A stretch of 64,000 nucleotides of DNA from the NCBI GenBank assembly GCA_947474395.1, contig CANJID010000002.1, positions 1 through 64,000 of the forward strand, in the 5' to 3' direction. Below the pieces are notes generated by a model. That model saw only the letters and a list, made by a program, of their open reading frames with translations, searched no databases and had not been told where the DNA came from. This document shows positions 1-64,000 of this stretch, piece after piece. How positions within the stretch are numbered: the first letter of the stretch is position 1; the number at the start of each line of letters is the position of its first letter. This stretch comes from Caulobacterales bacterium (lineage in GTDB: Bacteria > Pseudomonadota > Alphaproteobacteria > Caulobacterales > Caulobacteraceae). Made by a program: the position numbers and the translations under genes.

Positions 1-1
1 C

Positions 2-526
2 CAGACCCTGGACACCGCCAGCCGGACCGCCCTGAACGAAGACTTCAAGTCCCTGCGTGACCAGATCGTCAAGGTCGTGGCCAACGCGGACTTCAACGGC
101 GCCAACATGCTCAAGGGCGGCGGCACCACGGTGAAGGCCCTGGCCAACGCCACCGGCACCGCGACTCTTACCGTCCTGGCTCAGAACATGACCCTGGGCG
201 GCGCGATCCTGACCCTGGCCGCCACGGCCTCGTTCAACACCGCGACCACCGCTTCGACCCAACTGGGCATCGTCAACACCTCGCTGACCAACGTGTCGGC
301 CGCGGTGTCGAAGCTCGGCACGGGCTCGAACTCGCTGAAGACCCACCTGAACTTCACCATGAAGCTGCAGGACACGATGGTCACCGGCGTGGGCAACCTG
401 GTGGACGCCGATATCGCCAAGGAAAGCGCGACCTTGCAGGCCCTGCAGACGAAGCAGCAGCTCGGGGTCCAGGCGCTATCCATCGCGAACGGAGCGACCA
501 GCGTCCTGCTGAGCCTCTTCCGCTAA
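2..526 (+). CDS. flagellin, C-terminal part (5' end outside window)
   Basis: This is the C-terminal 174 residues of a flagellin, the subunit of the extracellular flagellar filament. The reading frame is open from the window edge and ends at TAA. It shares with the next flagellin (1077-1904) the motifs DFNGANML / DGANIL, QNM(T/S)LGGAI and the terminal block NLVDADIAKESATLQALQ, which forms the coiled-coil D0/D1 C-terminus that packs in the filament core. The last residue is Arg after LLSLF, close to the LQLFK end of its neighbour. The two proteins are paralogues rather than copies, since the middle parts differ. A strong hairpin follows the stop codon. In Caulobacter several near-identical flagellins are encoded in tandem, and this arrangement fits that picture. 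Confidence 0.95.
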   Translation, partial: QTLDTASRTALNEDFKSLRDQIVKVVANADFNGANMLKGGGTTVKALANATGTATLTVLAQNMTLGGAILTLAATASFNTATTASTQLGIVNTSLTNVSAAVSKLGTGSNSLKTHLNFTMKLQDTMVTGVGNLVDADIAKESATLQALQTKQQLGVQALSIANGATSVLLSLFR

Positions 527-533
527 GCCTGAG

Positions 534-560
534 GGCGGGCCCCCGGACCGGGGGCCCGCC
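534..560 (+). terminator. GC-rich hairpin after flagellin gene
   Basis: A perfect 12-bp stem (GGCGGGCCCCCG pairing with its complement) closes a 3-nt GAC loop seven bases after the flagellin stop codon. There is no clear T tract behind it (TGACGCTTTGCG), so it is either a weak intrinsic terminator or an mRNA-stabilising 3' hairpin. Confidence 0.7.
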
Positions 561-644
561 TGACGCTTTGCGGGCAGAGCGGCGCGCGCCCCCTGCCACC
601 CTTTGAGCGGGAGCACCGGCCCCACACGGCCGGCGATCAGGGAG

Positions 645-944
645 ATGATCAACACCATAAAGGACAGCACGTCCGTTCCGGATCCGGGTCTGGATCGTCA
701 GCGCCGCGAGACGCCGCACGAATCACCCGAGCGCCGCACGGCTCCTCCCCCCGCTTCCGAAGGGTACGGCGAGCCGGACCTGAGGCTGGTGATCGAGCCG
801 GACGAGACGGGCCGCGACTACGTCTACAAGCTGATCAACCGCACCACCGGCGAGGAAGTCGCCCGACTCACCCGGGTCGAAGTGGCCGCCATGGGCAAAA
901 CGGCCGCCTACACGGCCGGAGCGGTGATCAGGACCAAGGCTTAA
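645..944 (+). CDS. flaG: FlaG-like flagellar protein
   Basis: A 99-residue protein with a Pro/Arg-rich N-terminal part and a conserved C-terminal segment reading LRLVIEPDETGRDYVYKLIN followed by RTTGEEVARLTR. That segment has the pattern of the FlaG family, in which a beta hairpin is followed by an Asp/Glu-rich turn and a 'G-E-V-R-Q-I-P'-like motif. FlaG proteins affect filament length and are typically encoded next to flagellin genes, as here between two flagellins. I start it at ATG 645, although AGGGAG lies directly against that codon with no spacing; a TTG at 603 in the same frame would add 14 residues. No signal peptide or membrane segment is visible. The family assignment rests on the short conserved region and on context. 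Confidence 0.6.
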   Translation: MINTIKDSTSVPDPGLDRQRRETPHESPERRTAPPPASEGYGEPDLRLVIEPDETGRDYVYKLINRTTGEEVARLTRVEVAAMGKTAAYTAGAVIRTKA

Positions 945-1076
945 AGGGGCCCAAACCGCCCCGGACCGTGATTCAGAGCCACGCCCAACGTGGTTAACGG
1001 TCTGAATACCATCGGCAGGTAACGTCTCGCTAATGGGCGAGGCGTGACTGCGCGCGCCTTGTCGATGGAGAAGACC

Positions 1077-1904
1077 ATGACGATTAGCGTGAACACCAAT
1101 CAGCCGGCGCTGATCGTCCTGCAGAACCTCAATAGAACCAATGACATGCTGGGCGATACGCAGAACCGGATCAACACCGGTCTGAAGATCTCGACGGCGA
1201 AGGACAACGCCTCGGTCTACGCCATCGCCCAAAAGCAGCGCGCGAGCATCGCCGCGCTCGGGGCGGTAACGGACAGCCTTAATCGCGCAACGTCGATCTC
1301 CGACGTGGCCAGCGCCGCCGGCCAGACCATCTCGGACATCCTCAACACCATGAAGCAGAAAGTGGTGGCGGCGATGGACCCGTCGCAGGACAACGTCAGC
1401 CGCGCGGCGCTCAACGCCGACTACAAGGCGGCGCTGCGGCAAATCGCCCAGATCATCCAGACCTCGGCCTTCGACGGCGCCAACATCCTGGACGGCTCGC
1501 TGACCGGCCTGAAGTTCATCGCCAACTCCGACGCCAACCAGTTCATCACCCTGTCGACCCAGAACATGAGCCTGGGCGGGGCGATCATCACCATGGCGGC
1601 GACCTCGTCGATCAACACGGTCACCAACGCGACCGCGGTCCTTGCTTCGCTGACGACCACGATCACCAATGTAAACAGCTCCTTGGCCAACATCGGCGCC
1701 CAGGCGAATCAGATCGCCTCCCACAACAAGTTCGTGCTGAAGCTGGTCGACGCCCTGAACGTCGGCGTCGGACACCTGGTCGACGCGGACATGGCGGCGG
1801 AAAGCGCGAAACTGCAGGCCTTGCAGGTGCAGCAGCAGCTGGGGGCGCAGGCGCTATCCATCGCCAACCAGTCGCCCCAGGTCATCCTGCAGCTGTTCAA
1901 GTAG
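1077..1904 (+). CDS. flagellin
   Basis: A complete 275-residue flagellin, the size usual for caulobacterial flagellins that have D0/D1 domains but almost no variable D2/D3 region. The N-terminus (SVNTNQPALIVLQNLNRTND, then RINTGLKI) and C-terminus (HLVDADMAAESAKLQALQ to the end) are the conserved amphipathic helices that form the filament core. ATG 1077 is preceded by GGAGAAGACC with good spacing, so the longer frame starting at 1044 is not needed. It would be exported by the flagellar type III apparatus, so there is no signal peptide. It lies just after flaG and upstream of pseC/flmB, whose sugar product is known to decorate flagellins in relatives. I found no sigma-54 promoter (GG-N10-GC) in the 130 bases upstream. 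Confidence 0.97.
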   Translation: MTISVNTNQPALIVLQNLNRTNDMLGDTQNRINTGLKISTAKDNASVYAIAQKQRASIAALGAVTDSLNRATSISDVASAAGQTISDILNTMKQKVVAAMDPSQDNVSRAALNADYKAALRQIAQIIQTSAFDGANILDGSLTGLKFIANSDANQFITLSTQNMSLGGAIITMAATSSINTVTNATAVLASLTTTITNVNSSLANIGAQANQIASHNKFVLKLVDALNVGVGHLVDADMAAESAKLQALQVQQQLGAQALSIANQSPQVILQLFK

Positions 1905-1969
1905 GTGGTATTCCGGTTGGGACGCAACCTGGAATTCTCGCTTTCGCGGAGGACTGGTAGCCTCGTCAA

Positions 1970-3184
1970 ATGAGTCGCGCTCTCGCCCGTTCTCAGCGCC
2001 CGTCGCCCGTCGCCGTCCCGGCGCCGCTGCCCTACGGCATGCACGTCGTCGATGAAGACGACATCGCCGCGGTGGTCGCCGCCCTCCGCAGCAATCTCCT
2101 GGCGCAAGGCCCCCGGGTCGCCGCCTTCGAGGACGCCTTCGCCGAGACGATCGGCGCGGTGGACGCGGTGGCCTGCTCCTGCGGCACCGCCGCCCTGCAC
2201 CTGGCCCTCGCGGGCCTGGACGTGGGGCCGGGCGACACCTGCATCGTTCCCGCCATCACTTTCGTCGCCACCGCTACGGCCGCCCGCTTCCTCGACGCCG
2301 AGGTGGTGTTCTGCGACGTGGACCCCGAATCAGGTCTCGCCACCCCCGCCACCGTCGAGCGCGCCGTCGAGCGGGCAGGGTCGGTCAAGGCGGTCCTTCC
2401 GGTGCACTTGGCCGGCCGCGTGTGCGACGTGCCCGGCATCGTCGCGGCGGCGCCCGGCGCGGCGATCGTCGAGGATTCCTGCCATGCGCTCGGCAGCATC
2501 GACCGGCTGGGCCTGCATGTGGGCGCCTGCACCGACGCGGCCGCGGCGACCTTCTCCTTCCACCCCGTGAAGACCATCGCCTCGGGCGAGGGCGGCATGG
2601 TGGCCGTGCAGGACCGGGCCCTCGCCAAGCGCCTGCGCCGTCTGCGCAACCACGGGGTCACCCGCGAGGCCCAGGAAATGACCCTGGGGGCCTCCTTTTC
2701 CGCCCCCGGCCGCCCCAATCCCTGGAGCTACGAGCAGCTCGAGCTGGGCTTCAACTACCGCATGAACGAGATGGAGGCGGCGCTCGGCCTGTCCCAGCTC
2801 GGCAAGCTGAACGCCTTCGTCACCCGGCGGCGGGCCCTGTCGGCCCGCTACGACCGGCTGCTGGCGCCCCTGGTGCGGACCACGACGGTCCCGGCCGGCC
2901 AGACGCCCGCGCCCCACCTCTACACCGTGCTGATCGACTTCCCGGCCGCAGGCATGGAGCGCGCCGACGTCATGCGCGCCCTGGCGGACAAGGGCGTCGG
3001 CACCCAGGTCCACTACATCCCGGTGTACCGCCAGCCCTACTTCCGGGACCGCTACGGCGACATGCGCCTGCCCGGCGCGGAGGCCTACTACGCCCGGGTC
3101 CTGTCTCTGCCCCTGTTCCCGGCCATGGCCGACGAGGACGTCGAACGGGTGGTCGAGGCCCTCGTCGAGGTGCTGTGGGGCTGA
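1970..3184 (+). CDS. pseC: PseC/FlmB-type PLP sugar aminotransferase
   Basis: A 404-residue DegT/DnrJ/EryC1/StrS-family aminotransferase. The family motif FHPVKTIASGEGGM carries the PLP-binding Lys201, and PEDSCHA-like residues (VEDSCHALGS) provide the Asp that contacts the pyridine nitrogen. The HPVK-x-I-x-x-GEGG signature is characteristic of PseC, which makes UDP-4-amino-4,6-dideoxy-N-acetyl-beta-L-altrosamine, an intermediate of pseudaminic acid. The Caulobacter homologue is FlmB, needed for flagellin modification. Flagellin genes lie upstream and PseH and PseG follow, which supports this role. The dehydratase PseB (FlmA), synthase PseI and cytidylyltransferase PseF are not in the window. 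The start at ATG 1970 lies 65 bases after the flagellin stop. Confidence 0.88.
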   Translation: MSRALARSQRPSPVAVPAPLPYGMHVVDEDDIAAVVAALRSNLLAQGPRVAAFEDAFAETIGAVDAVACSCGTAALHLALAGLDVGPGDTCIVPAITFVATATAARFLDAEVVFCDVDPESGLATPATVERAVERAGSVKAVLPVHLAGRVCDVPGIVAAAPGAAIVEDSCHALGSIDRLGLHVGACTDAAAATFSFHPVKTIASGEGGMVAVQDRALAKRLRRLRNHGVTREAQEMTLGASFSAPGRPNPWSYEQLELGFNYRMNEMEAALGLSQLGKLNAFVTRRRALSARYDRLLAPLVRTTTVPAGQTPAPHLYTVLIDFPAAGMERADVMRALADKGVGTQVHYIPVYRQPYFRDRYGDMRLPGAEAYYARVLSLPLFPAMADEDVERVVEALVEVLWG

Positions 3185-3287
3185 TCGACCCCCAGAAAAC
3201 GAGCCGCGCACGACCTGCGGGGATTGCCTTCGACCATCGCCCCGGACTTATCTCTAGTCGCCCGCTCAGGGCGACCGGCGAGTGGCC

Positions 3288-3845
3288 ATGATCCAGCTGC
3301 GTGATTTGCGGGACGACGACGTGGACCGGCTCTACCGCTGGCGCCGCGAGCCCGCGGTCGACCGCTGGATGTTCTCCGGCCCGCCGCTGGAGTTCGAGGC
3401 CCACCAGCGCTGGTTCGAGCAGTTCCGCGCCGACGAGCACCGCCACGGTTGGGTGATCGAGCGCAAGGATGAGCCCTGCGGGGTGATGTTCCTGACCAAG
3501 ATCTCCAACGTCCACCAGCACGGCCAGTGGGGCTGGTACATCGGCGAGGCGTCCGCCCGCGGGCGTGGCGTCGGGCGGGCCGCCCAGGCGCTTGGCCTCG
3601 ACCGGGTGTTCTCCGATTTCGCCCTGCAGAAGGTCTGGTCCGAGGTGATCGCCGACAACGACCCGGCCCTGAAGGCGCTCGCCGCCACCGGCTTCCGCCG
3701 CGAGGGCTACATCCGGCGGCACATGTTCAAGGGCGGCCAGTTCCACGACGTGGTCCTGTTCGGCATCCTGGCCGAGGAATGGCAGGAGCGACGCAAGAGC
3801 GTGATGAAGGACCTGCAGGCCTCAGGCCTGGTCCGCCCCGCTTAG
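3288..3845 (+). CDS. pseH: PseH/FlmH-like GNAT N-acetyltransferase
   Basis: A 185-residue GNAT-fold acetyltransferase. The core GEASARGRGVGRAAQ is the Q/R-x-x-G-x-G/A pyrophosphate loop for acetyl-CoA, and the N-terminus (LRDLRDDDVDRLYRWRREP) and 'RWMFSG' segment match PseH enzymes, which N-acetylate the 4-amino sugar made by PseC. Caulobacter FlmH fills this step. I start at ATG 3288; a GTG six bases upstream is also possible. The gene runs toward pseG, and the two coding regions overlap tail to tail by 24 bases. Assignment to PseH rather than another GNAT rests on these motifs and on its position between PseC and PseG. Confidence 0.82.
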   Translation: MIQLRDLRDDDVDRLYRWRREPAVDRWMFSGPPLEFEAHQRWFEQFRADEHRHGWVIERKDEPCGVMFLTKISNVHQHGQWGWYIGEASARGRGVGRAAQALGLDRVFSDFALQKVWSEVIADNDPALKALAATGFRREGYIRRHMFKGGQFHDVVLFGILAEEWQERRKSVMKDLQASGLVRPA

Positions 3846-4808
3846 GGAGAGAAGCGCTTCGGCGATCCGGCCTGATCCATTGCCATCGCACAGGGCGAAG
3901 GCCGCGGCGCTCATGCGCCCGAGGCGCTCCGGCTGAGCGGCGAGGGCCTGCAGCAGGGCGCGCAGGAACCCCGGCGCGATCGCTTCCACCGGCCCTATGA
4001 TCGTCGCCGCGCCCGCGCTCGCGAGCGCCCGGGCGTTGGGGACCTGGTTGTCCGCCGCCACCATGACAAGGCTGGGCCGGCCGAGGACGCAGCGCTCCCA
4101 GGTCGAGACCCCCGCCGCGCCGATGGCGAGGTCGGCCTCCAGGGTCAGGCGCGCCATGTCCGGCGCATCGAACGCCAGGCGCACCCGCGGGTCCGCCGCG
4201 GCCGCGGCCTTGAGGGCCATGGCGCTCAGCGCCGCCGCCCCCGTCGCCACGGTGATCCGCTCCACCCCCGAGACCAGCTGCAGCGCCGCCAGGGCCTTCA
4301 GGGCGCCGCCGCCGGGATCGGTCAGGCCGGGGGAGACCAGGATGTGGCGGGGAGGAGAGGGCCGGCGCCGCGCCACGGCGGCCTCGCGAAGGGCGGTGAA
4401 GCCCGCGTCGACCGGCGCGAAATCCGGTCCCGCCAGCACCCGCGCTCCGGCGGGCGCGCCGGCCGCATAGGCGCCGCTCTCGTCCGGGGTCGGGGTGATC
4501 ATCAGGGCGCAGGCGTGGCGGCGGCCGGGCAGGTCCTCCATCACGGCCACCCCAGCGCCAGCCTTGGCCCACGCCCGTTCGTCGTCCGGGGTGAAGCCGT
4601 AGCCGTCCAGCAGCACCGCCCCGCATGCCCGCGGCTCCGGCCCCACGATCTCCAGGCCCGACTGCGCCAGGCGGGGGACGGCCTCCAGGCTCGCCGGAGA
4701 GGTGGCGAAGGCGACCCGCGCGCCCCGCATCGCCAGGGCCTCGGCGATGGCCAGGCAGCGCATCACGTGGCCGCCGCCGACCCCCGGTCCCGCCTCGGCC
4801 TTCAGCAC
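3822..4808 (-). CDS. pseG: PseG/FlmD-like UDP-sugar hydrolase
   Basis: A 328-residue GT-B-fold protein of the PseG type, which removes UDP from UDP-2,4-diacetamido-2,4,6-trideoxy-L-altrose in pseudaminic acid synthesis. The N-terminal GGGHVMRCLAIAEAL contains the catalytic His (His14 from this start), and the C-terminal half has the UDP-binding stretch AIGAAGVSTWERCVLGRPS. It is convergent with pseH and divergent from the FlaEY-like gene. The first conventional start is GTG 4808, but the conserved strand preceding the His motif would then be clipped. A GGAGG six bases before a CTG at 4823 would restore residues NPLI ahead of VLKAEAG, so translation may begin at CTG. Confidence 0.88.
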   Translation of the reverse strand: MLKAEAGPGVGGGHVMRCLAIAEALAMRGARVAFATSPASLEAVPRLAQSGLEIVGPEPRACGAVLLDGYGFTPDDERAWAKAGAGVAVMEDLPGRRHACALMITPTPDESGAYAAGAPAGARVLAGPDFAPVDAGFTALREAAVARRRPSPPRHILVSPGLTDPGGGALKALAALQLVSGVERITVATGAAALSAMALKAAAAADPRVRLAFDAPDMARLTLEADLAIGAAGVSTWERCVLGRPSLVMVAADNQVPNARALASAGAATIIGPVEAIAPGFLRALLQALAAQPERLGRMSAAAFALCDGNGSGRIAEALLSLSGADQA

Positions 4809-4820
4809 GATCAGGGGGTT

Positions 4821-4834
4821 CAGGACTTACCTCC
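4821..4834 (-). promoter_or_regulatory. Shine-Dalgarno and possible CTG start of pseG
   Basis: On the minus strand GGAGG (4830-4834) is followed after exactly six bases by CTG (4821-4823), in frame with pseG and after an in-frame TAA. The nearest conventional start, GTG 4808, has no ribosome binding site at proper distance. This combination suggests initiation at CTG. Confidence 0.45.
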
Positions 4835-4918
4835 GATTAACCCAATCTCAGCGCCCTTGGAGGATACTTCACGCGAAGGTTCTCCGGGTCGTCCGCCATC
4901 ATCCAGTTTGATAGCAGT

Positions 4919-7684
4919 TTGCTGACCTCCTACTACCAGGCCCGCACGGGCGTGGGACTGGCGAACCTGTCGACCGGATCCAGCACCGGCGGCTCCTCGA
5001 ACAAGAAGGCCCCGACCTCCCCGTGGGCCCTCGGCAACACCGGTCCGCAGATGACGGACCTGGCCAAGTCGGTGATGGCCGGAAGCCGTTTCATCGACAC
5101 CTCCATAGCCAAGCTCGACGCCCCGGTGGCCAACCCGAAGGCCGCTCAGGACTACAAGGCCCTGTTCGCCCTGCACCAGGGCCTGCTCGCCCTGGAGGGC
5201 CTGGCCGAGCAGGCGAGCGCCAAGGGCGTGCCGGCCCTGCAGCTGACCCAGCTGCAGTCCCGCTTCGCCGCGGGGATGAAGGAGTTCCAGAGCTTCCTCG
5301 GCTCCGAGCCCTTCTCGACCATCGATCTGGTGCAGGGCGCCGTCACCTCCAAGGCCCAGTCCGCGGCCGGGGTGAAGCGCGAGACCGACACCTACGCGAC
5401 CGGCGTGGTGCACTCCGGGACCTCGACCGATCCGGTCGCCGCCTTCCAGGGCAATGTGCAGTTCGCGGTGGCGGTGAAGGCCTACTCCGGGACCGTGGTC
5501 AATGTGAGCTTCGACCTGGCCGAGATGGGCGCGACCCCGCGCACCATGTCGAACACCATCAACTACATGAACGGCAAGCTGGCGACGGCGGGGGTCTCCA
5601 CCCGCTTCGCCAATGTGCACACCCTGGGCACGCCCACGACCGTCAAGGTGGGCGCCACCTCCATGACCCTGCCGGCCGGCCCGGACCAGTGGGCCCTCAG
5701 CATCAAGGGCGTGTCGACCGAGACCCTGACCTTCTCGGCCCCGGCGGCGGCTCCGGCGGTCTACATCGGCGAAACCGCCGGCCTGACCAAGCCCACGGCC
5801 ACCATCAAGACCGTCGCCCCGACCCAGCAGCTGATGAAGTACGAGGCGGACGCCGCCGGCACGGCGACGACGGCGGCGGACGGCAAGATCTTCTCCAAGA
5901 CCCTCGGCCCCGAGGTCCAGGCGGTGCGCGCCAGCGCCACGGCCGCCGACGGCTCGCTCTACGTCCTGGCCGACATCAACGGAAAGACCGACGGCCAGGC
6001 CATCAAGGGGACCGGAGACGTCGCCCTGCTGAAGTACGATTCGGCGGGCAATCTCACCTACACCCGCACCCTCGGCGCGGCGGACAGCGCCAACGGCTAC
6101 GCCCTCAGCGTCTCGGCGGACGGGACCAAGGTCGCCATCGCCGGCTCCGTCACGGGGACCTTCGACCAGGCAGATTCCCTGACCGCCAAGAACAACGGGA
6201 CCGACAGCTTCGTCTCCATGTTCAGCGCCGCGGGCGAGGAGCTCTGGACCCAGCGCCGCGGCGGAACCGCCGACGACAAGGTCACCGCCCTGACCATCGG
6301 GGCGGACGGGACCGTCTATCTCGCCGGGACCGCCAGCTCGGCCATGCCCGGCGCGACGTCCCAGGGCGGCCAGGACGGCTACATCTCGGCCATAGCCGCG
6401 ACCTCCACCACCGGCACGGACGGCGTGACCACCTGGACCGCCTCGACCAAGTTCACCACCCAGTTCGGCACGGCGGGCGTCGACACCCCCGGCGGGATCG
6501 CCGTCTCGGGCACGACCCTGGTGGTGGCCTCCGCGGAGAACGGCGACGCCGTGGTCCGCCGCTACGACCTGCAGCCGACCGGCGCCCCGACGCTCGGCCT
6601 CGCCCGCAACCTAGGCGCGGTCCAGAGCGGGGAGGTGACCGGTCTCGGCTTCGCCACGGACGGCTCGGTGATCGTCGGCGGCTCGACCCACAACGGGGCC
6701 CTGGCCGCGGGGACCGTCACCACGGCCTATACGGGCGGGCGCGACGTCTTCGTGGCCAAGCTGTCGGGAAACCTCGTCGCCGCGGGCACGGACCGGCTCA
6801 GCTACTACGGCGGCGCGGACGACCGCACCGCCTCGGCCATGACCGTGTCGGGCAATTCGATCTTCCTCACCGGCCAGGTGAACGTCACGCCGCCCTCGGG
6901 CCAGACCACCGCCCACGACGGCTACGCCGCCCAGATCGATCCGGCGACCGGGGCCGTGACCTGGACCAAGCAGTTTACCGCCGCCCAGAGCGAAGCCGCG
7001 CCGACCTCCATCGCGGTCGACGCCTCCGGCGCCTCTTCCCTCGACCGCCTCGGCCTGCCCAAGGGGACCATCGACTTCACCGGCTCCAGCGCCCTGAAGG
7101 TGGGCGGGACCGTCACGGCCAACGACCGCATCACCTCGGTCACCGCCCTGCGGCCCGGCGACCGGTTCTTCATCTCCAGCGGCGCGGGAGTCGCCAAGCC
7201 GGTGACCATCGAGGCCTCCGACACCCTCAAGACCCTGGCCACCAAGATCGGCCGCGCGGCGAGCTTCAACGCCAAGGTCGAGGTGATCTCCAGCGGCGGC
7301 TACGACCAGCTCAAGATCACCCCGATCAGCGACCGCGCCGAAGTGCAGCTACGCGCCGGCGAGACCAACCGCGACGCCCTGGCCGCCCTCGGCCTGAATG
7401 AAGGCCTGCTCAGCGTCTCGGCCGCCGCGGGCAAGTCCGAGAAGAAGACCTACGGCCTGAAGCTCGATTCGAGCCTCAACCTCAGCGACGCCACCCAGAT
7501 CGGACACGCCAAGGCGGCCATCGCCAATGCGGTCACGATCGTGCGTCAGGCCTATCGAGACATGGCCACCCCGGCGAGCGCCACGGCCGCCGCGAAAGCG
7601 GCCTCCGGCCCGGTCCCGGCCTACATCACCGCCCAGATCGCCAACTACAGCCAGGCCCTCGCCCGCCTTACCGGCGGAGGCTGA
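4919..7684 (+). CDS. flaEY: FlaEY-like flagellar protein with beta-propeller (SBBP-type) repeats
   Basis: A 921-residue protein. Roughly residues 300-700 hold repeated units of the form 'G-D-V/A-x-L-x-K-Y-D-S-A-G-N-L-x-W/Y-T-x-x-L-G', 'A-V/L-S-A-D-G-T-K/V-Y-x-A-G', which are SBBP/beta-propeller-like repeats. Near residues 720-830 a segment reading DRFFISSGAGVAKPVTIEAS then DTLKTLATKIG resembles the 'flagellin hook IN' motif of FlgK/FliD-type proteins. Position beside flagellin and Pse genes, size and composition point to Caulobacter FlaEY, reported to be needed for normal flagellin synthesis and assembly. No signal peptide is seen. TTG 4919 is the first conventional start but lacks a ribosome binding site; the frame is open back to 4841 and the upstream residues IIQFDSS look protein-like, so the true start may be earlier and unconventional. 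Confidence 0.7.
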   Translation: MLTSYYQARTGVGLANLSTGSSTGGSSNKKAPTSPWALGNTGPQMTDLAKSVMAGSRFIDTSIAKLDAPVANPKAAQDYKALFALHQGLLALEGLAEQASAKGVPALQLTQLQSRFAAGMKEFQSFLGSEPFSTIDLVQGAVTSKAQSAAGVKRETDTYATGVVHSGTSTDPVAAFQGNVQFAVAVKAYSGTVVNVSFDLAEMGATPRTMSNTINYMNGKLATAGVSTRFANVHTLGTPTTVKVGATSMTLPAGPDQWALSIKGVSTETLTFSAPAAAPAVYIGETAGLTKPTATIKTVAPTQQLMKYEADAAGTATTAADGKIFSKTLGPEVQAVRASATAADGSLYVLADINGKTDGQAIKGTGDVALLKYDSAGNLTYTRTLGAADSANGYALSVSADGTKVAIAGSVTGTFDQADSLTAKNNGTDSFVSMFSAAGEELWTQRRGGTADDKVTALTIGADGTVYLAGTASSAMPGATSQGGQDGYISAIAATSTTGTDGVTTWTASTKFTTQFGTAGVDTPGGIAVSGTTLVVASAENGDAVVRRYDLQPTGAPTLGLARNLGAVQSGEVTGLGFATDGSVIVGGSTHNGALAAGTVTTAYTGGRDVFVAKLSGNLVAAGTDRLSYYGGADDRTASAMTVSGNSIFLTGQVNVTPPSGQTTAHDGYAAQIDPATGAVTWTKQFTAAQSEAAPTSIAVDASGASSLDRLGLPKGTIDFTGSSALKVGGTVTANDRITSVTALRPGDRFFISSGAGVAKPVTIEASDTLKTLATKIGRAASFNAKVEVISSGGYDQLKITPISDRAEVQLRAGETNRDALAALGLNEGLLSVSAAAGKSEKKTYGLKLDSSLNLSDATQIGHAKAAIANAVTIVRQAYRDMATPASATAAAKAASGPVPAYITAQIANYSQALARLTGGG

Positions 7685-7729
7685 GGAAGGCTTGCTTCGG
7701 CCCCAATCCCCGCGTAGCGAAGGGCCGTG

Positions 7730-8449
7730 ATGAACGGATTCCAGGATCGCCGGGTGCTGCTGGCCGTGGGCGCCGGCGCGGCTGTGCTCGCCGGTATTCT
7801 CATCGCCGTCTTCTTCAGCGTCCGCGCCGGGCCGCGCCCCGCGGACACGGGGACCCAGGGCAGTCTCAAGGTCGAGACCATGGGCGAGGACGGCAAGATC
7901 GACCCCACACGTCCCCTGCGCTGCTTCGTCGGCGGACAGTTCGCCGGCCAGGTCTCCTTGGGCGAATGCGCCAAGCGTAACGGGGTCGCGGCCCAGAACC
8001 TCGACGTCGGCCTCGACCAGACCGGCGCCCTGGCGGCGGCCAGCAACGGCGAGACGGTGCTCAAGCCGCTGCCGCCCGCGCCGACCCTGACCACCACCGT
8101 CGCGCCTCCGGTCGGCCCGATCCAGCCGCCGCCGACCATCGAGCCCCCGACACCTGTCCCGAACGTGCCCGTGGCCACGACCCCCGTCCCGACCGCCGGC
8201 CCGCCCGTCGGGGACTGCCTGCGCTTCGCCGGGGGCGGCTGGCGCGGCGCCGGCGGCACCGTGTCGCTCAACGCCTGCGTCCACATCCTGTTCGAGGGCC
8301 GCTGCGAGCGGCCGGGCGGGGCGACCTACGGCCGCTGGGGCGCCCAGACCCTGCGGCTGGTGCCGGGCAAGGTCGAGGCATCGCCGGACAACCGCAACTT
8401 CCACTCCCTGGCAGAGCAGGGCCGTGATTGCTCAATCCCGCCCGTCTGA
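7730..8449 (+). CDS. membrane-anchored proline-rich protein, unknown function
   Basis: I do not recognise this 239-residue protein. It has a single hydrophobic segment near residues 10-30 (VLLAVGAGAAVLAGILIAVF), which probably anchors it in the inner membrane with the rest in the periplasm. A small domain with two Cys (PLRCFVGGQF, SLGECAKR) follows, then a Pro/Thr-rich linker (about residues 120-160), then a C-terminal domain with four Cys (GDCLRFAGGGW, LNACVHILFEGRC, GRDCSIPPV). The even number of Cys suggests disulfides in the periplasm. ATG 7730 has GAAGGG at suitable distance; GTG 7727 is one codon earlier. It lies 45 bases after the FlaEY-like gene and could share its transcript, but nothing else ties it to the flagellum. 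Confidence 0.75.
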   Translation: MNGFQDRRVLLAVGAGAAVLAGILIAVFFSVRAGPRPADTGTQGSLKVETMGEDGKIDPTRPLRCFVGGQFAGQVSLGECAKRNGVAAQNLDVGLDQTGALAAASNGETVLKPLPPAPTLTTTVAPPVGPIQPPPTIEPPTPVPNVPVATTPVPTAGPPVGDCLRFAGGGWRGAGGTVSLNACVHILFEGRCERPGGATYGRWGAQTLRLVPGKVEASPDNRNFHSLAEQGRDCSIPPV

Positions 8450-8496
8450 TGGCGCTACGCTCGCCCGCGCCCGCGGCCCGGTGTAGAATCGCCGGC

Positions 8497-8895
8497 ATGA
8501 AGACCCCCTTCCTGATCCTCGCCGCGGCCGCCGCCGTCTCGATCGGCCTTGCCGGCTGCAGCAAGCCCGGCCTGGAGGCTCCCTTCGACAAGGGGGTCTG
8601 CTTCCAGTTCGTCCCCAGCGGCGACAACGCGGGCAAGTTCAACAAGATCTCCGAGAAGGTGCCGTCGCTGGAATATTGCGCCGCCTACCTGGAGGGCATG
8701 CGCCAGCGCTTCCTGCGGCTCGGCGGCAACCGCACCCAGATGATGGGGGCCTACCAGGGCCAGTTCATCTTCCTGGAGCCGCGGGGAATCTTCACCGCCC
8801 CCAACCTGAAGGCCCGCCCCTATCTGGCGCTGGTGCGGACGGGGGACGGGCGGCTGGCGGTGCCGGGGGCGGTCCCGGAGCAGCCGCAGAACTGA
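8497..8895 (+). CDS. small lipoprotein, unknown function
   Basis: A 132-residue protein with a classic lipoprotein signal peptide: MKTPF, a hydrophobic run rich in Ala, then the lipobox LAGC with Cys21. The mature part has two further Cys (GVCFQF, LEYCAA) and the pattern GKFNKISEKVPSLEYCAAYL followed by an EGMRQRF segment. No family is recognised. ATG 8497 is chosen over an in-frame start at 8428 because only the former gives the signal peptide at the very N-terminus. It follows the membrane-anchored protein by 47 bases, so the two small envelope proteins may be co-expressed. Confidence 0.8.
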   Translation: MKTPFLILAAAAAVSIGLAGCSKPGLEAPFDKGVCFQFVPSGDNAGKFNKISEKVPSLEYCAAYLEGMRQRFLRLGGNRTQMMGAYQGQFIFLEPRGIFTAPNLKARPYLALVRTGDGRLAVPGAVPEQPQN

Positions 8896-8908
8896 GTTTC
8901 CGGCCGGA

Positions 8909-8943
8909 TTGACTCTCCGGTCGGACGAGAACATTATGAGAAC
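8909..8943 (+). promoter_or_regulatory. ssb promoter overlapped by a LexA (SOS) box
   Basis: GAAC-ATTATGA-GAAC at 8929-8943 is a perfect match to the alphaproteobacterial LexA operator (GTTC-N7-GTTC and its complement). It sits on a plausible promoter: TTGACT at 8909-8914, a 17-base spacer and CATTAT at 8932-8937, so LexA would cover the -10 element. The start codon of ssb is 55 bases further on. In Caulobacter ssb belongs to the SOS regulon, which agrees. Confidence 0.85.
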
Positions 8944-8997
8944 AAACATCAGCCCCGGCGTGGCCGAGGGACTGAGCAATCGGTGGAAGGGGCTCCC

Positions 8998-9489
8998 ATG
9001 GCCGGCAGCGTGAACAAGGTGATTCTGGTCGGCAATCTGGGCAAGGATCCGGAAATCCGCACCCTCAATTCCGGCGACCGGGTCGCCAACCTGCGCATCG
9101 CCACCTCCGAGAGCTGGCGCGACAAGTCCTCGGGCGAGCGCAAGGAAAAGACCGAGTGGCACCAGGTGGTGATCTTCAACGACAACCTGGTGAAGGTGGC
9201 CGAGCAGTACCTGCGCAAGGGCTCGACCGTCTATATCGAGGGCTCGCTGCAGACCCGCAAATGGACCGACCAGCAGGGCGTGGAGAAGTACTCCACCGAG
9301 GTGGTGCTGCAGAAGTTCCGCGGTGAGCTGACCATGCTGGGCGGCCGCGGCGACCGGGCCGAGGGCGGCGACGACTATGCCGGCGGCGGCGCATCGACCG
9401 GCGGCTTCCAGGGCGGCGGTCGCCCCGCGCCGGCCTCCGGCCCCCGCGAGAGCTTCCCCGCGGACCTGGACGACGAAATTCCGTTCTAG
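8998..9489 (+). CDS. ssb: single-stranded DNA-binding protein
   Basis: A 163-residue SSB. The OB fold spans about residues 1-108, with [18 protein letters not shown] at the N-terminus and WHQVVIFN and [15 protein letters not shown] in the middle. A Gly-rich flexible linker ([15 protein letters not shown] and onward) leads to the acidic tip DLDDEIPF, which recruits DNA replication and repair partners. It coats ssDNA as a tetramer during replication, recombination and repair. ATG 8998 is preceded by GGAAGGGG; an earlier in-frame start at 8983 is less likely. A LexA box lies in its promoter, so expression should rise on DNA damage. The gene is convergent with the cyclophilin gene. Confidence 0.97.
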
Positions 9490-9502
9490 GCTTGGGTTTA
9501 GA

Positions 9503-9529
9503 GGTCGCTCCTCCAGAAGGGGAGCGACT
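9503..9529. terminator. hairpin between convergent ssb and cyclophilin genes
   Basis: An approximately 10-bp stem (GTCGCTC pairing with GAGCGAC, extended by C-G, U-G and C-G pairs) with a 5-nt loop lies in the 46-base gap between two convergent genes. No strong T tract is present on either side, so termination strength is uncertain. Confidence 0.5.
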
Positions 9530-9535
9530 AGCGCC

Positions 9536-10411
9536 TCAGCTCCCCTGCACCGGGACCTGCACGTCGCAGATGGTGAAGTCGGCGCCGCGGGCGATGCGGG
9601 TGGCGTCGACCTGGGCCTTGAAGGCGGCGCTGGCGGTGTCGAGCACGCGGATATTGGGCCGCTCGGCCGCTGGGATGTCGGCGAGGATACGGGCGCGGGT
9701 CATATGGTCCGGATTGACCGGCGGCTCGCCCACGGAGATCGAGCGCACCACGTCCAGGCCGGACACCACTCGGCCCCAGGCGGAATACTTGGCTTCCAGG
9801 TTGGCGTTCATCTGCCGCATCAGGAAGAACTGGCTGTTGGCCGTGTCCGGGTCGGTCGCCCGCGCCAGGCCCGCGACGCCGGGGCAGAAGCGCGGCACGG
9901 CGGTGACCTTGCCGTCGGTGGTCATCAGCATCAGCCCGGCCGCCTGGCTGGTGATCGGCATGGTCCCGACGAAGCCGGTCTCGAATCCGGACTGGGACTG
10001 CATGGCGGTGAAGGCGGTCTCAGGGGCCCGGCGAAAGTTGAACTTGCCCGGCAGGTCCGGCAGGTCCGAGCCCCCGGTGCCGTCGTCCTTTGGATCGCCG
10101 GTCTGGGCCATGAAGTCGCCGATGACGCGGAAGAAGCTGCGCCCGTCATAAAGGCCGCGCCGGGTCAGGGTCTTGATCCGCTCGACCGCCTCGGGCGCCA
10201 CGTCGGGGCGCATCTCCACCACGATCTTGCCCTTGGTGGTCTCGATCACCAGGGTGTTCTCCGGATCGAGGGCGCGCCAGTCGGCCGCCGTCGGTACGGG
10301 GGCAGGGGCCGCCGCGGGCTGGCCGGCGCGGGCCGCCGGGGTCGCCGCCAGGATCGACGCGACCGCCAGGCTTGAGGCCGTCACGAACGCGGAACGCGAA
10401 AACACCCTCAC
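9536..10411 (-). CDS. periplasmic peptidyl-prolyl isomerase (cyclophilin)
   Basis: A 291-residue protein with an N-terminal signal peptide (MRVFSRSAF, hydrophobic core, cleavage likely after AARA) followed by a cyclophilin domain. Diagnostic segments are NTLVIETTKGKIVVEM, FFRVIGDFMAQTGDP (the F-x-R-x-x-x-x-F-x-x-Q-G/T-G-D motif) and GTGGSDLPDL. It would catalyse proline cis-trans isomerisation in the periplasm or at the envelope. The C-terminal 90 residues extend past the core and include NSQFFLMRQMNANLEAKYSA, typical of longer cyclophilins. The GTG start overlaps the coaD stop in the sequence GTGA, so it is probably coupled to coaD and gyrA. It is not a candidate for PpiD or SurA, which have parvulin domains. 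Confidence 0.9.
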   Translation of the reverse strand: MRVFSRSAFVTASSLAVASILAATPAARAGQPAAAPAPVPTAADWRALDPENTLVIETTKGKIVVEMRPDVAPEAVERIKTLTRRGLYDGRSFFRVIGDFMAQTGDPKDDGTGGSDLPDLPGKFNFRRAPETAFTAMQSQSGFETGFVGTMPITSQAAGLMLMTTDGKVTAVPRFCPGVAGLARATDPDTANSQFFLMRQMNANLEAKYSAWGRVVSGLDVVRSISVGEPPVNPDHMTRARILADIPAAERPNIRVLDTASAAFKAQVDATRIARGADFTICDVQVPVQGS

Positions 10412-10901
10412 GCCTGTCTCCCTACCTTGGCCGCGATCCGCGCGGCGACGCTGGGCGTGACGAAGGACGAGATGTCCCCCCCCAGGCGCGCGATCTCCTT
10501 GACCAGGCGCGAGGCGACCGCCTGATGGCGCGGATCGGCCATCAGGAAGACCGTCTCGATCTCCCGGTTGAGCTGCTGGTTCATGGCCGTCATCTGGAAC
10601 TCGTACTCGAAGTCTGCGACCGCTCTAAGGCCGCGGACGATCAGGCTTGCGCCGACATCCTGGGCGAAATGCATCAGGAGGCGATCGAACGGCTGGACGA
10701 CGATCTCAGCCTTGCCGCGCAGGGGCTCGACGGCCTCCATCACCATGGCCACCCGCTCGTCGAGATCGAACAGCGGGCCCTTATCCTTGTTGATGGCCAC
10801 CCCGATGATCAGCCGGTCCACCAGCTTCACCGCCCGGCCCATGATGTCGATATGGCCGTTGGTGACCGGATCGAAGGTGCCGGGATAGAGGCCGATGCGC
10901 G

Positions 10902-10905
<4 letters not shown>
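10408..10905 (-). CDS. coaD: phosphopantetheine adenylyltransferase
   Basis: A 165-residue nucleotidyltransferase that adds AMP to 4'-phosphopantetheine to give dephospho-CoA, the penultimate step of CoA synthesis. The N-terminus [20 protein letters not shown] carries the T/H-x-G-H nucleotide-binding motif, and [19 protein letters not shown] is the substrate-binding signature. Length is standard. The GTG start overlaps the gyrA stop (GTGA), and its own stop overlaps the cyclophilin start in the same way, so the three genes look like one translationally coupled operon. panC and panB, which act upstream in the pathway, are elsewhere in this window. Confidence 0.96.
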
Positions 10906-13709
<2,804 letters not shown>

Positions 13710-13812
13710 GGGGAAAGGTGGGCCTTTTGGGGGAAGCGGGACAGGGCCCGAACGGGCGGGAATCGATAATCTTCAGACAGGCTAGGTGTTAGCACCCCAG
13801 GACGGGGCGCGC

Positions 13813-13840
13813 AAAAGAACGGGGGCTTTAATCGCCCCCG
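13813..13840 (-). terminator. intrinsic terminator after arfB-DUF2200
   Basis: On the minus strand a 7-bp stem (CGGGGGC with its complement) and 7-nt loop is followed by TTCTTTT. It lies 23 bases after the stop of the DUF2200 gene and upstream of gyrA, so it separates the two transcripts. The remaining sequence between gyrA and this hairpin must hold the gyrA promoter, but I see no clear -35/-10 pair. Confidence 0.65.
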
Positions 13841-13863
13841 CTGTTGCGCCCGGAGCACGGCGC

Positions 13864-14211
13864 TCATCCTCGCAGGATCTTCCCCATCGCCTTGCCCTTG
13901 GCGAGTTCGTCGATGAGCTTGTCCAGGTAGCGGATTTCCCGCATCAGCGGATCTTCGACCTCCTCGACGCGAACGCCGCAGACGAGCCCCGTGATGGCGG
14001 TCCGTGCAGGGTTAAGCCTGGCCTGGGCGAAGAAGGTCTCGAAGTCCGTCTTGGCGGCGAGTTGGGAGTCGAACTCGTCCTGGCTGAAGCCCGTCAGCCA
14101 GCGGATGATCTGGTCGACCTCGCCCCTTGTCCGCCCCTTCTTCTCCGCCTTGGCGACGTAGAGCGGATAGACACTGGCGAAGCTGGTCGTGAAAATCCGA
14201 TGCCTGGTCAT
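13864..14211 (-). CDS. DUF2200 family protein
   Basis: A 115-residue protein that matches the DUF2200 family: it begins [20 protein letters not shown], continues [20 protein letters not shown] with GFSQDEFD, and ends with a conserved [20 protein letters not shown] segment. Family members are widespread small cytosolic proteins of unknown biochemical role. No signal peptide or membrane segment is seen. Its ATG overlaps the arfB stop codon by four bases (ATGA), so it is probably translated together with that ribosome-rescue factor. A terminator follows. Confidence 0.88.
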
Positions 14212-14630
14212 GAGTCCGCCCCCGGCTTGCCGCGCATGGCCTTGACCCCGGAGCGCTTCGACTTGCCCTCCAGCCGCTTCAGCTTGGACGAATAGGTGGG
14301 CTTGGTCGGCCGGCGCGCCTTGGGCCGGTGGGCGGCCTGGGCCAACAGCTCCACCAGCCGCGCCAGGGCGTCGTCGCGGTTGCGCTCCTGGGTGCGGAAG
14401 CGGTTGGAGGTGATGACGATCACCCCCTCGCTGGTCAGCCGCCGCCCCGCCAGCCGCTCGGCGCGGGCACGCACGTCCTCCGGCAGGGAGGGGGAGCCCC
14501 GGATATCGAAGCGCAGGTCCACCGCCGTCGAGACCTTGTTGACGTTCTGGCCCCCCGGACCGCCCATCCGGAAGAACCGCTCCTCGACCTCGCTCTCGTC
14601 GATCTCGATGCCGGGGGCGATTGCGATCAT
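14208..14630 (-). CDS. arfB: alternative ribosome-rescue factor ArfB (peptidyl-tRNA hydrolase)
   Basis: A 140-residue class I release-factor-like protein. The catalytic loop is [20 protein letters not shown] with the GGQ that hydrolyses peptidyl-tRNA. The C-terminal basic tail ([19 protein letters not shown]) is the part of ArfB that enters the empty mRNA channel of stalled ribosomes. No stop-codon recognition domain is present, and the length matches ArfB/YaeJ. ATG 14630 has GAAGGA upstream. Its stop overlaps the start of the DUF2200 gene. It is divergent from the DUF1489 gene with about 76 bases between the starts. Confidence 0.94.
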
Positions 14631-14706
14631 GGTCCTTCGAGAATCCTGTGGGCGCGGGCCGATTGTCCTATTCGCGGGCGCGCCGTTCCAGCCTATCTCA
14701 GGGCGC

Positions 14707-15117
14707 ATGGCCCTGCATCTCATCAAGCTTTGCGTAGGCTGCGACAACATCGAGGAGCTGCTCGATTGGCGGCGCGAGCATGCGGCGCGCGAGCCGGACT
14801 GGCGCCTTCGCACCCGCCAGACCCCCAAGCGCGCCGCCGAACTGATCGAGGGCGGCTCGGTCTACCGCGTGTTCAAGGGCATGATCCTCTGCCGCCAGCC
14901 GGTCCTCGCCGTCGAAACGGTGGGCGAGGGCGTCGCCGCCCGCTGCGAGATCGTGCTGAGCCCCGACATCGTCCGCGTCGCCCCCACGCCCCGCCGCGCC
15001 TTCCAGGGCTGGCGCTACCTTGAAGCTAACGACGCGCCCCAAGACCTGGAAGCGGGGGAAACCGGTTCCATGCCCCCCGAACTCGCCATCCAGCTCCGCG
15101 CGATCGGGGCGTGGTGA
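14707..15117 (+). CDS. DUF1489 family protein
   Basis: A 136-residue protein of the alphaproteobacterial DUF1489 family, recognised by the start MALHLIKLCVGCDNIEELLD, the central RTRQTPKRAAELIEGGSVYR and VFKGMILCRQ, and the C-terminal GWRYLEANDAP followed by a PPELAIQLRAIGAW end. No function is established for the family. Two Cys occur near the N-terminus (CVGCD), which could bind metal. It is predicted cytosolic. A strong bidirectional terminator follows. Confidence 0.9.
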   Translation: MALHLIKLCVGCDNIEELLDWRREHAAREPDWRLRTRQTPKRAAELIEGGSVYRVFKGMILCRQPVLAVETVGEGVAARCEIVLSPDIVRVAPTPRRAFQGWRYLEANDAPQDLEAGETGSMPPELAIQLRAIGAW

Positions 15118-15148
15118 TCTGGGCTAAGCCAGGACCGCCAAAACTCAA

Positions 15149-15188
15149 ACCGCTCATCCCGGCTTTCGCCGGGATGAGCGGTATTTTT
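15149..15188. terminator. strong bidirectional intrinsic terminator
   Basis: A perfect 15-bp stem (15149-15163 with 15168-15182) closes a TTTC loop. It is followed by ATTTTT on the plus strand and by a T-rich stretch (GTTTGAGTTTT) on the minus strand. It lies between the convergent DUF1489 and NTF2-like genes and should stop transcription from both. Confidence 0.9.
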
Positions 15189-15199
15189 GGGGGTGAAGT

Positions 15200-15751
15200 C
15201 TAGCGCGCCGGGGCGGCGGGGGCTGGAGTGGGGGCGCCCGCCGCCGCGGGGGCGGTGGTGCGCATTTCGGCGAAGACGTGGCGGCTCTTGAAGCGCCATT
15301 GGCCGTCCTTGTCGCGGACCACGACATCCTCGTAGCGGCCGCGCTCCAGGATGCCCGGCTCGCCGTTCGCCCGCTTCACGATCATGGCCCAGCGCGAGCG
15401 CACATTGGCCGTGTCGCCCTTCGGGTCGACCTCGTGGTCGCTGCCGGTGTGCACCGAGCCCGGGCCGAAGTTCGGCGACGACTTGCTCATCATGTCGAAG
15501 ATCGCTTGGCGGCCCTTGAACTGGCTGGAGCAGCAGATCAGCTCCCCATCGGCGACGAACATCTCGCTGTAGGTGCGATAGTCGTGGGCGTCGATGATCC
15601 AGTAGTAGCGCTCGAGCAGGGCGTCGATCTTCTGCAGGTCCTCCACCCGCTGCAGCCGCGCGGCCAGGCTTGCGGCCGGCGCGGGGGCGGCGAGCGCGGG
15701 GGCCGCGCTCACGGCAAGGGCGAGGGCCAGGACGATAGGGCGAAGCTTCAT
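15200..15751 (-). CDS. secreted SnoaL/NTF2-like protein
   Basis: A 183-residue protein with a signal peptide (MKLRPIVLALALAVSAAPALA, then APAP) followed by an NTF2-like cone fold of the SnoaL type: QKIDALLERYYWIIDAHDYR, then YSEMFVADGELIC, and a C-terminal beta sheet ending in DKDGQWRFKSRHVF. SnoaL-like domains bind or isomerise small hydrophobic molecules, but the exact role here is unknown. The tail is an Ala/Pro-rich, low-complexity stretch. ATG 15751 gives a proper signal peptide; an earlier start at 15799 would bury it. The gene follows panC on the same strand with a 69-base gap, and a terminator lies just beyond its stop. Confidence 0.8.
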   Translation of the reverse strand: MKLRPIVLALALAVSAAPALAAPAPAASLAARLQRVEDLQKIDALLERYYWIIDAHDYRTYSEMFVADGELICCSSQFKGRQAIFDMMSKSSPNFGPGSVHTGSDHEVDPKGDTANVRSRWAMIVKRANGEPGILERGRYEDVVVRDKDGQWRFKSRHVFAEMRTTAPAAAGAPTPAPAAPAR

Positions 15752-15820
15752 GGCGCGTTTCCCGTTGTCTGATGCAGCGTGGCCGCCGAGACTAGCCACC
15801 TTGCAGCGCTAGGGAAACCG

Positions 15821-16711
15821 TCAGCCGCCGTTGGCCACCGCCAGGTTGTCGATCAGCCGGGTCCTGCCGAGGAAGGCCGCCGCCAGCACCCGCGACGGGC
15901 CCTTGATGGGCCCAGGGCCGCGCCGGGCGAGATCGCCTTCGCCGCGCACCTCGAAATAGTCGATCGCCCCAAAGCCCGCCGCCGTCAGGGCCGCGCGACC
16001 TTGCGCCTCCACGTCCGTTACCGAGGCGCCTTCCAGGAGGCGCGCGCCGGCCGCCTTCAGCGCCGCGTACATGGCGGCGGCCTTGGCCCGCTCTTCGGCG
16101 GCGAGGTAGGCGTTGCGGGAGGAGCGGGCGAGGCCGTCCCGCTCGCGGACGATCGGGGCGCCCAGGACCTCAACGGCGAGGTCGAGGTCGCGCACCAGCC
16201 GGCGGATCACCATCAGCTGCTGATAGTCCTTCTCCCCGAAGATGGCGACGTCCGGGACGGACTGGGTCAGGAGCTTGGCCACCACCGTCGCCACGCCGGC
16301 GAAATGGCCGGGGCGGAAGTCCCCGCACAGCCCCTCGGACACTCCGCCCACGGTGATGCTGGTGGAGAAGCCGGCCGGATACATCTCCTCCGGCGTGGGC
16401 GCATACATGATGTCGGCCTGGGCCCCGCGCAGCAGGTCGGCGTCGGCCATCTCGTCGCGGGGATAGGCCTCGAAGTCCTCGCCCCGGCCGAACTGGGTCG
16501 GGTTGACGAAGACGCTGACCACCACCCGGTCGGCCTGGGCCCGGCCCATCTTGACCAGGGACAGGTGTCCTTCGTGCAGGGCCCCCATGGTCGGCACCAG
16601 GGCGACGGTCTGGCCCCGCTCGCGCCAGGCGCCCACATGGGCGCGCAGGGCCGCGACGGTGCGCACGATGGGGAGCGGCTGGGCGTCCATGCGCGGGCTT
16701 ATGACGCGCAT
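15821..16711 (-). CDS. panC: pantothenate synthetase
   Basis: A 296-residue enzyme that condenses pantoate and beta-alanine with ATP to give pantothenate. Signature segments are VPTMGALHEGHLSLVKMG (ATP-binding HxGH), VSVFVNPTQFG, the substrate loop GLCGDFRPGHFAGVATVVAK, FGEKDYQQL and the KMSKS-like RDGLARSSRNAYL. ATG 16711 has AGGCGG upstream, while ATG 16690 lacks a site. It is divergent from mipZ and in one direction with the NTF2-like gene. panB, which makes pantoate precursor, is about 40 kb away rather than adjacent as in many bacteria. Confidence 0.96.
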   Translation of the reverse strand: MRVISPRMDAQPLPIVRTVAALRAHVGAWRERGQTVALVPTMGALHEGHLSLVKMGRAQADRVVVSVFVNPTQFGRGEDFEAYPRDEMADADLLRGAQADIMYAPTPEEMYPAGFSTSITVGGVSEGLCGDFRPGHFAGVATVVAKLLTQSVPDVAIFGEKDYQQLMVIRRLVRDLDLAVEVLGAPIVRERDGLARSSRNAYLAAEERAKAAAMYAALKAAGARLLEGASVTDVEAQGRAALTAAGFGAIDYFEVRGEGDLARRGPGPIKGPSRVLAAAFLGRTRLIDNLAVANGG

Positions 16712-16779
16712 GAACCCGCCTCGTCCAGCGCGCGTGTCGCGTTGACGCGGGCCCCGCCGGGGTATGTGTTTGCGCAGAT

Positions 16780-16784
16780 GAGTC
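16780..16784. promoter_or_regulatory. GANTC (CcrM) site upstream of mipZ
   Basis: GAGTC lies 28 bases before the chosen mipZ start codon, in the panC-mipZ intergenic region. In Caulobacter, methylation of such sites by CcrM is reported to activate mipZ and ftsZ transcription through GcrA. The site is seen directly; its function here is inferred. Confidence 0.6.
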
Positions 16785-16811
16785 CCGGGTCGCCGGGCGG
16801 TGGGGTTTTTC

Positions 16812-17633
16812 GTGGGTTCAACAGCCAAGCCTTCGCGCGTCATCGTCGTCGGCAACGAGAAGGGCGGGGCAGGCAAGTCCACCATCGCCATCCACCTGGC
16901 GACCGCGCTCCTGCACCGCGGCGCCTCGGTGGCGGTGATCGACCTCGACCTGCGCCAACAGTCGATGGGCCACTTCTTCCGGAGCCGCGCCGCCTGGCTC
17001 GCCTCCTCCGGCGCCAACCTGCCCATGCCGATCGCGCCGTCCCTGGGGGACGATTCCCTGGAGGCCTTCGAGGCCGCGATCGCGGCGGTCGCCGAGGCCG
17101 ACTATGTGCTGATCGATACCCCGGGGGGCGATACCCCCCTGTCGCGGGCGGCCCACGCCCTGGCCGACGTGATCGTCACGCCGATGAACGACAGCTTCGT
17201 CGACTTCGATCTTCTGGGCGAGGTGAACCCGGTCACCCTCGAGGTGATCCGGCCCAGCCTCTATTCCGAGACCGTTTGGGATAGCCGCAAGCGCCGCATG
17301 GCCGCCGACCGGGCGTCGATCGACTGGGTGGTCCTGCGCAACCGCCTCGCCCCATCCGAGGCGCGCAACCGCAAGCGCCTCGACGAGCGGGTGCAGGCTT
17401 TGAGCCGCCGCGCGGGCTTCCGCGTCGGGCCGGGCCTGCGCGACCGGGTGATCTACCGCGAGCTCTTCCCCTTCGGCCTGACGGTCGCCGACCTTTCGCC
17501 GAGCGTGCGCCCGGTGGAGGTTTCCCTCAGCCATATCGCCGCCCGCCAGGAGCTTCGCTCGCTGATGAGCGCGATCGGGCTGGATGACTCCGAGCCCGAG
17601 GCGCGGCCGGCGCCGGCCCGGCAGGCTGGATGA
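16812..17633 (+). CDS. mipZ: MipZ, ParA-like inhibitor of FtsZ assembly
   Basis: A 273-residue ParA/MinD-family ATPase. RVIVVGNEKGGAGKSTIA is the deviant Walker A motif, VAVIDLDLRQQSMGHFF is the switch I region and ADYVLIDTPGGDTPLSRAAH is Walker B. The NEKGGAGKST start and the RNRLAP..NRKRLDE segment are typical of MipZ, which forms a bipolar gradient with ParB and restricts the FtsZ ring to midcell. GTG 16812 has GGTGGGG six bases upstream; GTG 16800 in the same frame would add four residues. It lacks the C-terminal amphipathic helix of MinD. Its stop overlaps the start of the DnaJ-like gene (ATGA). Confidence 0.93.
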   Translation: MGSTAKPSRVIVVGNEKGGAGKSTIAIHLATALLHRGASVAVIDLDLRQQSMGHFFRSRAAWLASSGANLPMPIAPSLGDDSLEAFEAAIAAVAEADYVLIDTPGGDTPLSRAAHALADVIVTPMNDSFVDFDLLGEVNPVTLEVIRPSLYSETVWDSRKRRMAADRASIDWVVLRNRLAPSEARNRKRLDERVQALSRRAGFRVGPGLRDRVIYRELFPFGLTVADLSPSVRPVEVSLSHIAARQELRSLMSAIGLDDSEPEARPAPARQAG

Positions 17634-18091
17634 TCTACATCGCCCTCGGCTGCCTGCTGCTGGGCGCCCTGCTCGGCATCGGCGGCCTGCGCCGCGCCGG
17701 ACGGCTCGCCGCCGCCGCCTGGCGGCCCGGGGCGGGAATGCTGTCGGTCGCCGCCCTCTGCGGGGCCGGGGTGCTGGCGGTGAAGGAAGCCTGGATTCCG
17801 GCCGTGCTGCTCGGGCTTGTCGGCGGCGGCCTCGCCCTCAGCGCCCGTAGCCAGGCGGGCCGCATGCGCCCCGCCAAGGCCGCCAGGTCCTCCGGCATGA
17901 CCGTGGAGGAGGCCAGTGCGATCCTGGGGGTTTCCGCCGACGCCAGCCCCGAGGAAGTGGCCGAGGCCTACCGTCGGCTGATGCACCGGGCCCATCCGGA
18001 CAAGGGCGGATCCAGCGGCCTCGCCGCCCAGATCAACGCCGCGCGCGACGTGATGAACCGGCGCAGCGGGCCCCCCGCGGCTAGACCGTAG
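17630..18091 (+). CDS. membrane-anchored DnaJ-domain protein
   Basis: A 153-residue protein with two or three hydrophobic segments in the first 75 residues (IYIALGCLLLGALLGIGGL; the AAWRPGAGMLSVAALC region; WIPAVLLGLVGGGLALS) and a C-terminal J domain from about residue 88: MTVEEASAILGVSADASPEE, then YRRLMHRAHPDKGGSSGLAA with the HPD motif. This Tim14/DjlA-like layout suggests a membrane-tethered co-chaperone that stimulates an Hsp70 at the membrane. It overlaps mipZ by four bases and should be co-translated with it. The substrate is unknown. Confidence 0.88.
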   Translation: MIYIALGCLLLGALLGIGGLRRAGRLAAAAWRPGAGMLSVAALCGAGVLAVKEAWIPAVLLGLVGGGLALSARSQAGRMRPAKAARSSGMTVEEASAILGVSADASPEEVAEAYRRLMHRAHPDKGGSSGLAAQINAARDVMNRRSGPPAARP

Positions 18092-18099
18092 GCGTCTAG

Positions 18100-18121
18100 G
18101 GTCCAGTCGAGGTCCAGTCGA
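18100..18121. repeat. two tandem copies of an 11-bp repeat
   Basis: GGTCCAGTCGA occurs twice back to back between the convergent DnaJ-like and carboxypeptidase genes. It is short and may be a replication-slippage duplication with no function. Confidence 0.6.
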
Positions 18122-18124
18122 AAA

Positions 18125-19846
18125 CTAGCTGCCGGACAGGACCATGCAGCGCTCGCCCTTGGCCGACAGGGTCTTGCAGGCGGCCTTGGCTTCCTTGGCG
18201 CTGAAGCCGCTGAAGCGGGCGCGGAAGGTGCCCTTGCCGGCGGCCTGCACGGCGCCGTCGCCCGCCGCGACCGCCCCGCCGTACTTGCGGGTGATCTTGG
18301 ACAGATGGTCCTGGGCGTCGTCGCGGGTCGTGAAGGCGCCGACCTGGATCACGTAGCGGCCGCTGTCGCTCCGGGCGACGTCCTTCTCGGCGGCCTCGGG
18401 CTTGGCGGAGGCGACCTGGGCTTCCTTGCAGACCGTGCGGCGCTTCTTGCCCTTGCCGACCTTGACGCAATTGGTCTTGGCGGAGGTCTTCTCCACCTGG
18501 GCCTTGGCCTCGGTGACGGGCTTGCAGACGGTGCGGGTGCGAGCCTTGCGGCCCTTGCCGACCTTGGTCTTCACGCAGTCGGCCTTGGCGATATCGTTGC
18601 GGGCAATGTCGCCCCGGGCGGCGACCGGCACGGCCACTTCGCTCAGGCAGACGCTGGTGGTGTAGGCGACTTTCCGCACCTTGGCGCGGCGGCCCTTGCC
18701 GGTCTTCACCAGCTTGGTGCGCGTGACCTTGCGGCAGTCGGCGAGGCGCTTCAGCCCGGCCTGGTCGATGTTCTCGGTGGAGCGGACGATGGAGCCGGCG
18801 GACCAGTTCTCGGGGGCCACGGCGCGGGCGGCGTAGGAGGCGTTCTGGATGCCGCGCAGGTTGGCGTCCACCAGGGCGATCTGCAGCCCCGCCTGGTCGG
18901 CGGAGCCCTGCTCGACGGAGGGCCGCATGACGGGACCGTCGATGTCCTCGGGCTCAAGCATGTTGGCGGCGATGGTGATGTTCTGGCCGAGCTTGCGCTT
19001 GGTCATGACGTCGAAGCCGGCGTTCAGGAGCTCGGCGACGTTCTCGTCGCGGGCCGCGGTGGAGGCGCCGCCCAGCACCACGGTGATCAGCCGGCGCCCG
19101 TCGCGCACCGCGGAGGCGGCGAGGTTGTAGCCGGAGGCGTTGGTGTAGCCGGTCTTCAGGCCGTCCACGCCCGGCATCTTGCGGAGCAAGGAGTTGTGGT
19201 TGGCGATGGTCTGGCCGCGGAACTCGAAGCTCTTCACCCCGAAGTAGAAATAGTACTGCGGGTAGTCGCGCATCACGGCGCGCGACAGGATGGCGATGTC
19301 CCGGGCGGTGGTGATCTGGCGGTTGTCGGGCAGGCCGGAAGCGTTGACGAACCGGGTGTTGGTCATGCCGAGCTCTTGCGCTCGCAGGGTCATCAGGGCG
19401 GCGAAGCGGGCCTCGGTGCCGCCGATCTTCTCGGCGAGGGCCACGGCGACGTCGTTGGCGGACTTGGTGGTGACGGCCTTGATCGCCTGGTCGACGGTCA
19501 TGGCCTCGCCGGAGCGCAGGCCGATCTTGGTCGGGGCCTGGACCGCAGCGTGGGACGAGAACACCACCATGTCGTTGGCCGACATCCGGCCGGTCGCGAG
19601 GGCCTCGAACGTCAGGTAGAGGGTCATCACCTTGGTGATCGACGCCGGGTAGCGCAGGGCGTCCGCGCGGCGGGCGTAGAGCACCTCGCCCGAATTGGCG
19701 TCCACCACGATCGCGGCGTAGCGGGTCTGTTGGTAGAGGCCCTGGGCGTGAGCCGATCCGGCCGGGGCGAGGCCCGCCGTCAAAACGATCAGGGCGGCCA
19801 TCAGGAAAGCGGAAAATACTGAAAGCCGGCGGGCGGGCTCAATCAT
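18125..19846 (-). CDS. D-alanyl-D-alanine carboxypeptidase (PBP5/6-type) with SPOR domain
   Basis: A 573-residue secreted protein. After a signal peptide (cleavage after SAHA near residue 34) comes a peptidase S11 domain with the three active-site motifs S69-I-T-K72, S129-A-N131 and K231-T-G233; such enzymes trim the terminal D-Ala from peptidoglycan stem peptides. A middle region (about 365-480) carries three Cys-bracketed basic modules with VGKGRKARTRTVCK and VGKGKKRRTVCK motifs. The C-terminus (497-573, RYVIQVGAFTTRDDAQDHL) is a SPOR domain that binds denuded glycan at the septum. The fusion therefore suggests a division-site carboxypeptidase. ATG 19846 is preferred to an upstream frame start because it opens the signal peptide. 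Confidence 0.92.
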   Translation of the reverse strand: MIEPARRLSVFSAFLMAALIVLTAGLAPAGSAHAQGLYQQTRYAAIVVDANSGEVLYARRADALRYPASITKVMTLYLTFEALATGRMSANDMVVFSSHAAVQAPTKIGLRSGEAMTVDQAIKAVTTKSANDVAVALAEKIGGTEARFAALMTLRAQELGMTNTRFVNASGLPDNRQITTARDIAILSRAVMRDYPQYYFYFGVKSFEFRGQTIANHNSLLRKMPGVDGLKTGYTNASGYNLAASAVRDGRRLITVVLGGASTAARDENVAELLNAGFDVMTKRKLGQNITIAANMLEPEDIDGPVMRPSVEQGSADQAGLQIALVDANLRGIQNASYAARAVAPENWSAGSIVRSTENIDQAGLKRLADCRKVTRTKLVKTGKGRRAKVRKVAYTTSVCLSEVAVPVAARGDIARNDIAKADCVKTKVGKGRKARTRTVCKPVTEAKAQVEKTSAKTNCVKVGKGKKRRTVCKEAQVASAKPEAAEKDVARSDSGRYVIQVGAFTTRDDAQDHLSKITRKYGGAVAAGDGAVQAAGKGTFRARFSGFSAKEAKAACKTLSAKGERCMVLSGS

Positions 19847-20161
19847 GCGGGCTGCGTCCGTCGTTAAAGGGAACCTGCGGCTTGCGCCACAACGCGTTAC
19901 ACTCACTTACGGTCCTTTCCCCAAGGTAAACAATCGGTAGGTGAGTCGTAACCTTGTCATCGTGTCGCGCGCCCTGGTTAACGGCTTTCGCGAAACGGAA
20001 ATGGTGCAGTGCACAAAAAGCCCTTGACGTCCAGGCATCCTTGTCCCATCTAAGTCTACGGCGACACAGCCGAATCCGGCAAAGCGCCAAGGCTTTCGCA
20101 GTGCAATGCATTTCCGGGTCGCGGACGGGCGGTCCGCCCGGGCCTGACAATGGAGAGGCGC
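19847..20161. other. divergent intergenic region, carboxypeptidase / phasin
   Basis: This 315-base stretch has no convincing gene. It separates two divergent genes and holds a candidate phasin promoter with flanking TGCA-N-TGCA palindromes (listed separately). GAGTC and GAATC sites near 19943 and 20072 are possible CcrM targets. No RNA gene or terminator was seen. Confidence 0.6.
20004..20110 (+). promoter_or_regulatory. candidate phasin promoter flanked by TGCA palindromes
   Basis: TTGACG at 20024-20029, an 18-base spacer and ATCTAA at 20048-20053 form a plausible housekeeping promoter. GTGCA-G-TGCAC at 20004-20014 lies just upstream and TGCA-A-TGCA at 20102-20110 lies downstream. PhaR repressors of phasin genes are known to bind TGC-rich palindromes, so these are candidate PhaR operators. 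The palindromes are seen directly; the regulator is inferred. Confidence 0.5.
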
Positions 20162-20620
20162 ATGAAAGACGTTCAAGAGACCGTGAAGTCGGCGTTCGAC
20201 CAGTCCTCCTTCGCGGCGCAGCAAGCGTTTGACGCCACGAACCAGGCGTTCAAGGATTCCATCGACAAGTCGCTGGGCTCGCTCAACGACGCCAACGCGC
20301 TGGGCAAGCGCAATCTCGAGGCCGTCGTCGCCAGCGTGTCCGCCGCCACCAAGGGCGCCGAAACCCTGGGCGCCCAGGTCATGGCCTTCTCGAAGAAGAG
20401 CTTCGAGGACAATGTGGCCCAGACCAAGGCCCTGGCCGGCGCGCGCAGCGTGCAGGACATCGTCGAGCTTCAGACCGCCTTCGCCAAGACGGCGATGGAA
20501 GGCCTCTTCGGCGAGCTGAACCGCGCCTCGGAGGTCGTCTCCTCCACGGTGAAGGACTCGCTCCGACCGCTGAACGAGCGCGCGACCGCGATGGTCGAGC
20601 AGCTCCAGGCCGCCCGGTAA
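20162..20620 (+). CDS. phasin family protein
   Basis: A 152-residue, Ala-rich, almost entirely helical protein with the phasin pattern: KSAFDQSSFAAQQAFDATNQ at the N-terminus, NALGKRNLEAVVASVSAATK in the middle and DIVELQTAFAKTAMEGLFGE near the end. Phasins coat polyhydroxyalkanoate granules and control their size and number. No signal peptide or membrane span is present. ATG 20162 follows GGAGAGGCGC; ATG 20150 upstream overlaps that ribosome binding site. It stands alone between divergent carboxypeptidase and a strong terminator, so it is monocistronic. No PHA synthase lies in this window. Confidence 0.92.
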   Translation: MKDVQETVKSAFDQSSFAAQQAFDATNQAFKDSIDKSLGSLNDANALGKRNLEAVVASVSAATKGAETLGAQVMAFSKKSFEDNVAQTKALAGARSVQDIVELQTAFAKTAMEGLFGELNRASEVVSSTVKDSLRPLNERATAMVEQLQAAR

Positions 20621-20649
20621 GCTTCACCCCAAATCGATGGGGTACGGCA

Positions 20650-20680
20650 GGCCCGGGGCGGAAACGTCCCGGGCCTTTTT
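20650..20680 (+). terminator. intrinsic terminator after phasin gene
   Basis: An 11-bp stem (GGCCCGGGGCG pairing with CGTCCCGGGCC, one G-U pair) with a GAAA tetraloop is followed by TTTTT. It is a textbook rho-independent terminator 29 bases after the phasin stop. Confidence 0.93.
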
Positions 20681-20922
20681 GCATCTGGAGAATCGTTTAC
20701 CCGCAAGCCGCAAGGGAGACCGCTTCCAGGGCCGCCATCGGGGCGCCTTGAATTTACGCAACCGTCCTATTGTGCGTCGAACCGAGCCGGGCTCGGGGAC
20801 GTTTGCGACGGCGGGACGAGCATAAACGTCGCGCCGGCCGAGGCAGGGCTTCCCAAGCCGCCGCCATGGCATATCTAATCCACGAGGCCGGACTCACCCC
20901 CGGCGACACGGAGAGACAGTTA
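20681..20922 (+). promoter_or_regulatory. clpS upstream region with a possible RpoH-type promoter
   Basis: No gene is seen in this stretch. CTTGAAT at 20747-20753, a 12-base spacer and CCTATTGT at 20766-20773 resemble a heat-shock sigma-32 promoter, which would suit clpSA. The match to the -10 half is partial and the site lies about 150 bases from the clpS start, so this is a weak call. Confidence 0.35.
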
Positions 20923-21252
20923 GTGGCCGAGCGAAAGCCAGGCGGAGAAGGAAACGGAACCGGCTCGGCGGTCGTTACGCAAGTCAAGCCGAAGACGCAA
21001 AAGCCGTCCCTCTACCGTGTGCTGATCCTGAACGACGACTACACGCCTATGGAATTCGTAGTCTACGTGCTGGAACGGTTCTTCAATAAGTCCCGGGAAG
21101 AAGCTACGCGAATCATGTTGCATGTTCATCAGCATGGCGTGGGTGTTTGCGGCGTTTTCACCTACGAGGTGGCCGAAACCAAGGTCTCCCAGGTGGTGGA
21201 TACGGCGCGTCGTCATCAGCACCCGCTGCAATGCACTATGGAAAAGGATTGA
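20923..21252 (+). CDS. clpS: ClpS, N-end-rule adaptor for ClpA
   Basis: A 109-residue adaptor that delivers proteins with bulky hydrophobic N-terminal residues to ClpAP. After a flexible N-terminal tail rich in Gly and Lys comes the core [20 protein letters not shown], in which NDDYTPM lines the N-degron pocket, then [20 protein letters not shown] and [11 protein letters not shown] 20923 has GGAGAG seven bases upstream and gives the usual length; an open frame back to 20770 lacks family similarity. clpA starts 10 bases after the stop, so the pair forms an operon. Confidence 0.95.
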
Positions 21253-21262
21253 GAGGTCTTCC

Positions 21263-23635
21263 TTGCCGTCTTTCTCGCGCAATCTGGAAGAGACCCTGCA
21301 TCGCGCTGTGGCGTACGCCAATCAGCGCAAGCATGAGTATGCGACTCTGGAGCATCTGCTGCTCTCGCTCGCCGACGACCAGGAGGCGGCCGCTGTCATG
21401 CGCGCCTGCAACCTGGATCTGGCTCTCCTGAAGAAGAATCTGACCAACTATCTCGACACCGAGCTGAAGTCCCTCGTGGTGGACGACGGCGAGGACGCCA
21501 AGCCGACCGCCGGTTTCCAGCGCGTTATCCAGCGCGCCGTGATCCACGTGCAGTCGTCCGGCCGCGACGAGGTCTCCGGCGCCAATGTCCTGGTGGCGGT
21601 GTTCTCCGAGCGCGAGAGCCACGCCGCCTTCTTCCTGCAAGAGCAGGACATGACCCGCTACGACGCGGTCAATTTCATCGCCCACGGCATCGCCAAGAAG
21701 GCGGGCGCCTCGGAATCCCGCGCGGTCAAAGGCTCGACCGAAGCCGAGCCCGACGAGAAGCCCTCCAAGTCGGGCGGCGAGGCGCTGGAAGCCTATTGCG
21801 TCGACCTCAACGAGAAGGCCCGGGCCGGCAAGGTCGACCCGCTGATCGGCCGCCACGCCGAGGTCGAGCGCTGCATCCAGGTGCTCTGCCGGCGGACCAA
21901 GAACAATCCGCTGCTGGTGGGCGACCCCGGCGTCGGCAAGACGGCGATCGCCGAAGGCCTGGCCCGCAAGATCGTCACCAACGACGTTCCCGAGGTCCTG
22001 GCCGGCGCGACCATCTTCTCGCTCGACATGGGCTCGCTCCTGGCCGGCACCCGCTACCGCGGCGACTTCGAGGAGCGGGTCAAGCAGGTGGTCAAGGAGC
22101 TGGAGAGCCACCCCAACGCCATCCTGTTCATCGACGAGATCCACACGGTGATCGGCGCGGGGGCGACCTCGGGCGGAGCCATGGACGCCTCCAACCTGCT
22201 GAAGCCCGCCTTGGCTTCCGGCACGCTGAAGTGCATGGGCTCGACGACCTACAAGGAGTTCCGCCAGCACTTCGAGAAGGACCGCGCCCTGGTGCGCCGG
22301 TTCCAGAAGATCGACGTGGTCGAGCCCACCCTCGACGACACCATCAAGATCCTCAAGGGGCTGAAGACCTACTACGAGGAGTTCCACAAGCTCCGGTACA
22401 CCGACGACGCCATCAAGGCGGCGGTCGAGCTGTCGGCGAAGTACATCACCGACCGCAAGCTGCCGGACAAGGCGATCGACGTGATCGACGAGGCAGGCGC
22501 CTCGCAGATGCTCCTGCCCGAGGGCAAGCGTAAGAAGGTCCTGGGCGTGAAGCACATCGAGGCGGTCATCGCCAAGATGGCCCGCATCCCGCCCAAATCG
22601 ATCTCCAAGTCGGACACCGAGTCGCTGAAGAACCTGGAGACGGACCTGCAGCGCGCGGTCTACGGCCAGGACGATGCGATCCAGCAGCTCTCCTCGGCCA
22701 TGAAGATGGCCCGGGCAGGCCTGCGCGACGCTCAGAAGCCGATCGGCTGCTACCTGTTCTCCGGCCCCACGGGCGTCGGTAAGACTGAGGTGGCGCGCCA
22801 GCTGGCTTCGACGCTCGGGATCGAGCTCCTGCGCTTCGACATGTCGGAGTACATGGAGCGGCACACCGTCAGTCGCCTGATCGGCGCGCCTCCGGGCTAC
22901 GTCGGCCATGACCAGGGCGGCCAGCTGACCGACGCGGTGGACCAGCACAAGCACGCCGTGGTCCTGATGGACGAGATCGAGAAGGCGCACGCGGACGTCT
23001 ACAACATCCTGCTGCAGGTGATGGACCACGGGACCCTGACCGACTCCAACGGCAAGAAGATCGACTTCAGGAACGTCATCCTGATCATGACCACCAACGC
23101 CGGGGCGTCGGACAACAATCGCCAGGGCATCGGCTTCGGCCGCGGCCGGGTGACCGACGAGGACCAGGCCGCCATCCAGCGCCTGTTCACGCCGGAGTTC
23201 AGGAACCGTCTCGACGCGGTGGTCAACTTCAAGTCCCTGTCCCAGGACGTCATCCGCAACGTGGTGCAGAAGTTCGTCATGCAGCTGGAGGCGCAACTCG
23301 CCGACCGCAACGTGACGATCGAGCTCTCCGACGAGGCGGCCGACTGGCTGGCCAAGAACGGCTACGACGAGCTGTTCGGCGCCCGCCCGCTGGCGAGGGT
23401 GATCCAGGAGCACATCAAGAAGCCGCTCGCCGACGAGATCCTGTTCGGCCGGCTGGTCCGCGGCGGACACGTCACGGTCAGCCTCAAGGACGGCAAGCTG
23501 GTGTTCTCCATCGATAGCCACTCGGGCGAGACCCGCCCGGGGGAGATCGACGTCACCGCCGGCGACCTGGAAGAAGACGTCTCCGACGTCACGACCGAGG
23601 TCGGCGAATCCGACCAGCCGGCGCTCGCCGACTAG
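21263..23635 (+). CDS. clpA: ClpA, ATPase subunit of ClpAP protease
   Basis: A 790-residue Clp/Hsp100 unfoldase. The N-domain ([19 protein letters not shown] and on) binds ClpS. The first AAA+ module has Walker [14 protein letters not shown] and Walker [10 protein letters not shown]; the second has [14 protein letters not shown] and [20 protein letters not shown] contains the IGF-type loop that docks on ClpP. There is no ClpB/ClpC middle domain, which supports ClpA. TTG 21263 is the start: AGAGG lies six bases before it, and the protein then begins with the conserved PSFSRNLE. The C-terminus carries a 40-residue acidic extension ([16 protein letters not shown]) that is longer than in E. coli. 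clpP is not in the window. Confidence 0.96.
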
Positions 23636-23661
23636 GCACGGGCTACATCCAAGAACGGCGG

Positions 23662-23690
23662 CGGCCGGTCCTCACCCCGAGGGCCGGCCG
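23662..23690. terminator. hairpin between clpA and AlgJ-like gene
   Basis: A 12-bp stem (CGGCCGGTCCTC with GAGGGCCGGCCG, one G-U pair) closes a 5-nt loop and is followed by TCTTCGC. It lies after the clpA stop and overlaps the last codons of the convergent AlgJ-like gene. Confidence 0.7.
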
Positions 23691-24787
23691 TCTTCGCATC
23701 TGGCCTCCCGCTCGCCCACGGCCAGGATCACGTAGTCCGGGGTGGTGCGATCGAACACGGTGGGATCGAAGCCGCAGCGCCGATGGGCGATCCAGGAGAA
23801 GCGCCCGACGAAGGGGGCGAAGAACATCGGCATGAAGGGGCGGGTATAGCCGTCGCCGATCATCAGGATCGACGGCCCGCGGCCACCGGGGCCGACCATG
23901 AAGGCGGCCTGGGCGGGATCGTCCCGCAGCCCCGGGATCGGCTGGGGCGAGGCCGGGGCGGCCTTGAAGGCGAACAGGTGCGGCATGTCCACCGCCTCGG
24001 GCGCGCGCTCGGCGATGCCGGCGAGCTTGGCGAGGTCGTCCTCGATGGCGGGCTCCGAGCGCCACTCCGCCTCGTTCGGCAGGATGGTCCAGTCGGGACG
24101 CCCAAGAGCCGAGACCATCAGGTTGTAGCCGATCAGGGCGCCGCGCGGGGTCCAGTGGCTGTCGCGCTGGCGGTAGAGCCGCCCGGTCTCCTTGGCGGCG
24201 CGCAGGGCCCGGCGCATGTCGACGCTGGAGACCCCGCAGTCGCGGGTCCGGGTCTGCAGAACGTCGTAGGGAGTGCGCCCGACGGCGGGCTTGGCCCAGG
24301 CGGGCAGGGCCTCCGGATAGATGGCCGCGGTCCCGGGGATCACGGCGAACAGGAACGGCTTGCCGCTGGCTTTCATCTTCGCGCCGAGATCGCAGACGAA
24401 GGCGGCGTAGCGGTCGATGGCCGCCTCGTCGGGCTCAGCGCCGATGGAGCGCATCAGGCCGTCGTTGAGCAGGAGCCAGCCGGGAGCGCCCTGGACCACA
24501 GGGTCGGGGGGCGGCCGCACGCCCAGCCGCCGCCGGACGCCGCCGTAGAGGTCGAGCATGGGGCCGCGCAGGGCGAAGTGATCACCGACGTAGGCGTCGG
24601 TCGCCCGGGGTAGCCGGCCAAGGTCGGCCAGGCTCCGGGGCGGGGCGGGGAGGGGCGCCAGGGTCTTGTCCTCGGCCGCGCCGGTCGCCCGCGGCTGGGT
24701 GGCCAGCATCCCGAGCGACGGGAACATCAGGGCCGCGACGATCGCGACGGCCAGCCAGCGGCGAAGGGGGGCGAAGAGGGGCGCCAC
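23672..24787 (-). CDS. AlgJ/AlgX-like SGNH protein lacking the nucleophile serine
   Basis: A 371-residue envelope protein with an N-terminal membrane anchor (RRWLAVAIVAALMFPSLGML) and an SGNH-type domain of the AlgJ/AlgX family, which transfer acetyl groups onto exopolysaccharide in the periplasm. WLLLNDG, FLFAVIPGTAAIYPEALP and the Asp-x-His motif YRQRDSHWTPRGAL are typical. The segment that should hold the catalytic Ser (usually GDSF/GDSY) reads SILMIGDGYTRPFMPMF, with Gly in place of Ser. The GTG start lies one base after the stop of the MBOAT gene, so the two are coupled. The Ser loss suggests a non-catalytic or altered role, unless Ser/Thr nearby substitutes. Confidence 0.82.
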   Translation of the reverse strand: MAPLFAPLRRWLAVAIVAALMFPSLGMLATQPRATGAAEDKTLAPLPAPPRSLADLGRLPRATDAYVGDHFALRGPMLDLYGGVRRRLGVRPPPDPVVQGAPGWLLLNDGLMRSIGAEPDEAAIDRYAAFVCDLGAKMKASGKPFLFAVIPGTAAIYPEALPAWAKPAVGRTPYDVLQTRTRDCGVSSVDMRRALRAAKETGRLYRQRDSHWTPRGALIGYNLMVSALGRPDWTILPNEAEWRSEPAIEDDLAKLAGIAERAPEAVDMPHLFAFKAAPASPQPIPGLRDDPAQAAFMVGPGGRGPSILMIGDGYTRPFMPMFFAPFVGRFSWIAHRRCGFDPTVFDRTTPDYVILAVGEREARCEDGRPSG

Positions 24788-24788
24788 G

Positions 24789-26243
24789 TCAGAACCGGAA
24801 GTACAGGAAGGGCGGGTAGGTCCCGCCGCTGAGGGCCACCAGGGCCAGGATCAGGAGGACCGCGACGGCGCCGGTGTCGAGCAGGGTCCCCAGGGCTCCG
24901 GCGGGACGGATGCGGGTGCGAACCGCGGAGACCAGCCGGCGCGCGGGGCCCGCCGAGCGGCCCCGGCGGCTGACGAAGGGCATGACCGCCAGCACCGAGG
25001 CGGTGACCAGGGCGCCGACGTGGAGGGGCTCGAAGGCGCCCTTCAGCTCCGGTCCGAAGGCGCCCGTCCCGTTCAGCCCGACCAAGCCGCTCCAGACCGA
25101 AAGCGCCGCCGTCAGGTCGGGGCTGCGGAACAGCACCCAGCCCCCCATCACCGCCAGCATGGCGTAGGCCCACCCGGCGATGGCGCCGACGCCCACAAGG
25201 CCCTTGCGCAAGCCCATCCGCTCGGCGGCGAGGAAGGCGCCGTGCCACAGGCCCCAGAGCACGAAGGTCCAGCTCGCCCCGTGCCAGAGGCCGCACAGGA
25301 GGAAGACGATCAGCAGGTTGCGGCAGGTCCGCCAGCGACCGCCCCGGTTCCCGCCCATCGGGACATAGAGGTAGTCGCGGAACCAGCGGGTCAGGCTGAT
25401 GTGCCAGCGCCGCCAGAACTCGGTCACGGAGCGGGCGCGGTAGGGCAGGTTGAAGTTACGCGGCAGGGAAAAACCGAAGACAATTCCGAGGCCTATGGCC
25501 ATGTTCGAATAGCCGGCGAAGTCGAAATAAATCTGCAGCGAGTAGGCCAGGGTCCCGGTCCAGGCCTCGCCCAGACCGGGCTTGCGGACATGGTCGAACA
25601 GGGCGCCTGCGAGGGGCGCCAGCTGGTCGGCGATCAGCACCTTCTGGGCCAGGCCAATGATGAAGATGCGCAGGCCCGCCGAGGCCCGCCCGAAGCTGTG
25701 GCGCCGCACCCGCAGCCGCCGGGCGATGGCGTTGTAGCGGACGATGGGGCCCGCCACGAGCTGGGGGAAGAAGGCGATGTAGAGGGCGATCTCCTCCAGC
25801 CGCCGGTTGGCGGTCGCCCGTCCGCGGTAGACGTCGATGACGTAGGACAGGCCGTGGAAGGTGAAGAAGGAGATGCCGAGCGGCAGGACCAGGTTCGGGA
25901 CCGAGACCGCCATGTTGGCGGGCGCCGCCACGGCGTTGAAGCTGCGGGCGGCGAAGGCTGCGTATTTGAAAAGGGCCAGGACCGCGAGGTTGCCGCCCAG
26001 GGCCGCGCCGAGGGCGAGCTTTCGCGCTCCGCCCTGCTGGCCCTCGATGAAGAGGGCGGCGAAGTAGTTGAACACAATCGAGCCGACCAGCACGCCCACG
26101 AACCAGGGCTCGCCCCAGGCGTAGAAGGCCAGGGACAGCAGGATCAGGACCAGGCTCTTCAGCCGCCGCGTCGGGGTCGCGAAATAGAGGATCAGGCTCG
26201 CGGGCAGGAAGAAGAACAGGAAGGTCGGCGAGGAGAACAGCAT
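24789..26243 (-). CDS. MBOAT-family O-acyltransferase (AlgI-like)
   Basis: A 484-residue polytopic membrane protein of the MBOAT family. It begins MLFSSPTFLFFFLPASLIL and carries PLGISFFTFHGLSYVIDVYR, FWRRWHISLTRWFRDYLYVP and the catalytic-His region LCGLWHGASWTFVLWGLWHG. AlgI-type proteins pass acetyl groups from a cytosolic donor across the membrane to a periplasmic transferase such as AlgJ/AlgX. The next gene is exactly such a partner. ATG 26243 is chosen, since the longer frame to 26306 adds a charged stretch before the first membrane span. The HIT gene ends 10 bases upstream. The acetylated polymer cannot be named, because no polysaccharide synthase genes lie nearby. Confidence 0.93.
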   Translation of the reverse strand: MLFSSPTFLFFFLPASLILYFATPTRRLKSLVLILLSLAFYAWGEPWFVGVLVGSIVFNYFAALFIEGQQGGARKLALGAALGGNLAVLALFKYAAFAARSFNAVAAPANMAVSVPNLVLPLGISFFTFHGLSYVIDVYRGRATANRRLEEIALYIAFFPQLVAGPIVRYNAIARRLRVRRHSFGRASAGLRIFIIGLAQKVLIADQLAPLAGALFDHVRKPGLGEAWTGTLAYSLQIYFDFAGYSNMAIGLGIVFGFSLPRNFNLPYRARSVTEFWRRWHISLTRWFRDYLYVPMGGNRGGRWRTCRNLLIVFLLCGLWHGASWTFVLWGLWHGAFLAAERMGLRKGLVGVGAIAGWAYAMLAVMGGWVLFRSPDLTAALSVWSGLVGLNGTGAFGPELKGAFEPLHVGALVTASVLAVMPFVSRRGRSAGPARRLVSAVRTRIRPAGALGTLLDTGAVAVLLILALVALSGGTYPPFLYFRF

Positions 26244-26253
26244 GGGGCCTCGT

Positions 26254-26691
26254 TCAGGCGACCATGGCCCGGATTTCCTGGGCGAGGGCGGCGAGCTCGG
26301 CCGCATCCGCCATCTTCGATCCGCCGTGGCCGGCCATGGCCAGGCCCTCCCAGCGCGGGATGATGTGGAAATGCAGGTGGAAGACGGTCTGGCCCGCCGG
26401 CGCCCCGTTGAACTGGGTGATCAGGAGACCGTCCGGATTGAGGGCGGCGCGGACGGCCCGGGCCACCCGCTGCACGCCCAGCATCAGGCTCTCCAGGGCC
26501 TGCGGCTCCACGTCCAGCAGGTTGCGGGCCTGCGAGGTCTTGGAGATCACCAGGGTGTGGCCGCGCGACTGCGGGAAGAGGTCGAGGAAGGCCAGCACCT
26601 CCCCGTCCTCGAACACCTTTGCGGCGGGGGCTTCCCCGCGCAGCACCTTGGCGAAGATGTTGGCCGGATCGTAGGTCCCGTCGAGGCTCAT
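26254..26691 (-). CDS. HIT family nucleotide hydrolase/transferase
   Basis: A 145-residue histidine-triad protein. The active site is TVFHLHFHIIPRW (H-x-H-x-H), and the N-terminal half has NIFAKVLRGEAPAAKVFED and LDLFPQSRGHTLVISK, as in Hint/HinT-type enzymes. These hydrolyse adenosine phosphoramidates and acyl-AMPs; the physiological substrate here is unknown. It lies directly upstream of the MBOAT gene, with a 10-base gap, and may share its transcript. ATG 26691 gives the usual family N-terminus. Confidence 0.93.
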   Translation of the reverse strand: MSLDGTYDPANIFAKVLRGEAPAAKVFEDGEVLAFLDLFPQSRGHTLVISKTSQARNLLDVEPQALESLMLGVQRVARAVRAALNPDGLLITQFNGAPAGQTVFHLHFHIIPRWEGLAMAGHGGSKMADAAELAALAQEIRAMVA

Positions 26692-26725
26692 GGCCGTATC
26701 TCCCTGGCGAGGTCCCTATCGTCCT

Positions 26726-26775
26726 AGAGCGCGTCAGGCGAAAGTGTGAGCGGTTTCGACGCCCGGACGCGCTCT
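26726..26775. repeat. 50-bp palindromic intergenic repeat
   Basis: Perfect 10-bp arms AGAGCGCGTC (26726-26735) and GACGCGCTCT (26766-26775) flank a core containing GCGAAAGTGTGAGCGGTTTC. This layout, with a GAAA-GTG and GGTTTC core, resembles palindromes dispersed through many alphaproteobacterial intergenic regions. It lies between the DUF482 and HIT genes. Confidence 0.6.
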
Positions 26776-26794
26776 CATGTTTCATTTGAGCGGG

Positions 26795-26810
26795 CGCGGG
26801 CTAGCCCGCG
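26795..26810. repeat. 16-bp perfect palindrome
   Basis: CGCGGGCTAGCCCGCG is self-complementary and lies about 54 bases beyond the stop of the DUF482 gene on the minus strand. It may be a terminator stem or a protein site; there is no T tract. Confidence 0.4.
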
Positions 26811-26863
26811 ACTCCGCTTCGGCGTCGCGCGGGAGGGGAAACCCGTTTTGCGGCGAAGGTCGC

Positions 26864-28042
26864 TCAGACCCCGCCGCCGTCCTCTCGGAAGGGCGAATAG
26901 TGTTCGGCCAGGTAGTCTATCTCGTGGCGGACTTCGGCCCGTTCCTCGGCCAGGTAGCGGGCGACGGGATCGCGCAGGGCGGGGTCGGCGATCCAGTGGG
27001 CGGAGTAGACGGGGGCGGGCAGGTATCCCCGGGCGATCTTGTGGGGGCCCTGCGCGCCGGCCTCCACGCGGGCGAGGCCCCGGAGAATCGCCTGCTCGAT
27101 GGCCTGGTAGTAGCAGAGCTCGAAATGCAGGAAGGGCACGTCCTCGGTGCAGCCCCAGTTGCGGCCGTAGAGGCAGTCCTCGCCGATCAGGTTCAGCGCC
27201 CCGGCGATCCACCGTCCGCCCCGCCGCGCCATCACCAGCAGCACCCGGTCGGCCATCCGCTCGCCGAGGAGCGAGAAGAAGGCGCGGTTCAGGTAGGGCC
27301 GCCCCCACTTGCGGTCGCCGGTGTCCATGTAGAAGGCGAAGAAGGCGTCCCAGTGCTCCTCGCGCAGGTCCGAGCCGCTCAAGGGCACGATCTCCAGCCC
27401 GGCGCATGCGTCGCGCCGTTCGCGGCGGATGGTCTTGCGCCGCCCCGAGGACAGGGCGCCCAGGAAGTCCTCGAAGCTGGCGTAGCCGGCGTTGTGCCAG
27501 TGGTACTGCTTGTCCTGTCGAAGCAGGAACCCAGCCTCGCCCAGCCGCTCCCACTCGTCGGCCTGCGGGAAGGTGACGTGGACGGAGGAGGCCTGCAGCC
27601 GCTCGCACAGGGTCAGGGCGCCGGCGATCAGGGTCTGTTCGGCTGCGGCCCGGTCCTCGCCCTCGCGGGTGATCAGCCGCGGACCGGTGACGGGGGAGAA
27701 GGGCGAGGCGCACTGGAGCTTGGGATAGTAGGCGCCGCCCGCCCGCATGTAGGCGTTGGCCCAGGCGTGGTCGAAGACATATTCGCCCTGGCTGTGGGAC
27801 TTCAGGTAGAGGGGCATGACCCCGACCGTCCGTCCTTCCGTGTCCTCGACGCTGAGGTGGTGGGGCGCCCAGCCGGTGCGGGCGGAGACGCAGCCGCTCT
27901 CTTCAGCAGCATGCAGAAAATCGTACGAAACAAATGGGTTGCGCCCATAACCCGAAGCGTTGGCGCAACCGTCCCAGGCCTCCCGGCCGATCTCGGCCAC
28001 GCGCCGGTGCGTGCGCACCTGCGGCTTGATCAAGGCCGCCAC
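26864..28042 (-). CDS. DUF482/GNAT-superfamily acyltransferase (FemAB-like)
   Basis: A 392-residue protein of the DUF482 family, which has a tandem GNAT fold like FemAB aminoacyl transferases. Recognisable segments are RNPFVSYDFLHAAEESGCVS at the N-terminus, GVMPLYLKSHSQGEYVFDHA, QYHWHN, SSGRRKTIRRERR and YGRNWGCTEDVPFLHFELCY. Members are annotated as peptidoglycan-related, though the acceptor is not established. The GTG start overlaps the end of the GDPD gene by 13 bases, so translation is probably coupled. No signal peptide is seen. The substrate cannot be deduced from sequence. Confidence 0.85.
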   Translation of the reverse strand: MAALIKPQVRTHRRVAEIGREAWDGCANASGYGRNPFVSYDFLHAAEESGCVSARTGWAPHHLSVEDTEGRTVGVMPLYLKSHSQGEYVFDHAWANAYMRAGGAYYPKLQCASPFSPVTGPRLITREGEDRAAAEQTLIAGALTLCERLQASSVHVTFPQADEWERLGEAGFLLRQDKQYHWHNAGYASFEDFLGALSSGRRKTIRRERRDACAGLEIVPLSGSDLREEHWDAFFAFYMDTGDRKWGRPYLNRAFFSLLGERMADRVLLVMARRGGRWIAGALNLIGEDCLYGRNWGCTEDVPFLHFELCYYQAIEQAILRGLARVEAGAQGPHKIARGYLPAPVYSAHWIADPALRDPVARYLAEERAEVRHEIDYLAEHYSPFREDGGGV

Positions 28043-28806
28043 CCTTCGAAGATCAGGCTGTCGCAGTGGGGCTCGACGAGGGCCCAGCGGGTGGGCGAGC
28101 GCACGGTCCAGGCGGCGACGGCGAGCCCTGCCGCGCGGAGCTCGTCGGCGCGGCGGCTCGGCAGCATGTCCAGTCCCAGGGACAGAAAGTGGGGCCGCGC
28201 GATCCCCACATGTTCCAGCTCAGCCAGGGACTCCCGCTGGGCCGGGCTGAGCATCCAGTCGGTGGCGTCGTAGTAGGACCAGCTGTTCAGGCCGCGCAGA
28301 ACTCCCGGCCGGTGGTCGGCGAACCAGCCCATGGCGTGGGGGTTGAAGCTCAGCACCGCGTGGGGACCGTGGTAGCTGTCGATCAGCTCGGCGACCCTGC
28401 GCTCCAGGGCGCCTTCGTCGCCGCCCAGCACCTTCAGCTCGATCATCACCAGGCCGCGGCCGGCCACCCGCTCCAGGACGGCTGAGAGGGTGGGGATGGT
28501 CTCCTCGGTCGGGCCGAGCTGCATCTGCGCCAGGTCCGCCGCGCTGTAGTCGGCGAGGCGACCCGTCTCGGCGGTCATGCGGTCGAGCCGGTCATCGTGG
28601 AAGACCATGGCCTCGCCGTCGGCGGAGAGCTGGACGTCGAGTTCCATGCCGTAGCCGCCCTCGCAGGCCCGCTCGAAGGCCGTCAGGGAATTCTCGGGCG
28701 CGCGGACGTTCCACAGGCCCCGGTGGGCGAGGGGGGTGGCGACCAGGAGCTCCCAGGACCTGCGCCCGGCCGCGGAAAGCTCAGCCGGGGGCGGGGGAGG
28801 GGTCAC
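28030..28806 (-). CDS. glycerophosphodiester phosphodiesterase
   Basis: A 258-residue GDPD TIM barrel. The active-site motifs are LAHRGLWNVRAPENSLTAF (H-R-G and P-E-N), MELDVQLSADG (E-x-D) and MVFHDDRLDRMT (H-D). Such enzymes hydrolyse deacylated phospholipids to glycerol-3-phosphate and an alcohol. No signal peptide is visible, which suggests a cytosolic UgpQ-like enzyme. GTG 28806 overlaps the ridA stop codon as GTGA. A frame extending to 29061 upstream is only the shadow of ridA. The gene lies in the ridA-GDPD-DUF482 operon. Confidence 0.93.
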   Translation of the reverse strand: MTPPPPPAELSAAGRRSWELLVATPLAHRGLWNVRAPENSLTAFERACEGGYGMELDVQLSADGEAMVFHDDRLDRMTAETGRLADYSAADLAQMQLGPTEETIPTLSAVLERVAGRGLVMIELKVLGGDEGALERRVAELIDSYHGPHAVLSFNPHAMGWFADHRPGVLRGLNSWSYYDATDWMLSPAQRESLAELEHVGIARPHFLSLGLDMLPSRRADELRAAGLAVAAWTVRSPTRWALVEPHCDSLIFEGWRP

Positions 28807-29264
28807 GCGATCTCGACCACCGCATCCACCTCGACCGCGAAGTTGAGGGGCAGGCGGTAGACGCCCACGGCCGAGCGGGCGTGGCGCCCGGCCTCGCCGA
28901 AGGCCTCGACCATCAGGTCCGAGGCGCCGTTGATTACCTGCGGGATGTCGAAGAAGTCGGCCTCGACCTGGACGAAGCCGCCGAGCTTGACCACCCGCCT
29001 GACCCGGTCGAGGTCGCCGTCGCAAGCGCGCTTGATCTGGGCGATCAGGTTGATCCCGCACAGGCGCGCGGCCTTGCGGGCGGTCTCCAGGTCGACCGCT
29101 CCGCCGACGATCCCCTTGATCCCGCCGCTCGCGTCGGTCGAGACCTGGCCGGAGATGTGGACCAGGTTTCCGGCCCGCACGAAGGGGACGTAGTTGGCGA
29201 CCGGCGCGACCGGCTCGGGCAGGGTCACGCCCAGCGCCGCCAGCCTCTCTTCGACCTTAGACAA
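28803..29264 (-). CDS. RidA-family reactive enamine/imine deaminase
   Basis: A 153-residue protein of the longer RidA (YjgF/UK114) subgroup. The start SKVEERLAALGVTLPEPVAP, VRAGNLVHISGQVSTDASGG and the C-terminal segment RHARSAVGVYRLPLNFAVEV with the conserved Arg are typical. RidA enzymes hydrolyse reactive enamines made by PLP enzymes. It is a TTG start with GAGGAG seven bases upstream. It is the first gene of a three-gene operon and is divergent from the cysTWA sulfate transporter, with about 217 bases in between. Confidence 0.93.
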   Translation of the reverse strand: MSKVEERLAALGVTLPEPVAPVANYVPFVRAGNLVHISGQVSTDASGGIKGIVGGAVDLETARKAARLCGINLIAQIKRACDGDLDRVRRVVKLGGFVQVEADFFDIPQVINGASDLMVEAFGEAGRHARSAVGVYRLPLNFAVEVDAVVEIA

Positions 29265-29405
29265 TCTGATGCTCCTCGTTCCCCCGGGTCATATCGAGAC
29301 GGGCGCGCGCCCTCAACCCGCGTCGGGAAGAGCGGTGGATCGGAACAGGACGAGATTTCCCATCAGTCCGTCCAGAAAAACTCCGTTGTCCGGCATGGGG
29401 CTTGC

Positions 29406-29424
29406 ACGCCATGGAGCATGGCGT
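29406..29424. promoter_or_regulatory. operator-like inverted repeat upstream of cysT
   Basis: ACGCCATG-GAG-CATGGCGT is a perfect inverted repeat with 8-bp arms and a 3-bp centre, about 60 bases before the cysT start codon. Its size suits a dimeric regulator, but it does not look like the usual CysB site. The rest of the ridA-cysT gap shows no gene. Confidence 0.45.
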
Positions 29425-29481
29425 ATCGACGGATCGCCAGATCGCGCCGCCCGTTCGCTTGCTCGTTCGACAAGGATGTCC

Positions 29482-30351
29482 ATGGTCACCCTAGCGCCGG
29501 AGGCGCCGCTCCTCCCCGCCCCGCGAAGGTCCGTCCTGCGCCGCCGTTCCGCGGTGCCGGGTTTCGGCCTGACGCTTGGCCTGACCGTCACCATCCTGTC
29601 GCTGGTGGTGCTGATCCCCCTCGCCGCCGTGGTGATCCAGTCCGCCAAGCTGAGCCCGGCCGAGTTCGCCCGCGCCGCCTTCTCCGAGCGCGCCGTCCAC
29701 GCCTATCTGCTCTCGTTCGGCACGTCCTTCATCGCCGCGGTCATCAACGGTGTGTTCGGCGTGCTCACCGCCTGGGCCCTGGTTCGCTACAACTTCATCG
29801 GCAAGACCTTGCTGAACGGCCTCGTCGACCTGCCCTTCGCCCTGCCGACGGCGGTGGCGGGCATCAGCCTCGCCACGCTCTATTCCCCCAACGGCTGGGT
29901 CGGCCAACTCCTGACCCCGCTCGGAATCAAGGCGGCCTACAACCCCACCGGCATCGTCATCGCCCTGACCTTCATCGGCCTGCCCTTCGTGGTGCGAACC
30001 CTGGAGCCGGTCCTGCGCGACCTCGCCGCCGACGTGGAGGAAGCCTCCGCCAGCCTCGGCGCCAACCGGCTGCAGACCATTGTCCGGGTCGTCCTGCCGG
30101 CCCTCGGCCCCGCCTGGCTGACCGGCTTCGCCCTCGCCTTCGCCCGCGGGGTCGGCGAGTACGGCTCGGTGATCTTCATCGCCGGCAATCGCCCCTTCGT
30201 CTCCGAGATCGCCCCGCTGCTGATCACCATCCAGCTGCAGCAGTTCGAACTCCCCGCCGCCTCCTCCATCGCCGTAGTGATGCTGGGGGTCTCCTTCGTC
30301 ATGTTGCTCGTGATCAACGCCATCCAGGCGTGGTCGCGGCGGATGGGCTGA
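29482..30351 (+). CDS. cysT: sulfate ABC transporter permease CysT (CysU)
   Basis: A 289-residue inner-membrane permease with about six membrane spans. [20 protein letters not shown] and the EAA loop [20 protein letters not shown] match CysT. With CysW and the ATPase CysA it imports sulfate or thiosulfate for cysteine synthesis. ATG 29482 has AAGG at better distance than ATG 29476. The operon continues with cysW after 10 bases. No periplasmic sulfate-binding protein (Sbp/CysP) gene is found in the window, so it must be encoded elsewhere. Confidence 0.94.
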
Positions 30352-30361
30352 GGAGCCGGTC

Positions 30362-31210
30362 ATGGCCAAGCGCGCGCTGCACGCCACCGAGGACGCCCCC
30401 TGGGTCCGCTGGACGGTCCTGGGCCTGGTCTGCCTGTTCATCGGCCTGATGCTCGTCCTGCCGCTGACGTCTGTGTTCGTGGAGGCCTGGAGAAAGGGCT
30501 TCGATCCCTTCCTGGAGGCGATCAGCGAGCCGGACGCCCTGTCGGCGATCAAGCTGACCCTGATCACCGCGGCCATTACAGTTCCGTTCAACGCCGTGTT
30601 CGGCGTCTGCGCCGCCTGGGCCGTGGCCAAGCACAACTTCCGCGGCAAGGCCCTGCTGATCACCCTGATCGACCTGCCATTCTCGGTCTCGCCGGTGGTG
30701 GCGGGGTTGATCTACGTCCTGGTGTTCGGGCTGCAGGGTTGGTTCGGCCCGTGGCTCATCGACCACGATATCCACATCGTCTACGCCCTGCCGGGCATCG
30801 TGCTGGCCACCATCTTCGTGACCTTTCCCTTCGTCGCCCGCGAGCTGATCCCGCTCATGCAGGCGCAGGGCACGGACGAGGAGGAGGCGGCCGTCTCCAT
30901 GGGCGCCTCGGGGCTCAAGACCTTCTGGCGCGTCACCGCCCCCAACATCCGCTGGGGCTTGCTCTACGGGGTGCTGCTCTGCAACGCCCGGGCGATGGGC
31001 GAGTTCGGCGCGGTGTCCGTGGTCTCCGGCAAGATCCGCGGCGAGACCGACACCATGCCGCTGCACGTCGAGATCCTCTACAACGAGTACAACTTCGTCG
31101 GCGCCTTCTCGGTGGCGGCCCTTTTGTGCCTGCTGGCGCTGGCCACCCTGGTCCTGAAGGGCCTGCTCGAGGTGATCCAGCCCGAGGTGAGCGGCCGTGC
31201 CGTTCGATAG
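30362..31210 (+). CDS. cysW: sulfate ABC transporter permease CysW
   Basis: A 282-residue permease and the second membrane subunit of the sulfate transporter. [20 protein letters not shown], the EAA loop [20 protein letters not shown] and the C-terminal [20 protein letters not shown] are characteristic of CysW. The stop lies in a strongly spaced operon: ATG 30362 follows GAGGAGCC, and cysA begins about 30 bases after the end. It pairs with CysT in a heterodimer. Confidence 0.95.
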
Positions 31211-31238
31211 ATTCACATCCCAAAAAGGAGAGGCCGCC

Positions 31239-32306
31239 GTGGGCCAAGGCGACCACAATCCCCCTCCGCACCCAGCCGGTCAGGCTGACGGGGCGATGGG
31301 CATCCACATCCGCGGAATCCGAAAGCGCTTCCACCGCTTCCCGGCCCTGAACGGGGTCGGACTGGACATCCGTCCGGGCGAGCTCCTGGCGCTGTTGGGC
31401 CCGTCGGGCTCGGGCAAGACCACCCTGCTGCGGGTGATCGCCGGGCTCGAGTTTCCGGAAGAGGGGCAGGTGGTCTTCGGCGACCAGGACGTGACCTACG
31501 CCAGCGCCGCGGCGCGCGGGGTCGGCTTCGTGTTCCAGCAGTACGCCCTGTTCAAGCACATGACCGTGGCCCGCAACATCACCTTCGGCCTGGATGTGAA
31601 GAAGCGGAAACACCGGCCCTCCAAGGAGGCCCGCGAGGCGCGGGTGGAGGAGCTCCTGAAGCTCGTGGAGCTGGAAGGGCTCGGCAAGCGCTTCCCGACC
31701 CAGCTCTCCGGCGGCCAGCGCCAGCGGGTGGCGCTCGCCCGCGCCCTGGCGGTCTCGCCCAAGGTGCTACTGCTGGACGAGCCCTTCGGGGCGCTGGACG
31801 CGACGGTGCGCAAGTCGCTGCGGCGCGAGCTGCGGCGCATCCATGACGCCACCGGCGTGACCACCATCTTCGTCACCCACGACCAGGAGGAGGCCCTTGA
31901 GCTGGCCGATCGGGTCGCGGTGCTGAACAAGGGGCAGATCGAGCAGATCGGCGCCCCGCACGAAATCCACGACCAGCCCGCCAGCGCCTTCGTCGCCGGC
32001 TTCGTCGGCGAGGCCAACCGCCTGGAGGGCGAGGTCAAGGCCGGGGTGTTCCATGCCGCCGGTGTCGCCCTGCCGGCCAAGGACGTCGCCGCCGGTCCCG
32101 CCGTCGCCTTCGTGCGCCCGCACCAGATGGTGCTCGCGGCCAAGGGCCAGGTCGCCATCGAGGCGAAGCTGGAGCGCAAGGTCCTCAACGGCCCGGTCGG
32201 CCGGCTGGAGGCCCTCCTGGCCCGCGACCAGGTCCTGGCGGCCGGCGAGCCCGGCGCGACCGTCCACCTGGCGGTCCAGGACGGCTACGTCTTCGCCAAG
32301 GACTAA
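31239..32306 (+). CDS. cysA: sulfate ABC transporter ATPase CysA
   Basis: The 355-residue ATPase of the sulfate importer. Walker A is [16 protein letters not shown], the signature is [16 protein letters not shown], and Walker B is [13 protein letters not shown]. Motif D/H follows in [25 protein letters not shown]-like C-terminal domain (residues about 260-355) follows, as in CysA/MalK-type ATPases. GTG 31239 has AAGGAGAGG five bases upstream and is the best start; ATG 31296 would begin right at the conserved [11 protein letters not shown], and GTG 31197 would overlap cysW. It closes the cysTWA operon. Confidence 0.96.
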
Positions 32307-32390
32307 AGGGCCCTGGCGTCCAAACATCCTTTCGCGCGTTCCTTGATCAGGGTCACCATGCGTTCACCCTGTGGGTGACACCTTGGGGCC

Positions 32391-34283
32391 TTGCGGCTAC
32401 ACCGCCTGCGGGGGTTGTGCCGAAGCCACGGGTGGGAACGGAACGACCGGTTGGGACGACTCCGACTAGCGATCATCGCTTCGGCGGTTCTGTTGTGCGC
32501 GGGCGCGGCCACAAGTGCGTCTTGGGCGGCGGAGCGCAACGCTGTCGTCGAGGGCGTGGAGGACCGCGCCCTGCGCGAGGCCGTGCAGCGCGCCGTGGGC
32601 GAATCCCGCGCCGCCCCGGCCAGCCGGATCGAGGCGCGCCGCCGCGCCGTCGAGGCCGCCGACAACGCCACGGCCCTGCTGCACTCCGAAGGTTACTGGC
32701 AGAGCAGCGTCGAGCCGGACATCGGCGAGGGCGACGCCCCCACGCCCGTCATCACCGTCGACCTCGGACCCCGCTTCCACCTCAGCCAGATCGGGGTGGA
32801 ATGGGTGGGAACACCCCCGTCGCCCGAGGCGCGCGACGTCGCCCTCAAGGGCCTTTCCCTCAAGCCGGGAATGCCGGCGCGCAACGCCGACGTGATCGCC
32901 GCCCAGGGACGGATCGTCTCCCTGCTGCAGGCCGAGGGCTACGCCGACGCCTCGGCGCCGCCGCCCGTGCCGATCGTCGACCACGCCGACCGGACCATGC
33001 GCCCGACCTTCCAGATCGCCGCCGGGCCCCTGGTGAAGCTCGGCCGGGTGCGGGTGGAGACCAAGGGGAGGACCAACCCCGCGTGGGTGGACTACCTGGC
33101 GCCCTGGCGACCCGGCTACACCTACAAGCCCGAGCTGGTGGCCGAGCTGGAGCGGCGCCTGCTCGACACCGCCATCTACGATTCGGTCACCGTGGCCCTG
33201 TCGGCCACCCCTGACGCGGACGGCCTGCGGCCGGTGATCGTGAGCCTCGCCGACCGCCCCCGCCATTCGATCGAGGTCGGCGCCGGCTATTCGGTGATCT
33301 CCAGCCCCAACACCGAGGTCTCGATCACGCCCGGGACCATCTATTCCACCGGCGAGGGCCCGGACTTCAGCGTCCGCTGGTCCGAGTTCAACCGCCTGCA
33401 CCGGGCCGACACCCTGACGGTGGAGGCCCGATACGCCCGTATCGACAGCCGGTTGGGGGTCGACCTCACCCTGCCGCACTGGCGCTCGCCGGGCTTGGTG
33501 CTGAAGGCGACCCTCGAGGGTTTCCGCCAGGACACCGCCGCCTATGAGCAGCAGGGCGCCGCGATCCGCGCGGACCTGACCCGGCGCTACGGCAAGACCT
33601 CCTACTTCACCCGCGGCTTCTCCCTGGTGAAGTCGACGGTGGACGACAAGCACACCGGGACCCTGGACATCTTCACCCTGGCGGCCCTGGGCGCCATCGC
33701 CCTGGACCACTCCGACAATCCGTTGGACCCGCATCGCGGCTGGAAGGCCGAGGTCCGACTGGAGCCGACCCTGATCACCGGGGAGGAGAGCCTGGCCTAC
33801 GTCCGCGCCCAGGTGCAGGGCACCTACTACGTCCCCATCGGCGTGCAGGCCAATACGGTCCTGGCGGCGCGGGTCAGGGTCGGCTCGATCCTCGGCGGCA
33901 CCCTGCCGGGGGTGCCGGCGGCCAACCGATTCTACGCCGGGGGCGGCGGCTCGGTGCGCGGCTACGAGTACCAAAGCGTCGGCCCCCGCTATTCCGACGG
34001 CGTCCCTCAGGGGGGGCTGTCCCTGTTCGAGAGCAGCTTCGAGGCGCGCCACCGGTTCACGAACTTCCTCAACGGCAAGTTCGGCGCGGCGGTGTTCGTG
34101 GACGCGGGATCGGTGGGCAAGCACCTGCAACCGGATTTCACCGCCCTGCGCTACGCGGTAGGGGTGGGGATCCGCTATGATCTCGGCTTCGCGCCGATCC
34201 GCGTGGATGTCGCCACGCCGCTGAAGAAGTTCAGCGGGGACTCGCCGTTCCAGGTCTATCTCAGCATCGGGCAGAGCTTTTGA
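32391..34283 (+). CDS. tamA: TamA, outer-membrane BamA/Omp85-family protein
   Basis: A 630-residue Omp85 protein: signal peptide (LAIIASAVLLCAGAATSASWA), about three POTRA-like domains to near residue 290, then a 16-strand beta barrel. The barrel has the lid-lock motif GGGGSVRGYEYQSVGP and ends in a C-terminal Phe (VYLSIGQSF), the OMP assembly signal. It lacks five POTRAs, so it is TamA rather than BamA. With TamB it forms the translocation and assembly module, or moves phospholipids across the periplasm. The start is uncertain: TTG 32391 and TTG 32451 are both in frame. The stop overlaps the tamB start (TTGA). Confidence 0.92.
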   Translation: MRLHRLRGLCRSHGWERNDRLGRLRLAIIASAVLLCAGAATSASWAAERNAVVEGVEDRALREAVQRAVGESRAAPASRIEARRRAVEAADNATALLHSEGYWQSSVEPDIGEGDAPTPVITVDLGPRFHLSQIGVEWVGTPPSPEARDVALKGLSLKPGMPARNADVIAAQGRIVSLLQAEGYADASAPPPVPIVDHADRTMRPTFQIAAGPLVKLGRVRVETKGRTNPAWVDYLAPWRPGYTYKPELVAELERRLLDTAIYDSVTVALSATPDADGLRPVIVSLADRPRHSIEVGAGYSVISSPNTEVSITPGTIYSTGEGPDFSVRWSEFNRLHRADTLTVEARYARIDSRLGVDLTLPHWRSPGLVLKATLEGFRQDTAAYEQQGAAIRADLTRRYGKTSYFTRGFSLVKSTVDDKHTGTLDIFTLAALGAIALDHSDNPLDPHRGWKAEVRLEPTLITGEESLAYVRAQVQGTYYVPIGVQANTVLAARVRVGSILGGTLPGVPAANRFYAGGGGSVRGYEYQSVGPRYSDGVPQGGLSLFESSFEARHRFTNFLNGKFGAAVFVDAGSVGKHLQPDFTALRYAVGVGIRYDLGFAPIRVDVATPLKKFSGDSPFQVYLSIGQSF

Positions 34284-37200
34284 CCGGGGACCCCACCCTC
34301 GAACCGCCGGCCCCGCCTGAACCCAAGCCTGGGCCCAAGACGCGTAAGGCGCGGCGCTCCGCCGCCGCCGAGCGCAAGGCCGCGGCCAAGGCGGCGCGCC
34401 GTCGTCGCCATCCGCTGCTGACGGCGGCCCTGGCGCTCACGGCTATCTTCGCCATTGTCTTCATCACCTCCCTCAGCCTGCGGGTCGGCGTGCAGACCAG
34501 TCCCGGCCGGGCGGTGATCGCCCGGCTGATCGACGGTCTGAAGCTCAGCCGCTTCGGCCGGCTGCACCTCGAAGGGCTGCAGGGGGACCTGTTCCACCAG
34601 TTCCACGTCCGCCGCGTCACCGTCGCCGACGCGCAAGGTGTCTGGCTGGAGATCAACGACCTGGACGTCCGCTGGCAGGCGCCGGAGCTGCTGGCCAAGC
34701 GCTTCCACGCCGAGAGCATCCGCGCCGCCGCCGTGCGCGTCCTGCGCCGCCCCGTCCTGACCGTCGAGCCCAAGCGCCCGCAGCAGCCCAATCCCCTGAC
34801 CGTGGTGCTGGACGAGGTGCGGCTCAGCCTGGAGACTCTGCCCGCCTTCTCCACCCGCCCCGGCCTGTGGGACGTCGCCGCCCAGGCTGTGATCGAGCGT
34901 ACGGGACCGGCCCGCGGGCGGCTCGAGGCGACCAGCCGCCTGCACAAGGGCGACGGGGCGAGCCTGGTGTTCGACCTCGGCGGGACCAAGCGCGTGGTGC
35001 TGCGCCTGGACGCCATCGAGGGGCAGGGGGGCGCCCTTGCGGGCGCCATCGGCCTGCCCGCCGACCAGACCCTGACCATCCAGGCCCGCGCTGACGGCAC
35101 GGCCGAGGCGGGCCAGCTCTCCTTCACGACCACCTCGGGCAAGACCGTTCCGGCCCGCGCCGACGCCCGCTGGACCAAGGCCGGGACCAGCCTCGACGCC
35201 TACATCACCCTCGCCGCCTCGCACTTCACCCAGAGGTTGGTCGAGCGGATGGGTCCCGAGGCCCGGCTGAAGGTCGCCGCCGTGCACGACAGGGGCGACC
35301 TCTACCGCATCGACGCCAGCCTGGTCGGGGCCCACGCCTCGGTCACCGCCAAGGGACCGATCGACTGGCGCAAGCGCCGCTCCGACGGGCTGGACGTGAA
35401 GCTGGCCCTCGCCGACCTCTCCAAATGGTGGGTGCCGGTGCCCAAGGTCGGGCCCGCCCAGGCCAGCGGGACGATGAGCGGGGACCTGCGGAACTTCACC
35501 TTCAAGGGCCGGATGGCGGTCCAGAAGCTGTCGCAGTGGGACTACACCCTGACCCAGGCCACGGGCCCGGCGACCTTTACCCGCAAGCCCGGCGAATGGC
35601 GGCTGCAGGCGGACCTCCAGGGCGAGGGCGGTCAGGGGATCGGGCTGGTTGCGGCCCTGCTGGGCCCGCGCCCCACCGCCGTGCTCGACGGCGCGCGGAT
35701 CGCCGACGGCCGTTTCCTGTTCAAGGTGCTGAAGGTCGACGGACCCGGCCTGAAGGTCGACGGCGAGGGCGGACAGGGGCTGTTCGGCGGCCTGACCTTC
35801 AAGGGCGTCGCCGAGGTCTCCAATCTCGCCGCCGCGCACAAGGGCGCCCACGGCCTGCTGACGGCCACCTGGAACGCCAGCGAGCCCAAGGGCGTGCACC
35901 TGTGGGACGCCACCCTGGACGCCAAGGGGACAGACTTCGTCACCGGCTTCCCGGAGTTTGACCGCCTCCTGGGGACCAACCCGCACATCACCGCCCGAGC
36001 GGGCTACGGCCCGGTGGGATGGACCGTGCTTGAGAGCCATATGGACGGCGGCGCCCTGCAGATCGCCGCCAAGGGCACGGTGGACCACAGCCTGGTCATG
36101 GCGCTCGACCTCGACTGGAGCGCCAAGGGCCCCTTCACCGCCGGGCCGATCCAGATCGACGGCCTGGTCAAGGGCGGGGGCCGCGTCGGGGGCAAGATCG
36201 CCCTGCCATGGGCCGACCTGACCGCCGACCTGGTGCAGGTCGACTTCGGTCGGCTGGTGGTCAAGCCCGCGCACCTGACTGTCTTCACCGCCACCGCGCC
36301 GGAAGGCGCCAGCGGCCAGATCGCCCTCTCCGGTCCCTCGAACTACGGCCAGGCGGCGGCCCGCGCGGCCTTCCATTTCCTGCCCGACGGCCTGGCGCTC
36401 AGCGAGATCAACGCCGACGCCGGCGGGGTGAAGCTGACCGGGGAGGTGGCCCTGCGCGGCGGGGCCCCATCCACCGCCGACCTCGACCTTGTGGCAGGCC
36501 CGGGGGCCTTCCTCGCCTCGGGCAAGCTGACCGGGTCCATGAAGATCGCCGACCGTCCGGGCGGGGCTGTCGCCGAGATCGTGCTGGACGGCCAGAACCT
36601 GTCCATCCCCGGCGTCAACCGCTCCCTGCCCACCGCCCGGCTCCGGGCGCAGGGGCCATGGGCCCGACTGCCCTTCGAGATTTCCGCCGAGAGCGACGAA
36701 GTGCTGGACTGGCGCTTCGTCGGCAACGGCGTCCTGAACCAGACCACCCCAACCCGGGAGATCACCCTCTCCGGCCAGGGCCGCGTGAAGCGGGCCGACC
36801 TGCGCCTGCCCGAACCGGCGGTCTTCCGCATGGGCCCCGACGGCCAGAGCCTGCGCCTGCGCGCCCAGCTCGGCAGCGGCCGGGCCGACATCGACGCCCG
36901 CCAGACCGGCGATGCGCTGGAAGCCAAGGCGGAGCTCCGCAACCTCGCCCTCGCCGCCTTCGACCAGGATTTCGTCGGCCAGTTCGACGGGGACATGACC
37001 CTCTCTGGCCGGGGCCCGCGCCTGACCGGGGTTCTGGACGCCACCCTGACCGGCGCGCGCAGCCGCGACGCACCCGCCAACCAGGCCCTGACGGGCCGCA
37101 TCCACGCGGACATCGCCGACGGCCGGTTCCACCTCGACGCCGGGGCGACCAACAACCAGCTTCAGTCGCAGCTGGCGATGGACATTCCCGCCACGACCAG

Positions 37201-38509
37201 CGCCTCGCCCTTCCGCCTGGCCCTGGTCGGCGACAAGCCGCTGAAGGGCTCCTTCAACATCGACGGAGAGGTGCGAGCCCTATTCGACCTCTGGGCCGGG
37301 GGCGCGCGCACGCTTGCGGGCCGCATGGTCGCCAAGGGGACCATCCAGGGAACCCTGGCGGACATGGAATCGGTGGGCCAGGCCTCCTTCAGCGGGGGCC
37401 GCTTCCAGGACGTGGCCACGGGGCTCGATTTGCGCGACCTGGAGATCCAGGCGGCCTTCGGGGACTCCGCGGTGACGGTCAGCCGCTTTGCCGGCGTGGA
37501 CGGCCGGGGCGGTTCGGTCTCGGGCGACGGCAAGGTCAGCCTGGTGCGGGACGGGGCCTCGACCTTCACCCTCAACCTGTCGAAGTTCCAGCTGATCGAC
37601 AACGAGATCGCCCGGGCCACGGCGTCCGGCCCGGTCACCGTCACCCGCGACGCCAAGGGCCAGGCCAACCTCAAGGGAGCGCTGACCGTCGACCGCGCCG
37701 ACATCGTCGCCAAGCCGCCGGTGCCCAACGGGGTGGTGCGGATGGACGTGATCGAGATCAACCGGCCCCGCCGCCAGGGCCAGGAGGTCGCCTCCAAGCC
37801 CGCCGGCCCGCAGATCGGCCTGGATGTGAACATCAGCGCCCGGCGGGGGGTGTTCGTCCGCGGCAACGGCCTGGACGTCGAGCTCTCGGTGGACTCCCAC
37901 GTGGGCGGCGCGATCGGGCGGGCGGAGCTGTCCGGCGAGGCGCGGGTCGTGCGCGGCGACTACCAGTTCGCCGGCAAGCGGTTCGAGTTCGACAACCGGG
38001 GGACGATCCGCCTCGGCTCCACCGCCGAGGCCATCCGCCTGGACCTGCAGGCGATCCGCGACGACCCGACCCTCTCGGCCGTGGTGCGCATCCAGGGCAC
38101 GGCGGCCAAGCCGGAGATCACCCTCTCCTCGACCCCGATCCTGCCCGAGGACGAGATCCTGTCCCAGGTGCTTTTCGGCCGCTCCGCCTCGCAGCTCTCG
38201 TCGCTCGAGGCCGCCCAGCTCGCGGCGGCCCTGACCACGCTGGCGACCGGTGGCGGCTTCGACGTGCTGGGGGGCCTGCGCCAGTTCGCGGGCCTCGACC
38301 GGCTGGCCCTGGGCGGCGGCATCTCCGGCATGGGGATTTCGGGAGGCAAGTACATCAACGACGACCTCTACCTCGAGATCACCGGCGGCGGCCGCGAAGG
38401 CCCCACCGCCCAACTCGAATGGCGCATCCGCAGGAACCTGTCGGTGGTGTCGACCGTAGGCACGCAGGGGGACGCGCGGCTCTCGATCCGGTGGCGGAAG
38501 ACGTACTGA
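34280..38509 (+). CDS. tamB: TamB, translocation and assembly module subunit
   Basis: A 1409-residue protein of the TamB (DUF490) family. A basic N-terminal region with one membrane anchor (LLTAALALTAIFAIVFITSL) places the rest in the periplasm, where AsmA-like repeats form a long beta-helix groove. The conserved C-terminus (DEILSQVLFGRSASQLSSLE through GGKYINDDLYLEITGG) is the part that contacts TamA. The start is TTG overlapping the tamA stop. TamB bridges the two membranes and is linked to phospholipid transport and some OMP assembly. A palindromic repeat follows the gene. Length is within the family range. Confidence 0.95.
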   Translation: MTGDPTLEPPAPPEPKPGPKTRKARRSAAAERKAAAKAARRRRHPLLTAALALTAIFAIVFITSLSLRVGVQTSPGRAVIARLIDGLKLSRFGRLHLEGLQGDLFHQFHVRRVTVADAQGVWLEINDLDVRWQAPELLAKRFHAESIRAAAVRVLRRPVLTVEPKRPQQPNPLTVVLDEVRLSLETLPAFSTRPGLWDVAAQAVIERTGPARGRLEATSRLHKGDGASLVFDLGGTKRVVLRLDAIEGQGGALAGAIGLPADQTLTIQARADGTAEAGQLSFTTTSGKTVPARADARWTKAGTSLDAYITLAASHFTQRLVERMGPEARLKVAAVHDRGDLYRIDASLVGAHASVTAKGPIDWRKRRSDGLDVKLALADLSKWWVPVPKVGPAQASGTMSGDLRNFTFKGRMAVQKLSQWDYTLTQATGPATFTRKPGEWRLQADLQGEGGQGIGLVAALLGPRPTAVLDGARIADGRFLFKVLKVDGPGLKVDGEGGQGLFGGLTFKGVAEVSNLAAAHKGAHGLLTATWNASEPKGVHLWDATLDAKGTDFVTGFPEFDRLLGTNPHITARAGYGPVGWTVLESHMDGGALQIAAKGTVDHSLVMALDLDWSAKGPFTAGPIQIDGLVKGGGRVGGKIALPWADLTADLVQVDFGRLVVKPAHLTVFTATAPEGASGQIALSGPSNYGQAAARAAFHFLPDGLALSEINADAGGVKLTGEVALRGGAPSTADLDLVAGPGAFLASGKLTGSMKIADRPGGAVAEIVLDGQNLSIPGVNRSLPTARLRAQGPWARLPFEISAESDEVLDWRFVGNGVLNQTTPTREITLSGQGRVKRADLRLPEPAVFRMGPDGQSLRLRAQLGSGRADIDARQTGDALEAKAELRNLALAAFDQDFVGQFDGDMTLSGRGPRLTGVLDATLTGARSRDAPANQALTGRIHADIADGRFHLDAGATNNQLQSQLAMDIPATTSASPFRLALVGDKPLKGSFNIDGEVRALFDLWAGGARTLAGRMVAKGTIQGTLADMESVGQASFSGGRFQDVATGLDLRDLEIQAAFGDSAVTVSRFAGVDGRGGSVSGDGKVSLVRDGASTFTLNLSKFQLIDNEIARATASGPVTVTRDAKGQANLKGALTVDRADIVAKPPVPNGVVRMDVIEINRPRRQGQEVASKPAGPQIGLDVNISARRGVFVRGNGLDVELSVDSHVGGAIGRAELSGEARVVRGDYQFAGKRFEFDNRGTIRLGSTAEAIRLDLQAIRDDPTLSAVVRIQGTAAKPEITLSSTPILPEDEILSQVLFGRSASQLSSLEAAQLAAALTTLATGGGFDVLGGLRQFAGLDRLALGGGISGMGISGGKYINDDLYLEITGGGREGPTAQLEWRIRRNLSVVSTVGTQGDARLSIRWRKTY

Positions 38510-38521
38510 TTGGAAACTCTG

Positions 38522-38650
38522 CCCCCCCTGGGGGAAGTGTCCCGAGCTTGCCTCGGGACGAAGGGGGCTGAAGAGCGTAACGGCTAGCGAGGGAGCCCTG
38601 CAGCCCCCTCAGTCGCCCCGTTCGGGGCGCCAGCTCCCCCGGAGGGGAGC
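38522..38650. repeat. palindromic intergenic repeat, copy 1
   Basis: This non-coding element is built from nested inverted repeats: GTCCCGAG/CTCGGGAC (38539-38559), AGGGGGCTG (38562-38570) with CAGCCCCCT (38601-38609), GCCCCG-TT-CGGGGC near 38615-38628, and CTCCCC/GGGGAG at the right end. The same building blocks, in inverted order, recur at 61439-61589. It lies between the convergent tamB and hspQ genes and may act as a terminator for both. Confidence 0.85.
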
Positions 38651-38662
38651 AGTGGGTCGGCT

Positions 38663-38992
38663 CTACTGCCGAACCCCTTGGCGCAGGACGTAGTGGCCCT
38701 GTTCGAAGCCCTCGAACATTTCGGAGGCGTTGGGGTGGCCTACCGGCTCACCGGATTCGTCGGGCAGGAGGTTCTGCTCCGAAACATAGGCGACGTAGGC
38801 GCTCTGATCGTTCTCGGCCAGGAGGTGGTAGAAGGGTTGATCCTTCCGAGGCCGGATGTCTTCCGGGATCGAAGTCCACCATTCCTCAGTATTCGAGAAC
38901 TCCGGATCCACGTCGAAGATGACGCCGCGGAACGGGAAGAGCCGATGCTTCACGACCTGGCCGATATTGAACTTGGCGAAGCGCGCGTCCAT
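38663..38992 (-). CDS. hspQ: HspQ-like heat-shock/Lon-modulating protein
   Basis: A 109-residue protein of the HspQ family: AKFNIGQVVKHRLFPFRGVI, then FDVDPEFSNTEEWW and a KDQPFYHLLAEND motif, ending SEQNLLPDES. HspQ was described as a hemimethylated-DNA-binding YccV-like protein and later as an enhancer of Lon proteolysis. I use ATG 38992; ATG 39004 would add four residues, and neither has a strong ribosome binding site. It is divergent from the Ppx/GppA gene with 169 bases in between. Confidence 0.9.
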   Translation of the reverse strand: MDARFAKFNIGQVVKHRLFPFRGVIFDVDPEFSNTEEWWTSIPEDIRPRKDQPFYHLLAENDQSAYVAYVSEQNLLPDESGEPVGHPNASEMFEGFEQGHYVLRQGVRQ

Positions 38993-39161
38993 GGCTCGAA
39001 TCATGCCCGAAATCAGATGACCGGACGATGAACGTATCGTCGCACCGGGCGCAAGCCCGGGGTTCGCAAGGCGAAGGCGCCTTGTTACAGTCGCGCGGAG
39101 ATTTTGTGCGTGCTGCACGCGGATTACGCGAGTTGCGCGATTTAGGGCGGACAGAGGTCCC

Positions 39162-40319
39162 ATGTCGGAGACGACCGCTGCAACGCCGCCCGAACCCCCG
39201 GACAGGGGGTCCGACATCCCTGCGGACCGACGCAGGGGTCCTCCCGACACCCCCAACTACGCGGCCCTCGACCTCGGCACCAACAACTGCCGCCTCCTGG
39301 TGGCGACCCCCTCCGGCCAGGGTTTCCGCGTGGTGGAGGCCTTCTCGCGCATCGTGCGGCTGGGGGATGGCCTGTCCCGCACCGGCCGACTCGACCCCGC
39401 CGCCATGGACCGGGCGCTGGCCGCCCTGCGCATCTGCGCCGACAAGGTGCGCCGCCGCCAGGTGGTGCGCGTGCAGGCCGTCGCCACCCAGGCCTGCCGC
39501 TCGGCGGAGAACGGCCAGGAGTTCGTCGACCGCGTGGAGCGCGAGACCGGGCTGAAGCTGCGGGTCATCACACCCCGCGAGGAGGCCAAGCTGTCGGTGG
39601 CCGGCTGCGTCGGCCTGCTCGACCCCGAATGCGACGCCGCCCTGGTGGTGGACGTGGGCGGGGGCTCCACCGAGCTTTCCTGGGTGGAGCTGAAGCCGGA
39701 AGGCGCGCCGTCCGACGGGCCGCGCCGCCCGCTCAAGAACCCGCCGATCCGCGCCTGGCTCTCGATCCCCGTAGGCGTGGTGACCCTGGCCGAACGCTTT
39801 CCGGAGGCCCAGGACGAACCGGCCAGCGAGCCCTGGTTCCGGGCCATGGTCGAGCACATCAAGTCCCACATCCATCCCTTCCCCAACGCCGAGGTGGTGC
39901 GCGGCCACTTCGACGACGGCCGGGCGCACCTGATCGGCACCTCGGGCGCCATCACGAGTCTCGCGGGGCTGCACCTGAATCTCCGCCGCTACGAGCGGTC
40001 CCGCGTGGACGGCCTGTGGCTGACCCGCACCGATTGCGAGGCGGCCGCCCAACGGCTGATGGGCCTGTCGCCGGCGCAGCGCGCCGGCCAGCCCTGTATC
40101 GGTCCCGACCGCGCCGACCTTGTCTTGGCGGGCGCCGCGATCCTGCAGGCGGTGCAGGAGCTGTGGCCCTGCATGCGGGTCCGTGTCGCCGACCGGGGGC
40201 TGCGCGAGGGCCTGCTGCTGACCCTTATGTCCGAGCGCGCGGGCCGGAGCGGCCGCGGCCGTCGCCGGCGTCGCCGCGGACCCGCCTCAAGCCAGGCCGG
40301 CGCCCGGGCCGCAGAATGA
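39162..40319 (+). CDS. Ppx/GppA-family phosphatase
   Basis: A 385-residue protein of the exopolyphosphatase/guanosine pentaphosphatase family with an ASKHA fold. YAALDLGTNNCRLLVATP is the phosphate-1 loop, VVDVGGGSTELSW the phosphate-2 motif and RAHLIGTSGAITSLAG the adenosine motif. Members hydrolyse polyphosphate or pppGpp; which one applies cannot be told from sequence. Unlike the long E. coli Ppx, it has only the catalytic part, like many short alphaproteobacterial forms. The N-terminal 30 and C-terminal 25 residues are disordered, the latter very Arg-rich. Its stop overlaps the rlmE start (ATGA). Confidence 0.9.
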   Translation: MSETTAATPPEPPDRGSDIPADRRRGPPDTPNYAALDLGTNNCRLLVATPSGQGFRVVEAFSRIVRLGDGLSRTGRLDPAAMDRALAALRICADKVRRRQVVRVQAVATQACRSAENGQEFVDRVERETGLKLRVITPREEAKLSVAGCVGLLDPECDAALVVDVGGGSTELSWVELKPEGAPSDGPRRPLKNPPIRAWLSIPVGVVTLAERFPEAQDEPASEPWFRAMVEHIKSHIHPFPNAEVVRGHFDDGRAHLIGTSGAITSLAGLHLNLRRYERSRVDGLWLTRTDCEAAAQRLMGLSPAQRAGQPCIGPDRADLVLAGAAILQAVQELWPCMRVRVADRGLREGLLLTLMSERAGRSGRGRRRRRRGPASSQAGARAAE

Positions 40320-41038
40320 GCAAACCTCCCGAAGAAGAACGTCGCCGCATGGTCCGCGCGCCGACACGCGGCGATGCGGCCGGCCGCGGCATGGGCCAAC
40401 GGCTGAGGACCGCCGACGAGCGCAGCCTGTCGTCGCAGCAATGGCTGAACCGCCAGCTCGCCGACCCCTACGTCAAGGCCGCCAAGGCCCACGGCTACCG
40501 GGCCCGCGCCGCCTACAAGCTTTCCGAGATCGACGACCGCCTGCACCTGATCAAGCGGGGATCCAAGATCATCGACCTCGGCTGCGCCCCCGGCGGCTGG
40601 ATTCAGGTGGCGCTGGAGCGGGGCGCCACCGACGTCGTGGGCGTGGACCTGCTGCAGGTCGATCCCATCCCCGGAGCGACCATCATCCAGGCCGACTTCA
40701 CCGCGCCGGGCGTTCCCGAGGAGCTGATGCGCCTCCTGGGCGGGACGCCGGATATCGTCCTCTCCGACATGGCCCCCAACACCTCCGGCCACCGGGAGAC
40801 CGATCACCTCCGCATCATCGGCCTGATCGAGGTGGGGGCGGAGTTCGCCATGCAGGTGCTCAAGCCCGGCGGCACCTTCATCGCCAAGGCCTTCCAGGGC
40901 GGCGCCACCACCGAAATCCTGGATCAGCTCAAGCCGGCCTTCGCCCGCGTCCAGCACATCAAGCCCAAGGCCAGCCGCACGGACAGCTCTGAGGTCTTCC
41001 TGGTGGCGACGGGGTTCAGGGGGCGCAAGGAAGTCTGA
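40316..41038 (+). CDS. rlmE: 23S rRNA (uridine2552-2'-O)-methyltransferase
   Basis: A 240-residue RlmE/FtsJ methyltransferase that methylates U2552 in the A loop of 23S rRNA. The KDKE tetrad fits YRARAAYKL (Lys), DMAPNTSGHRETDH (Asp), TFIAKAFQGG (Lys) and SSEVFLVATG (Glu), and the SAM site is KIIDLGCAPGGWIQVALER. A 30-residue basic N-terminal extension precedes the core. ATG 40316 overlaps the Ppx/GppA stop. A stem-loop follows the gene, before the convergent EF-hand gene. Confidence 0.95.
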   Translation: MSKPPEEERRRMVRAPTRGDAAGRGMGQRLRTADERSLSSQQWLNRQLADPYVKAAKAHGYRARAAYKLSEIDDRLHLIKRGSKIIDLGCAPGGWIQVALERGATDVVGVDLLQVDPIPGATIIQADFTAPGVPEELMRLLGGTPDIVLSDMAPNTSGHRETDHLRIIGLIEVGAEFAMQVLKPGGTFIAKAFQGGATTEILDQLKPAFARVQHIKPKASRTDSSEVFLVATGFRGRKEV

Positions 41039-41044
41039 CAGCGA

Positions 41045-41076
41045 CGGCCGGAGCGCTTGGCCCCGGCCGCCTTTCT
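41045..41076 (+). terminator. hairpin after rlmE
   Basis: A 7-bp CGGCCGG/CCGGCCG stem (41045-41051 and 41063-41069) with an 11-nt loop is followed by CCTTTCT, just after the rlmE stop. Confidence 0.55.
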
Positions 41077-41079
41077 GGG

Positions 41080-41703
41080 TCAGGCCGCCGCGTTCTGGGG
41101 CGCCTCGGTCGTGACGGCGGCGGTCGCCGTCGCGGCCGTTTCGGCGGTCTCAAGTGTCGTCGCACTCGCATTGGCGTTCGCCGCGGTCGCGCTTTGCGCG
41201 CCGTGACGGTGGTGGTGTTTGTGCATGGCGTTCAGGGCGGCCAACAGTTCATCGGCGCTGAGCTGGCCGTCTCCGCTGGTGTCGATCTGGGCGAAGGCCG
41301 CCGACCGGTCAGGCTGCTGGGCCGTTCCGGTGGTGGAGGCTTTCTCCGGTTTCGACAGGGCCGACTGGATTTCATCCAGGCTGACCTGTCCGTCGCCGTC
41401 GGTGTCCAACCTCGTGATCAGCTTGTTCACGAGGTCGGAAGCTTTCGGCGCTTCCTGCGCGCTGATCAGGGTGGCCAGGGTGTCCGAGCGAAAACGATCG
41501 GACGCCGATCCGGCCGGCTTTTGCGGCGGCGGACCGGGGGGAGGGCCCAGAGGCGAACCTTGGGGCGGACCGGCAAATCCTGCCGGACCGGCCTTATCGC
41601 CGGGCGAAGTCTGCCCAGCCGCGGAGGCATGGCCCGCTTGCAGCGTACCCAAGAGTTGCTGCAGCAGACCCGCCCCCACGCCGGCTAAGGCTATGGCGTT
41701 CAT
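41080..41703 (-). CDS. two-EF-hand calcium-binding-like protein
   Basis: A 207-residue protein with two canonical EF-hand loops: D100-T-D-G-D-G-Q-V-S-L-D-E111 and D141-T-S-G-D-G-Q-L-S-A-D-E152, each with acidic residues at the calcium positions and Glu at position 12. A Pro/Gly-rich linker (about 40-65) precedes them, and the His-rich stretch HKHHHRH (161-167) may bind other metals. The C-terminal 35 residues are Ala/Thr-rich and low complexity. The N-terminus (MNAIALAGVGAGLLQQLLGT) is not a clear signal peptide. The protein is unlike calmodulin in its surroundings; similar EF-hand proteins occur in many proteobacteria with unknown role. It is convergent with rlmE and divergent from guaB. Confidence 0.85.
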   Translation of the reverse strand: MNAIALAGVGAGLLQQLLGTLQAGHASAAGQTSPGDKAGPAGFAGPPQGSPLGPPPGPPPQKPAGSASDRFRSDTLATLISAQEAPKASDLVNKLITRLDTDGDGQVSLDEIQSALSKPEKASTTGTAQQPDRSAAFAQIDTSGDGQLSADELLAALNAMHKHHHRHGAQSATAANANASATTLETAETAATATAAVTTEAPQNAAA

Positions 41704-41839
41704 GCGGTACTCCTTACAAACGCCCCGGTCCGCCGGCCGCCCGAGCGGGGCGGCGGCGCGCCGAAGCCGGCAATGCGTTGCAAAAACGCGACCTCGCAGG
41801 TCCCGCCTGTCCGCCGCCGTTGACTTGCCCCCCGTTTGA

Positions 41840-43730
<1,891 letters not shown>

Positions 43731-43734
<4 letters not shown>

Positions 43735-45029
43735 CCCCGGCAGCACGCCTCTCCGCCGCCATCGAAGTCCTGGACGAGATCGCGCGAAGCCGCGCCCCCG
43801 CCGACGGCGTCCTCAAGCACTGGGGCCGCGAACACCGCTTCGCCGGATCGGGGGACCGCCGCGCCATCGCCGAGCGGGTGTACCGGACGCTGCGCGCCCG
43901 CTCGAAGCTGGCCTGGGCCATGGGCGCCGACGACGGCCGGGCCCTGGTGCTGGGGGCGCTCGCGCGGCTGGACGAGACGCCGCTGGACGGGATCGAGGCC
44001 CTGTTCTGCGGCGGCCACGCGCCGGAGCCCTTGACCCCTGACGAGAGGGCGCTGCTCGCCCGCGATCCGCCGGCCGAGCCCGACTGGGTCAAGGCGGGCC
44101 TGCCCGAAGGCCTGTCGCAGCCCTTCCATGACCGCTTCGGCGACGATTGGGTGGCGGAGGCCAGGGCCCTCACCCAGGACCGCGCGCCGCTGGACCTGCG
44201 GGTAAACGGCCTGATGGGCCCGCCCGCCAAGGCCCTGAACCTGCTGGCCTTCGACGGTGTGGAGGCGGCGGCCCCGACGCCCTTCTCCGCCTGGGGCCTG
44301 CGCCTGCCCGCCGACTTCGCCACCGACGTGCAGAAGACCAAGGCCTACACCACCGGCTGGGTCGAGGTGCAGGACGAGTCCAGCCAGATCGCCGCCTTCC
44401 TGGCCGCGCCCGACGGGGGCGGGGGGCTGGTGGTGGACTATTGCGCGGGCGGCGGGGGCAAGACCCTGGCGCTCGCCCAGACGGGCCCGGCGCGCCTCAT
44501 CGCCTGCGACGTCAACGAGAAGCGGCTGAACGCCATCAAGGAGCGCCTCGACCGCGCCCGCGCCAAGGCCGAGCGCCGCAGGATCGGCACGGACGGGCAG
44601 GGGACCGAGGACCTGATCGGCGCCGCCGACCTCGTCTTTGTGGACGCTCCCTGTTCGGGCTCGGGCACCTGGCGGCGCCACCCCGAGGGCGCCTGGCGGC
44701 TGACCATGGACGGCATCGACCGTCTCGCCGTGCTGCAGACCGCGATCCTGGCCCGCGCCGCGACCCTGGTGAAGCCGGGCGGGCGGCTGGCCTACGCCAC
44801 CTGCTCGGTCTTCACGGCCGAGAACGACGCCATCGCCGACGCCTTCGCCGCCGCGCACCCCGACTTCCGGCCGCTTCCCATCGCCGAGGCCGCGCGCACC
44901 GCGCACCTCCACGCCGAGGGCGCCGCCCGGCTTGCGGAGCTGGCGGGCGGGAGCCATACGATCCAGCTAACCCCGAGGCGGACCGGCACGGACGGCTTCT
45001 TCCTCGCCCTGTTCGAAAGACCCCTATGA
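43731..45029 (+). CDS. rsmB: 16S rRNA (cytosine-C5)-methyltransferase, RsmB family
   Basis: A 432-residue NOL1/NOP2/Sun-type m5C methyltransferase. The SAM loop is [15 protein letters not shown], motif IV is [19 protein letters not shown] and motif VI has the nucleophile Cys in [13 protein letters not shown]. RsmB methylates C967 of 16S rRNA in E. coli; the N-terminal region ([20 protein letters not shown]) is NusB-like but shorter than usual, so a related RsmB-like enzyme is possible. GTG 43731 overlaps the MAPEG stop and the stop overlaps guaA (ATGA). Confidence 0.85.
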
Positions 45030-46603
45030 GCGAAGGCCAGCACGAGCGCGTCCTGATCGTCGATTTCGGCAGCCAGGTCACCCAGCTGATCGCCCGGCGC
45101 GTCCGCGAGGACGGGGTCTATTGCGAGGTCCACCCCTTCCAGAACGTCGACGACGCCTTCGTCACGAAGTTCCGGCCCAAGGCGGTGATCCTCTCCGGCG
45201 GGCCCGAGAGCGTGACGGTGGACGACAGCCCGCGCGCGCCGCAGGGCCTGTTCGCGATGGGCATCCCGGTGCTGGGCATCTGCTACGGCGAGCAGACCCT
45301 CTGCGCCCAGCTCGGCGGCCAGGTGCTGCCGGGCCACTCGATGGCCGACGCCGGCCAGGAGTTCGGCCGCGCCGAGATCGAGATCGTGCGGGAGAGTCCG
45401 CTGCTTGAGGGCCTGGGGCCCGTCGGCCATCGCGAGCCGGTGTGGATGAGCCATGGGGACGTCGTCTCCGCCATTCCGCCGGGGTTCGAGGCCATAGCGG
45501 TTTCCGATGGCGCGCCCTTCGCCGCCATCGCCGACGAGGGCCGCCGCATCTACGGGGTGCAGTTTCACCCCGAGGTCGCCCACACCCCGCGCGGGGCGCT
45601 GATCCTGAAGAACTTCACCCGCCGCATCGCCGGGCTGAAGGGCGACTGGACCATGGGCCGGTTCCGCGAGGAGGAGATCGCCCGCATCCGCGCCCAGGTC
45701 GGGTCCGGCAAGGTGATCTGCGGCCTGTCCGGCGGGGTCGACTCCTCGGTGGCGGCGGTGCTGATCCACGAGGCCATCGGCGACCAGCTGACCTGCGTCT
45801 ACGTCGACACCGGCCTGATGCGATCGGGCGAGAGCGAGCAGGTCGTCTCCCTGTTCCGCGGCCACTACAACATCCCGCTGATCCATGTGGACGCCGGCGA
45901 CCTCTTCCTCCGCGAGCTGAAGGGCGTCTCCGACCCCGAGACCAAGCGCAAGATCATCGGCAGACTGTTCATCGAGGTGTTCGATCGTGAAGCCGCCAAG
46001 ATCGACGGCGCCGAGTTCCTGGCCCAGGGCACCCTCTATCCGGACGTGATCGAGAGCGTCTCGGTGCGCGGCGGCCCGAGCCACGTGATCAAAAGCCACC
46101 ACAACGTCGGGGGCCTCCCCGACTTCATGAAGCTGAAGCTGGTGGAGCCTTTGCGCGAGCTGTTCAAGGACGAGGTGCGGGCCCTGGGCCGCGAGCTTGG
46201 CCTGCCCGCCGCCTTCGTCGGACGCCACCCGTTCCCGGGCCCGGGCCTGGGCATCCGCATCCCCGGCGAGGTCACTGCCGAAAAGGTCGCCGTGCTCCAG
46301 AAGTGCGACGCCATCTGGCTGGACGAAATCCGCAAGGCGGGGCTCTACGACACCATCTGGCAGGCCTTCGCCGTCCTCTTGCCCGTGAAGACCGTCGGCG
46401 TGATGGGCGACGCCCGCACCTACGAGGAGGTCTGCGCCCTGCGCGCCGTCACCTCCACCGACGGCATGACCGCCGACTTCTTCGAGTTCCCCTGGGACGT
46501 CCTCGGCCGCGCCGCCACCCGCATCGTCAACGAGGTCAAGGGCGTGAACCGCGTCGTCTACGACGTGACGTCAAAGCCGCCGGGGACGATTGAGTGGGAG
46601 TAG
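45026..46603 (+). CDS. guaA: GMP synthase (glutamine-hydrolysing)
   Basis: A 525-residue GMP synthase that aminates XMP with glutamine and ATP. The N-terminal class I amidotransferase domain has the Cys nucleophile in [15 protein letters not shown] and His/Glu in [11 protein letters not shown]. The ATP pyrophosphatase domain starts about residue 205 with the SGGVDSS P-loop ([15 protein letters not shown]), and the dimerisation domain ends in [18 protein letters not shown]. The usual CYGMQ has Glu in place of Met. ATG 45026 overlaps the rsmB stop. It completes the guaB-MAPEG-rsmB-guaA operon. Confidence 0.97.
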
Positions 46604-46609
46604 GGGCCC

Positions 46610-47059
46610 GTGACAGCCGATAAGCGCATCGTCCTTTCCAGCGACCACGCCGCCATTCAACTCCGGCAGGCAGTTGCCGCCCATATCGCCGCGCTTGGCT
46701 GGGAAGTGGTCGACATCGGACCGACGACACCGGAGAGCACGCCCTATCCCAAGCACGGAGAAGCGGCGGCGCGTCTTGTCGCCTCCGGCGACTGCCGGTT
46801 CGGCGTCATCCTGTGCGGCACCGGCCAGGGCATCATGATGGCGGCGAACAAGGTGAAGGGCATCCGTTGCGGCGTCTGTTCCGACACCTTCTCCGCCCGC
46901 ATGATCCGCCAGCACAACGACGCCAACATGCTGTCGATCGGCGCGCGCGTGGTGGGCGAAGGGCTGGCGCTCGATATCCTGGATGCGTTCCTGACCGCCC
47001 AGTTCGAGGGCGGCCGGCATGGGCCGCGGGTGGACATGATCATGGCGCTGGAGGGGTAG
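46610..47059 (+). CDS. rpiB: ribose-5-phosphate isomerase B
   Basis: A 149-residue RpiB/LacAB-family isomerase that interconverts ribose 5-phosphate and ribulose 5-phosphate, the precursor of PRPP used in purine synthesis. Motifs are VLSSDHAAIQLR, YPKHGEAAARLVASG, the catalytic-Cys region FGVILCGTGQGIMMAANK and RMIRQHNDANMLSIGARVVG. The GTG start lies seven bases after the guaA stop, with GGGAGTAGGGG upstream, so it is probably the last gene of that operon. It is convergent with the SDR gene. Confidence 0.94.
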   Translation: MTADKRIVLSSDHAAIQLRQAVAAHIAALGWEVVDIGPTTPESTPYPKHGEAAARLVASGDCRFGVILCGTGQGIMMAANKVKGIRCGVCSDTFSARMIRQHNDANMLSIGARVVGEGLALDILDAFLTAQFEGGRHGPRVDMIMALEG

Positions 47060-47104
47060 AGCTGTCGACGTTCCGCGAGGGGAGCGGAGCAAGCTGGGTG
47101 TCGC

Positions 47105-47947
47105 CTAGCTTTCGACGAAGGCCTTAAACGCCTCGGCGTAGTCCGGATGCCAGCGCGACAGGGCGGGGCGGTTTTCGACGATGTCGCCGGCGGCCCAGAG
47201 GATGCGCTTCTCGTCGAGCCGGCGGTCCACGTCCCCGTCAGGGCACAGGATGTAGAAGTCGCCGCGGCCAAGGCTCTGCAGCATGAAGTCGATGGTCTGT
47301 TTAGGGGTCCAGGCCGCATCGGGCTTGTCGGCGCGGCCCCGCGAGGTCATGCCGGTGAAGACGAAGCCGGGGATCAGCAGGTGGGCGGATACCCGGCAGC
47401 CGTCGATGTTGCGCAGTTCGTGCGCCAGGGCCTCGGTATAGGCTTTCACCCCGGACTTGGAGACGTTGTAGGCGGGGTTTCCGGGCGGGGTGGTGATGCC
47501 CTGCTTGGAGCCGGTGTTGACGATCAGGCCCGGCCGGCCGCGCGCCGCCATGTCCGGCCCGAAGACCTGGCTCCCGAAGATGACGCCCCAGAGATTGACG
47601 GCGATCAGCCGCTCCCAGGCCTCGGCGGCGCCGAACGCGTTGGTCTCCGGCCCGCTGGCCGCGTTGTTCATCAGGACGTCGAGGCCGCCGAACCGGGCGT
47701 CCACGGAGGCCTTTACGGCGAGCAGCGCGGCTCTGTCCGAAACGTCGGCGGGGAAGACCTCGACCTCGGCCGTCGGCGCGCGACCCAGGATCTGCGCGCG
47801 GGCGGCCTCGAGCCGATCGCGGTCGAGATCGACCAGCGCCACGCGCAGGCCGCGTTCGGCGAACTGGGCGGCGGCTTCCAGGCCGATGCCGGAGGCTGCG
47901 CCGGTGACCAGGGCGACGGCGCCCGGCGCGATGGCGAGATGGGACAT
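47105..47947 (-). CDS. SDR-family dehydrogenase of the catabolic locus
   Basis: A 280-residue classical short-chain dehydrogenase. T15-GAASGIG binds NAD(P), NNAAS is the structural motif, and S147, Y160 and K164 (NTGSKQG, AYNVSK) form the catalytic set. Asp40 after the second strand (VALVDLDRDRL) suggests NAD preference. It runs away from the LysR gene and so probably belongs to the divergent regulatory unit next to the ring-cleavage genes. The substrate could be an alcohol or dihydrodiol intermediate, which the sequence does not settle. The ATG start has GAGGAGCC upstream. Confidence 0.92.
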   Translation of the reverse strand: MSHLAIAPGAVALVTGAASGIGLEAAAQFAERGLRVALVDLDRDRLEAARAQILGRAPTAEVEVFPADVSDRAALLAVKASVDARFGGLDVLMNNAASGPETNAFGAAEAWERLIAVNLWGVIFGSQVFGPDMAARGRPGLIVNTGSKQGITTPPGNPAYNVSKSGVKAYTEALAHELRNIDGCRVSAHLLIPGFVFTGMTSRGRADKPDAAWTPKQTIDFMLQSLGRGDFYILCPDGDVDRRLDEKRILWAAGDIVENRPALSRWHPDYAEAFKAFVES

Positions 47948-48017
47948 GCGGCGGCTCCTCAGGTAGGGCGACGCCTATCGACATAGCGGCCGTCGCGGCG
48001 ACCGGGAAGTTGCCATC

Positions 48018-48034
48018 TGACGCAATTGTCGTTG
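48018..48034. promoter_or_regulatory. candidate LysR operator
   Basis: The imperfect palindrome TGACGCAATTGTCGTTG, centred on CAATTG, lies in the SDR-LysR divergent intergenic region, about 40 bases from the LysR start. LysR regulators commonly bind such sites to control both their own gene and the divergent one. Nearby CTAT-CGAC-ATAG (about 47972) is another candidate. Confidence 0.4.
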
Positions 48035-48071
48035 TCCTGCGGACCTATTCACGCCGTCGATGGGATGCCGG

Positions 48072-49019
48072 ATGCGCTTCAAGGGCCTGGACCTCAATCT
48101 GCTGGTGGCCCTGGACGCCCTGCTGGAGACGCGCAGCGTCTCCGCAGCGGCCCGACGGGTCAACCTGAGCCAGCCGGCCATGAGCGCCGCCCTGGCGCGG
48201 CTGCGCGACTATTTCGATGACGACCTCCTGGTGGCGCACGGCAAGCGCATGATGCCGACCGCCCATGCGGAGTTGCTGGCGCCGCGCCTGAAGACGCAGC
48301 TGCGCGGCTTGGAGGGCTTGCTCACCAGCTCCGCCGGGTTCGAACCGGCGTCGGCGACGCGGACCTTTTCGATCATCGCCACCGACTACATCGCCGCCGT
48401 GGCGCTGGCGCCCCTGATGGCCGAATTGGCGACCGAGGCGCCCGGCCTCGGTCTGGAGATTCTCTCGCCCCATGACGACAGCGCCGAATTGCTGGCGCAG
48501 GGCAAGGTGGATCTGCTGATCACGCCGGACGCCTTCGTGCATCCCGACCATCCGGTCGAGCTGCTGTTCGAGGAGCGGCAGGTGCTGGTCGGCTGGAGCG
48601 GCAATCCGCTGTTCCAGCGCGGGTTCACCGAGGCGGACGTGTTCGCCTGCGGTCACGTGGCGGTGTCGTTCGGCCGCCAGCGGACGGCCTCCTTCGCCGA
48701 CCGGCAGCTGGCCCTTCAGGGCAAGGCGCGGCGCATCGAGGCGACGGCGCCGACCTTCATGGCCGTTCCCTGGTTCCTGCGGGGAACGGGGCGCGTCGCG
48801 TTCATGCACGAGCGGCTGGCGCGGGCCATGGCCGAGACCTTCCCCATCGCCATCGCCGAGATCCCTTTCGACTTCCCGGCCATGCGCGAGATGGTCCAGC
48901 ACCACCGTTCGCGTGGCGACGACGAGGGCCTGGCATGGCTGCGCCGCCGGATCGCCGAGGCCGCCAATCCATCGGTTGGGCAGATGGATATCGATCCAGA
49001 CAATAAGGTTTACAGATAA
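48072..49019 (+). CDS. NodD-like LysR transcriptional regulator
   Basis: A 315-residue LysR regulator. The N-terminus MRFKGLDLNLLVALDALLE, then VSAAARRVNLSQPAMSAALA and RLRDYFDDDLL, is very close in pattern to NodD-type regulators, which respond to flavonoids, and to the related FdeR and LinR groups. The C-terminal ligand domain (about residues 90-300) has no obvious feature that identifies the inducer. ATG 48072 gives the standard family start; ATG 48060 is four codons earlier. It sits between a divergent SDR gene and a five-gene catabolic set that it probably activates. Regulation by a flavonoid or aromatic inducer is an inference. Confidence 0.93.
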   Translation: MRFKGLDLNLLVALDALLETRSVSAAARRVNLSQPAMSAALARLRDYFDDDLLVAHGKRMMPTAHAELLAPRLKTQLRGLEGLLTSSAGFEPASATRTFSIIATDYIAAVALAPLMAELATEAPGLGLEILSPHDDSAELLAQGKVDLLITPDAFVHPDHPVELLFEERQVLVGWSGNPLFQRGFTEADVFACGHVAVSFGRQRTASFADRQLALQGKARRIEATAPTFMAVPWFLRGTGRVAFMHERLARAMAETFPIAIAEIPFDFPAMREMVQHHRSRGDDEGLAWLRRRIAEAANPSVGQMDIDPDNKVYR

Positions 49020-49065
49020 GTCCCCGCCGATAGCCTGCGCCTCCACCCGGCGGTTCGGAGGGGAC

Positions 49066-50181
49066 GTGAAGGCGGCGAACATCCTGGTCATCGGCGGCGG
49101 CATCGGCGGCCTCACGGCCGCGATCGCCCTGCGCCGCCGCGGCTTCTCCGTGGAGATCATCGAGAAGGACCCGGACTGGGCCGTCTATGGCGTGGGGATC
49201 ATCCAGCAGTCGAACGTGATCCGCGCCATGGCCGACCTCGGCCTGCTGGAGCAGTATCTCGGCGCGGCGTTCGGCTTCGACCACGTCGAGGTCTATCTGC
49301 CCGACGGCCGGCGCGCCGCCCGCATTCCCTCGCCGAAGCTGGTGGAGGGCCGCCCCGCCAACCTGGGAGTCTCGCGCCCCGCCCTGCACAAGGTGCTGGG
49401 CGACCGGGCCATCGCCGACGGCGCCAAGGTGCGGCTCGGTGTGACCGCCACCGCGCTCGACGACGACGGGCAAGGGGTGAACGTCAGCTTCAGCGACGGG
49501 ACCTCGGGCCGCTACGACCTCGTGGTGGGGGCCGACGGGGTGTTCTCGCAGACCCGGAGGGAGATCCTGCCCGAGGCGGCCGAGCCGGAGTTCACCGGCC
49601 AGTCGGTGTGGCGCTACAACTTCGCCCGGCCCGAGGCGGTGGACTGTCTGAGGGCCTACGACGGCCCGATCGGGATGGGGCTCGTGCCCCTCTCGGCCAG
49701 CCTCATGTACATGTACGTCACCACGGCGGAACCGGGGAACCCGCGCCATCCTCGCCAGGGCCTCGCCGCGGCGATGCGCGCCAGGCTGGAGCGCGCCCCC
49801 CCGGGGATCGCCGAGTACGTGGCGCAGATCACGGACGACGACGGGGTGGTCTACAAGCCGCAGGAGTGCGTCCTGGTCGAGGGCGACTGGCACAAGGGCC
49901 GCGTCGTCCTGCTGGGCGACGCGGTGCACGCGATCACGCCTCACCTCGGCGCCGGCGCCGGACTGGCGATCGAGGATGCCATCGTGCTGGCCGACGAGCT
50001 GGGCCGCGCCGAGACGCCCGAGGCCGCGTTCCGGGCATACCGGGAACGCCGCTACGAGCGCTGCGCCTTCACGGCCCGGATGTCGCGCGCCGTCTGCGAC
50101 GCCCAGCTGGGGAAGGGCCCGCCGGTGGACCAGGCAAAGCTCACCGGCCAGATGTTCGAGCTGATGGCGAGGCCGATCTGA
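49066..50181 (+). CDS. FAD-dependent aromatic monooxygenase
   Basis: A 371-residue group A flavoprotein monooxygenase. The dinucleotide fold is ILVIGGGIGGLTAAIALRRR, the DG motif is RYDLVVGADGVFSQTR, and the GD motif is VVLLGDAVHAITPHLGAGA. Such enzymes hydroxylate phenolic rings with NAD(P)H and oxygen, for example salicylate or 3-hydroxybenzoate hydroxylase, and FdeE in flavonoid breakdown. GTG 49066 has GGAGGGG close upstream. It is the first enzyme gene after the LysR regulator and is followed by an extradiol dioxygenase, which suggests that it prepares a catechol-like ring for cleavage. Confidence 0.9.
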   Translation: MKAANILVIGGGIGGLTAAIALRRRGFSVEIIEKDPDWAVYGVGIIQQSNVIRAMADLGLLEQYLGAAFGFDHVEVYLPDGRRAARIPSPKLVEGRPANLGVSRPALHKVLGDRAIADGAKVRLGVTATALDDDGQGVNVSFSDGTSGRYDLVVGADGVFSQTRREILPEAAEPEFTGQSVWRYNFARPEAVDCLRAYDGPIGMGLVPLSASLMYMYVTTAEPGNPRHPRQGLAAAMRARLERAPPGIAEYVAQITDDDGVVYKPQECVLVEGDWHKGRVVLLGDAVHAITPHLGAGAGLAIEDAIVLADELGRAETPEAAFRAYRERRYERCAFTARMSRAVCDAQLGKGPPVDQAKLTGQMFELMARPI

Positions 50182-50194
50182 TGGAGACCAACCG

Positions 50195-51097
50195 ATGAGC
50201 CGCGTGACCGAGATCCGCTACGTCGGCTACGCCCTGCCGGACCTGGACGTGGAGCGCGCCTTCTACCGCGACGTCTGGGGCATGACCGAAGCGGGCGAGC
50301 ATGACGGCATGATCCACTTCGCCGCGCCGGGGAGCGAGGAGCCATACGTGGTCCGCCTGCGCCGGGCCGAGCAAAAACGGGTGGACGTGATCGGCCTGGC
50401 GGCGGACAGCCGCGTGGACGTGGACGCGCTCCACGAGCGGGTCGCCGCCGCCGGCTGCAAAATCATCTTCGAACCACGGGCGCTCACCAGCCTCGGCGGG
50501 GGCTACGGCTTTCGCTTCTTCAGCCCGGACGGCCTGCCGTTCGAGACCTCCGCCGAGGTCGAGCGGGGCCAGGCGCGGCCGCTGCAGCGCTGGGAGGCCG
50601 CGCCCGAGCGGATCAGCCACGTCGTGCTGCACTCGCCGCGGCACAAGGAGGCGGTGCAGTTCTTCATCGAGGTGCTGGGCTTTCGCCTCAGCGACTGGAT
50701 CGGCGACTTCATGGCGTTCCTGCGGTGCAACGCCTGGCACCACCGGCTCGCCATCCTGCCGGGGCCGCCCTGCCTGAACCACGTCGCCTACGACCTGTCG
50801 GGGGTGGACGAGGTGATGCGCGGGTCGAGCCGTCTCAAGAGCCATGGCTTCGACGTGCGGTGGGGCCCTGGGCGCCACACCGCGGGCGACAATGTCTTCA
50901 GCTACTTCGTCACCCCCGGCGGCTTCGCGGTGGAATACACCGCCGGGCTGGAGCGGGTGGACGAGGCGACCTGGACGCCGCAGGTCTATCCCCCGACCCC
51001 GCAGGTCATGGACCAGTGGGGCGTCGGCGTCGGCGGCCCGCAGTCGATGCCGCAGCCCGCGCCCGATGCGGGCCTGTTCCAGCCCCCGGCCGCCTGA
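50195..51097 (+). CDS. type I extradiol ring-cleavage dioxygenase (VOC family)
   Basis: A 300-residue two-domain vicinal oxygen chelate protein. The iron facial triad is H142 (RISHVVLHSP), H196 (PCLNHVAYDL) and E247 (FAVEYTAGL), with spacing like that of BphC-type 2,3-dihydroxybiphenyl dioxygenases. It should cleave a catechol-type ring next to the hydroxyls. The C-terminal 50 residues after the triad are a Pro-rich extension. It follows the monooxygenase by 13 bases and precedes the alpha/beta hydrolase, the usual order of hydroxylation, cleavage and hydrolysis. FdeC of flavonoid degradation is a possible relative. Confidence 0.9.
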   Translation: MSRVTEIRYVGYALPDLDVERAFYRDVWGMTEAGEHDGMIHFAAPGSEEPYVVRLRRAEQKRVDVIGLAADSRVDVDALHERVAAAGCKIIFEPRALTSLGGGYGFRFFSPDGLPFETSAEVERGQARPLQRWEAAPERISHVVLHSPRHKEAVQFFIEVLGFRLSDWIGDFMAFLRCNAWHHRLAILPGPPCLNHVAYDLSGVDEVMRGSSRLKSHGFDVRWGPGRHTAGDNVFSYFVTPGGFAVEYTAGLERVDEATWTPQVYPPTPQVMDQWGVGVGGPQSMPQPAPDAGLFQPPAA

Positions 51098-51098
51098 C

Positions 51099-52268
51099 GT
51101 GGCGCTCTTCCAGTATTTCCCGAACAACTACATCTGGAACCTCTCGGTCGCGATCGCCCTGGAGAGCGGCGGCCGGATCGGCGAGATCGAGGAGATGTGC
51201 CGCCCCCTGCTGGAGGCGGCGGAGCGGGGCGAGGACGCGGGCACGCCCGAGTTCATGCGCCAGTGGGTGCTGATGGCCGACCGGCTGTCCGAGCTCGCGG
51301 GGGAGGACCTGGACCGGGGCCGCGGATATTCCGCCTCCGACAAGCTCAACCGCGCCAGCCTCTACTACCAGGTGGCCGAGCGGATGCAGGGCCTGGGGAC
51401 GCCGGGGCGCGAGGAGACCTATGCGAAGGCTCTGGACGCCTTCTCGCGGTCCGTGGCCGCCGGGCGGCGCAACTTCCGGCGGGTTGAGATCCCCTACGAA
51501 GGCGGGGTCATCGCGGGCTATTTCACCCAGGCCCAGGGCGCGTCGCTCCCGGCGCCGGTCGTGCTCTACGTGAACGGCCTGGATTCCACCAAGGAGATGC
51601 TGGCCTGGTCGAACCTGCCCGAAGCGCTGGCCCGGCGCGGGGTCTCGACCCTGTCCATCGATCAGCCCGGCACAGGCGAGGCGCTGCGGCGCGGAGGCCT
51701 GCACGCCGTCCACGACACCGAACGGTGGGCGTCCCCTGTAGTCGACTGGCTGGAGCGCCAGCCGGAGATCGATCCCAGGCGCATCGGCATGGGGGGGATA
51801 TCGCTGGGCGGCTACTTCGTTCCGCGCGCGGTCGCCAACGAGCCGCGCTTCGCCGCCGGCTTCGTCTGGGGCGCGAACCACGACTGGGGCGAGGTGCAGC
51901 AGGCGCGCCGCCGCAACGAGGGCGAGCGGCCGGTGCCGCACTACTGGAGCCACGTCGGCTGGGTCTGGGGCGCGCCGGACGTGGAGAGCTTCCTGGCGCT
52001 TTGCCCGAAGATCACCCTGGACGGACAGATGGAGAAAATCCGCGTCCCCTTCCTCGTCACCCACGGCGAGAAGGACCGGCAGATTCCGCTCAAATACGCC
52101 CAGCGCAGCTATGACCAGCTGACCAACAGCCCGAGGCGCGAGCTGAAGGTCTTCACCGCGCGCGAGGGCGGGGTCGAGCACGTCGGGGCCGACAACATGA
52201 GCTTCGCCTGCAGCTACATCGCCGACTGGGTCGCCGAGACCCTGGGCGGGCGCACGTCGCCAACATAG
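51099..52268 (+). CDS. alpha/beta hydrolase, probable C-C bond hydrolase
   Basis: A 389-residue alpha/beta hydrolase with a long N-terminal helical domain (MALFQYFPNNYIWNLSVAIA and the following ~130 residues). The catalytic triad fits S235 (GGISLGGYF), D326 (THGEKDRQIP) and H361 (EHVGADN). The helical N-terminus plus hydrolase core is the layout of FrsA/DUF1100 and 2,6-dihydropseudooxynicotine hydrolase, which break C-C bonds of ring-fission products. It lies directly behind the extradiol dioxygenase (GTG one base after its stop) and is therefore the likely hydrolase of the ring-cleavage product. Confidence 0.85.
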   Translation: MALFQYFPNNYIWNLSVAIALESGGRIGEIEEMCRPLLEAAERGEDAGTPEFMRQWVLMADRLSELAGEDLDRGRGYSASDKLNRASLYYQVAERMQGLGTPGREETYAKALDAFSRSVAAGRRNFRRVEIPYEGGVIAGYFTQAQGASLPAPVVLYVNGLDSTKEMLAWSNLPEALARRGVSTLSIDQPGTGEALRRGGLHAVHDTERWASPVVDWLERQPEIDPRRIGMGGISLGGYFVPRAVANEPRFAAGFVWGANHDWGEVQQARRRNEGERPVPHYWSHVGWVWGAPDVESFLALCPKITLDGQMEKIRVPFLVTHGEKDRQIPLKYAQRSYDQLTNSPRRELKVFTAREGGVEHVGADNMSFACSYIADWVAETLGGRTSPT

Positions 52269-52282
52269 GGGAGATGAGCCGC

Positions 52283-52852
52283 ATGGCCGCCGCACCGTTC
52301 CGCCGCATCGTCACCGGCCACGACGCCGACGGCCGGGCCGTGATCCTTGAGGACGCCCCGCCGCCCCGCGTGGTGCGTATCGGCGGCGAGATGGGGCCGC
52401 TGTTCTATGAGATCTGGAACACCCGCGAGACTCCGGCGCGCATCGACCGGGCTTCGGGCGAGCCTGCCGAGGCGGGCGTCCAGCTCGCCCCGCCGAAGAA
52501 CGGCACGCGCATCCGCGTGCTCGACATCCCTCCAGAGGGCGACGAGGTGGCGAGCCTCACGCCCGAGCAGGCGCGCGCGCATTTCGCCGAGGTGGGTGCG
52601 GCCGACGCCTCGGCGCACGCGCGCGGCGGGGGGGCTCGGCACGCCTTCATGCACCGCACCGAGACCGTCGACTACGGCATCGTCCTGGAAGGCGAGGTGG
52701 TCCTGATCATGGACGAAGGCGAGACCATCGCCCGCGCCGGCGACATCGTCATCCAGCGCGGCACGAACCACGGCTGGGCCAACCGGTCGGACCGCAACTG
52801 CCGGATCGTCTTCGTCCTGATCGACGGCGAGTTCGACCCGGATCTGGCCTGA
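52283..52852 (+). CDS. cupin-domain protein
   Basis: A 189-residue protein with a single cupin fold in the C-terminal half: RTETVDYGIVLEGEVVLIMD is motif 1 and GDIVIQRGTNHGWANRSDRN is motif 2. The upstream half is a linked, poorly conserved beta domain. Similar cupins occur beside monooxygenase and extradiol genes in aromatic catabolic clusters, where they can act as isomerases or dioxygenases; the reaction here is unknown. The ribosome binding site GGGGAG lies nine bases before ATG 52283, so I prefer that start to ATG 52274. It follows the hydrolase by 14 bases. Confidence 0.85.
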   Translation: MAAAPFRRIVTGHDADGRAVILEDAPPPRVVRIGGEMGPLFYEIWNTRETPARIDRASGEPAEAGVQLAPPKNGTRIRVLDIPPEGDEVASLTPEQARAHFAEVGAADASAHARGGGARHAFMHRTETVDYGIVLEGEVVLIMDEGETIARAGDIVIQRGTNHGWANRSDRNCRIVFVLIDGEFDPDLA

Positions 52853-52883
52853 CCGGCGGCTGTGTGAAGGGGAGCGCGGCGCC

Positions 52884-53858
52884 ATGAAACTCGCGACCCT
52901 GCCGGGCCCGACGCCCGACGGAGAGCTCGTGATCGTCTCGCGCGACCTGTCGCGAGCCGCTCCCGCCCGGACCATCGCCGCCACCTTGCAGGACGCGCTC
53001 GACCGCTGGGCGGTGGTCGAGCCGCGGCTCAGGCAGATGGCGGAGGCGTTGGAGGCGGGGCAGGTCGCCGGCGAAATCCCCTTCGATCCCGCGACGGCGC
53101 TGGCGCCCCTGCCGCGCGCCTATCAGTGGCTCGACGGCTCCGTCTATCCCTCGCACGGGGCGCTGATGCAGAAGGCGCTCGGGCATGACCCGATCGAGAC
53201 CAACCGGCCCCTGATGTACCAGGGCCTGTCGCACCGGTTCCTGGGTCCGACGGAGGATGTCCTCCTGCCCGACGAGGCGGACGGCATCGACTTCGAAGGC
53301 GAGTTCGGCGTGATCACCGACGCGGTCCCCATGGGCATGTCGGCGCGGGAGGCCCGCGCCCACATCCGCCTGATCGTCCAGATCAACGACTGGAGCCTGC
53401 GCGCCCTGGCCCCCCTCGAGTTCGGCACGGGGTTCGGCTTCGTTCAGGCCAAGCCCGCCTGCAGCATGGCGCCCGTGGCCGTCACGCCCGACGAACTCGG
53501 CGTGGCCTGGCGGGATGCGCGCGTACATCTGCCGCTGCGGGTCTGGTGGAACGGCGAGCTGTTCGGCAGGCCGGACGGCGGGGCCATGGCGTTCGGCTTC
53601 GACGATCTCGTCGCCCACGCCGCGCGCACCCGCGATCTCTGCGCCGGCACGATCATCGGCTCGGGCACAGTGTCGAACGAGACCTATCGCGAGGTCGGCT
53701 CGGCCTGCATCGCCGAACGGCGCGGCCTGGAGACCGTCGACCATGGCGCGCCGAGGACGGAATTCATGCGCTTCGGCGACACCGTCCGGATGGAGGCCGG
53801 CCGTCCCGGGGACTCCCCGCTGCTCGGCGCAATCGAGCAGCGGGTGGTGCGCGGGTGA
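52884..53858 (+). CDS. fumarylacetoacetate hydrolase family protein
   Basis: A 324-residue FAH-fold enzyme. The metal ligands fit the E-x-E of GIDFEGEFGVITD and the Asp of VQINDWSLR, with GTGFGFVQAKPACSMAP and AGTIIGSGTVSNET around the active site. FAH-type enzymes act as hydrolases, hydratases or decarboxylases on 2-oxo acids made by ring cleavage, so it would serve as a late step after the alpha/beta hydrolase. The N-terminal 80 residues are a smaller domain, as in long FAH proteins. It is the last gene of the plus-strand cluster and is convergent with a secreted-protein gene, seven bases away. Confidence 0.92.
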   Translation: MKLATLPGPTPDGELVIVSRDLSRAAPARTIAATLQDALDRWAVVEPRLRQMAEALEAGQVAGEIPFDPATALAPLPRAYQWLDGSVYPSHGALMQKALGHDPIETNRPLMYQGLSHRFLGPTEDVLLPDEADGIDFEGEFGVITDAVPMGMSAREARAHIRLIVQINDWSLRALAPLEFGTGFGFVQAKPACSMAPVAVTPDELGVAWRDARVHLPLRVWWNGELFGRPDGGAMAFGFDDLVAHAARTRDLCAGTIIGSGTVSNETYREVGSACIAERRGLETVDHGAPRTEFMRFGDTVRMEAGRPGDSPLLGAIEQRVVRG

Positions 53859-53865
53859 GCCCCGC

Positions 53866-54759
53866 CTACTGAGGATCCGACGAGGGCCAGCCCCGCTGGG
53901 TCGCGACCGGCAGGATGGGGAAGAAGGCCAGGATGGAGTGGATCTGGTCGCCCCAGGTCTTGAACGCCTCGAAGGTCACCAGGGCGTTGCCGGCCCCGTA
54001 GGAGTTGGTGTCGCCGAAGTTCATCCACAGCAGCACCGTGCCGTTCTCCTCGTCCACGGCGGCGACGCTGGCCTTCACGTCCGGGTGCACGATGATCTTC
54101 TGCTCGTACATGCCGCAGGTCGCGCCGGCCCGGCAGCCCACGCCCGCCGTGATCACGCCGTTCTCGACGCGGTAGGTTTCCGTGGCAAAGGGGGTCTTGC
54201 CCGTCGTGAAATTGCCGATCCGCAGGCCCTCGGGATAGGTGAGGGCGGTCTTGATCATCGAGGCGCGCGACTGCTTCTTGCCCGCAGGGATCGGATCGTT
54301 CATGCCCCGGATCGGGCCGCCGAGCTGGTCCGGCTGGAAGCGGGACTCCGGCGTGATGCGCTGGACCAGGGTCTCGACGCCGGCGATCCTGGCGCCCTGC
54401 ATGTGCAGCAGCACCGAATAGAGAAGCTGGTTCTTTCCTTCCGGGAACACCACGTGGGCGGCGGCGATCTGCGCCTTGGTGTCGAGGTAGTCCTGGCGGA
54501 AGGTGGCCTTGCCGGTGACGGTCTTCCAGAGACCGTCGCCCAGCTTGGCGGTTTGCGAGTTCTCGGTGACGCGGGCGCCCGCCACGAGGGGCAGCTTGCC
54601 GGCGTCATGCGCCGCCACCGCGTCGATGTACTGGGTGATCATCCCGCCCAGGCAGGCCCGGTTGCAGGCGGCCGTCGCCGCGGAGGCGGGCGACAGGCTC
54701 CCCAGGGCCAGAACGGAACCGACAGCTGCGAGCGCGAGGGCGCGACGACCTGAAAGCAC
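53866..54759 (-). CDS. secreted protein, possibly DUF8021 family
   Basis: A 297-residue protein with a Tat- or Sec-type signal peptide (LSGRRALALAAVGSVLALGS, cleavage after ASA). The mature start ACNRACLGGMITQYIDAVAA followed by HDAGKLPLVAGARVTENSQT and AKLGDGLW is the pattern of a secreted family with four conserved Cys that is often found near catabolic genes, probably DUF8021. A GRRALALAA Tat-like twin-Arg is a possible feature. Function is unknown. GTG 54759 has GGGAGG before it, which decides the start over ATG 54837. It ends seven bases from the FAH gene, so it may belong to the same locus. Confidence 0.75.
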   Translation of the reverse strand: MLSGRRALALAAVGSVLALGSLSPASAATAACNRACLGGMITQYIDAVAAHDAGKLPLVAGARVTENSQTAKLGDGLWKTVTGKATFRQDYLDTKAQIAAAHVVFPEGKNQLLYSVLLHMQGARIAGVETLVQRITPESRFQPDQLGGPIRGMNDPIPAGKKQSRASMIKTALTYPEGLRIGNFTTGKTPFATETYRVENGVITAGVGCRAGATCGMYEQKIIVHPDVKASVAAVDEENGTVLLWMNFGDTNSYGAGNALVTFEAFKTWGDQIHSILAFFPILPVATQRGWPSSDPQ

Positions 54760-54900
54760 GAAATCCTCCCGTGTAGTCTTCTGGCCGACGCATGGCGGCG
54801 TTGGGAGAGATTGGAAGCGCAGCTTTAGCACCGTCAAGGGCCCTCGCGGCGCCTGACCGCCCCGCCAGGCGGGTTCTGCGTCAGGAACTGAGGCTTCTCC

Positions 54901-55167
54901 CTAGCCCGGATGCAGCCGGTTCCAGACCAGGGCCAGGACCACGCCGGACAGGAAGCCGATCGCGGAGGTGACGGCGACCAGCAGGCCCGCCGTGCCCAGG
55001 TCGAAGGCCTGGACGTGGATGAAGGGCTCGATGAAGTGCAGCCGCAGGATGAAGTCGATCACCGGCTGGGCGGCGCCCGCCGAGACGAGCAGGGCCCAGC
55101 CCAGGTGGAACAGGCCGAGCACGAAGCCCAGGGCGAAGCCGGCCTTCACAGTGCTGATCGCGCGCAT
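54901..55167 (-). CDS. small membrane protein, unknown function
   Basis: An 88-residue protein with two or three membrane spans (AGFALGFVLGLFHLGWALLV, and AGLLVAVTSAIGFLSGVVLA). The loop HFIEPFIHVQAFDLGTAG is amphipathic. No family is recognised. ATG 55167 has GGAGAAAACGCC upstream. It lies 62 bases after the ABC ATPase on the same strand and could be its membrane partner, though it is far shorter than any known permease. Confidence 0.7.
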   Translation of the reverse strand: MRAISTVKAGFALGFVLGLFHLGWALLVSAGAAQPVIDFILRLHFIEPFIHVQAFDLGTAGLLVAVTSAIGFLSGVVLALVWNRLHPG

Positions 55168-55229
55168 GGCGTTTTCTCCGGTCGGGAAGCGCACGGTGGA
55201 CCCTTGCCGGCCGTGGGCATTGACGCGGA

Positions 55230-55982
55230 TCAAGCCGCGGCGACCGCCCCTCCCGGGACCTGGCGGTCCTCGACGATTTTGCCGTCCCGCATGACGATCA
55301 CCCGGCCGGCGTAGGCGGCGATGTCCTGCTCGTGGGTGACGAGCACGATGGTGATGCCCCGCTCGCGGTTGAGGGCGCCGAGCTTGTCCATGATCTCGTG
55401 CGAGGTGCGGGTGTCGAGGTTGCCCGTCGGCTCGTCGGCCAGGATCAGCTGCGGATTGTTGACCATGGCCCGGGCGATGGCGACCCGCTGCTGCTGGCCG
55501 CCGGACAGGCGCGAGGGGGTGCGCCTCTCCTGGCCCGCCAGACCCATCAGCGCCAGGGCCGCCCCGGCGCGTTCCGCCCGCTGCTTGCGGCTCCCGACTT
55601 CGGGCTCGGCGTAATCGAGGGGCAGGGCCACGTTCTCGAGCGCCGAGGTTCGGGGCAGGAGATTGAAGTTCTGGAAGACGAAGCCGATCTCGGCGTTGCG
55701 GATGTGGGCGAGTTCCTCGTCCGTGGCCTCGGCCATGTCCTTCCCGTCCAGCAGGTATTGGCCGCCGGTCGGCCGGTCGAGGCAGCCGAGCACGGCCATC
55801 AAGGTCGACTTGCCCGAGCCCGACGCGCCCATGATGGCGACAAACGCGCCGCGCTCGATGGTCAGGGAGACGCCGTCGAGCGCCCGGACCTCCTGGTCGC
55901 CGGCGAGATAGACGCGCGTCACGTCGCGAACCTCGATCAGGGGACGGTTCGGCGCCGGTTCTTGCGGCAAGTCAGCGCTCAT
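55230..55982 (-). CDS. ABC transporter ATPase, MacB/LolD type
   Basis: A 250-residue ABC ATPase. Walker A is MGASGSGKSTLMAVLGCLDR, the signature is LSGGQQQRVAIARAMVNN and Walker B is LILADEPTGNLDTRTS. The MacB/LolD/FtsE features CLDRPTGG and NIGFVFQNFNLLP-like (AEIGFVFQNFNLLPR) are present. Such ATPases pair with FtsX-like permeases, but no such gene lies next to it; only the small membrane protein does. ATG 55982 lies about ten bases after GGAGG. It is divergent from the EVE gene. Confidence 0.9.
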   Translation of the reverse strand: MSADLPQEPAPNRPLIEVRDVTRVYLAGDQEVRALDGVSLTIERGAFVAIMGASGSGKSTLMAVLGCLDRPTGGQYLLDGKDMAEATDEELAHIRNAEIGFVFQNFNLLPRTSALENVALPLDYAEPEVGSRKQRAERAGAALALMGLAGQERRTPSRLSGGQQQRVAIARAMVNNPQLILADEPTGNLDTRTSHEIMDKLGALNRERGITIVLVTHEQDIAAYAGRVIVMRDGKIVEDRQVPGGAVAAA

Positions 55983-56087
55983 CGGGCCCGGCCTCCGTCC
56001 GGCGACAGACCGACTTTCATCCCTGGAACGCCCGTCTACATTGACCTGGATCACTGGAAGGTCCGCGAGGACGGGAGGGGCGCCGCC

Positions 56088-56501
56088 ATGACCACATCCC
56101 ATTGGCTCGTGAAATCCGAGCCCAACACCTACGCCTACGCCGACCTCCAGCGGGACGGGCGCACCGTCTGGGACGGGGTGCGCAACAACGCCGCCGCCTT
56201 GCACCTGAAGGCGATGAAAGAGGGTGACGAGGTCCTGTTCTACCACTCGCAGGAGGGCCTGGCGGTGGTGGGGGTGGCCAAGGTGGTCCGCACCGCCTTC
56301 CTCGATCCCAGCGATCCGGCCGGCCGCTTCGTCGCGGTGGAGCTGGCGCCGGTCCGGGCCCTGAAGCGCGCCGTGACGCTGGCCGAGATGAAAGCCGAGC
56401 CGGCGCTGGCCGACATGGCTATGCTGCGCCAGGGCCGGCTGTCGGTGTCGCCGGTCACGGACGGCGAGTGGAAGGCGATCCTGAAGATGGCGGGGCAATG
56501 A
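56088..56501 (+). CDS. EVE-domain protein
   Basis: A 137-residue EVE (thymocyte nuclear protein 1-like) protein: MTTSHWLVKSEPNTYAYADL, DGVRNNAAALHLKAMKEGDE, VLFYHSQEGLAVVGVAKVV. EVE domains adopt a PUA-like fold and are thought to read modified bases in DNA or RNA. It is predicted cytosolic and has no catalytic motif. Its stop overlaps the start of the ArsC/Spx-like gene (ATGA). ATG 56088 follows GGGAGGGG. The two-gene unit is divergent from the ABC ATPase. Confidence 0.93.
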   Translation: MTTSHWLVKSEPNTYAYADLQRDGRTVWDGVRNNAAALHLKAMKEGDEVLFYHSQEGLAVVGVAKVVRTAFLDPSDPAGRFVAVELAPVRALKRAVTLAEMKAEPALADMAMLRQGRLSVSPVTDGEWKAILKMAGQ

Positions 56502-56857
56502 CGGACCCGGTGGCCATCCACGGCATCAAGGCCTGCGACACCATGAAGAAGGCGCGCGACTGGCTCGACGCGCATGGGGTCGCTTACGTCTTCCACGACT
56601 ACAAGGTCGAGGGCGCCGACCGGGACCGGTTGCAGGGCTGGGTGCGGCAGGTCGGCTGGGAGGTGCTGCTGAACCGGGCCGGGACCACCTTCCGCAAACT
56701 GCCCGAGGCGGACCGCGAGGGGATCGATGAGGCCAAGGCCATAGGGCTGATGCTGGCCCAGCCCTCGATGATCAAGCGCCCGGTGCTGGAGACGGGCGGG
56801 AGCCTGCTGGTGGGTTTCAAGCCGGACCAGTACGCCAAGACCTTCAGCGCCGGCTGA
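56498..56857 (+). CDS. ArsC/Spx-like (YffB-type) protein
   Basis: A 119-residue thioredoxin-fold protein of the ArsC/Spx superfamily. The conserved N-terminus is IHGIKACDTMKKARDWLDAH with one Cys, then LLNRAGTTFRKLPEADR and PSMIKRPVLETGGSLLVGFK. The single Cys in C-D-T-M-K-K marks the YffB subgroup, which is not a true arsenate reductase. Its role is unknown, perhaps glutathione-linked. It overlaps the EVE gene by four bases, so the two are probably coupled. Confidence 0.9.
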   Translation: MTDPVAIHGIKACDTMKKARDWLDAHGVAYVFHDYKVEGADRDRLQGWVRQVGWEVLLNRAGTTFRKLPEADREGIDEAKAIGLMLAQPSMIKRPVLETGGSLLVGFKPDQYAKTFSAG

Positions 56858-56880
56858 GCCGCGCCTTGCGCCCGCAAAGC

Positions 56881-56897
56881 CGGAAGCCTAGCTTCCG
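56881..56897. repeat. 17-bp inverted repeat before panB
   Basis: CGGAAGC-CTA-GCTTCCG has perfect 7-bp arms in the 61-base gap between the ArsC-like gene and panB, followed by CCCCCTTATT. It may be a weak terminator or an operator. Confidence 0.45.
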
Positions 56898-56918
56898 CCC
56901 CCTTATTGGAGGCCGCCT

Positions 56919-57746
56919 TTGTCCGCCCAGCGCGAGGAGATCAACCGCCTGACCGCGTCCGACATCGCCGCCCGCAAGGGCCGCGAGCCGCTGGTCTGCC
57001 TGACCGCCTACACCGCCCCCATCGCCGAGATCCTGGACGAGACCTGCGACGTGATCCTGGTCGGGGACTCCGTCGGCATGGTGCTGCACGGCCTGCCCAA
57101 CACGGTCGGCGTCACCCTGGAGATGATGATCCTGCACGGCCAGGCGGTGATGCGCGGGGCGCGCCGGGCCATGGTGGTGATCGACATGCCCTTCGGCTCC
57201 TACGAGGCCGGGCCCGAGACCGCCTACGCCAATGCGGTGCGGGTGCTGAAGGAGACGGGGGCGCAAGGGGTCAAGCTGGAGTCCGGTCCGGTGGTGGCCG
57301 AGACCATCGCCTATCTTGTCCGGCGGGGCATCCCTGTGATGGGCCACGTCGGCCTTCGCCCGCAGTCGGCCCTGGTGGAGGGCGGCTTCCGCGCCAAGGG
57401 CCGCGAGCCGGAAGAACGGATGAAGGTCCTCGCCGAGGCGGAAGCCGCGGCGGACGCGGGCGCCTTCGCGGTGGTGGTGGAAGGGGTGGCCGAGGGCCTC
57501 GCCCGCCAGATCACCGAGCGGCTGAAAGTACCGACCATAGGCATCGGCGCCTCCTCGGGATGCGACGGACAAATTCTGGTCACCGACGACATGCTTGGTC
57601 TGTTCGAGTGGACGCCGCGCTTCGTGCGCCGCTATGCCGACCTCAAGACCGAGATCGGCGATGCGGTGCGCGCCTATGCCGAGGATGTCCGCGCAAGGCG
57701 CTTCCCGGCCCTGGCGGAAACCTACTTCGCCAAGACCGGCAATTGA
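56919..57746 (+). CDS. panB: 3-methyl-2-oxobutanoate hydroxymethyltransferase
   Basis: A 275-residue TIM barrel that makes ketopantoate from 2-oxoisovalerate and methylene-THF, the first committed step of pantothenate synthesis. Motifs are [73 protein letters not shown] and [23 protein letters not shown] 56919 has GGAGG six bases upstream, which decides the start. panC lies about 40 kb away, so the pair is split. Confidence 0.97.
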
Positions 57747-57820
57747 CCCGCATTGCCGGGGGGGCGGCCGGACGATAGGTTGCCGGCCGATTTGGACCAC
57801 AGAGCGGAGCCTTTGGCCAC

Positions 57821-58606
57821 GTGACCGAGTTTTTCGAAGAGGTCGAGGAGCAGCTTCGCTCGGACCGCTACAGAACCATCTTAGCCAAGGGCTGGCCCTA
57901 TGTGGCGGCCCTCGCCGTGGCCGCGCTCCTCGTCACCTTCGGCGTCTGGGGCTGGCAGACCTATAAGGCGAGCCAGGCCGCGCATGCGTCCGAGACCTAT
58001 ACCCAGGCGCTCGACGCCCTGGGCAAGGGCGACACGGCCGGCGCCGACAAGGCCTTCGCCGAGGTCGCCAAGTCCGGCCCGCCCGCCTACAAGAGCCTGG
58101 CCCTTCAGCAGCAGGCGGGCATCCGCCTGACCAACAAGCAGCCCACCGAGGCCATCGACCTCCTGGAGCGCGCCGCCAAGGTCGCCCCCAATCCGGTGCT
58201 GGGCGACATCGCCACCCTGAAGGCGGCCTATCTGGTGATGGACCGCGCCCCCTACGCCGAGGTGGAGGCCCGCCTGAAGCCCCTGATGGAGGCCAAGCGC
58301 CCCTACCGTTCCCTCGCCAAGGAAGCCCTGGCCATGGCCAAGATCGGCGCCGGCAAGATCGACGAGGCCAAGGCCGACTTCGCGGCGCTTCAGCTCGCCC
58401 TCGACGCCCCTGAGGCCGTGCGCCAGCGGGCCCAGGCGGTGCAGATCCTGATCGCCGCCGGCACCGCCAAGACCATCCCGACCGTGGCCAAGGCCGCCGC
58501 CGAGCTGCCGCCGCTCCCCCCCGCGCCGACCCTGCCGCCGGGCGCGGTCATTGTGCCGCAACCGGGCCAACCTCAGTCCGCTACGCCTTCCGGAGCGCCC
58601 CAATGA
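57821..58606 (+). CDS. YfgM-like membrane-anchored TPR protein
   Basis: A 261-residue protein with a short cytosolic tail (TEFFEEVEEQLRSDRYRTIL), one membrane span (about residues 25-45, YVAALAVAALLVTFGVWGW) and a periplasmic helical repeat region with TPR-like signatures, ending in a Pro-rich tail. This is the YfgM/DUF2133 pattern; YfgM is a chaperone-network partner of the Sec translocon and precedes bamB in E. coli as it does here. The GTG start lies at a small distance from CGGAGC. Its stop overlaps the bamB start (ATGA). Confidence 0.85.
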   Translation: MTEFFEEVEEQLRSDRYRTILAKGWPYVAALAVAALLVTFGVWGWQTYKASQAAHASETYTQALDALGKGDTAGADKAFAEVAKSGPPAYKSLALQQQAGIRLTNKQPTEAIDLLERAAKVAPNPVLGDIATLKAAYLVMDRAPYAEVEARLKPLMEAKRPYRSLAKEALAMAKIGAGKIDEAKADFAALQLALDAPEAVRQRAQAVQILIAAGTAKTIPTVAKAAAELPPLPPAPTLPPGAVIVPQPGQPQSATPSGAPQ

Positions 58607-59955
58607 TCCCCCGTCGCATCCTTGTCCGCTGCGCGGCGGTGCTGGTCCTGTCCGTCGGGGTGACCGCCTGCGCCACGCCGAAGCTCCCGAGCTTCTTCTC
58701 GGGCAGCAAGAAGGGCAAAGGCTACCAGGGGCCCGGCAAGCGCATCGACGTCCTGACCGCCGAACAGAAGCTCGAGGTGTCGGAGGCCCTGAAGGGCGTC
58801 GGCTTCTCCCTGCCCGCGCCCCAGACCGTGGCGGACTGGCCGCTGCCCGGCGGCGTGCCCGAGCAGTCGATCGAGCATGTGGACGCCGCGCCCCAGTTCC
58901 AGATCGCCTGGCGGCGCAAGATCGGCGCGGGCGAGTCCCGCGGCCACCACGTCACCGCCACCCCGGTGATCGCCGACAACCGCATCTACGTCATGGACGG
59001 CGAGGCCGGCGTCTCGGCCCGCGACCTGAGCTCCGGCGCCGAGATCTGGCGCGTCGATCTCTCCCCCCGCAAGGGCCGTGACCGCGAAGCCTACGGCGGC
59101 GGCGTCGCCTATTCGGATGGCGTGCTCTTCGTCTCCTCGGGCTTCCGTTTCGTCGCCGCCCTCGACGCGCGGACCGGCGCCCAGAAATGGCGGACCACCA
59201 CCCCGGCGCCGGTGCACGGCGCGCCGACTGTCTCGGGCGGACGGGTGTTCGTGGTCGACGTGGGCGACCAGCTCTCGGCCTTCGACACCACCAACGGCAC
59301 GGAGGTCTGGGACTACCAGGCCCTGGAGGAGCCGGCCCGCATGCTGGCGGCCTCCAGCCCGGCCATCACCGGCGACACCGTGGTCGCGCCCTTCGCCTCC
59401 GGCGAGCTGGTGGCTCTGCGCGCCACCAACGGCAACGAGCTCTGGAGCGACGTCCTCAGCTTCACCAACCGCAACAACGCCCTGTCGGAGATCCGTGACA
59501 TCTCCGGCCGTCCGATCATCTATCGCGGCGACGTCCTGGCGGGCAGCCACTCGGGCGCCTTCGCGGCCATCAACCTGCGCACCGGACAGCGGCGCTGGTC
59601 CCTGCCGATCACCACCATCACCACCCCCTGGGGGGCGGGCGACGTGGTGTTCATCACCGACCAGTTCGGCAAGGTGATCTGCGCCTCGCGGGAGTCCGGG
59701 CAGGTCTATTGGATCGTGGACCTGAACGCGGCCGTGAAGAAGGTGAAGAACCGGGCCACCTGGTCCGGCCCGATCCTGGCCTCCAACCGCCTGGTCCTGG
59801 TCTCCGACAAGGGCGAGGCCATCGCCCTCGACCCCCAGAACGGCGAACGCAAGGCGAGCATCAAGCTTGGCTCGAGCGCCTTTCTCAGCCCCATCGCCGC
59901 GGGCGGCCGGCTCTATGTCCTGACCGACGAAGCCCAGCTGATCGCCATCCAGTAA
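58603..59955 (+). CDS. bamB: BamB, outer-membrane assembly lipoprotein
   Basis: A 450-residue lipoprotein with an N-terminal signal and lipobox (VLVLSVGVTAC, Cys23) and an eight-bladed PQQ beta-propeller. Repeated blades read AEIWRVDLS, AQKWRTTTP and QRRWSLPIT with D-x-x-T/S-G-x-x-x-W signatures. BamB helps the BAM complex fold beta-barrel proteins. The position between yfgM and der is the E. coli order. Its start overlaps the yfgM stop. The distance to der is 28 bases. Confidence 0.93.
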   Translation: MIPRRILVRCAAVLVLSVGVTACATPKLPSFFSGSKKGKGYQGPGKRIDVLTAEQKLEVSEALKGVGFSLPAPQTVADWPLPGGVPEQSIEHVDAAPQFQIAWRRKIGAGESRGHHVTATPVIADNRIYVMDGEAGVSARDLSSGAEIWRVDLSPRKGRDREAYGGGVAYSDGVLFVSSGFRFVAALDARTGAQKWRTTTPAPVHGAPTVSGGRVFVVDVGDQLSAFDTTNGTEVWDYQALEEPARMLAASSPAITGDTVVAPFASGELVALRATNGNELWSDVLSFTNRNNALSEIRDISGRPIIYRGDVLAGSHSGAFAAINLRTGQRRWSLPITTITTPWGAGDVVFITDQFGKVICASRESGQVYWIVDLNAAVKKVKNRATWSGPILASNRLVLVSDKGEAIALDPQNGERKASIKLGSSAFLSPIAAGGRLYVLTDEAQLIAIQ

Positions 59956-59983
59956 GGGCGTCTCGCCCGGAAAGGGGCCCGCA

Positions 59984-61429
59984 TTGGCCCTGAAGCTCGC
60001 CATCGTCGGGCGTCCCAACGTCGGCAAGTCGACCCTGTTCAACCGGCTTGCGGGCAAGAAGCTCGCTATCGTGGATGATCGACCCGGGGTGACCCGCGAC
60101 CGCCGCAACGCGCCCGGACGCCTAGGGGGCATCGACCTTGAGCTGATCGACACCGCCGGCTTCGAGGATGTCGACGACGACAGCCTGACCGCGCGCATGC
60201 GCAGCCAGACCGAGCGCGCCATCGCGGAGGCGGAAGTCGCCCTGTTCGTGATCGACGCCCGCGAGGGGGTCACCCCCCTCGACCAGATCTTCGCCGAGCT
60301 GCTGCGCCGCAGCCGCAAGCCGGTGATCGTCCTCGCCAACAAGGCCGAAGGCCGCCAGGGCGAGTCCGGGGCGGGAGAGGCCTACGCCCTCGGGCTGGGC
60401 ACGCCGGTGTCGATCTCGGCCCAGCATGGGGAGGGCCTGTCGGACCTGCACGACGCCATCCTGGCCCTCCGCCCCGACGCCCTCGACAAGGAAGACGAGG
60501 AGGAGGAGGCGTGGCCGGCCGAGCCTGTTGAGGGTGAGATCGAGGAGATCGCCGAGATCGTCGATCCCCCCGGCAAGCCGGTCATGATCGCCATCATCGG
60601 CCGGCCCAACGCCGGCAAGTCGACCCTGGTGAACCGGCTGGTCGGCGAGGACCGCATGCTCACCGGTCCCGAGGCCGGCATCACCCGCGACGCCATCTCG
60701 GTGGACTGGGAGTGGCAGGGCCGCCCGGTGCGCCTGGTCGACACCGCGGGCCTGCGCCGCAAGGCGCGGGTGCAGGAGGCGCTGGAGAAGCTCTCCACCG
60801 CCGACACCATCCGGGCCATCACCTACGCCGAGGTCGTGATCCTGGTGATGGACGCCGAGGGCGCCTTCGAGCAGCAGGACGTTCAACTGGCCGACCTGAT
60901 CGAGCGCGAGGGCCGGTCCCTGGTGTTCTGCCTGGCCAAGTGGGACCTGGTGGAGAACCCGCAGGCGCGCCTCGCCGAACTGAAGGAGCTCGCCGACCGC
61001 GTGCTGCCGCAGGTGCGCGGCACGCCGCTGGTGGCCCTGTCGGCCGAGACCGGGCGGGGCCTGGACCGGCTGATGCCCGCCGTGTTCAAGGCCTATTCCA
61101 ACTGGTCGACCAAGGTGAAGACCCGCGACCTCAACGACTGGCTGGCCATGGCCGTGCAGCGCCACCCGCCCCCGGCGGTGAACGGGCGGCGGATCAAGCC
61201 CAAGTACATGTCGCAGATCAAGGCGAGGCCGCCGACCTTCGTGCTGTTCGCGACCCGCGCCGACCAGATGCCCGAGAGCTACCGGCGCTATCTGATCAAC
61301 AGCATGCGCGAGAGCTTCGACCTGCCGGGGGTGCCGATCCGCATCACCATCAAGTCCGGCAAGAATCCCTATGCCGGAGACGGCCCGGCCCCGGGGGATA
61401 AGCCGAAGGTGTGGAAGCGGCGGAACTAG
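59984..61429 (+). CDS. der: ribosome-assembly GTPase Der (EngA)
   Basis: A 481-residue GTPase with two G domains and a KH-like C-terminal domain. G1 motifs are GRPNVGKST (residues 8-16) and GRPNAGKST (about residue 205), with G3 DTAGFED and DTAGLRRK and G4 VLANKAEG and FCLAKWD. NKAEG differs from the more usual NKxD, as in other Der proteins. Der matures the 50S subunit. It begins with TTG 59984 (MALKLAIVGRPNVG), preceded by AAAGGGG. The acidic linker DKEDEEEEAWPAEPVE separates the G domains. A palindromic repeat follows. Confidence 0.97.
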   Translation: MALKLAIVGRPNVGKSTLFNRLAGKKLAIVDDRPGVTRDRRNAPGRLGGIDLELIDTAGFEDVDDDSLTARMRSQTERAIAEAEVALFVIDAREGVTPLDQIFAELLRRSRKPVIVLANKAEGRQGESGAGEAYALGLGTPVSISAQHGEGLSDLHDAILALRPDALDKEDEEEEAWPAEPVEGEIEEIAEIVDPPGKPVMIAIIGRPNAGKSTLVNRLVGEDRMLTGPEAGITRDAISVDWEWQGRPVRLVDTAGLRRKARVQEALEKLSTADTIRAITYAEVVILVMDAEGAFEQQDVQLADLIEREGRSLVFCLAKWDLVENPQARLAELKELADRVLPQVRGTPLVALSAETGRGLDRLMPAVFKAYSNWSTKVKTRDLNDWLAMAVQRHPPPAVNGRRIKPKYMSQIKARPPTFVLFATRADQMPESYRRYLINSMRESFDLPGVPIRITIKSGKNPYAGDGPAPGDKPKVWKRRN

Positions 61430-61438
61430 CCGCCCTTA

Positions 61439-61589
61439 CTCTTCCCCCTATGGGGGAAGTGTCGCGCCGAACGGCGTGACGAAGGGGGCTGAAGGGCGGA
61501 AAGGCCGGCGGGTGACATCAAGATGTCCCGCCCTGCAGCCCCCATCGGCCCGAGGCAAGCTCGGCCCACTTCCCCCAGAGGGGGAAGAG
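61439..61589. repeat. palindromic intergenic repeat, copy 2
   Basis: This 151-bp non-coding element has 23-base terminal inverted repeats (61439-61461 and 61567-61589) that match at 22 positions, each reading CTCTTCCCCC-TxTGGGGGAAGTG on its own strand. Inside are GGGGGCTG-A-AGGGCGG with its partner CCGCCCT-G-CAGCCCCC (one mismatch) and GACATC-AA-GATGTC. It is the inverse of the copy at 38522-38650 and lies between the convergent der and SDR genes. Confidence 0.88.
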
Positions 61590-62330
61590 TTAGGATGCCT
61601 GTTCTTTCGCCCATTCCTGAAAATCCACCACCACGCCCTTGGGCGGTTCGCGGTCGGCGCGGGCCAGTTCCACGATCAGGGGGACGATGGCTTCGGGCGG
61701 GGTGAGGGTCATGGGGTCTTCGCCCGGCATGGCGGTGGCGCGCATCTTGGTGCGCATGGGGCCGGGGTTGACCAGGGCGGTGCGGACGGCCGTGTGCTCG
61801 GTCTCGTCGGCGTAGACCCGCACCAGGGCCTCCAGGCCGGCCTTGGTGGCCACGTAGGCGCCCCAGAAGGCCGGGGCCTTTGTCACCGCCCCGGAGGTCA
61901 GGAAGATCGCCCGGGCGGCCTCGGCGCGGCGCAGCAGGGGGTCGAGGGAGCGGATCAGGCGATAGGCGGCGGTCATGTTGACCGCCACCGCCTTGTCCCA
62001 GGTCTTGGGCTCCAGTTGCGCGACGGGGGTCAGCAGGCCGAGGTCGCCGGCCGAATGGACCAGGATGTCGAGCTTGCCCCAGCGCTTGAAAATGGCCTCG
62101 CCGAGTTGGTCCAGTCCGCCGCCGTTGGTGATGTCCAGTGGGACCAGGGTGGCGCGTTCGCCGGTGGCGGCCAGGATGGCGTCGTCCAGCTCTTCCAGCG
62201 CGCCCTGCGTGCGGGCGACGGCGACGACATGGGCGCCGGCCTCGGCGAGCCCCAGGGCCACGGCGCGGCCGATGCCCCGCGAAGCCCCGGTGACGAGGGC
62301 GATCCGGCCGTCCAGCAGTTTTTGGGTCAC
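61590..62330 (-). CDS. SDR-family oxidoreductase
   Basis: A 246-residue short-chain dehydrogenase-like protein. The nucleotide loop is ALVTGASRGIG, the structural motif reads VHSAGDL in place of NNAG, and the catalytic set is TSG (FLTSGAVTKA) and YVATK (AYVATKAG), so the Tyr and Lys are kept. The reaction is unknown. GTG 62330 overlaps the purF stop (GTGA), so it is the last gene of the cvpA-purF operon. Such an SDR after purF is common in alphaproteobacteria. Confidence 0.9.
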   Translation of the reverse strand: MTQKLLDGRIALVTGASRGIGRAVALGLAEAGAHVVAVARTQGALEELDDAILAATGERATLVPLDITNGGGLDQLGEAIFKRWGKLDILVHSAGDLGLLTPVAQLEPKTWDKAVAVNMTAAYRLIRSLDPLLRRAEAARAIFLTSGAVTKAPAFWGAYVATKAGLEALVRVYADETEHTAVRTALVNPGPMRTKMRATAMPGEDPMTLTPPEAIVPLIVELARADREPPKGVVVDFQEWAKEQAS

Positions 62331-63829
62331 GCGCTCACCAGGAAGGACAGTTGCCGCTCGGTCGGGTCGTTGCGGCCCTCGGCGATCTCGCGGTCCAGGA
62401 GGCGCGTCGGGTAGTCGCCGGTGAAATAGTGGTCGGTGAACTGCGGCTGGGCAGGGTCGCGCTGGCCCGCGCCCATGGCCCAGTAGAGCCCGTCCACGGA
62501 GAGGAAGCCGAGGCTGTCGACCTCGAGGAAGGCGGTCATCTCTTCCAGCGACTTCTGCGCCGCAAGGAGCTTGTCCCGGTCGGGCATGTCGATGCCGTAG
62601 AAGTCCGGCCACAGGATCGGCGGCGAGGCCGAGCGCAGGTGCACCTCGCGGGCGCCGGCGGCGCGGACCATGCGCACGATCTTCACCGAGGTGGTGCCGC
62701 GCACGATCGAGTCGTCGATCAGCACCACGCGCTTGCCGGCCAGGGCCGCGCGATTGGGGCTGTGCTTCATCTTCACCCCGAACTCGCGCACCCCTTGGGT
62801 GGGCTGGATGAAGGTGCGGCCGACGTAGTGATTGCGGATGATCCCCATCTCGAAGGGGATGCCGCTCTCGTGGGCGTAGCCGAGGGCGGCGGGCACGCCT
62901 GAGTCCGGCACGGGCACGATCACGTCGGCGTTGACGGCGGTCTCCTGGGCCAGGCGCGCGCCCATGCGCTTCCGGACGTCATAGACGGAGCGGCCGTTCA
63001 CCACCGAGTCGGGGCGGGCGAAATAGACATATTCAAAGACGCAGGGGCGGGCCCTGGTGGGCGGAAAGGGCTTCAGGGAGCGGACCCCGTCCTCGTCGAT
63101 CACCACCACCTCGCCGTGCTCGACGTCGCGGACGAAGCGGGCGCCCACCATGTCGAGGGCGCAGGTCTCGGAGGCCAGGACCGGCTTGCCGTCGAGGTCG
63201 CCCAGCACCAGGGGACGGATGCCTAAGGGGTCGCGGGCGCCGATCATCTTCTTGTTGGTGATGGCGATCAGGGCGTAGCCGCCTTCGATCTGCCAGAGGG
63301 CGTCGATGAAGCGGTCCACCACCCGGCCGCGCTTGGAGCGGGCGATCAGGTGCAGGATGGCCTCGGAGTCGGAAGTCGACTGGAAGATGGCGCCGTCGGC
63401 CACCAGCTTGTGCCGCAGGTGCAGGAAGTTGGTCAGGTTGCCGTTGTGGGCCAGGGCGATGCCGCCGGCCACGAGGTCGGCGAACATCGGCTGGACGTTG
63501 CGGATCACGCTGCCGCCGGCGGTGGAATAGCGGGTGTGGCCGATGGCCGAGTGGCCGGGCAGGCGCTTGACCAGGTCCTCGCCGGCGAAGGCGTCGCCGA
63601 CGTGGCCCATGTGCTTTTCCGAGTGAAAGCCCATGCCGTCGAAGGTGGAGATGCCGCAGGCCTCCTGGCCGCGGTGCTGCAGGGCGTGCAGGCCCAGCGC
63701 GGTGATGGCGGCTGCGTCGGGGACGTTCCAGACCCCGAACACGCCGCATTCGAGACGGAGGGTCTCGTCGTCCGCATGGCGCGGAGGCGGTTCCGTACCC
63801 GTGATCCTGTCGGTGAGAAGAAGGCTCAT
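62327..63829 (-). CDS. purF: amidophosphoribosyltransferase
   Basis: A 500-residue enzyme that converts PRPP and glutamine to phosphoribosylamine, the first step of purine synthesis. A 28-residue propeptide precedes Cys29 (LECGVFGVW), the N-terminal nucleophile of the Ntn amidotransferase. Further signatures are HRGQEACGIST, GHTRYSTAG and HNGNLTNF. The PRTase loop is KRVVLIDDSIVRGTTSVKI. ATG 63829 overlaps the cvpA-like stop and its own stop overlaps the SDR gene, so three genes are coupled. Confidence 0.97.
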   Translation of the reverse strand: MSLLLTDRITGTEPPPRHADDETLRLECGVFGVWNVPDAAAITALGLHALQHRGQEACGISTFDGMGFHSEKHMGHVGDAFAGEDLVKRLPGHSAIGHTRYSTAGGSVIRNVQPMFADLVAGGIALAHNGNLTNFLHLRHKLVADGAIFQSTSDSEAILHLIARSKRGRVVDRFIDALWQIEGGYALIAITNKKMIGARDPLGIRPLVLGDLDGKPVLASETCALDMVGARFVRDVEHGEVVVIDEDGVRSLKPFPPTRARPCVFEYVYFARPDSVVNGRSVYDVRKRMGARLAQETAVNADVIVPVPDSGVPAALGYAHESGIPFEMGIIRNHYVGRTFIQPTQGVREFGVKMKHSPNRAALAGKRVVLIDDSIVRGTTSVKIVRMVRAAGAREVHLRSASPPILWPDFYGIDMPDRDKLLAAQKSLEEMTAFLEVDSLGFLSVDGLYWAMGAGQRDPAQPQFTDHYFTGDYPTRLLDREIAEGRNDPTERQLSFLVSA

Positions 63830-64000
63830 TGGGTCTTCTCCACCACACTGTCGAGGGCGTCGCGGGCCGAGTCCTTGTAGCCGGTCGCCTTGGGACCCGC
63901 CTTGCGGGCGGGCGTCGCGGCTGGCTTGGCGCGGGGTGTGTCGCCGGCGGTGATGCCTTCGCGGACCGCGCCCTCGATGGGCGCGCCCAGCTTGCCGGCG
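63826..64000 (-). CDS. cvpA: CvpA-like protein, C-terminal end (5' end outside window)
   Basis: The minus strand is open from the window edge to a TGA that overlaps the purF ATG (ATGA). The translated 57 residues include GKLGAPIEGAVREGITAGD, then a basic Pro/Ala-rich linker, and end GYKDSARDALDSVVEKTQ. This charged C-terminal tail and its position directly before purF match alphaproteobacterial CvpA proteins, whose membrane part would lie beyond the window. The call depends on context. Confidence 0.6.
   Translation of the reverse strand, partial: AGKLGAPIEGAVREGITAGDTPRAKPAATPARKAGPKATGYKDSARDALDSVVEKTQ

Follow-up and report, generated by a model that had tools for sequence, protein, structure and literature searches.

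To our knowledge, ring-cleavage pathways for flavonoids are known at the gene level in very few cases, namely the fde and ifc clusters. We use the term fde-type for FdeC-type loci of the Burkholderiales, assigned by way of Herbaspirillum sp. loci and the published gene content of the fde operon; scanning genomes with the FdeC-type enzyme as query gave 80 such loci, three of them from Herbaspirillum sp. and none from H. seropedicae. Their genes encode, in order, a LysR regulator, an alpha/beta hydrolase (ABH), a dioxygenase of the VOC fold (VOC), a Rieske protein, an FAD monooxygenase (FMO), an MFS protein, a cyclase, a cupin, an FAH-family enzyme and an epimerase; LysR is divergent in these loci, as in the published fdeR-fdeA arrangement, and the Rieske protein FdeD is present in 76 of the 80. 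Plasmids of Burkholderia anthina and Diaphorobacter keep the order hydrolase-VOC-Rieske-FMO-MFS-cyclase-cupin-FAH-epimerase; on that of B. anthina, LysR and a transporter lie upstream of it. In the ifc cluster of Variovorax sp. V35, the FMO IfcA is an isoflavone 8-hydroxylase that takes isoflavones only, the FdeC-like VOC enzyme IfcB (65.8% identical to FdeC) opens the ring, and the cupins IfcD1 and IfcD2 act in pyranone turnover during isoflavone catabolism; the cluster also holds a DHPON-hydrolase-like hydrolase, regulators and transporters, and the related hydrolase gene of Variovorax is dispensable for daidzein loss (PMC11069340). A Novosphingobium isolate from bark-beetle galleries degrades naringenin, with no genes assigned to the process (PMC6064089), and our literature search found no published flavonoid gene cluster of sphingomonads.

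The locus described here occupies positions 47105-53858 of the window, by which we mean the whole stretch of 64,000 nucleotides that was analysed. Its features are as follows.

47105-47947, minus strand: SDR-family dehydrogenase, divergent neighbour (Pfam adh_short)
47948-48059, no strand: SDR/LysR intergenic region of 112 bases, probable LysR promoter (from the sequence)
48060-49019, plus strand: LysR regulator of the NodD/FdeR clade, 319 aa, probable operon activator (Pfam HTH_1 and LysR_substrate)
48971-48985, plus strand: nod-box-like ATC-N9-GAT core, weak candidate operator, 5' of the monooxygenase gene and within the 3' end of LysR
49066-50181, plus strand: group A FAD monooxygenase, probable ring hydroxylase (FAD_binding_3, motifs, PRK06847)
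50195-51097, plus strand: two-domain type I extradiol dioxygenase of the VOC fold (Pfam, H142/H196/E247)
51099-52268, plus strand: alpha/beta hydrolase with an N-terminal helical region, related to C-C bond hydrolases (S235/D326/H361, PDB relatives)
52283-52852 (ATG also at 52274), plus strand: cupin (Cupin_2)
52884-53858, plus strand: FAH-family enzyme with an FAA_hydro_N_2 domain (Pfam, PDB 3lzk)

The set of seven genes proposed in an earlier note on this DNA stands as to coordinates, families (each Pfam match lies above its cut-off) and catalytic residues, an index check confirming both the iron ligands H142/H196/E247 of the dioxygenase and the residues S235/D326/H361 of the hydrolase. The short gaps that it saw between the enzyme genes are equally real (1-31 bases from FMO to FAH). 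Proceeding from LysR to FAH, the gaps measure 46, 13, 1, 5-14 and 31 bases, and because only 46 bases part LysR from the monooxygenase gene and still fewer the enzyme genes, LysR to FAH can be a single transcription unit. The monooxygenase gene starts with GTG; a longer GTG frame from 48913 overlaps LysR, and homologues favour the 371-aa form (49066-50181). The SDR gene, which the earlier note had listed with the rest, probably lies outside the module, since it is divergently oriented and the other modules of the 19-locus set introduced below contain no orthologue (best match about 34%).

The regulator had been likened to NodD over its first 40 residues, and this likeness proved to extend over its whole length: the protein is 43% identical to R. 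leguminosarum NodD1 in a full-length, reciprocal match, it is the only match of a NodD1 query in this genome, and among solved ligand-binding domains the nearest to it is 9x6w/9iib, which shares 96% identity with the same NodD1. In the tree, the LysR proteins of the window and of sphingomonads form one clade (99) that nests with NodD and the fde-type LysRs (SH-aLRT 97) and leaves DntR outside, so that the regulator groups with, and not apart from, NodD and FdeR-type proteins; with few outgroups and weak inner branches, this tree does not rank either NodD or FdeR as the nearer relative. Compared with rhizobial NodD, with which it shares 40-43% full-length identity, clade membership and nod-box-like cores near the operon, the window LysR differs in belonging to an operon-linked clade with sphingomonad LysRs and in being tied to catabolism instead of nod genes. 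With the module, a NodD-like sensor becomes available beyond the rhizobia, and the relation between NodD and catabolic flavonoid sensors can be put to the test. Upstream of LysR, 7 of 16 modules carry the ATC-N9-GAT core where 1.6 were expected; upstream of FMO, 9 of 18 carry it (expectation 1.5), and among the fde-type loci 29 of 65 have it ahead of LysR (expectation 6.3). In each comparison, 0 of 200 shuffles came as high; because related loci are not independent, we take this enrichment as supporting evidence only. The core is absent from the window's own SDR/LysR intergenic region, and long palindromic dyads common to all LysR promoters were not found, the core alone being enriched.

How close, then, does the locus come to the fde operon? 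As in H. seropedicae SmR1 and the fde-type loci of the Burkholderiales, a NodD-like LysR adjoins the enzyme genes, FMO and VOC belong to the same superfamilies, and a DHPON-type hydrolase, a cupin and an FAH enzyme are present, the median identities to 11-12 fde-type loci being 58% for the hydrolase, 59% for FAH and 48% for the cupin. By contrast, the window FMO (38%) and VOC (31%) fall in clades separate from those of FdeE and FdeC, LysR is clade-distinct at 39% and not divergent from the operon, and across 19 alphaproteobacterial modules, the window included, no homologue of FdeD, of a porin or of an MFS protein was found. The likeness to fde-type naringenin degradation claimed earlier therefore holds for the regulator and for the relatives of hydrolase, FAH and cupin, and fails for the FMO and dioxygenase clades and for FdeD. 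Full orthology with the naringenin operon of H. seropedicae would explain why LysR, FMO, VOC, hydrolase, cupin and FAH recur in both, yet we consider it scarcely credible, given the clades of VOC and FMO and the genes missing from the 19 modules; the dioxygenase tree and the lack of FdeD already contradict it. Because LysR, FMO and VOC stand in separate clades and FdeD is missing from the 19 modules, the window locus is a distinct variant, predicted to work like fde and ifc, and not the fde operon. With ifc it shares an FMO, a VOC dioxygenase, a DHPON-hydrolase-like alpha/beta hydrolase and a cupin in one cluster; unlike ifc, it has a dioxygenase of another clade than the FdeC-type IfcB, it is smaller, and its LysR gene immediately precedes the enzyme genes on the same strand.

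The dioxygenase has the two VOC domains and the 2-His-1-Glu iron site of type I extradiol enzymes; of 55 dioxygenases aligned, all keep H142 and H196 and 54 keep E247. In the tree, a long branch leads to the FdeC group, which is monophyletic (100), and the window clade (97), which holds the closest solved structure, 3b59 (443 bits over full length), has closer kin among other VOC enzymes than in the FdeC group. With an own clade and about 31% identity, an assignment as FdeC orthologue was rejected, and the comparison with FdeC that the earlier note proposed gives no support to the fde reading. The 3b59 enzyme, presumably from Novosphingobium aromaticivorans, is a structural-genomics type entry for which no substrate is named and the databases consulted gave no operon function. 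An FMO, an extradiol enzyme, a hydrolase and an FAH enzyme also make up the generic set of simple-phenol/catechol meta-cleavage pathways, and the locus might on that count be such an operon, of the hydroxybiphenyl or hydroxyphenylpropionate type and with an unrelated regulator. This is very improbable, however: the NCBIfam models for catechol 2,3-dioxygenase, HpaD and BphC reach about 90 bits against cut-offs of 320-366, the nearest PDB relatives of the hydrolase are the Ayg1-like 8qd7 and the DHPON hydrolase 2jbw and not BphD or MhpC types, and the regulator is NodD-like.

The monooxygenase carries the GxGxxG, DG and GD motifs of group A FAD monooxygenases on one FAD_binding_3 domain, in the form of GGGIGG, ADG and GDAVHAITPHLGAG, and matches NCBIfam PRK06847 above its cut-off. 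In its tree, the fde FMOs belong to one clade (98) and the window enzyme to another (100, for the main 15 rows). Kinship with FdeE, for which the earlier note proposed a comparison, is not upheld by this position, by an identity of about 38% or by a search of this genome with a Herbaspirillum-type FdeE, which matches another FMO, on contig C21, better than that of the window (45 versus 40%). In two modules (L021 and L022), the window-type dioxygenase is accompanied by a hydroxylase that groups on the fde side of the tree, which indicates that the front end of the module is swappable. It is conceivable, then, that the module degrades some other fused-ring or bicyclic phenolic, such as a xanthone, a coumarin, a lignan- or lignin-derived aromatic or a polyketide, and resembles fde through shared downstream chemistry only. 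The two enzymes that govern the choice of substrate, hydroxylase and dioxygenase, lie outside the fde clades, the swapped front ends and the fact that no substrate is named for 3b59 fit such a reading, and sphingomonads, which are common around roots, degrade many aromatics. We nonetheless regard it as unlikely, if deserving serious attention, since the regulator falls in the NodD/FdeR clade, the cupin and FAH enzyme, acting past ring opening, stay conserved, and one copy has C-glycoside deglycosidase genes next to it, which suggests polyphenol glycosides.

Further downstream, the FAH-family enzyme matches PDB 3lzk with 315 bits, and the cupin, 49% identical to a Variovorax legume-root cupin, is related to the cupin of fde-type operons and probably to IfcD. 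That the cupin and FAH steps may be new, as had been supposed, is not borne out, because fde-type loci carry both genes and IfcD1 and IfcD2 have been characterised in isoflavone catabolism. The FAH enzyme, judged by the chemistry of its family, may take an acylpyruvate-like C4 fragment.

The arrangement LysR-FMO-VOC-ABH-(cupin/cyclase/epimerase)-FAH recurs, with variation, in 19 loci of sphingomonads and of the window's own family that were examined in detail, the window counted among them. Dioxygenase, hydrolase and FAH occur together in all 19, the monooxygenase in 18, a homologous LysR in 16, the cupin in 15, the cyclase in 11 and the epimerase in 9, and a TonB receptor is usual at these loci. 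Identities between the window and the alphaproteobacterial modules are 65% for the hydrolase, 64% for FAH, 60% for the cupin, 50% for LysR, 64% for FMO and 66% for VOC. A dioxygenase query found close relatives in 5 of 385 genomes of the class and in 12 of 390 of the family, the window included in both, as well as on sphingomonad plasmids. More distant VOC loci, taken as a control, do not have the gene set; Novosphingobium EMRT-2 and Polymorphobacter are exceptions in that they contain a portion of it. A second five-enzyme operon lies on contig C21 of the same genome (FMO 74, VOC 75, hydrolase 80, cupin 81 and FAH 70% identical). This copy and the recurrence in 19 loci argue that the grouping is not due to chance; the module is conserved, and it is undescribed in the literature searched. 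A LysR gene belonging to the C21 operon was sought and not found, and therefore a single regulator may serve both operons.

What would such a module do? We lean towards reading the locus as an alphaproteobacterial variant of an A-ring-cleavage operon of the fde/ifc type for flavonoid-like polyphenols, on the basis of the gene content, catalytic residues, homology, module conservation and clades observed. A flavonoid-like substrate is likely on these grounds; it is inferred, as are regiochemistry, step order and induction. The LysR protein would bind a plant phenolic and activate the operon, and the FAD monooxygenase would add a hydroxyl beside that of the phenolic ring (position 8 in fde and ifc) to give a catechol, which the iron dioxygenase would open at the bond joining the diol to the neighbouring carbon. 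C-C bonds of the resulting product would in turn be cleaved by the alpha/beta hydrolase, the FAH enzyme and the cupin. Of the fragments released, a short 2,4-dioxo acid would fit FAH and a pyranone or aryl piece would fit the cupin, in the manner of IfcD. By analogy with ifc, the order would be hydroxylation, extradiol cleavage and then breakage of C-C bonds to give a pyranone and a C4 acid, followed by cupin and FAH. More tentatively, and with confidence a little short of even, the pathway for flavonoids (or flavonoid glycosides) may have been assembled independently in the Alphaproteobacteria, from dioxygenase and hydroxylase clades of its own, fde-like downstream enzymes and a NodD-type sensor. 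If so, NodD might belong to an older family of flavonoid-catabolism regulators, and the genetic basis of naringenin degradation by Novosphingobium would be at hand. Members of Novosphingobium other than that isolate carry the module, N. pentaromativorans US6-1 among them. The module thereby names candidate genes for that activity in bark-beetle galleries, and it is a candidate route by which some sphingomonads consume plant polyphenols.

The surroundings of two copies bear on the substrate. In Sphingobium TomTYG65, the module adjoins genes for a C-glycoside deglycosidase subunit, a Gfo/Idh oxidoreductase, a TIM-barrel protein and a GH3 enzyme. As a separate observation, a search for PF19906 (C-glycoside deglycosidase subunit) gave no match in this genome, but the control search likewise gave none anywhere, so that the gene may nonetheless be present. 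Beside the second operon on contig C21 lie genes for PQQ dehydrogenases, a 3-keto-disaccharide hydrolase domain, a GH2 enzyme and a GCV_T protein, and both neighbourhoods are consistent with catabolism of plant phenolic glycosides. The same contig also carries a third FMO with a LigB dioxygenase.

The module copies L021 and L022 pair an extradiol dioxygenase of the window type with an FAD monooxygenase that the tree places on the fde side, and the hydroxylase has apparently been swapped in both. The copy on the plasmid of Sphingobium sp. TomTYG65 (L015) adjoins genes for the beta subunit of a C-glycoside deglycosidase (PF19906) and for Gfo/Idh, AP_endonuc_2 and GH3 proteins, an arrangement which suggests that ring cleavage is coupled there with deglycosylation.

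The window operon itself is followed immediately by a convergent gene, whose product has no Pfam match:

53866-54759, minus strand, protein of ~300 aa

Elsewhere in the same genome, the second operon copy is included in a 55-kb catabolic island on contig C21 (L020, L142, L143), with a resolvase close to one end. The island further encodes:

two PQQ dehydrogenases
a 3-keto-disaccharide hydrolase domain
GH2
a TonB receptor
a third FAD monooxygenase, adjoining a LigB-type dioxygenase and a DHPON-like hydrolase
a GCV_T protein

An fde-type cluster on the Roseomonas mucosa HV1 plasmid (L054; human-skin isolate) looks partly broken: its monooxygenase is a short fragment and its VOC dioxygenase is unannotated. 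Longer VOC matches lie on other R. mucosa plasmids. On the plasmid of Bradyrhizobium japonicum USDA 135 from soybean nodule (L053, L055), genes for an FdeC-type dioxygenase, a Rieske protein, an FAD monooxygenase, a cupin and a LysR regulator are interspersed with insertion sequences.
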